IMG/VR virus record: IMGVR_UViG_3300042889_001955
Location: 1 to 27,390 of that record
Origin: a virus
DNA length: 27,390 nucleotides
Strand: one strand, 5' to 3'
The stretch's first letter is position 1. Each line of letters starts with the position of its first letter. The position numbers were made by a program, and so were the translations under genes. Under the pieces are notes generated by a model. The model saw nothing but the letters and a program-made list of their open reading frames with translations. It did no database searches and had not been told where the DNA came from. Shown one piece after another: positions 1 to 27,390 of this stretch.

Positions 1-603
1 TCGGTTGGCGACAAACCAATCATTGTTGATCAGAGTCTGAAGAAGACAGGTGTTGTAAAGAGGACTCTCACCATTCTCTGCACACAGCCGTGCAAGTTCT
101 TCACTATAGCCGGTGTCGGGTATGAGTTTTCCCTTGTCATCTAGAGTACCCGCAGGAAGGCACAACCTTGCCATGTGTCCTTCGATGGTTCCCATGTTGA
201 TACCGCCTGTGGGGAAGTCGAGGATCATTGACCAATCACAGTTGGCCTCCATCCACTTCATCATCCGGTTTCGAGTTTCATCACCCTTGAACTTGATTGC
301 TCCGGTTTGGATCTGGAATCCACCGGAGTCACCCAACACAACCGTGTTGCCTTTGTTGCGGCCTGTGACCATGCAGGTCTTACCCGCCAACCCATCCGAT
401 TTCGCAGCCTGCCCAGCTGAGTAGAGAGCAGAGCTGATATGGAAGAGATTGCTGTTGGGGTCTAGGAAGTCTAGGTCCTGTTGCGGTACGGGGCATGGAC
501 GCTTGGGTTCCGTGTTAGTAACGAACCTCGTGTACATCTCGGAGATGGCGGGTGTGAACCTAGCGTAATCACGGTATCGCTTGGTGAAATCTATTCCGGG
601 CAT
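1..603 (-). CDS. DpdA / tRNA-guanine transglycosylase-like enzyme (partial, C-terminus beyond window)
   Basis: The reading frame starts at ATG 603 behind an AGAGG ribosome site and stays open for 201 codons to the window edge, so the C-terminal part is missing. Around residue 100 it carries GDSGGFQIQTG. This matches the TGT active-site motif DSGGFQ, whose Asp and Gln contact the base in bacterial TGT. About 30 residues later comes CDWSMILDFPTGG, which fits the second base-recognition segment. TGT enzymes exchange guanine for a 7-deazaguanine in tRNA; phage members of the superfamily (DpdA) do this in DNA and protect it from restriction. In a phage a DpdA role is the more likely reading, but the nucleophile aspartate region lies outside the window, so a tRNA-acting enzyme cannot be excluded. 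It sits downstream of the tail-fibre block, 63 bp after the fibre gene. Confidence 0.72.
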   Translation of the reverse strand, partial: MPGIDFTKRYRDYARFTPAISEMYTRFVTNTEPKRPCPVPQQDLDFLDPNSNLFHISSALYSAGQAAKSDGLAGKTCMVTGRNKGNTVVLGDSGGFQIQTGAIKFKGDETRNRMMKWMEANCDWSMILDFPTGGINMGTIEGHMARLCLPAGTLDDKGKLIPDTGYSEELARLCAENGESPLYNTCLLQTLINNDWFVANR

Positions 604-620
604 TGATGACCTCTTATTGG

Positions 621-636
621 TATTCTCTCCAGAATA
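621..636. other. Small perfect inverted repeat in the leader of the DpdA-like gene
   Basis: TATTCT and AGAATA flank a 4-nt loop and lie just upstream of the ribosome site of the DpdA-like gene. The element could be a short 5' leader hairpin. It has no U-run and is too short to call a terminator. Confidence 0.35.
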
Positions 637-666
637 GTTATCCTGGGTACCAGAAGTCAATTTCTA

Positions 667-2769
667 TTAAAACAAGATGACCGATCGCCGAGGTCGATAT
701 GCTCCAGCGTAAATCGTCTTATCAACAATGACCACATCTCCGGGCATCACATCAGCAACGATAGCGACGCTGGTCACAATGTTGTGACCAACAATGGACA
801 ATTCCGTAGATTCGACTACCACCAATTGATCCAACGACACTGACGTATCTTGACTCAACAGTTCTATTATCTGATACGATGGTGTCGCTATCGTTGATGA
901 TTGCCACGTGCTTGCGAATTGCACTAGGTTGAGATTACCAACTGGTGGCTTTGACTCAGAACCGGACGACACCAGCGGCGCGTGACCGCTGATAACAATA
1001 CCACCGGTATCGATTCTTTGATTGTGGCTTACCACAATCGACGGAATCTTACCGGAAATTGTTAGATTGCCCGTCTCAGTCAGCGCGTTAACTTCGATTG
1101 TCTGACTAGGAACCAAACCAACAATTTCAATCGAAGATACTCCAGCCACAGCGTTGGCAAACGATCGAGCTGTAGGAGCAAATCCGGTGATAGTGAATGT
1201 GCTGAAGTTAGGAGTTACCACGGCGGATGCAGTTGGTAAGACTGTACGCCCAATCAATGTCAAAGTGGCAGGTAGCAAGATTGGGAAGTTGTCAACTCTT
1301 GCGGAGACACTCAAGCCATTAATCACCAGAGCACTAGATGACAGACTGGACTGCTCATTTTTAGATGCTTGAGTCGCCGGGATTCTTCCCGTTAGATTCA
1401 AACCACCGGCGGTAGATGTTGCGGATACGCTGTTAGCACCAATTGGTGGTAGACCTGCTATTACCGAGGTACCCTGACCAATAAGAGAAGTATCTCCCTT
1501 TGTTACAAGTATTTGATTTCCAACAATAGTATGAGTTGAAAGCAAAGAAAGGGAAAGGCTCGATGATGAAGCCTCAGGAATTCTACCTAGAATTGCAAGG
1601 GTCGAGAAAGATGCGTTGGCATTGCTGGAAGACGCAGTGGTCGGAATCTTACCATCAATAGTAAGATTGGATGAATCAATCTGACTAACAAGTGTTGCAG
1701 TTACCGATGGTACCAGGCCGGTTATATTGATATTGCCGGCTAAGAGGGTGGCGAAGCCATTGCTGTTGGCAGACGAAAGTGGCGGATATCCGGAGAGTGC
1801 CACCGTTCCTAGAGTGGAAGTTACACTAGAACTCGAAGTGCTAGATTGATTCAACCCAGTTACCGCGAGAGTGCCCACTGCCAAGTTGGCTTCGTTCAGC
1901 GTGTCGCTGGTGGCGACAACCGAATATGTAGAGAGAACTAGGCTAGAGGCGGCAATAGAAGAATTGCAGGAGGACGACGGCGACGCGACCAATCCTGTAA
2001 TTTGTAACGCACTAGCCAGTGTAATGGCTGTGACATTGGCTGTGAATGCAGTGGTGACATTGAAGCCAGTAACAGTGATACCACTCGTCGCCAGCGTGGA
2101 TTGAACTGATGACGTGGCCGTCGGTGTCTGGGAAACTATGGTGAGGTTGGATACACCTGCCGCCGCCGCATATGATAGCTGCTGTATTCCGTTAGAGGAG
2201 AGTGAGATGCCACCGAACGTGACACTCGTTGCTGCCTGAACTGCGACATCGGATTCCGATGTCACTAGCATCGGGCTCAAATTCTGAGAGAGGCTAGCCG
2301 CTATTTGGATTACGCCACCACCACTTGAGATCAGAGATCCTAGTGTTGGTGTAGATGTACCGAGAACCAATACGCCAACCGAGGATGACGAAGTCATCGC
2401 AGCCAGCGAGTTGGTTAGAGTAACTGATGAGACTATTCCGCCGTTCGATATCAGCGATATAGCACTTAACGAACTACTGAGTGACAATCCTGATATGATG
2501 TCCACGTCGCCAGACGTGGACATCATATCAAGGTTAGCGGAAAGACTAGCAATGATCGGTGAGGCTATAGCCTCAACCGTACCACTTGCCACTGCTGTCA
2601 GACCATCCAGAGTCTGAATCAGAGAACCGCTGAGCTCTACCTTGACATCGGAAGCGGCTGTGATCGAACCAAGTGTGGCGACCAGGGTGGCGGTGGGCGA
2701 CTCAAGTAGGAGTATGCTGCCATCTTCAAGAAGAAGGCTGGAGCCGTCCTCCTGGAGAATATATGACAT
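667..2769 (-). CDS. Repetitive tail-fibre/adhesin-type structural protein
   Basis: This 700-aa protein starts at ATG 2769 with a strong AAGGAG site. It opens with a short repeat of the kind seen at the start of phage structural proteins (YILQEDGSSLLLEDGSILLLE). The rest is rich in Ser, Thr, Ala, Val, Leu and Ile, with almost no Cys, Trp or Tyr. From about residue 240 on, short units with the pattern hydrophobic-x-hydrophobic-x-G-x-x-P recur (for example LTIDGKIP, LAILGRIP, LNLTGRIP, FTITGFAP, IEIVGLVP, LTISGKIP, IVISGHAP). This pattern suggests a beta-strand ladder in an elongated fibre. It is the last gene of the virion block and lies 9 bp after the 954-aa structural gene. The exact role (fibre, adhesin, head decoration) cannot be told from sequence. 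A perfect 18-bp hairpin lies within its 5' part. Confidence 0.75.
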   Translation of the reverse strand: MSYILQEDGSSLLLEDGSILLLESPTATLVATLGSITAASDVKVELSGSLIQTLDGLTAVASGTVEAIASPIIASLSANLDMMSTSGDVDIISGLSLSSSLSAISLISNGGIVSSVTLTNSLAAMTSSSSVGVLVLGTSTPTLGSLISSGGGVIQIAASLSQNLSPMLVTSESDVAVQAATSVTFGGISLSSNGIQQLSYAAAAGVSNLTIVSQTPTATSSVQSTLATSGITVTGFNVTTAFTANVTAITLASALQITGLVASPSSSCNSSIAASSLVLSTYSVVATSDTLNEANLAVGTLAVTGLNQSSTSSSSVTSTLGTVALSGYPPLSSANSNGFATLLAGNINITGLVPSVTATLVSQIDSSNLTIDGKIPTTASSSNANASFSTLAILGRIPEASSSSLSLSLLSTHTIVGNQILVTKGDTSLIGQGTSVIAGLPPIGANSVSATSTAGGLNLTGRIPATQASKNEQSSLSSSALVINGLSVSARVDNFPILLPATLTLIGRTVLPTASAVVTPNFSTFTITGFAPTARSFANAVAGVSSIEIVGLVPSQTIEVNALTETGNLTISGKIPSIVVSHNQRIDTGGIVISGHAPLVSSGSESKPPVGNLNLVQFASTWQSSTIATPSYQIIELLSQDTSVSLDQLVVVESTELSIVGHNIVTSVAIVADVMPGDVVIVDKTIYAGAYRPRRSVILF
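2491..2530. repeat. Perfect 18-bp inverted repeat with 4-nt loop inside the fibre gene
   Basis: The left arm is 2491-2508, the loop GCCA is 2509-2512 and the right arm is 2513-2530. All 18 pairs are Watson-Crick. It encodes the LDMMSTSGDVDIIS stretch near residues 80-93 of the 700-aa fibre protein. No U-run follows in either direction. Confidence 0.9.
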
Positions 2770-2778
2770 TCAGTCTCC

Positions 2779-5643
2779 TTAGAATAGAAGTGTTCTAGAA
2801 AGGATCGTCCCGGTATTTTGCAACGAGTAGAGGTATTTTACCTCTCCCGTTGGATTAGAGATGATCTCCATAAAGTTACCAATGTGAACGGCGTTTTGTG
2901 GTATAGACGTTGTCGCGATGCCATCAATTTTATGATAGTTGATATTGTAGCCAAAAATACGGACAGGACCAGAAGCTACGGATCGACTCATTAGTAATGT
3001 ATCGACGCCATCATAGGCGTATGATGATCCAGTGTTAAACAATTCACCCTGTGGTGTAATGAAGTCTGCGTGATCCCATCGCCCAGTAGTGATATCGTAA
3101 CGATCCATAGTGTTCGATCCGCCGCCTCTTGGCGAGAAAATGAATCTGGCTTTTTTAGCTGCGTCTGTGCCATTCCAAGCCCAGACAAGGTCAATACCAG
3201 CAGCTCTTGGAGGAATAGCAAGGATTGCATACGGCGTATGTACGTCTGGAGTACCAACCGTGGCTGTCAGTGCGGTTGAGGTACCGCTGGCGATTGCCAC
3301 CTCAGTTCCAGCCAAGGCAGCACCAGTCACGCGAATTCGCTTACCAGCCCACTGGTTGACGGTCCAGTTTTTGGTGGTCGTTTCAGTAATTGTGTTAAGA
3401 GTCGCCGCAGTGTTTAAGCCCCACGTATCCGCAATTTCATATCTGGTCATCCCGTCTGGTGTAAAGCTTTGGGTCGAGAATGTCAGTGTAGTAGCAGTGT
3501 TGGATATGATTGAGATTCTACCAGACCCATAACCAGTCCCGGCTTCAACTTTGAACAGGTATCCAGCCCATTGGTTGGGAACCCAGTTTTTAGCTGAGTC
3601 CACAAGCGTCGTTGTAGATCCGCCAGTTGCTCTGCCGTAGCCAACCTGATCTGCTTGTTTTCTCTGGTTGTCGGATCCAAAAACTTTGGAATCGTAGACC
3701 ACATATTTCGATGTTCCGTTACCGGCTGCTGTAATGGCTAGACCAACAGTAATGGTGGTGGCGGTATTCGAAACAATCCATCGAATCTGTGAAGTTGGAG
3801 CCGTACCCGCGACCATAACGTGAATGAGGCGACCGGCGTGTTCGTTCACTATCCAGCTCTTTGTAGAATCTACAATTACGGTGACACTTTGTGACGCTGT
3901 CGCTACCATGGTAGCTGCGGCCGTCGTAGCTACACAGAATGTAGTTGGAATAGTGGTGACTGGAACACCAATGATGGTGTAAGCTGCGTTCCAGGTGGCA
4001 TCGGTGCAACCAGCAAAGGTTATAGAGTTGCCTCTCTTGAACCAGTGCGCCGATGTCGTAGTGATTAGTGCGGTTGGACCAACTGTCGTGATAGAAAGAG
4101 TAACGGTACCAGTACCAGTACCACCCGTGACCGTAGTGGTGTTGCCGGTAGCGTAACCAGTTGTCGTTCCGGAATGTGCTAGTTCGACTGACGTGATAAC
4201 ACCCGTTGGAGTGATACCTGTGACGTGAGCCTGAGCACCAGCACCGGTACCGTTGGCAAATGTAAGAACATCACCGATGGTGAATCCTGAAGTACCGCCC
4301 GCAACAGGAGTTGCGTTTAGCACTTGAACACCAAGCGCAATTCTGGTACCAGTCGTTACACCAACCGGATTCCATCCATTCATAGAAGCACTGATGTTGG
4401 TAGTTACGCCATCATCAAACGATTGTCCCTGCATCCAGAAATCATTTTCTGGAGAATAGGCGAACATGGTGGCAAGCGCACCACCCGCAACAAAGATCTT
4501 ATCCGAATCTGGCCAAATTTCATAGGTCGACCCGGTCGTTGGAACCACGTCCCAGTTTTTAGCTACCGTGAACGCTGTTGCTGTATGCCCAATGATTCTT
4601 CTATTTTGGCCAATACCAGTTCCACCGGTAATGAAAATTCTATGGTTGCTGTAGCGATCAGGAGTCAGCGCCAACCCAGCATCCGCAAGGGTTCTACTTG
4701 TGCCAGACACTACACCAACGTTTGTGACGAGCGCTGTGCCAAGTTTACCGGTCCGCTCTATGGCAAAATCAGTACCATATGCTGCCAGGAGCAAACTCTG
4801 TGGAACAGTCTTGGTTTGCCAAGAATCATGAATGACATCGTAGTATTGTAGCGTCATAAAGGGGGTCGCTGCCGCCGAGGACAACAGATAGATTCCTCCA
4901 GAAGCAGCGGTAAAGAATGAAGAGTTGTCCGGCGTAGTAGTCCAAGCGTCTACGCTATAAACGGATGCTGAAATCTCATACATCGACTGCGCACCTGCAG
5001 TGGTGGCAGGTAATACGTTAGGCGCAGCGGCAACGAAAATTTGGTTATTCCACTGGTCGTGTGGTTGTAGGTTGGCGTCTGCAACATAGAGAGTGGTGGC
5101 GTCATTATACAGAATCTTTTTGTACAGCGTGTTAGCTGTACCGAATGTGATACCAACCAGGTATCCAGCCCATTGATTCATACGCCATTTTTTCGTGGTA
5201 TCGGCCAGGGTGGATGTGGTAGTACCAGTAATAACACCTGACTCGTAAACGATGTCGCTTACGTGGGTCAGTGTTCTAGTTTGACCGACACCTGTTCCCT
5301 GCAGGATTTCCATGGCCTCACCATTGAGAGTTGATCTCAAAGCTGGGATGGTAACCGTTGTGGATGTGGCATCAATTATTCTTCCGTGGAAGCCGCGACG
5401 CTTTGTGTATCGCATCTTTGCGGCAGTAACACCAGCCGTGTTTGGCGATGTGAGTTGCTGCCACGTGTCAGCCTGTGTATCATAACGATAGAAGGCCGCA
5501 GCGTTGAGGTAATAGATGTATCGGTTGCTTGCATCGTCCGACGATGTCATTGCTGATACTGCCGACGCAGCTACTGGCGCTTGGCTCATCAATTCCCAAA
5601 ACGGAACGTCGATAACCTTTTTGTTGTTGTTGGTTATAGGCAT
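2779..5643 (-). CDS. Large virion structural protein with W-x-NQWAG repeats
   Basis: This 954-aa protein resembles large structural proteins of T4-like marine phages. A repeat of about 100 residues is visible. Each unit has a Leu-Ala/Val-Asp 'SxxTLxD' lead, then K-x-W-x-x-N-Q/E-W/H-A-G, then a T-x-Y/I-x-I-x-x-N-x-T-T stretch. Clear copies encode KKWRMNQWAGYLVGI (about 5150-5190), KSWIVNEHAGRLIHV (about 3818-3862), KNWVPNQWAGYLFKV (about 3553-3592) and KNWTVNQWAGKRIRV (about 3331-3371). Between them lies a Gly/Thr-rich segment (about 4080-4300) with GxGxGAxAxVTGI and GTGTGTVTLSI. The N-terminus and C-terminus contain Tyr/Trp-rich strands that look like Kelch or beta-propeller blades (YRYDTQADTWQQL; YDITTGRWDHADF). 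I infer a tail or baseplate-attached fibre protein. Confidence 0.75.
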   Translation of the reverse strand: MPITNNNKKVIDVPFWELMSQAPVAASAVSAMTSSDDASNRYIYYLNAAAFYRYDTQADTWQQLTSPNTAGVTAAKMRYTKRRGFHGRIIDATSTTVTIPALRSTLNGEAMEILQGTGVGQTRTLTHVSDIVYESGVITGTTTSTLADTTKKWRMNQWAGYLVGITFGTANTLYKKILYNDATTLYVADANLQPHDQWNNQIFVAAAPNVLPATTAGAQSMYEISASVYSVDAWTTTPDNSSFFTAASGGIYLLSSAAATPFMTLQYYDVIHDSWQTKTVPQSLLLAAYGTDFAIERTGKLGTALVTNVGVVSGTSRTLADAGLALTPDRYSNHRIFITGGTGIGQNRRIIGHTATAFTVAKNWDVVPTTGSTYEIWPDSDKIFVAGGALATMFAYSPENDFWMQGQSFDDGVTTNISASMNGWNPVGVTTGTRIALGVQVLNATPVAGGTSGFTIGDVLTFANGTGAGAQAHVTGITPTGVITSVELAHSGTTTGYATGNTTTVTGGTGTGTVTLSITTVGPTALITTTSAHWFKRGNSITFAGCTDATWNAAYTIIGVPVTTIPTTFCVATTAAATMVATASQSVTVIVDSTKSWIVNEHAGRLIHVMVAGTAPTSQIRWIVSNTATTITVGLAITAAGNGTSKYVVYDSKVFGSDNQRKQADQVGYGRATGGSTTTLVDSAKNWVPNQWAGYLFKVEAGTGYGSGRISIISNTATTLTFSTQSFTPDGMTRYEIADTWGLNTAATLNTITETTTKNWTVNQWAGKRIRVTGAALAGTEVAIASGTSTALTATVGTPDVHTPYAILAIPPRAAGIDLVWAWNGTDAAKKARFIFSPRGGGSNTMDRYDITTGRWDHADFITPQGELFNTGSSYAYDGVDTLLMSRSVASGPVRIFGYNINYHKIDGIATTSIPQNAVHIGNFMEIISNPTGEVKYLYSLQNTGTILSRTLLF

Positions 5644-5656
5644 GTGTGTACTTTCT

Positions 5657-6016
5657 CTACGATACTACTATGTTGGCGCGCGGACCATTGGCATAACCGG
5701 TTCTTGATAGCGCTCGCATCATATCAAATGCGGGAATACCACCCATCGCGGTTTGGTTGCTCACCGTACCCACCGTAGTCACACCAGTGACCGTGGTGAC
5801 CGTGGTCACCGCAGTGACAGTTGATACGGTTGTTACCGTACCAAGGGTCGCCACGTTGTTGACATCAATGTTCAGGCGGTTTGAACCACCGCCCGTAATG
5901 ATACCTAGTGGTTTAAGAAGCTGGAAGATTCTTCGCAACAGCGATAGACTGCCTTCTTCGGCAGGCGATACGATGTTGTTATCAGCATCCTTTAATCGTG
6001 TTGATTCTAAGTACAT
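5657..6016 (-). CDS. Small structural protein with VTTV repeats
   Basis: The 119-aa protein starts at ATG 6016 behind GAGGAAAG. Residues 1-40 predict a helical head (YLESTRLKDADNNIVSPAEEGSLSLLRRIFQLLKPLG). It is followed by about ten copies of a V-T/S-T/A-V unit at residues 55-85, then a Gly/Ala-rich tail ending NGPRANIVVS. Such V-T repeat proteins occur in the structural blocks of T4-like phages and are probably small fibre or adaptor subunits. It lies between the 954-aa and 126-aa structural genes in the same orientation. I cannot assign a specific role. Confidence 0.65.
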   Translation of the reverse strand: MYLESTRLKDADNNIVSPAEEGSLSLLRRIFQLLKPLGIITGGGSNRLNIDVNNVATLGTVTTVSTVTAVTTVTTVTGVTTVGTVSNQTAMGGIPAFDMMRALSRTGYANGPRANIVVS

Positions 6017-6025
6017 CGTCTTTCC

Positions 6026-6406
6026 TCAAAAAATCAGCCATTTGCCATTGGCAAATGTCAATCCAAACGAAGTATTGACATTGGATATGATAACATCGGG
6101 ATAACCATCAATAGTTTCAGCGCCATCGGGCAGTATTGTGATTGTCCCACTATTTATGTTCTTTATCTGATATTGTTTTCCGGCCGTCCCTGCTGGGAGT
6201 TGAAGTGTGAATGTCCCATCTGTGATAATCACACTGTCGTCTGCTAGAAGAGTATAGTTGGATGTGACATTGACCACCTTCGTGACTGTGAGCAAATCAG
6301 AAAGCAAGATCTTCTTTGTGGTGCCACTCTGAACCAGAACGCCAAGTTCGGTCCCTATGAGAGGAGCACTGGCCGATGGAAGTTCACTGATTTTTGTATC
6401 AACCAT
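6026..6406 (-). CDS. Tail-fibre-like head-domain protein
   Basis: The 126-aa protein starts at ATG 6406 with an AGGA site. The N-terminus MVDTKISELPSA is typical of phage tail-fibre proteins (x-x-x-K-I-S-x-L-P). It is followed by a beta-rich domain with YTLLADDSVIITDGTFTLQLP and YQIKNINSGTITILPDG, a pattern found in phage fibre and tail-spike modules. The protein ends FANGKWLIF. Its size suggests a stand-alone fibre-tip or chaperone-like domain, not a full fibre. It is flanked by structural genes. Confidence 0.65.
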   Translation of the reverse strand: MVDTKISELPSASAPLIGTELGVLVQSGTTKKILLSDLLTVTKVVNVTSNYTLLADDSVIITDGTFTLQLPAGTAGKQYQIKNINSGTITILPDGAETIDGYPDVIISNVNTSFGLTFANGKWLIF

Positions 6407-6416
6407 CGAGTCCTAC

Positions 6417-6821
6417 TTATGCGTTTGCGTCGGTCAGGGTGAAGGTATTGACGGTAACAGTCTGCGAGGTGGCAATTGAAGTGTTATCCAATTCCATATC
6501 ACCACCACCAGAAGTAGCTGTTACGGTACCCTGCATGTGACATGTGGTACCTGCGTTATCAACAATTCGGAAATGTGCCGCAGTGCCAGTGGCTGCCGCA
6601 GTACCAGTCCACGTGCCCAATTTGGCTTTCGAGCCAGCCGATGCTGCAGACATGTAATCAGAAGGTAGGGTAATTTCACACAACAAGGTTCCAGAGGCGG
6701 CCGTTCCACAGTTGGCAGGTTGGGCACCTGTACGAATTTGCAGCTTTGCGGTTGCACCAGCGGCAACTTCAAAGGCATCCAGGCGACCGTTACGAACGGC
6801 GACAGAAAGTTGAATGGCCAT
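6417..6821 (-). CDS. Small beta-rich structural protein (unknown role)
   Basis: The 134-aa protein starts at ATG 6821 behind AAGGAT. It begins MAIQLSVAVRNGRLDAFEVA and holds Gly/Ala/Thr-rich predicted beta strands, with two cysteines in the middle (ANCGTAASGTLLCE) and a third near CHMQG. This composition fits a small capsid-decoration or tail protein. It forms a pair with the next upstream gene of similar length and composition. No enzyme motif is present. Confidence 0.6.
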   Translation of the reverse strand: MAIQLSVAVRNGRLDAFEVAAGATAKLQIRTGAQPANCGTAASGTLLCEITLPSDYMSAASAGSKAKLGTWTGTAAATGTAAHFRIVDNAGTTCHMQGTVTATSGGGDMELDNTSIATSQTVTVNTFTLTDANA

Positions 6822-6830
6822 GAATTATCC

Positions 6831-7277
6831 TTAAGATAGTGTGAAGAGACCGGAAGCGTTGATTGTGATGCTCAGCGTACCATTACTTGGACTCAAGCCA
6901 GAACCCACACCAGTTTCCAGATCCACAAACCCAAGAAGATCCTTATTAGAAGCAGTGTCGTTATAGATCACAGCATACTTGGCCGAGAATGTAGAAGACG
7001 TCCAACTCTGATCATCACAGTCGACTGTGATTGTACCAGTGCTTCGCGTCACCGTCATAGCAAGGGTTTTGCCGGCAGTGGTGTAGCCGTTGCCATTGGC
7101 AACTTGCGCTGTTAGGTCGGCGTATCGAGCATCCGTCGATGTACCAGCAAAGGTAGCATCAATAGACTGCGAGCTTGTCACCAGAGCCATTTTGTAAACG
7201 TGAGTATCCAAGTCGTGGATACCGTTTAGAAGCTTGAGCTTGGCGATATTGAAAACTGTGAAAGGTCCAGCAGCCAT
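6831..7277 (-). CDS. Small beta-rich structural protein (unknown role), late promoter upstream
   Basis: The 148-aa protein starts at ATG 7277 with a strong AAGGAGAT site. The start (FTVFNIAKLKLLNGIHDLDTHVYKMALVTSS) and the following Thr/Ser/Gly-rich strands resemble small virion proteins in the structural modules of marine phages. A T4-type late promoter (AATAAATA) lies 32 bp upstream, so this gene probably begins a late transcript covering the downstream structural genes. Function is inferred from context only. Confidence 0.62.
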   Translation of the reverse strand: MAAGPFTVFNIAKLKLLNGIHDLDTHVYKMALVTSSQSIDATFAGTSTDARYADLTAQVANGNGYTTAGKTLAMTVTRSTGTITVDCDDQSWTSSTFSAKYAVIYNDTASNKDLLGFVDLETGVGSGLSPSNGTLSITINASGLFTLS

Positions 7278-7308
7278 CGAGATCTCCTTAGAAGGCGTTT
7301 ATGTCTTC

Positions 7309-7316
7309 TATTTATT
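7309..7316 (-). promoter_or_regulatory. Late promoter (AATAAATA)
   Basis: On the minus strand the sequence reads GAATAAATAGAAG, close to the T4 late promoter TATAAATA. It sits 32 bp upstream of the 148-aa structural gene and overlaps the stop of the gene before it. Confidence 0.6.
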
Positions 7317-8290
7317 CAGGAGATCACCCAGCTGAATACAAAGCTAATATGGCTCAATTCTGGGTCAGTGTTCTGCGGTGCTACCAATAATAGTATGTCA
7401 TTTGGTGCCACACTCGAGCCATGATAGGTCAGTGTCGCCACAGAACTACCGGCCATAAATCTCACATCAATGAAGGACGTATTATTTTTGAGCAGGAAAA
7501 AGGTGCAATCCGATTGGGTGGCAATCTCAGCATTTGCCTTGGTCTTGGATGGATCAATCACAATGTTGTCGAGCACTATGATCCGCATGATTTTTTCCAA
7601 AGGACCTGGGCGGTCACCCACGAACGCACTCATTCTCATCGGAGCCGCAGGACCGGTTGGCCCCAAAGGACCCACGGGACCAGTAGGTCCCACAAGCGGA
7701 ACAAATGGACCCCATCCAGGAGCAATCTTAGGTCCATAGAATCTATGGTTCAGAGTGTCCACATAATAGTCACCAACATCACCAACTGGAAGAGTGGGAG
7801 GACCTTCGCCATTCAAAATAGTTCGGGCCACCGCGCCCGTGGGCCGCATGGAGACCAGTATTTTAGTTGGCGAGAGGGCGGCGCCGATTTGTCTCTGCCA
7901 TGCTCCGGATGGTGGAACCTGCGTGAGCTCGCCATTGATACCACAATAAAGAGCCCCAGGGCTCCAATTCCAAGCTGGGTCCTCTATCTCACCCACTAGG
8001 CGGATAGAAAGGGAGTTGCCAATACTGGCATTCTCAACAGTAACGCCTAGGATTAGATCAGCATCAGTCGCCAGGCCAACATCAGGATAACCAGCGTGGT
8101 CCTCACCAATTTGCTTGACGACTCGATAGCGTTGAAGAGAGGTATTGGCAGCTCTGATAATGCTAAGATTGGTAATCGGAAAGAATTCACGCGCGATAGC
8201 GAAATCAACCGCGGTCTCGTCCATGAGAGATCCGGGAGTTACCGTTTCGACACCTGAGTCACTTATAGTGAGGATTAGGTCTTCACTCAT
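7316..8290 (-). CDS. Collagen-like tail/fibre protein
   Basis: The 324-aa protein starts at ATG 8290, whose first base overlaps the stop of the preceding gene (TAATG). The N-terminal half (about 1-160) is a beta-rich domain. Then comes a segment common in phage fibres: GDVGDYYVDTLNHRFYGPK, then GWGPFVPLVGPTGPVGP. The collagen-like Gly-x-y run continues GPLGPTGPAAP near residues 205-225. A C-terminal domain of about 100 residues follows (IMRIIVLDNIVIDPSKTK through SFVFSWVIS), and it may trimerise. The collagen motif implies a trimeric stalk. I infer a tail-fibre or head-fibre protein. Confidence 0.72.
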   Translation of the reverse strand: MSEDLILTISDSGVETVTPGSLMDETAVDFAIAREFFPITNLSIIRAANTSLQRYRVVKQIGEDHAGYPDVGLATDADLILGVTVENASIGNSLSIRLVGEIEDPAWNWSPGALYCGINGELTQVPPSGAWQRQIGAALSPTKILVSMRPTGAVARTILNGEGPPTLPVGDVGDYYVDTLNHRFYGPKIAPGWGPFVPLVGPTGPVGPLGPTGPAAPMRMSAFVGDRPGPLEKIMRIIVLDNIVIDPSKTKANAEIATQSDCTFFLLKNNTSFIDVRFMAGSSVATLTYHGSSVAPNDILLLVAPQNTDPELSHISFVFSWVIS

Positions 8291-9096
8291 TAGGTATATG
8301 TCACTCCGGGCTCAAGAGGGATGAGACCCTCCAACCATACGGTTTCTTCATCGTTCTTGGTAGCGATGATGTCATAGTAGGTATCAATCTTAGTAAGTAC
8401 CGTAGAAAAAGGTCCAAACTTGATTTCCAGATAGGTAGAACCCGCCTCATGTACCACATTCATACCACCCAGTTCTGTGTTCAAGGTAGCCAATACGGCG
8501 CTGAGAGGTGATTGTTCGGCTCGAATCTGCATCTCAAAAGTGTAGCCGGTAGTATTGAAGGCCACACCATCCTTTTCCAGTTTGATTCTGAAAGTATGGG
8601 AAACATTGGCCTTGAGTCTGGGGAAGTTGTAAACTTTACTGGTTCCCGCGGGTGTGATCACAGCCACCGGACTGGCCATGACATAGCAGAATGCCTGGCC
8701 GCGCTCGGCTTCATCGACAAACAAGAGGAGCTCTGTACCATCGGGCTCTTCCACGATGGCACCATAACTCAACGCTCCCACGGGCCAGTGCATGGTGAGC
8801 TCTTTGGGAAGGTTCAACATCATGATAGCTCTGTCAGTATCCACCACCGTGAGGAAAGGCTGGGCCAGAATTTCATTAGTGTATCGGTTCTTAAGAACCA
8901 ACCGAACCCGCCTACCAACGATGTTGACGACCTTGCGGTCCTTCTTCCGAAGCGCAAATTCGATCTGGTTATCAACACCCGCGTAGATCCGAAAGTCTGC
9001 TTTGTCCATTGGTAGGTTCCACAAATTTGAAGGTTGGTTATCCGTAAACCGTTGAACTAAAGTGATTCGGTGTCTGATATCGTATAGAATGATCAT
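8290..9096 (-). CDS. Baseplate/tail protein with two related beta domains
   Basis: The 268-aa protein starts at ATG 9096. It appears to hold two domains of about 120 residues with the same plan. The first runs from KADFRIYAGVDNQIEFALRK to EERGQAFCYV; the second starts at AGTSKVYNFPRLKANVSHTF and runs to VWLEGLIPLEPGVTYT. Each has a 'x-x-F-R-I/I-x-F-x-L-K-x-x-G/D' start and a late segment on cost or energy-type 'D-x-Y-x-I'. This resembles baseplate-upper-protein N-terminal folds, an inference from pattern only. The gene leads the structural block and is followed without a gap by the collagen-like gene. Confidence 0.6.
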   Translation of the reverse strand: MIILYDIRHRITLVQRFTDNQPSNLWNLPMDKADFRIYAGVDNQIEFALRKKDRKVVNIVGRRVRLVLKNRYTNEILAQPFLTVVDTDRAIMMLNLPKELTMHWPVGALSYGAIVEEPDGTELLLFVDEAERGQAFCYVMASPVAVITPAGTSKVYNFPRLKANVSHTFRIKLEKDGVAFNTTGYTFEMQIRAEQSPLSAVLATLNTELGGMNVVHEAGSTYLEIKFGPFSTVLTKIDTYYDIIATKNDEETVWLEGLIPLEPGVTYT

Positions 9097-9121
9097 CGTT
9101 CCACCAGTCTGTTTAGCCTGA

Positions 9122-9128
9122 TATTTAG
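9122..9128 (-). promoter_or_regulatory. Late-promoter-like site (CTAAATA)
   Basis: On the minus strand it reads GCTAAATATCAGG, one base from the ATAAATA core. It lies 26 bp upstream of the 268-aa tail gene and is back-to-back with the plus-strand promoter at 9133-9141. Confidence 0.4.
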
Positions 9129-9132
9129 CTCA

Positions 9133-9141
9133 CATAAATAG
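9133..9141 (+). promoter_or_regulatory. Late promoter (CATAAATAG) for the plus-strand gene
   Basis: The core ATAAATA spans 9134-9140. It is 27 bp upstream of the GTG start of the plus-strand 120-aa gene, in the right orientation and distance for T4-type late transcription. Confidence 0.6.
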
Positions 9142-9167
9142 GGTGGCGTTATTAATCAGGACAAGTA

Positions 9168-9530
9168 GTGAACAGTCAACTTGAGAAATTTCCATTCCTG
9201 ACCCTGGGTAAATACCTAGATCAAGAGTACCTTGGAATCATTGGCAATTCTGATAATCAGATTGTCTCAATGTACCTGTTTGATCTCTTGCCTGAAGACT
9301 CCTACAAGAGTCTCTTTCTCGCTCTGGGAGATGAATGGTGGTGGGAGACTAACCGTCAGCTACCAATCAACGTGGCACTCAAAGATCGCTGGGTGGTGTT
9401 TCGACCATTTATGCGAAGTTTTATCGCCAAGGACTTCGAGATCATAGCCGGACCCTGTGTGAGTCTAGACAGTGTGATGATCAAGCGCATCAAGCGCAGA
9501 CAGATCCAATTGATCCGCAAGGATATCTAA
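9168..9530 (+). CDS. Conserved phage protein of unknown function, plus strand
   Basis: This 120-aa protein starts at GTG 9168 behind a weak AGGA site; the next in-frame ATG is 33 codons in and would remove much of the protein. It is likely real: it has its own late promoter, a soluble-protein composition, and a distinctive LGDEWWWETNRQLPIN segment. It also has a strongly basic C-terminus (MIKRIKRRQIQLIRKD). There is no known catalytic motif. The basic tail could contact nucleic acid. It is one of only two plus-strand genes and its stop overlaps the end of the converging minus-strand gene by four bases. Confidence 0.72.
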   Translation: MNSQLEKFPFLTLGKYLDQEYLGIIGNSDNQIVSMYLFDLLPEDSYKSLFLALGDEWWWETNRQLPINVALKDRWVVFRPFMRSFIAKDFEIIAGPCVSLDSVMIKRIKRRQIQLIRKDI

Positions 9531-10009
9531 GCCCAAGTCAGCTTGAAGAGCATCGCGTCATCGGGATTCACAAAACCCCAGGCGAGGTAGATCATTCCAT
9601 CAGTCAAGCCTTGTATTGGATAGAATGTCCATTCCCTAACATTCTGCTCGTGTAGCCAATCCAGCTGGGCTTCAAAGTTAGTTGACTTCAGGCCATACCT
9701 GGCGGGTTCAAATTCTATTGGGGCCCATACAACTTCAAGTGACTTGATCTGACTAGCATCAACTGGATCTATGTATCCTGCGAAGCGGCCACCCTCCCGG
9801 ATACCTTTACAATGGTAGTGTTTATGATCCTCTCCTTTGACAGCATCGAAGAGTAAATATTCGCCGGCGGTGATATCTGGGGCCATGAGACCCACGACTT
9901 CCAACCAACCATAATTCATATCACAGTCGCCTAGACCCAAGCCCAGGCAACCATTGTTCAATACGAGCAGGTAGGCTTCGTTATAGTTGACTGAACAATG
10001 GCGTGTCAT
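9527..10009 (-). CDS. Unknown protein with shared C-terminal DDAMLFKL motif
   Basis: The 160-aa protein starts at ATG 10009, overlapping the end of the PolIII-alpha-like gene by 29 bp, so the two are probably co-translated. I do not recognise the family. It is rich in Gly, Asp and aromatic residues, with several cysteines and histidines (DHKHYHCKG) near residue 65. It ends in WGFVNPDDAMLFKLTWA, a C-terminal motif shared with the two genes upstream at 10583-11109 and more loosely with two genes near 17 kb. The motif may be a docking tail or a common fold end. Confidence 0.65.
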   Translation of the reverse strand: MTRHCSVNYNEAYLLVLNNGCLGLGLGDCDMNYGWLEVVGLMAPDITAGEYLLFDAVKGEDHKHYHCKGIREGGRFAGYIDPVDASQIKSLEVVWAPIEFEPARYGLKSTNFEAQLDWLHEQNVREWTFYPIQGLTDGMIYLAWGFVNPDDAMLFKLTWA

Positions 10010-10583
10010 CGAGAGCCTGCTCTACGAAAAGGTTCATTTGTATTATGACGACATATGAATATGAGAGCGCGTGAGCCTTCTTGAATCCATATTTGTCGTC
10101 ATCCACATTGGTCCAAATCTCAGCTTCAACCTCGGCCCACGAGCGGCCCACAAGGTGGCGCTTTGCTGGTCTGATCAATGCCAACACCATGGCCATCTGT
10201 TCGATGGTCCTGGGTTTCATCGACTCCACGACATCGAAGTGACCGTTGATGTGGAAGAGCTCATTGACCACACTCTCAATCTCGAGAATATCCCATTCGG
10301 GTTCTCGTTCCATGAGTTCAAGCAGATGTTCCTCGTCTCTGACCTTGTTGTAGATGTGTAGGTTAAGGAAATCGATTTTGAAATAACCACGTGATTCAGC
10401 TTCCTTATAGGGAAGGCTGGCCCAGCCCGTCATCGCATCAGTGGGAATATCTTGAAAGTAGACACCAACATTGTGCTTCTTGAATGCACCATTCTCCATG
10501 CGACTTGCGGGTATGTGGAGGAGGTCCTCGAGTGCGAGATCACGATCCGCGAAGTCGATATCAATGTCGGGTATGCGAGTCAT
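9981..10583 (-). CDS. Miniature DNA polymerase III alpha-like catalytic core
   Basis: This 200-aa protein starts at ATG 10583 and aligns by eye with the C-family polymerase core. Residues 5-11 read PDIDIDF (bacterial PolIII alpha has PDFDVDF with two catalytic Asp). Residues 67-73 read YFKIDFLNL (bacterial KFDFLGL holds the third catalytic Asp). Residues 110-140 (FHINGHFDVVESMKP...MAMVLALIRPAKR) match the VFQLES...LVALFRPGPL region. Residues 167-183 (FKKAHALSYSYVV) match FNKSHAAAYA. The PHP, OB, tau-binding and most finger segments are missing; the family norm is about 1,100 residues. Polymerase activity is therefore uncertain. It could be a degenerate polymerase, a nucleotide-binding regulator or a host-replisome competitor. 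It lies within the C-terminal-motif cluster. Confidence 0.75.
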   Translation of the reverse strand: MTRIPDIDIDFADRDLALEDLLHIPASRMENGAFKKHNVGVYFQDIPTDAMTGWASLPYKEAESRGYFKIDFLNLHIYNKVRDEEHLLELMEREPEWDILEIESVVNELFHINGHFDVVESMKPRTIEQMAMVLALIRPAKRHLVGRSWAEVEAEIWTNVDDDKYGFKKAHALSYSYVVIIQMNLFVEQALDDTPLFSQL

Positions 10584-10864
10584 TATCCGAATACTAGCTT
10601 GAACAACATAGCGTCGTCACTATCCGGGAATGCGATTTCCACGAATCCCAGGTACATGGTGGGCAGGTGACCGAGGCCGCGCTCATCTAACCATTCTAGA
10701 ACCTCATCTCCCCTGGGATAGTCCTGTGGGTAAATCATGAACATATTGGGATTAAGGGCTTCTTGGAAGAAGGGTTGGGAAACAATGGCGCCGCCGGCGG
10801 GATTATAACTATCTTGAAGACTGTTACGAGCATACAGGTTGGGGTCTGCTCCACCACGAGGCAT
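10583..10864 (-). CDS. Small unknown protein with C-terminal DDAMLFKL motif
   Basis: The 93-aa protein starts at ATG 10864, overlapping the previous stop (TGATG), and its own stop overlaps the start of the PolIII-alpha-like gene. The N-terminal half is Asn/Pro/Tyr-rich and probably disordered (GGADPNLYARNSLQDSYNPA). The C-terminal half has DEVLEWLDERGLGHLPTMYL and ends VEIAFPDSDDAMLFKLVFG. It belongs to the same C-terminal-motif set as its neighbours. No function is known to me. Confidence 0.65.
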   Translation of the reverse strand: MPRGGADPNLYARNSLQDSYNPAGGAIVSQPFFQEALNPNMFMIYPQDYPRGDEVLEWLDERGLGHLPTMYLGFVEIAFPDSDDAMLFKLVFG

Positions 10865-11109
10865 CAGATGAAGCTCAACTTGAAAAGCATAGCGGTTTCA
10901 GCATCAGGCATTTTGACGATGTAGAGTACTCCGTCGGCTCCAACATCATCGTATTCGATGCCACGGTCTTTCATCCATTGCATCTGGAGACGGGCCTTTG
11001 AATTGAGACCAAAGTGAGCTAAACAGTTGAAAACCAAAGGATCTTGTTTGGTTTGCCGGAAACAGGCAATCCGTTCAAGAACGCGGTTGAGTTCCAAGTA
11101 GTCCACCAT
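10864..11109 (-). CDS. Small unknown protein with C-terminal AMLFKL motif
   Basis: The 81-aa protein starts at ATG 11109, 35 bp inside the end of the 167-aa gene, which suggests translational coupling. It has a helical first half (YLELNRVLERIACFRQTKQD), a middle with LQMQWMKDRGIEYDDVGADG, and ends YIVKMPDAETAMLFKLSFI. The pattern 'W-x-x-D-R/E-x-G...' followed by the C-terminal motif is also found in the 93-aa neighbour (EWLDERGLG...DDAMLFKL), so the two look like paralogues. Confidence 0.65.
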   Translation of the reverse strand: MVDYLELNRVLERIACFRQTKQDPLVFNCLAHFGLNSKARLQMQWMKDRGIEYDDVGADGVLYIVKMPDAETAMLFKLSFI

Positions 11110-11578
11110 CTGTCTTCGTGTTGTCCACTACCACCGAGAGTCCGGGCTTGGACCCTTTGTCGTTATACGTCAGTTCTAACATGACCGACGCATGGTAGTC
11201 AAAGTTCACTACCATGGGTTCCACGCGCTGAATCTTTATAAATTCCACACGGGCGCTACCATAGTCTTTGATGCAATATACGAAGGCACTGATTAAAACA
11301 TCCAAGGAGGTCAGAGCTGGATGATTTGGGTTATCACGTTCTTCCTTGGGAAGTTCGTAGATAGCTTCTAGATTGTTCGCAATCAGGAAGTGAAAATGCC
11401 AGGGCTTGAGATCACTCATTGTGCGGCGACCATCAAAAGCTTTGGTGTGCTGCAGACCCATTAGAAGGGAGTCTTCTTCGAACCAGATTTCTTCGACCTC
11501 ATCAAGATCGTCCTGGCCAATGATTACATAATTGGCAGAACTGGTCGAGTAATCCTCGATCAACACACTCGTAACCAT
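11075..11578 (-). CDS. Unknown phage protein
   Basis: This 167-aa protein starts at ATG 11578 with an AGGT site. It contains mixed alpha/beta sequence: an acidic N-terminal third (QDDLDEVEEIWFEEDSLL), a middle with KPWHFHFLIANNLEAIYELPKEE, and a beta-rich end (VEPMVVNFDYHASVMLELTY). I do not recognise it. It lies between the coiled-coil gene and the small C-terminal-motif genes. Confidence 0.6.
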   Translation of the reverse strand: MVTSVLIEDYSTSSANYVIIGQDDLDEVEEIWFEEDSLLMGLQHTKAFDGRRTMSDLKPWHFHFLIANNLEAIYELPKEERDNPNHPALTSLDVLISAFVYCIKDYGSARVEFIKIQRVEPMVVNFDYHASVMLELTYNDKGSKPGLSVVVDNTKTDGGLLGTQPRS

Positions 11579-11582
11579 ACTT

Positions 11583-11930
11583 TTACCTCAGATCGACCTT
11601 ATTGGCCAACTCATCTTTGAGCTTGCGGATCTCGTTCGTCATGCGATCCATCGCACGTTGCATCTTACTGTGAGCATTATGCAACTCCCGCTGTTGGTTG
11701 CGCGTCTCACGGATCTGTTCTTCGAGAAGTTTGGTGTAGGCCACGGTGGGCACATCCAAGAGCTGACCATTGACTTCGATCTGCTTCACATGACTACCAT
11801 GGACCTTCATACCAGCCAGAACTTTCACAGCACGCTTCTCTTTGTCCTCAGCGGTGTCGGGTCGTTTAACAACCGAGGCCTGCTTGGCTCGGTTGTACAT
11901 CCTACTCACTACTGAATTTGAATCGGGCAT
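11583..11930 (-). CDS. Coiled-coil protein of unknown function
   Basis: The 115-aa protein starts at ATG 11930 with a GGAGG site. A short basic N-terminal part (residues 1-35) precedes a small domain (VKQIEVNGQLLDVPTVAY). Residues 66-112 then form a long, charged helix (LEEQIRETRNQQRELHNAHS and on to IRKLKDELANK) with heptad-like spacing, likely a coiled coil. A late-promoter-like site lies 26 bp upstream. It may be an oligomerisation or scaffold-type protein; no family is recognised. Confidence 0.62.
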   Translation of the reverse strand: MPDSNSVVSRMYNRAKQASVVKRPDTAEDKEKRAVKVLAGMKVHGSHVKQIEVNGQLLDVPTVAYTKLLEEQIRETRNQQRELHNAHSKMQRAMDRMTNEIRKLKDELANKVDLR

Positions 11931-11955
11931 ACTGGCCTCCAGTTATCTACAGTGT

Positions 11956-11961
11956 TATTTA
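11956..11961 (-). promoter_or_regulatory. Late-promoter-like site (GTAAATAAC)
   Basis: The minus strand reads AGGTAAATAACAC, sharing the TAAATA core. It lies in the 36-bp gap upstream of the coiled-coil gene. The match is weaker than those at 22.16 and 22.46 kb. Confidence 0.35.
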
Positions 11962-11966
11962 CCTAC

Positions 11967-12677
11967 TCAGACTCCTGCTTCCTTAAGAAGGATCTTGATG
12001 AAGTCCATATCAGTCTTATGACGCTGGACCTTGTCACCCCAGAAGAAGGGATTGATCCACTCTTTAACCATCATGAGCTGCTCATCAGAGAGCCTCTCGA
12101 ACAATTGGTTGCCCGCGTCGCTATACAGGAGCCAGGGACTTATACGCCCCGTCTGGATCCAACGAGTAGCAAGCGAGGGACTGACCTTGCGGAAGAATTC
12201 TTGCCAGGGCTCACCGGTATCACGGGCCCATTGTTCCATGAGGAGAATGTTCCTCTCCACAGCTTTCTGTGGTTCTTCCTTCTTCGCGAGTTCACGAACC
12301 CAGCGCTCGTACCAAGTCACGTTACTCCAGTCTCTGAGTTGTACCTGCTCCTTGATCAAATACTCCACGAATCCCTCGGGCTCAATGGCGTTGATGTCTA
12401 GGATATAGCGACCGAACGCTGTGAACGCTGTGAAGTATGAGGAATACATGAAGTCCTCATACGCCTTGGGCTTCTTCACACGCATCGAGATCTCATAGAA
12501 CTTCTGAAAGCATCGGAAACCAAAGCGGATGTATTTCTCGTCACGCCACAACCAACGACGCTTGTGCTCGCATGAGTGAGCCAAAAGAGCGTTCTCCTTA
12601 ACGAACACCTTCTTGCAGAACTCACATTTGATCTCAGGCTCCACCACCTTGGCGATCTTCTTTTTAGCTGCCGCCAT
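11967..12677 (-). CDS. Zinc-finger protein of unknown function
   Basis: The 236-aa protein starts at ATG 12677 and overlaps the end of the gp62-like gene by 14 bp. Residues 18-40 form a zinc-finger-like module: C-E-F-C, then 12 residues to His, then Cys-x-His (CEFCKKVFVKENALLAHSCEHKRR). The basic lysine-rich N-terminus (MAAAKKKIAKV) precedes it. The rest is helical and rich in Trp, Phe and Tyr, with FFRKVSPSLATRWIQTGRISPWLL near residues 160-185. The finger suggests nucleic-acid or protein binding. Next to a replication gene it may act in DNA replication or transcription, but that is only context. Confidence 0.62.
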   Translation of the reverse strand: MAAAKKKIAKVVEPEIKCEFCKKVFVKENALLAHSCEHKRRWLWRDEKYIRFGFRCFQKFYEISMRVKKPKAYEDFMYSSYFTAFTAFGRYILDINAIEPEGFVEYLIKEQVQLRDWSNVTWYERWVRELAKKEEPQKAVERNILLMEQWARDTGEPWQEFFRKVSPSLATRWIQTGRISPWLLYSDAGNQLFERLSDEQLMMVKEWINPFFWGDKVQRHKTDMDFIKILLKEAGV

Positions 12678-13188
12678 TGAACTTCTTAAACTCGTCGATA
12701 AGAGGTTTACTGTCGCTGTCCAACATGGCCATATCTCTGAGCAACTGTTTGAATGAATCCAAGGTATATTGGCTCTTGATGATCTTCAATTCCATGGAGT
12801 TCAAACCGGGATGGTGTTCGAGAAAGAATTGATCCAGTTTGTTGGATTTCTTCCTACTCTTGGCCATTGGAATCCATCCATGCCTGTATGTCGTACCTGT
12901 GCCAACGGCGGCCATAAGCTTCCATTGAAGTTCAGGATGTTTGGATATCTCCCAGAAACCAATGTTTACAACCTCATTGGTTATGCAGATATAATACTCA
13001 GCCATCTTGGAGCCATCATCTACCACACTTAGCCATTTCATAGCCGGTAGAGGTGAAAACGCTTTGCGCTGTTCATCTGTGATATCTTGGTAGAAGGAAA
13101 ATCGCTGCATATCGGCGGCATACATCTCATCCTTAATATCAAGGACGGGTGCTGTTTTGGGCTTCACTGGTTTCTTGGGTGCTGCCAT
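12664..13188 (-). CDS. 62: Probable clamp-loader small subunit (gp62-like)
   Basis: The 174-aa protein starts at ATG 13188 with an AGGAG site. After a Lys/Pro-rich tail (residues 1-20) it has the plan of T4-type gp62: AFSPLPAMKWLSVVDD (about 45-60), then ITNEVVNIGFWEISKHPELQ, then WKLMAAVGTG and HGWIPMAK (about 90-110). T4 gp62 shows the corresponding NYLMAAVP...YGKWAK. A helical C-terminus (TLDSFKQLLRDMAML) follows. T4 gp62 (187 aa) joins four gp44 ATPases to load the sliding clamp. No gp44 or gp45 gene lies next to it in this window, unlike T4. The assignment rests on pattern, so it is probable, not certain. Confidence 0.6.
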   Translation of the reverse strand: MAAPKKPVKPKTAPVLDIKDEMYAADMQRFSFYQDITDEQRKAFSPLPAMKWLSVVDDGSKMAEYYICITNEVVNIGFWEISKHPELQWKLMAAVGTGTTYRHGWIPMAKSRKKSNKLDQFFLEHHPGLNSMELKIIKSQYTLDSFKQLLRDMAMLDSDSKPLIDEFKKFNGGS

Positions 13189-13207
13189 GCTATTCTCCTG
13201 GGAATTC

Positions 13208-13214
13208 TACTTAT
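13208..13214 (-). promoter_or_regulatory. Late-promoter-like site (ATAAGTA) for the gp62-like gene
   Basis: On the minus strand it reads GGATAAGTAGAA, one mismatch from ATAAATAGAA. It lies 20 bp from the start of the gp62-like gene and mirrors the plus-strand promoter 4 bp away. Confidence 0.35.
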
Positions 13215-13218
13215 CCAG

Positions 13219-13226
13219 AATAAATA
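13219..13226 (+). promoter_or_regulatory. Late promoter (AATAAATA) for the Ig-like structural gene
   Basis: The sequence GAATAAATAGAAAG lies 51 bp upstream of the plus-strand structural gene. It matches the late promoter on the opposite strand at 7309-7316 in ten consecutive bases (AATAAATAGA). Confidence 0.65.
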
Positions 13227-13250
13227 GAAAGACGCCTTGGCGTCAATTTC
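13227..13250 (+). promoter_or_regulatory. 5' leader hairpin of the Ig-like structural gene
   Basis: GAAAGACGC and GCGTCaaTTTC pair around a CTTG loop. The stem begins where late transcripts would start, so it would cap the mRNA 5' end, possibly stabilising a highly expressed message. Confidence 0.5.
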
Positions 13251-13276
13251 TATCAAACATAAAGGGAGGTAATCCA

Positions 13277-13942
13277 ATGGGACGCCCACTTAAGAAATCA
13301 TTTTTCGGGTCCCCAGCTGCCGCCGGTGCACAGGTTGTTCTCAACTCTGCTCGTATCGCTGGTCAGTCGGCCGCCGCAGGTTATTATATTGTCCGTCAAG
13401 TAGGCACTGGTCGTTTCCAGGTCACTAACGGCTCACTAACCGGTGTTGTTCGTCTAGTAGCTGCAGGTACACTACAAGAAGGTGAAGCTCACGCCATCGT
13501 TAAGCCACACGGTGGCGGCGCGGATGAATACGCCAGGGTAATTCACAATCGTTCGGTTAAGACATGGTCGGGCAACACCTACGCATGGTCCACCGAAGCC
13601 ACTACAACCGCTGGTCAGGCAATGATCGTTGGTACCGTAGCTGTTGGTGATCCATTCACCCTAGCTGCTGCTATCACAGGCACGGCGCGTGTTGGTTTTA
13701 CTCTAACAGCCGTTCCAACACCAGCTGGTCATCTGGGTTCGGTCGCCTACACATATCGTTGGCTCTCGTCTGCTACTACCAATGGCACCTTCGCCGCAAT
13801 CGGTGGTGCAACTGCTTCGACCTACGTCGTGGCCGGTGGTCAGGAAACAAGGTTCATCAGGGTTGAAATCACAGGTACGGATGCAAACGCAGACGTAGCT
13901 GCTGGTACGAGTGTCTCAACCACTGTTGTTCTAGCTGCCTAA
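13277..13942 (+). CDS. Ig-like virion structural protein
   Basis: The likely start is ATG 13277, eight bases after an excellent GGGAGG site (13264-13269); the frame is open further upstream to 13157 but that part overlaps the gp62-like gene and its promoter. The product is 221 aa and starts MGRPLKKSFFG, a start typical of a structural protein in T4-like marine phages. Residues 1-100 form a Gly/Ala-rich domain (YYIVRQVGTGRFQVTNGSL). The C-terminal 90 residues look Ig-like (LGSVAYTYRWLSSATTNGTF, then TRFIRVEITGTDAN). T- and A-ending codons dominate (GGT, GTT, GCT, CGT), unlike its neighbours. With the promoter, leader hairpin and terminator this suggests high expression. A capsid-decoration or abundant surface role is inferred. 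Confidence 0.78.
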   Translation: MGRPLKKSFFGSPAAAGAQVVLNSARIAGQSAAAGYYIVRQVGTGRFQVTNGSLTGVVRLVAAGTLQEGEAHAIVKPHGGGADEYARVIHNRSVKTWSGNTYAWSTEATTTAGQAMIVGTVAVGDPFTLAAAITGTARVGFTLTAVPTPAGHLGSVAYTYRWLSSATTNGTFAAIGGATASTYVVAGGQETRFIRVEITGTDANADVAAGTSVSTTVVLAA

Positions 13943-13956
13943 CACCTAAGACAAGT

Positions 13957-13984
13957 GAAGCGGAGAGTGAATGCTCTCCGCTTC
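13957..13984. terminator. Bidirectional terminator-like hairpin between convergent genes
   Basis: GAAGCGGAGAG (13957-13967) pairs with CTCTCCGCTTC (13974-13984) around a 6-nt loop, an 11-bp GC-rich stem. It lies between the ends of the plus-strand structural gene and the minus-strand 166-aa gene. Only short T-rich tails follow on either side, so it is a good hairpin but a weak classical terminator. Confidence 0.65.
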
Positions 13985-13992
13985 ATCCTTGA

Positions 13993-14493
13993 TTAAACTA
14001 CCTGAGTGATATCCAATACGTCAGGTAACTTATTGGTATCCTTAACAAAATAAGCGCACTTGGGTTTTCCACCCAATTCAAGTGGGATGGTCAGAATATG
14101 ACCATACTTGAGCTTGGGGAAATGCCATTTCACATCAGGGAAGACGTTGATAATTTCGATGTCTAGGAACTCCGGCATGTATCCCGAGAGTGGATTCATT
14201 GTGAATGCTTGGAACTCTCGGTCGTTGATTTGCTTCAACGATATCAACTCCAATTCACCAGAGTTCTTATCTCCAATCACGATACTCCAACTCATTGGCA
14301 TCTGCATCTGCATGTTGCCAATGCGCAGATCCACAGCTGGTTCATTGAAGCTTTCCAACCAGAGAAGTGGAATGAACATATAGTCTACATTGTTGTGGTC
14401 ACTGTAATCCAGGACACAATACCGCATGTCTTCTACTGAATCGGGTATCGCGTTCATGGAAAAAGTATCGTTGTTCTCCGTCAGGATTCTCAT
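13993..14493 (-). CDS. Unknown phage protein downstream of UvsW
   Basis: This 166-aa protein starts at ATG 14493 and overlaps the end of uvsW by four bases (ATGA), so it is translationally coupled to it. The sequence is beta-rich with many Met residues (VDLRIGNMQMQMPMSWSIVIG) and includes KWHFPKLKYGHILTIPLELG near the end. No motif is recognised. The coupling suggests a role linked to recombination or late DNA processing, which is inference only. Confidence 0.62.
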   Translation of the reverse strand: MRILTENNDTFSMNAIPDSVEDMRYCVLDYSDHNNVDYMFIPLLWLESFNEPAVDLRIGNMQMQMPMSWSIVIGDKNSGELELISLKQINDREFQAFTMNPLSGYMPEFLDIEIINVFPDVKWHFPKLKYGHILTIPLELGGKPKCAYFVKDTNKLPDVLDITQVV

Positions 14494-15977
14494 TTTAGTG
14501 CTTTCTGGTAATCCACCTTAATAATCTGGTGGGGGTACTTGGCTTCCTTGTAGTCGCCTTTGCGTTTCTTCATGTGTTTGGCAGAGAACTTACAGTTGCT
14601 CGCCATGTCGTAGACGTTGACAAAGTCTTTGTCCTGAGCTTTCCGAATGCCGCGACCGATACTCTGAATAACCCTAGTGTGGGATTTGCCTGGCTCGATG
14701 AGAATAAGGTTGAAGATCCGTGGAATGTTGATACCCACGGCTGCCACTCCATACGTGGCGATCAAGACCAAGTTGTCACTACCCGTGTATTCATCGTAAC
14801 TGGATTTACGATCCTTTTGCTTGGTGGCGCCATAGACAAACTTGCTGTCTGGAATACGAGCTTCAAGCTCTTCGCCCGTAGTCACACGGTTGATGAGGAT
14901 CAGTGTGTTGCCGTCTTTGGCGCGTTCCATCGCAAATTCACTAATCCAGTCGAGACGGTGAGGATCCGTGACTAGGTAGTTGTATTCTTCATGGAAGGAA
15001 TCGAACTCAACCGTGTCGAGCATCTGCATGATCGAGATATCTAGGTTAGCTAGTACATCCATGGCCATGAGCTCGTGAGCTGCTAGGCGATTTGTAACCG
15101 GACCCAGAGAGGCCAAGATGGAAGTGAACTCGTGTTCTTCTTTGGGAACGGTACCGGTGAGTCCCCAACGAATAGGAACGTTCGCGAACGGACCACAGAG
15201 TAGGTTCTTCAGTACGTCTGCTTTGGCCATGTGAACTTCGTCCACCATGACGCAGATCACGTCTTTGCTGAACGTGTCGATATCCAGCTTGTCTGCAGTC
15301 ACACCCTTCTTGGATGTCTTGTCCAAGATATGTAGACTCTGCCATGTGCAGATGGTGTGTTTGTGGCCGGGTTCCTTACGGTCACCATAGTAGACACCCA
15401 CATCGAGTCCAAGGTTCTTGTAATCAGCCTCAGTTTGATCCACGAGGCTCTTGTTTGGAACAATCACAATCGTTCTTCCATGTGCCTCACAGAGGTGACT
15501 CAGAGAAGCTGTGAGTAGAGTCTTACCCGCACCTGTAGCAATCTCTTGGATGCACTGTGGGTTCTCGAGGAAGGTACGAACCACGTTGACCTGATAGTCA
15601 CGTAGCTTGATGTCCTGTCCCGCTGCTGGATGACCCGTTGGCCACACTGGATTGGGAGCGTAGTCAACAATGTAGTCCTCATCTACCTCCGGGAAATCGA
15701 AGGCAACATCTGGACGATGATCCTCAAGTTCAATTTCATACCCATTCTCGTAGATGATGGGTATGACTTTGTCCAAGAGGTTCACAAAAGTGTTTCCATT
15801 GAGCGCGAAGTATCGCACGCAACCATCCCACCGTCCCAGCTTGAAAGCTGGCATGTGCCGAGCAGCGTGGATGAAGAACTTCAGCGCCTCGCTACATTCA
15901 CGTCGTGTCTTTGGATCCAGATCTTTGAAACTTGCGTTTACCTGATCATGGATTACTAGAGTACATTTCTTTGACAT
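14490..15977 (-). CDS. uvsW: UvsW-like DNA/RNA helicase
   Basis: This 495-aa superfamily 2 helicase has the motif order of T4 UvsW (587 aa there). It starts at ATG 15977 behind AAGGG. Motifs: LRDYQVNVV (about 125-133), ATGAGKT Walker A (147-153), VDEVHMAK DEVH box (245-252), WGLTGTVPK motif III (271-279), LVLIATYGVAAVGINIP (about 405-420) and QSIGRGIRKAQ motif VI. The first 100 residues form the UvsW N-terminal arm that binds DNA (HMPAFKLGRWDGCVRYF). In T4, UvsW unwinds R-loops and branched DNA and shifts replication from origin- to recombination-driven starts. A late promoter sits 74 bp upstream, consistent with T4, where uvsW is a late gene. Confidence 0.92.
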   Translation of the reverse strand: MSKKCTLVIHDQVNASFKDLDPKTRRECSEALKFFIHAARHMPAFKLGRWDGCVRYFALNGNTFVNLLDKVIPIIYENGYEIELEDHRPDVAFDFPEVDEDYIVDYAPNPVWPTGHPAAGQDIKLRDYQVNVVRTFLENPQCIQEIATGAGKTLLTASLSHLCEAHGRTIVIVPNKSLVDQTEADYKNLGLDVGVYYGDRKEPGHKHTICTWQSLHILDKTSKKGVTADKLDIDTFSKDVICVMVDEVHMAKADVLKNLLCGPFANVPIRWGLTGTVPKEEHEFTSILASLGPVTNRLAAHELMAMDVLANLDISIMQMLDTVEFDSFHEEYNYLVTDPHRLDWISEFAMERAKDGNTLILINRVTTGEELEARIPDSKFVYGATKQKDRKSSYDEYTGSDNLVLIATYGVAAVGINIPRIFNLILIEPGKSHTRVIQSIGRGIRKAQDKDFVNVYDMASNCKFSAKHMKKRKGDYKEAKYPHQIIKVDYQKALK

Positions 15978-16050
15978 CTAGACCCTTGTTCTTGTTTTTA
16001 TTTTGGGTCATTGGTTATCCCAACTATCACTCAGAATACTGGTGAGCGGG

Positions 16051-16058
16051 TATTTATG
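16051..16058 (-). promoter_or_regulatory. uvsW: Late promoter (CATAAATA) upstream of uvsW
   Basis: The minus strand reads TTGACATAAATACCCGC, with the ATAAATA core. It lies in the 99-bp gap before uvsW, matching the late timing of uvsW in T4. Confidence 0.55.
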
Positions 16059-16076
16059 TCAATAAACTGGAGAGGG

Positions 16077-16871
16077 TTAGCGCACGAGAGCTGTAAAGAC
16101 GCCCATGGTGGGGAATAGGTCAACTGGCGCGACACTGAGGTAGCCACGGGTACGCAGATATGCACCACCCGTTCCGTCTAGATTCCAAAAGAGATTGGTC
16201 ATATCAATCGTGTGCCAAAGCATATTGGCCACGTTGGTAAGCCCCACCGTGAATTGTGATTTGGGAGAATGTAAATCACTGATCTTGTACGTTGGTTGAT
16301 CTTCTAGACTCACAAGGCATATCGTAGATCTGATCTCACGAAGCAGGCCAGCCAAGCCCTCACTCCTGATACTCGCATTCAACATAGGAGCCACATCATC
16401 ATTGATACACTGGTCAAATGTCAGGTCACTGAGTATCTTGTTCTTCATCAGATCAGTCAATGTGGTGAGAACCCATTTGGCATCTTGCGCGGCTGACTTC
16501 GTGGTGTACCTGACCAATAGATCATCAGGATAGCTACTACCAATCAGTTTTTCCCAATCTGCTAGGTTGGCTTTCTTGCAGACAATGAGAATACGGCCGG
16601 GTTGCCGCAGTGCGGCACTTACTAGCCCCAGAGAGCGGGCCTCAGGTACCGTATTGGTCACAATGGTACCGCGGCCGTTCCAATCAAGGACCTGTTGTAC
16701 GACCCCTATTTGGGCACCCGTGAGTGTGTCAGGTAGAAGAGATTGATCCAACAATCCTTGATCCTTGAGCAAGCGGATCTCTGGAGTCACGGTCGAACCA
16801 TTTAGTTTAGATAAAGCCAGGAGGTTGCGGGCCACTGCGCCTGTGTTGGGAAGGTATGTGAAACTATACAT
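16077..16871 (-). CDS. Degenerate SNF2-like helicase domain lacking Walker A
   Basis: The 264-aa protein starts at ATG 16871, overlapping the HARP-like gene by eight bases. Residues 48-110 follow the pattern of the first RecA-like domain of SNF2 helicases: LTGAQIGVVQQVLDWNGRG (Q-rich lead), GTIVTNTVPEARSLGLVSAAL where the Walker A loop GxGKT should be, then RILIVCKKANLADWEKLIG (motif Ia, usual form LIVCPxSLxxxW). No GKT, no clear DEAH and no second RecA domain (motifs IV-VI) are present. ATPase activity is therefore unlikely; a binding or scaffold role is more plausible. The assignment is an inference from pattern. The alternative is an unrelated alpha/beta protein. Confidence 0.5.
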   Translation of the reverse strand: MYSFTYLPNTGAVARNLLALSKLNGSTVTPEIRLLKDQGLLDQSLLPDTLTGAQIGVVQQVLDWNGRGTIVTNTVPEARSLGLVSAALRQPGRILIVCKKANLADWEKLIGSSYPDDLLVRYTTKSAAQDAKWVLTTLTDLMKNKILSDLTFDQCINDDVAPMLNASIRSEGLAGLLREIRSTICLVSLEDQPTYKISDLHSPKSQFTVGLTNVANMLWHTIDMTNLFWNLDGTGGAYLRTRGYLSVAPVDLFPTMGVFTALVR

Positions 16872-17541
16872 CGGTTCCCCACAGTGACTCCTGAAGATTC
16901 ATCATCCTGGCCATGAAGGCGTCGTCTTTGGTCTCGACGCAGATCTCATTATCAACGAGTGTGATCTCTGATTTACCGAGTCGTGAATTGCTCACACCAG
17001 CAAGAAGCTTTGCGACATCATCATCGAAGTCAAACCCATATCTGGAGATAATCTCAATCACACCGGCGTAGTTGGCTACACTGACAGGGACCACCCAGAG
17101 TTTGTTCTTGGGTTCATAAGAGGTCTTGTGCGTTCCAAAACAATCACTCGTCTTGAAAGCCTTGAGTGCTTCCTTAACCTCGGGATTAAATTTGAAGCGG
17201 AATACCAGGTTGGCCCCACCACACCATCGAACTTCTCTCTTTACCGTTGAACTCAAGTTGGGAGGAAGGCGAGTTGTATGCTCGCTGGTGACTTGCTCAA
17301 TATGAGTGTATGACATACCCGCAAGTTCAAGATGAACTTGGTATCGGTCTATCAACTTGAGGATTACTCCAACTTGTCCTGTAGACAATGGCTTGGCAGA
17401 GTCTCGAGTATGCCAAGCCACCTCGCTGACGAATCGACGGTCCCAAGAGTTTGAGATACCATAGGGTTGACCCGTGCTATCTCGGGGTGGGTCCCAATTG
17501 ATTTCGTCTAGTCGTTCGATGCAGTCTTCAAGGGTTGCCAT
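16864..17541 (-). CDS. HARP-like domain protein
   Basis: The 225-aa protein starts at ATG 17541. Residues 38-70 (WHTRDSAKPLSTGQVGVILKLIDRY) resemble a short helical module that precedes phage SNF2 helicases. Residues 103-185 resemble the HARP domain of SMARCAL1-type annealing helicases: VFRFKFNPEVKEALKAF, then NKLWVVPVSVANYAGVIEII, then RYGFDFDDDVAKLL. That domain binds DNA forks. The end, NEICVETKDDAFMARMM, loosely matches the C-terminal motif of the small-protein family. With the next gene it looks like a two-gene version of a SMARCAL1-like enzyme. The evidence is motif-level. Confidence 0.5.
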   Translation of the reverse strand: MATLEDCIERLDEINWDPPRDSTGQPYGISNSWDRRFVSEVAWHTRDSAKPLSTGQVGVILKLIDRYQVHLELAGMSYTHIEQVTSEHTTRLPPNLSSTVKREVRWCGGANLVFRFKFNPEVKEALKAFKTSDCFGTHKTSYEPKNKLWVVPVSVANYAGVIEIISRYGFDFDDDVAKLLAGVSNSRLGKSEITLVDNEICVETKDDAFMARMMNLQESLWGTDV

Positions 17542-17788
17542 GTTTCCGACGTCGTAATGCTGGCCAGGTCATCCTGGATAGCATGGCGTCTTCAGCAAGG
17601 TCAAAACTAAACCACATCTGGATGCGAACATCTTTGGTGTCACTATCCACCAATGGTGTGGTGAAACTACACATCCACCAATGACCCTTGAGATTGTCCA
17701 ACATCCAATTCACAGTTGGTTCGATGGTGATTGGTAGTAGATCTTCGTTAGGGGACGACATGAGATCGTAGAATGACATCACATCCAT
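17528..17788 (-). CDS. Small protein with C-terminal motif; true start probably further upstream
   Basis: From ATG 17788 the product is 86 aa, overlapping the HARP-like gene by 14 bp. No ribosome site precedes this ATG, and the frame stays open upstream to 17935 with protein-like sequence (see the extension feature). The protein is Trp- and Asp-rich (VNWMLDNLKGHWWMCSF) and ends FDLAEDAMLSRMTWPALRRR, related to the C-terminal motif of the 9.5-11.1 kb genes, with a basic tail added. Function unknown. Confidence 0.6.
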   Translation of the reverse strand: MDVMSFYDLMSSPNEDLLPITIEPTVNWMLDNLKGHWWMCSFTTPLVDSDTKDVRIQMWFSFDLAEDAMLSRMTWPALRRRKHGNP

Positions 17789-17911
17789 GAAGTAGACATG
17801 CTGATAAGGAAGACTCAGATAATCATCAGAGCCACGCCTAGGGTCAGCTCTATTGAGCTCAAATTCAGCTATCCACCAGTTGGGGAGCCCATATATAGGA
17901 TGCTGAATCAG
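17789..17911 (-). other. Open, coding-like extension without a standard start codon
   Basis: In frame with the 86-aa gene, residues such as YGLPNWWIAEFELNRADPR and DDYLSLPYQHVYF can be read up to the stop of the AAA+ gene. No ATG, GTG or TTG lies in frame. An ATT (17906-17908) overlaps the AAA+ stop as TGATT and sits after AAGGGC; a CTG precedes it. Confidence 0.5.
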
Positions 17912-19140
17912 CGGGTGCCCTTGAGTACCGTCACTTCAGCAACACGCTGCCAGTTGTCGTATTTCATCTTGCGGATGTCTGCGAGTTGCAGAACCTTACG
18001 CAGGGAGAGTTCACGGAAGCGAGCAGCGTGGTCGTGAGTGAATTGCAGGACCTCTTCGACTTGTGTTTCATCAAGCCCAGCCTTGGTCAGCATTCCACAA
18101 TCCCGAGCGACGTGGTTGATGCGAAGCAGCTTCTCACGGATCGTCTCGATCGTGAGATCAAGGTAGAGGCAGCGTGACATGATGGCCTCGAGGTGAGGAC
18201 TCAGCTTGCTGAAGTTCGAGGCGATGATTCGTTCGAAGTTCAAGTTCGTGATGAAGATCACGCTACCCTTGAACTCGAAGGAGTTGGGAAGTGCGTCACT
18301 GCGGTTGCTCGTACTGATCCAGTGCAGGATGCGCTTCTCTGTCGTGTCGAGCGCGACCTTCAAGAATGTCAGGCAGTTCTCTTCCTGCAGGACAACGTCA
18401 GTGTCATCGAAGACCAACACGTCCCTGGCATCCTGATACTCGAACAGTGTCTTGTAGAGGCCGTTCGCGGTGATGTTGCCTCGCACAATCTTGTAACGGG
18501 GCTTGAAGCTTTTCTTCCATTCACCCTCGACGTAAACGGACTCTTCCCGCTTGGGATCGTTACCCGGCGAGGTGGGATCGTAGGCCAGCTTGTCAGTGAT
18601 GCTGTCCCGCTGCAGGGCGCGTTCCACGCCGAAGCTCTTACCCGTGCCGGGAGCGCCATAGACAACGAGACCCTTGATCGTGCCGCTGGCGATCTCCTGT
18701 GTCATATTGCCGAGGATTTCGAAGCGCTCGTTGATCCGCTTGGTGATGTCTTCGTCGGACTCTTCAGACGCAGGCTCGTCGGGAGTGAAATGGCTCATGG
18801 CCGGAGGCGCAGGAGCATGAGCCGACATCATACCAGCCATGCCCGTGGCATTTAGGCCAGCTTTGAAAAGATGAGCGTCTTCACCAGTGACTTCATAATC
18901 GTCGATCGAGTTGACGAGCATACGGAAGTTGCGCTGCGGATAGCCGGCGACGTTCGTTCCATCTACTGTGATGAAGAGACCGCTCTGTCCAGAGCTCAAT
19001 CCACGCACCATGTTGAATACGACGTCGTTATGTTCACGACCACCGTGAGTGCCGCGTTTGACTAAGACCTGTGCCACGTGTGGTGCCTTTGCTTTTGAAA
19101 ACTCACGCCAAACGTAGCTACCTAAAGGTCGCGATGTCAA
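17908..19140 (-). CDS. AAA+ ATPase
   Basis: The 410-aa frame starts at TTG 19140, eleven bases after uvsY; no good ribosome site precedes it, so the true start is uncertain. Residues 1-110 form a separate N-terminal domain (VLVKRGTHGGREHNDVVFN). A Pro/Ala/acidic linker follows (about 105-130). The AAA+ core has Walker A GAPGTGKS (162-169), Walker B VLVFDDTD (241-248), sensor 1 FITNLN (296-301) and a possible arginine finger SRC (322-324). It is not the clamp loader gp44: it lacks the gp44 pattern and has a large added N-domain. Such stand-alone AAA+ proteins are common in phages and their substrate is unknown. It follows uvsY directly, so a role in recombination or replication is possible. 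Confidence 0.8.
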   Translation of the reverse strand: MTSRPLGSYVWREFSKAKAPHVAQVLVKRGTHGGREHNDVVFNMVRGLSSGQSGLFITVDGTNVAGYPQRNFRMLVNSIDDYEVTGEDAHLFKAGLNATGMAGMMSAHAPAPPAMSHFTPDEPASEESDEDITKRINERFEILGNMTQEIASGTIKGLVVYGAPGTGKSFGVERALQRDSITDKLAYDPTSPGNDPKREESVYVEGEWKKSFKPRYKIVRGNITANGLYKTLFEYQDARDVLVFDDTDVVLQEENCLTFLKVALDTTEKRILHWISTSNRSDALPNSFEFKGSVIFITNLNFERIIASNFSKLSPHLEAIMSRCLYLDLTIETIREKLLRINHVARDCGMLTKAGLDETQVEEVLQFTHDHAARFRELSLRKVLQLADIRKMKYDNWQRVAEVTVLKGTR

Positions 19141-19151
19141 CTTTAGAATCG

Positions 19152-19622
19152 TTAGTCGACGTCGTAGTCTTCCATTCCCGCAACCTTTAGACGGGTAATG
19201 TTGTTGATCTGATATGACTTGGTGTCCAAGCCTTTCATGATGGCCAGATATTGATTTCGGATCAGCGCCGTTTGGTTAATCAAAAGAGAAAGTTCAATCA
19301 CCTTATCGTCGGCATCAGCATATTTTTCAGCATCGCGGCTACTCATAGTGCGATGGTATCCTTCGAGGAATTTCTTGAAGGCCAGACCTTTGGCTTTCGT
19401 CAACCTGATCAGAAGATATTGGTGAATGGCCTCAATCTCTTGAAGCTGACCAAAGCGGTGAGCCATGATACCAGGAAGGCGAGCACTCGCGGTCTCTACA
19501 CTACCCTTGAGTCTGACTTCTAGTTTGGCTTCTTCAAACTCACGTTCAAAGTGCGCGATGGCGTCGACCAAAGGCATGTAGTTGTTTTCGTCAGCGGTCA
19601 CGCGACCGTACCAGATACTCAT
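19152..19622 (-). CDS. uvsY: UvsY-like recombination mediator
   Basis: The likely start is ATG 19622 (MSIWYGRV) preceded by AAAGGT; an upstream in-frame extension to 19673 starts with no conserved-looking sequence. The product is 156 aa (T4 UvsY, 137 aa). It is helical, with YLLIRLTKAKGLAFKKFLEG near the middle, then SSRDAEKYADADDKVIELSLLINQ and ALIRNQYLAIMKGLDTKSYQ, the pattern of UvsY in T4-like phages outside the coliphages. UvsY loads UvsX onto gp32-covered ssDNA. Its position two genes after uvsX supports this. Confidence 0.8.
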   Translation of the reverse strand: MSIWYGRVTADENNYMPLVDAIAHFEREFEEAKLEVRLKGSVETASARLPGIMAHRFGQLQEIEAIHQYLLIRLTKAKGLAFKKFLEGYHRTMSSRDAEKYADADDKVIELSLLINQTALIRNQYLAIMKGLDTKSYQINNITRLKVAGMEDYDVD

Positions 19623-19681
19623 TTTGGGACCTTTAGGAAAGTATGACCCCAAGCTAACTGCTCGGGGCCACACAATGCAAT

Positions 19682-19906
19682 TTAGAAGTTCAGTTCTTCT
19701 GTTTCGTCTTCACCGTCTTCTTCATCTCTGAGAAGAATAAGAGCCTCATCCAAGATGGAGTCTTCTCCCTCAATCTCGTTAATGTCAAAGCCGTTTTCTT
19801 CGAAAACCTTGAGAAGTCTTAGAGCAGCATCTTCCCGTTTTGCAACGGGCACTACGTCCCTAATGACTTCCCAAACCTCGACAATAATCTCATTGTCGTC
19901 ACGCAT
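19682..19906 (-). CDS. Small acidic protein between uvsX and uvsY
   Basis: The 74-aa product starts at ATG 19906, which lies just after the uvsX stop behind GGAG; the longer frame to 19972 lies inside uvsX and is less likely. The sequence is very acidic (IEGEDSILDEALILLRDEED and GEDETEELNF at the end) with a helical start (IIVEVWEVIRDVVPVAKRED). Function is unknown. The position between the recombinase and its mediator suggests a recombination accessory role or DNA mimicry, which is speculative. Confidence 0.65.
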   Translation of the reverse strand: MRDDNEIIVEVWEVIRDVVPVAKREDAALRLLKVFEENGFDINEIEGEDSILDEALILLRDEEDGEDETEELNF

Positions 19907-19910
19907 ACTC

Positions 19911-21005
19911 TTACTCCGCAGGTTCAGCAGCTTCCTTGGCGGCCAAGGCCACCATCTCAGCCACCCGGGCACTCTCTTGATTTTCCATATGTTGATGGAA
20001 TTCAGACATAACCAGGTTTAGCAGCTCGTCACTGATCTGCTTTCGGAAGTACTTATGTTCCGTGCCGTCAAGCGCGGTGTACTTCAACTTGTTACCATCC
20101 TTGACGAAGAGGTTCTTCGCCTCGAACAGATCCAAGAGACCCGAGTATGGATCCAGACCAGTTTCGTATGGAATCTTCAGAGTAACTGTCTCGAAGGGCT
20201 TGTTATAGCGAGTCTTCATGACCTTAATCTGAGAACGGATGCCACGTACTTCCGTGACCTTGTTGCCGTCCTCGTCTTCCTTCAGCTTCAGCTTGCGCAT
20301 GGCCACCACGATGGACGAGGCATAAACGAAACCCTGACCACCGGTGATCTTGTCGTCAGGATCAAACATATCCTGTGATGCATAGCTGTGGTTGGTTACC
20401 ACGAGCCCAATGTCCCATTCACCAAACATATTCACACAGTTGCGAACCAAGGAGTTCAACGCCTTTGGCTTGCGACCCATGTCACCCTTCATCTCACCGG
20501 CTTCAAACTGGTTCACGTCTGTTGGCGTGAGCAGCATACCCAGAGAGTCGATGACGAATAGAACCTTGGGTCGCTCATCGCGAGGTGTACTCGCGTAGGT
20601 TCCCTTGAAGCTCTTCATGAAGTCACTGATGATCTTGGCAACGTCGTCAATCATTGCCGCGTTGATCTTCAGAAGCTTGTCTTCGCTGACATCCACATCC
20701 AGTGCGGTTAGCCAATCCGAATCAAGTGCGTTCTCGCTGTCGATTAGAACTACGAAGTAGCCCTGTTTCTGTGCGTTAGCGATTACGTTGCCCGAAGCCA
20801 GGAAGCTTTTACCCGAACCACTCTGACCAGCCAGCATGGTGACCTTACCAAGGGGGATGCCCTTTTGGAAGTCGTTGCTGAGCGCGAAGTTCAGTGCATA
20901 CGAGCCAGTGCTCACCCAGTACTTGGGGTCGTTAAAGCCCACGGAGATTCCGTCAAGGCTCTTGTTGATGTCTTTTCTAAACTTGGAGATATCTACGGTC
21001 TTCAT
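19911..21005 (-). CDS. uvsX: UvsX RecA-like recombinase
   Basis: The start is ATG 21005 (MKTVDISKF) behind AGGAAGA; the frame is open a little further upstream but that part contains the gp32 3' hairpin. The product is 364 aa (T4 UvsX, 391 aa). Walker A is GQSGSGKS (60-67), with the downstream VVLIDSENALD (85-95), which includes the catalytic Glu. Walker B is KVLFVIDS (147-154). LVVTNHSY (201-208) is the signal just before loop 2, and KITGGQGF-type sequence follows. UvsX forms filaments on ssDNA and drives strand exchange in recombination-dependent replication. The gene lies between gp32 and uvsY. Confidence 0.93.
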   Translation of the reverse strand: MKTVDISKFRKDINKSLDGISVGFNDPKYWVSTGSYALNFALSNDFQKGIPLGKVTMLAGQSGSGKSFLASGNVIANAQKQGYFVVLIDSENALDSDWLTALDVDVSEDKLLKINAAMIDDVAKIISDFMKSFKGTYASTPRDERPKVLFVIDSLGMLLTPTDVNQFEAGEMKGDMGRKPKALNSLVRNCVNMFGEWDIGLVVTNHSYASQDMFDPDDKITGGQGFVYASSIVVAMRKLKLKEDEDGNKVTEVRGIRSQIKVMKTRYNKPFETVTLKIPYETGLDPYSGLLDLFEAKNLFVKDGNKLKYTALDGTEHKYFRKQISDELLNLVMSEFHQHMENQESARVAEMVALAAKEAAEPAE

Positions 21006-21023
21006 TGTTCTTCCTCTGAACTG

Positions 21024-21050
21024 TGAAGGGTGGCACGAAGCCACCCTTCA
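21024..21050 (-). terminator. Hairpin between gp32 and uvsX
   Basis: TGAAGGGTGGC (21024-21034) and GCCACCCTTCA (21040-21050) form an 11-bp stem around a 5-nt loop. On the minus strand the loop reads TTCGT. No T-run follows, so it more likely stabilises the 3' end of gp32 mRNA or attenuates read-through into uvsX than ends transcription fully. Confidence 0.6.
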
Positions 21051-21057
21051 TTAGGTC

Positions 21058-22068
21058 TTACTGACCGCCCTGTTGACGCTCTTTGATCCTGCGAAGGATC
21101 TCATTTACGTCGCTACCGCCACCAGCCGAGGCCGGGGCCGCGCTTTCAGTGGTTGGAGCAGGTGCGCTCATTGCCGCTAGGCGAGACATCGCATCCGATG
21201 CGGCAGTGCTGACACTGTCGTTGGAAGTAGATGCCGCAGGTGCGGACGAACCGGAGTTCGAGGAAGTGTTACCGCCGGCGTTGTAGCTGCCTTGTGGACG
21301 GTAGAATTGGCCCCAACGGTCGTTGTCGAAGGCTTCGTCGTTGACGCTGGCCTGGAACATTTCCTTGATAGCCTCTAGCTCTTCAGCTGTTGGCTTCTTG
21401 GGCAGGAAGGACTTGAGATCGTGCAGGCCACCGTTCTCGATAGCTGCGCTCTCCACAGGGTTTAGACTGCGGGTCTTCATGCTCCAGTTGGAAGTGGAGT
21501 AGTTGGCGAAACCGCCCTTCGTGGTCTTCTTCAGGTTGAAGTCACGACCCGAGATGTAATCGGTGGGCAGGTCTTCCATCTCAGGATCCATGAGGGAGCC
21601 CTTGATGATTTCAAAGATGCTGGGGTTGATGATGAAGCGACGTACAGGATTTTCCGGTACTTCCTTCTCTTCGAAACCGCTGTTGGTTACGAAGCCCTGG
21701 AAGATATAGCTCTTCTTCTTCCAGTACTTGCGGGCCAGAGCCTGCAAGCTGTCGTCCTTCCACCACGGACGAGTCTCTGCCAGAACTGGGCAGGTCTCGC
21801 CGTACATTTCCATGCAGGGAACCTGAACGATGACTTCACGGTCATGCTCGCCCTTGATGCCCTGGAAAGGCATCTTGATCACAAGACGTTCCACCCAGAA
21901 GAAGGTGTTGGTCGGATCTGCGTCTGGAAGGAAACGTAGTTGGGTTGTTCCACCCTCTGGAGTGTTCCAGAAGGGATATACCGCATTATCACCGCCTGTG
22001 CGTTGTCCGCCTTCGGCCTTAGTGTTTTGCGCCAGAAGCTTGGCGCGGATTTCGTCTAGAGTAGCCAT
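21058..22068 (-). CDS. 32: gp32-type single-stranded DNA-binding protein
   Basis: This 336-aa protein starts at ATG 22068. It shows the T4 gp32 plan (301 aa there). An N-terminal self-association region (1-22, DEIRAKLLAQNTKA) is followed by the DNA-binding core: TTQLRFLPDADPTNTFFWVE, H75-x9-C85-x7-C93, then RKYWKKKSYIFQGFV and PVRRFIINPSIFEIIKG. The zinc site seems reduced, because the fourth ligand (Cys two residues after C93 plus one) is replaced by Val-Leu. A Ser/Ala/Gly-rich linker (about 270-315) leads to a helical end NEILRRIKERQQGGQ, which is not the strongly acidic tail of T4. A perfect TATAAATA and a long A-rich leader precede it. Confidence 0.92.
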   Translation of the reverse strand: MATLDEIRAKLLAQNTKAEGGQRTGGDNAVYPFWNTPEGGTTQLRFLPDADPTNTFFWVERLVIKMPFQGIKGEHDREVIVQVPCMEMYGETCPVLAETRPWWKDDSLQALARKYWKKKSYIFQGFVTNSGFEEKEVPENPVRRFIINPSIFEIIKGSLMDPEMEDLPTDYISGRDFNLKKTTKGGFANYSTSNWSMKTRSLNPVESAAIENGGLHDLKSFLPKKPTAEELEAIKEMFQASVNDEAFDNDRWGQFYRPQGSYNAGGNTSSNSGSSAPAASTSNDSVSTAASDAMSRLAAMSAPAPTTESAAPASAGGGSDVNEILRRIKERQQGGQ

Positions 22069-22157
22069 TTGATAGTCTCTTTTCTTTTTGTTCTTGGACC
22101 CAATGTTTGGGACATTTTGTTTTTGTTATATGGGTTGAACGTTTGCCGTTCTCTCCA
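22069..22157 (-). promoter_or_regulatory. 32: gp32 mRNA leader: hairpins then A-rich segment, possible autoregulatory operator
   Basis: After the promoter the leader holds a 5-bp hairpin (22137-22151) and another with CCCAA and TTGGG arms (22099-22111). An A-rich stretch of about 25 bases (22069-22095) follows up to a weak GAGA ribosome site. T4 gp32 represses its own translation through a pseudoknot and an A/U-rich leader, so a similar control is likely, though not proven here. Confidence 0.45.
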
Positions 22158-22163
22158 TTCTTC

Positions 22164-22171
22164 TATTTATA
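22164..22171 (-). promoter_or_regulatory. 32: Late promoter (TATAAATA) of gp32
   Basis: The minus strand reads TGTATAAATAGAAG, a perfect T4 late consensus. It lies 96 bp upstream of gp32. Confidence 0.75.
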
Positions 22172-22205
22172 CATCCTGGACACACAGAATGCGAAATAGA
22201 AATGT

Positions 22206-22406
22206 TTATTCTATCCAGGTGTCTGCTGCTCCGGGCTTCAAATGGATCTTCCCGTCGTTCAGATTGAGACGATCTTTGTTTACCTTGAGATGGTTCATCG
22301 CGTGCCGCATCGTCACGTTGGCTAACTCGCTGATGCGTTCCAGTGATGGTTTTTGACCTAGGAGTTCTAGGTCAGCGATTGCGTCGTAGACTGAGCCAGT
22401 GGCCAT
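22206..22406 (-). CDS. Small protein upstream of gp32, possible winged-helix/HTH
   Basis: The start is ATG 22406 (MATGSVYDAIADLEL), seven bases after AGGAGAAG; the longer frame from GTG 22427 would overlap the leader hairpin. The 66-aa product has three helices with SLERISELANVTMRHAMNHL, a helix-turn-helix-like segment, and ends in short strands (DRLNLNDGKIHLKPG), a winged-helix pattern. It could bind DNA next to gp32 or act in late transcription, but sequence alone does not say. It has its own perfect late promoter. Confidence 0.62.
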   Translation of the reverse strand: MATGSVYDAIADLELLGQKPSLERISELANVTMRHAMNHLKVNKDRLNLNDGKIHLKPGAADTWIE

Positions 22407-22422
22407 GGTACTTCTCCTGTAT

Positions 22423-22457
22423 TCCACTCAAAGAAAGAGTGGAGATTTCTCTCCACT
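22423..22457 (-). promoter_or_regulatory. Two overlapping, mutually exclusive hairpins in the leader of the 66-aa gene
   Basis: On the minus strand an 8-bp stem with a GAAA loop (arms 22457-22450 and 22445-22438) shares bases with a 7-bp stem (22443-22437 and 22429-22423, loop TTTCTTT). Only one can form at a time. Confidence 0.6.
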
Positions 22458-22464
22458 ATTTATA
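22457..22464 (-). promoter_or_regulatory. Late promoter (TATAAATA) of the 66-aa gene
   Basis: The minus strand reads CGTATAAATAGTGG, a perfect late consensus. It lies 51 bp upstream of the ATG. Confidence 0.75.
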
Positions 22465-22492
22465 CGATGTTCAGAGTATGATGTCTTTATTC

Positions 22493-23062
22493 TTATGCCC
22501 AGGTCACGTTCATGTCGTTCTTCTGAGCAAAGTCTAGGATGTCCATGAGCTTCTCAATGTAGCGCTCGACCTGAGCATGACTACGACCCATATCGTGCAT
22601 ACGAGCACCCATACCAATGCTGGTGTTTCCGTACTCGTCCTGTCCCACAACCCTATCCTGTTGAATGCTGGCGTCCTTGGTGTACTGATCACTGCCTTTA
22701 TTCTTGAGTATGATCAGAGCACGCTTCATTTTTGGAATGTCACGGTGGTCAATCATACCAGAGGAATCGTCATCCAATCCCAGCATGTCTTGAATTGCCC
22801 GAAGGTTGTCGTAGGAGACATCAAGGCTGGGAAAGTCCCAATGATCTTCTGTCTCTTTTCCAGAACCCTGGCAATAAACGCAGGCTTGATCGTGATCTCT
22901 ACCAGTACCTTCGCAATCTCGGCAATCCATTTCAGTCTTGCTCACGAGTTCACTGGGCCAGCCATGGTGCTCTTGTTCAGTGCCCGAGTTGTAGATCCGG
23001 CTGGGGTAGATGGTAGCGCCCTCCAAGAGGACGTTACCACCTATAATTTCACCCCAACGCAT
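22493..23062 (-). CDS. DnaJ-type zinc-finger protein without a J domain
   Basis: The 189-aa protein starts at ATG 23062, sharing one base with the stop of the 952-aa gene. Residues 47-68 have two CxxCxGxG motifs (CRDCEGTG and CVYCQGSG), the zinc-binding signature of DnaJ-type modules. One pair binds a single zinc. No HPD-bearing J domain is present. The C-terminal half is helical (NLRAIQDMLGLDD; AQVERYIEKLMDILDFAQKN). The likely role is a protein-binding or chaperone-like factor; position after the terminase suggests assembly or packaging, which is inference. Confidence 0.68.
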   Translation of the reverse strand: MRWGEIIGGNVLLEGATIYPSRIYNSGTEQEHHGWPSELVSKTEMDCRDCEGTGRDHDQACVYCQGSGKETEDHWDFPSLDVSYDNLRAIQDMLGLDDDSSGMIDHRDIPKMKRALIILKNKGSDQYTKDASIQQDRVVGQDEYGNTSIGMGARMHDMGRSHAQVERYIEKLMDILDFAQKNDMNVTWA

Positions 23063-25920
23063 TACTTCTTCAATCCAGACAATAGACGGAGGCGATCAAG
23101 ATCATCAGCAAATTGGCGGTTCGGAATTGCTGCCTCTTTTAGAGTCTCATTCTGTGGGCGACGCAGGAATGCTAGATCGCTAACCACCTCGTTATCAATA
23201 TCATCCTCGTCGTCGTCCTTCTTGACATCGGCGATGAAGTCATCTCCCATGTCACCGGCATGGGAGGATTCTTCAATGCCGGAGAGGAAATTCCTGATGC
23301 TGTCTTCAAGACTTGATTCGCCTTGATGATCAGCAATGTCAGCTATGAACTTGAGAGCGTTTTCATTCATTTCATGATAGTGATCACCTTCGATGATATC
23401 AGAAGCAATGCCGGCCAGAGTATGACCATGATTGCTATTGATAAAATCAACAAATCCATGAGCATCATTCATACCCATCTCACCGCCTTCGAAATATGAA
23501 GGCGTTGCAGCTTGCTCGGTAATCTCACTTTCATTGGTGCCCAGCTTTTGGCGGACAAAATCATCGGGCTTTACCTGGCCGGGGCCGTTGCCCCAGTTTG
23601 CTTCGCTCTGAGCGACCTTGAATACTTTGGTCTTCTCACCATTGTTCCGTAGAGAGTCAACTTCAGCCTGCGCATCTTCCTTACTGTCAGCATCGAAGTG
23701 GTGACCCCAAATGCCATCATCCATTAGGAAGAATACACTGTGGTACATTGGCTCCGCGGCCTCTTCCATGGGAACAGTAGGTGCTGCTAAAATACTCTGT
23801 GGATCAAATTGCTCAAACCAAGCTTCCATATCAGCCATTTCCTTAACGGCCAAAGGCGACCGCTTATGCACATAGTCTGTGGTATCGACCTTCTCCACAT
23901 CTCCGATTGCGATAATCTTAGAACCACCGTGTTGGAACATGACCTTGACTTGAGTTGAATCAACTTCAACAACTTCACCTGGACCAAAATCGGTGGCTAC
24001 CAGGTCGCCGATATCAAAGGAGGTTACTTCTGATTCACTAAGCGGGGCATCGAAGGTCCAGCCATTTGATTGGGCAATCTTGATGATTGGTGGCATCAGA
24101 TCTCTAGTCATCTCATCGTCGAGATCGTAATAGTCACGGCCAAGAATGTCCGCTACTTCCTTACCCAGGTAACTGTTGAGTTCACCCTGCAACTCCGAAG
24201 TGCTTAATGGTTCATCTTGATCACAAGGGCCATTAAGTTCTGGGAATTTCTCATCTATGAAAGCTTGCGCACCACCCTTTTCGAAATCATGGTACACTTC
24301 CGCTTCTGCGTTCTCTTCGGAATCCGCCTGGGCGCCAGCTGAATAACTGGTGTAATCACCATATTCCATGATGTCGTCCTCAACCTGCACGGCTTCGTTC
24401 GTGTCATCATCCAGAGAGTTAACAAGCTTGCGGGACATCAGGTGTTCTATCGGCGACAACCTCTTGTCATCCTGAAGTTTGTCCACAATACTGGAGATCC
24501 AGGTCCATAGTGAATCGTTCTGCATGGCGGCACCAGCGTCAAGGTAGAGACCCAGCTTGTAGCGTGCTTCTGATCGTTCATCGGCGAAGCCCGGCATCTC
24601 ATCAGGTAAATCAACATCGGCAATTCGTTCACCGTTATTGATGGCTCGGAGACCATCAGCTAGGTCGTCAATCTTCTGTTGTGACTTACGATCGTCACGG
24701 TCTTCGGGACTTTCTCCCTCTTGTCCACTGTTGGCTTTGCGAGTACCAAACCACTCACTGGCGAAGTTTGTGAAGGCATCACCCTCGGCCAGCAATTCAT
24801 AGGCTGATTCGCTAAGATCCAGATAGCCTGTAATATCATCGGCAGCTTCTGGTAGGATGGCAAGACCGAAGTCGTGGCGCACCCAGTGGTTATTCTCCAG
24901 CAGTCCATATTCACTGGAGAGAGCTTCAATCAGATCGTCAACACTCTCTAGTGCCAGAACCTGACTAAACTTGGTAGTATCGATTGTCATGATGTTTTCA
25001 CCCAAAGTTATCAGAGCCACTGAGCGAATTGTTTCAGCCAGGGCATGGTTAGTATCAATGTCCAGGAGTTCACGTAGGCGCTGGCATTCCAGTTCCACAG
25101 TGTCGTACCTATCCTCTTTGATAGTGGTTTTATTTTCGTAGGCCTTGCTTTCCAAAGCCATCGTGTAGCCACGAGGGCGGCCAATGGATTGAAGTTCCTT
25201 ACGGATTTCTGCAACCCTATTACGGAGCGGAGTGCGAACACTCTGTGCATCCTCAGCGAGGGTTTTCCTCGAGTGTTGGACATAGCGAGCGACCTTTGTG
25301 AGGTCGCTGGCTTCTTGAGAGATCTCTACGATATATGAACCCAGTCCATCATAAGCAGACCCTCCCTCAGCGAGATGTTTGGCCCAAGCTCGTGCGCCAC
25401 TGAGGTGACACACTGGGAACTTGAGGCGCTCGCCCGCTTTGGTTTCAACAAACATACTCAAGATGTTGCGGCCCCTGCTTCCCATTACGTCTTCACGTAC
25501 AGGAGAGCAGTGACGCACAACAAGCTTTGCATTACCGATCTGTTGATAGCTGGTCTTAGTGGAACCCCACATAGCCGCCTCGCCAATAGTCTGGTAAGCG
25601 AAGTCCTTGGGAGACAATTCCTTACCATACTTCTTCACGTCCAGGATCACGTTGTAGCGTGAACTCATGGCGCGAAGTGTATTGATAATAGAAGCCACAA
25701 TCTTAAGGTCTGCTGCTTGGCTGAGGTAGAGATTGATTGAACTATCCACGTCGTCCTCGTTGACGCTGATCATCATCTTGTCTGGCTCAGCAAAGAACTT
25801 ACGAGCCATGCTAGGCTCGTAAACTTTGCGACCTTGCGAATCAAACAAGGTTAGAATCTTACCAGTCCCCTTGAGGATCTGGAACAATTCTTCACTCATG
25901 TTTCCAAAACGTGAACTCAT
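23062..25920 (-). CDS. Large conserved phage protein of unknown function
   Basis: This 952-aa protein starts at ATG 25920 behind a GGAGG site, with a late-promoter-like site at 25943-25949. The N-terminus (MSSRFGNMSEELFQILKGTG, then ARKFFAEPDKMMIS) resembles a conserved protein of T4-like phages. Residues 90-260 form an alpha/beta domain with YNVILDVKKYGKELSPKDFA and MALESKAYENKTTIKEDRYD. The middle is acidic and probably extended. Residues 630-675 look like an SH3/KOW-like barrel (FDIGDLVATDFGPGEVVEV, then KVMFQHGGSKIIAIGDVEKV). The C-terminus is acidic with low complexity (DVKKDDDEDD). It follows the terminase and may be a virion or packaging-linked protein. I cannot assign an activity. Confidence 0.72.
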   Translation of the reverse strand: MSSRFGNMSEELFQILKGTGKILTLFDSQGRKVYEPSMARKFFAEPDKMMISVNEDDVDSSINLYLSQAADLKIVASIINTLRAMSSRYNVILDVKKYGKELSPKDFAYQTIGEAAMWGSTKTSYQQIGNAKLVVRHCSPVREDVMGSRGRNILSMFVETKAGERLKFPVCHLSGARAWAKHLAEGGSAYDGLGSYIVEISQEASDLTKVARYVQHSRKTLAEDAQSVRTPLRNRVAEIRKELQSIGRPRGYTMALESKAYENKTTIKEDRYDTVELECQRLRELLDIDTNHALAETIRSVALITLGENIMTIDTTKFSQVLALESVDDLIEALSSEYGLLENNHWVRHDFGLAILPEAADDITGYLDLSESAYELLAEGDAFTNFASEWFGTRKANSGQEGESPEDRDDRKSQQKIDDLADGLRAINNGERIADVDLPDEMPGFADERSEARYKLGLYLDAGAAMQNDSLWTWISSIVDKLQDDKRLSPIEHLMSRKLVNSLDDDTNEAVQVEDDIMEYGDYTSYSAGAQADSEENAEAEVYHDFEKGGAQAFIDEKFPELNGPCDQDEPLSTSELQGELNSYLGKEVADILGRDYYDLDDEMTRDLMPPIIKIAQSNGWTFDAPLSESEVTSFDIGDLVATDFGPGEVVEVDSTQVKVMFQHGGSKIIAIGDVEKVDTTDYVHKRSPLAVKEMADMEAWFEQFDPQSILAAPTVPMEEAAEPMYHSVFFLMDDGIWGHHFDADSKEDAQAEVDSLRNNGEKTKVFKVAQSEANWGNGPGQVKPDDFVRQKLGTNESEITEQAATPSYFEGGEMGMNDAHGFVDFINSNHGHTLAGIASDIIEGDHYHEMNENALKFIADIADHQGESSLEDSIRNFLSGIEESSHAGDMGDDFIADVKKDDDEDDIDNEVVSDLAFLRRPQNETLKEAAIPNRQFADDLDRLRLLSGLKK

Positions 25921-25942
25921 ACTAGTCCTCCAAATGTATGGG

Positions 25943-25949
25943 TATTTAG
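25943..25949 (-). promoter_or_regulatory. Late-promoter-like site (CTAAATA)
   Basis: The minus strand reads CGCTAAATACCC, sharing the TAAATA core with the site at 9122-9128. It lies 23 bp upstream of the 952-aa gene. Confidence 0.4.
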
Positions 25950-25961
25950 CGGATACCTGAG

Positions 25962-27390
<1,429 letters not shown>

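Follow-up and report, generated by a model that had tools for sequence, protein, structure and literature searches.

Gene content of the window

The window (the whole stretch of DNA analyzed, 27,390 nucleotides) encoded a 200-aa protein carrying motifs of the bacterial PolIII alpha, on the same strand as genes for a terminase, a single-strand DNA-binding protein (SSB) and two recombination-type proteins (Table 1). The window was collinear with a 462-kb contig (G023), both sharing the terminase, SSB, UvsX, UvsW, the polymerase-like ORF and its plus-strand neighbour, and identity between the two polymerase-like proteins was 54%. The window is one piece of the genome of a jumbo phage resembling RaK2 and Atu_ph07.

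Table 1. Coordinates of the polymerase-like ORF, its motifs and neighbouring genes in the window.
Feature	Start	End	Strand	Remarks
PHROG 11637 ORF, opposite-strand neighbour of the polymerase-like ORF	9168	9530	+	74% identity to the same-place counterpart in G023
Putative C-terminal (Mg2+/template-binding) half of a split minimal PolIII alpha, 200 aa	9981	10583	-	ATG start, no internal stop
FKKAHALSYS, residues 167-176	10056	10085	-	F167=F756, H171=H760, Y175=Y764 of DnaE
LIRPAKR, residues 136-142	10158	10178	-	R138=R639 of DnaE
FHINGHF, residues 110-116, beginning of the finger part	10236	10256	-	aligned with DnaE FQLESRG 609-615
KIDFLNL, residues 69-75	10359	10379	-	K69=K553, D71=D555 of E. 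coli DnaE
PDIDIDF, residues 5-11	10551	10571	-	D6=D401, D8=D403, D10=D405 of E. coli DnaE
UvsW-like helicase	14490	15977	-	73% identity to G023
UvsX-like recombinase	19911	21044	-	81-84% identity to G023
Single-strand DNA-binding protein	21058	22068	-	genomic context
Terminase large subunit	25962	27311	-	genomic context

Relationship of the window ORF to PolIII alpha

Relatives of the window ORF were widespread, with matches in 63 isolate phage records and in at least 580 IMG/VR stretches. Among the matches listed, the nearest isolate relative came from Sinorhizobium phage Phosso, with 58.6% identity. The ORF matched PHROG 11778 ("DNA polymerase") over its full length (E 4e-71) and is a member of this family, from which no difference was seen.

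Searches with the single sequence gave little: PolIII matches in Pfam and NCBIfam were all below threshold (DNA_pol3_finger, E 0.076), phmmer against PDB sequences returned nothing above chance, and hhalign found no match to one single DnaE sequence, an alignment of DnaE being required. When a profile of 79 relatives was compared with one of 11 DnaE-type polymerases, residues 1-198 aligned to positions 396-786 of E. coli DnaE with a probability of 94.3; the E-value of this pairwise hhalign comparison is not database-calibrated, and off-register alternative alignments scored 60% and 52%. The AlphaFold2 model (46-sequence alignment) reached a pLDDT of 87.5 and a pTM of 0.75. Its best 12 PDB entries by VIA were all PolIII alpha or PolC (Z from 9.5 to 5.7, the next, unrelated, entry having 4.3), and its best 12 by Foldseek were all PolIII alpha, yet with an E-value of just 6e-3. 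By sequence profile and predicted fold, the window ORF is thus related to PolIII alpha, as an earlier note made from the DNA letters had proposed, and an unrelated predicted fold was ruled out.

The five motifs quoted in that note were all present in the order of PolIII alpha, and the spacing between the first two was shorter, as noted: it measured 62 residues from D8 to D71, compared with 151 from D403 to D555 in E. coli. The assignment of the catalytic aspartates to D8, D10 and D71 held for the last of them and had to be shifted by one Asp for the other two, the profile alignment placing D6 on D401 and D8 on D403. The claim that the three catalytic Asp were kept agreed with their conservation: D6, D8, D10, K69 and D71, as well as R138, P139, K141, F167, K168, H171 and Y175, were invariant in all 73 relatives compared, and the catalytic Asp were also kept in RaK2 and GAP32 (~40% identity to the window ORF). 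One relative (L088, 10226-10228) displayed an in-frame TAA right after the KIDLLN motif, beyond which the frame continued; it may stem from a sequencing error, from decay or from recoding.

The profile alignment to DnaE also bore out the reported loss of the PHP, OB and tau parts and of much of the finger. Nearly all of DnaE 420-506 was skipped, together with a finger insert of 76 residues (664-739). The thumb, at about positions 433-510 of E. coli DnaE, was nearly all absent, a loss that may preclude ordinary DNA synthesis. No conserved clamp-binding motif was seen at the C-terminus, where tails varied among relatives. Whereas DnaE and PolC are single chains with PHP, palm, thumb and fingers, the window ORF thus has neither thumb nor finger insert; it shares with them the palm and finger motifs, their order and the predicted fold, including equivalents of D401, D403, K553, D555, R639 and H760.

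A partner gene in related phages

The remaining part of the polymerase core was found in relatives as a separate gene of about 175 aa (hereafter N-half, the window ORF and its relatives being the C-half), carrying the GRGS nucleotide-binding motif (R362). Truncated PolIII alpha-like proteins had been listed in the papers on phages CBB (CBB_328, 172 aa) and Atu_ph07 (gp316), and both matched Pfam DNA_pol3_alpha (PF07733; E 2e-8 and 5e-9, respectively). The N-half of G023 matched PHROG 11127 ("DNA polymerase") over its full length (E 2e-51). A profile of 47 environmental relatives aligned to E. coli DnaE 317-393 with an HMM-HMM probability of 96.7. GRGS (R362) was kept among these relatives, nearly all of which ended in or beside EFLK/EFLR.

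The predicted structure of the N-half of G023 (pLDDT 93.1) matched PolIII alpha and PolC in VIA, where Z reached 11.3. It ended on position 393 of E. coli DnaE, 413 of the M. smegmatis enzyme (5lew) and 964 of PolC (9qrn), and the C-half model started on 397, 416 and 968 of the same proteins. Since one half ends and the other begins at neighbouring DnaE positions, the two proteins are adjoining pieces of one catalytic core separated by a single cut. This explains why PDIDIDF stands at the start of the window ORF, which makes up one half of a split polymerase. DnaE before about position 280 and after 786 lay outside the alignment of both halves. Summed, the halves amount to about one third of the length of DnaE and are encoded by two genes, without DnaE's thumb, PHP, finger insert, OB, clamp and tau parts.

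Residues 1-80 of the N-half (e.g., in L106, 10001-10240) were predicted with high confidence, though no PDB match covered them. In L109 (9593-10513), the N-half ORF measured 307 aa from its first ATG against ~175 aa, and an N-terminal extension is possible.

Co-occurrence and genomic location of the two halves

Among the matches listed, the N-half was also found for 59 of 60 isolate records with a C-half, the sole exception being PP728206, a partial record of 109 kb. It was present in every tested C-half contig or genome larger than 200 kb (Phosso, Atu_ph07 and contigs of 223-365 kb), as well as in G023, the closest large relative. It was absent from the 27-kb window, as expected for an incomplete genome. 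Seen from the N-half side, the C-half occurred in 8 of 15 contigs. Six N-half contigs without it were searched again, and neither a C-half, even at E<=10, nor UvsX was detected in them; lacking both, these contigs are best read as fragments.

The halves were separated by tens to hundreds of kb (115 vs 149 kb in RaK2, 58 vs 241 kb in Atu_ph07), and neither a fused gene nor both halves in one locus was found among 195 loci with either half. A primase and a DnaB-type helicase followed the C-half in G023 as well as in isolates, and a clamp-loader gene was located close to the N-half in CBB and Atu_ph07. By these neighbours, both halves belong to replication gene clusters.

Family-B polymerase was present in all 14 large genomes tested, while PHP and DnaE HHH (HHH_6) domains were found in none of them; no family-B polymerase was seen in the 27-kb window, a fragment of an incomplete genome. 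The earlier note had regarded a C-family piece beside a B-family polymerase as unexpected. Their coexistence is real in these 14 relatives and was known before from Iyer et al. 2021 (PMC7824862).

A putative two-subunit polymerase

From sequence profiles and structure models, the window ORF is probably the C-terminal half of an accessory PolIII that consists of two subunits, has no thumb and is active beside PolB in RaK2/Atu_ph07-type ("group 2.2") jumbo phages. In such an enzyme, the N-half and C-half would come together to restore a single PolIII active site, in which the N-half would position the triphosphate of the incoming dNTP. The C-half, with the second part of the PolIII palm (the three catalytic Asp and K553) and a reduced finger, would supply the metal ions and hold the template and primer end. 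Since thumb, PHP, clamp-binding, OB and tau parts are absent, weak processivity is expected, and the enzyme would work beside the family-B replicase, with primer extension, gap filling or repair among its possible tasks. A more precise scenario is put forward tentatively and appears rather doubtful: as a functional two-subunit PolIII without thumb, the pair would be devoted to one task, such as extending the primers of the neighbouring primase before handover to PolB, or repair.

That the thumb and 76 finger residues (E. coli 664-739) are missing, in phages that already possess a B-family polymerase, would also suit another role for the assembled halves. Their PolIII-like fold would then bind DNA or nucleotides not as a template-directed polymerase but as a non-replicative nucleotidyltransferase or as a regulatory or structural subunit of the replisome. 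We consider this unlikely, as neither half varies in its catalytic and dNTP-contact motifs, the finger equivalent of H760 included, which points to true polymerase chemistry. The C-half alone had been viewed in the earlier note as possibly a minimal polymerase, a nucleotide sensor or a decoy for the host clamp or tau, a view that fits with the window containing only this half and with the presence of the catalytic Asp. By itself, however, the C-half is without the portion of the palm that carries the GRGS dNTP-binding motif, and this missing part is supplied by the N-half recorded in 59 of the 60 listed isolates. In a decoy there would be no need for the catalytic Asp to be invariant, and the parts of PolIII that bind clamp and tau are absent. 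No support was found for a decoy or a sensor, and a stand-alone function of any of these kinds is very improbable.

The small size of the C-half compared to dnaE, and the in-frame TAA of one relative (L088), could be expected if a bacterial dnaE had been captured and were now decaying. Such an origin is hardly credible given that the catalytic residues were kept without exception in 73 divergent relatives, and that size, split point and replication neighbourhood were all constant in isolates of many hosts. The accessory two-subunit PolIII is retained as the preferred reading of the window ORF.

Comparison with previously described phage PolIII

If the two halves are active, they would constitute, to our knowledge, the smallest PolIII-type polymerase. 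Their activity would further imply that a C-family palm works without a thumb, and that C- and B-family polymerases operate in one replisome. With the break point and the invariant residues defined, activity of the halves is directly testable in the cultured phages RaK2, GAP32, 121Q, Paride and Atu_ph07.

The concept of a split minimal PolIII is already published: Iyer et al. 2021 (PMC7824862) described it from the sequences of group 2.2 jumbo phages, along with its coexistence with B-family polymerase. The window ORF is of the same kind and represents another C-half sequence, from an uncultured phage; both display the metal-binding Asp and the template-binding finger and are devoid of PHP, OB and tau parts. 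A survey from 2022 found PF07733 in 51.9% of one cluster of marine jumbo phages, and neither biochemistry nor later experimental work on the split phage PolIII was found in the literature searched. The present analysis adds the precise position of the split, a correction to the residue assignment, structural comparisons for the two halves and counts of how often they occur together. The pair might keep a simpler form of the enzyme, predating fusion, as Iyer et al. speculated.

Other genes of the window

Positions 667-8290 (minus strand) held a block of ~7.5 kb whose genes, some of them tail-fibre-like, were mostly unmatched and had no counterpart in G023, where the genes flanking this block were direct neighbours. 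At positions 1-600 (minus strand), the start of an ORF cut by the end of the window showed 59% identity to a 567-aa protein of G023. Pfam gave no match for the 200 aa left in the window; they contain DSGGFQ, a motif reminiscent of tRNA-guanine transglycosylase/DpdA-type proteins. Several small minus-strand ORFs in the surroundings of the C-half (9527-10009, 10583-10864, 10864-11109 and 17528-17788) shared a C-terminal tail like DAMLFKL(T/V/S)(W/F). Those tested were without family match, and a small ORF beside the C-half in G023 ended in DALRFKLSF; these ORFs possibly form a duplicated family of small proteins.
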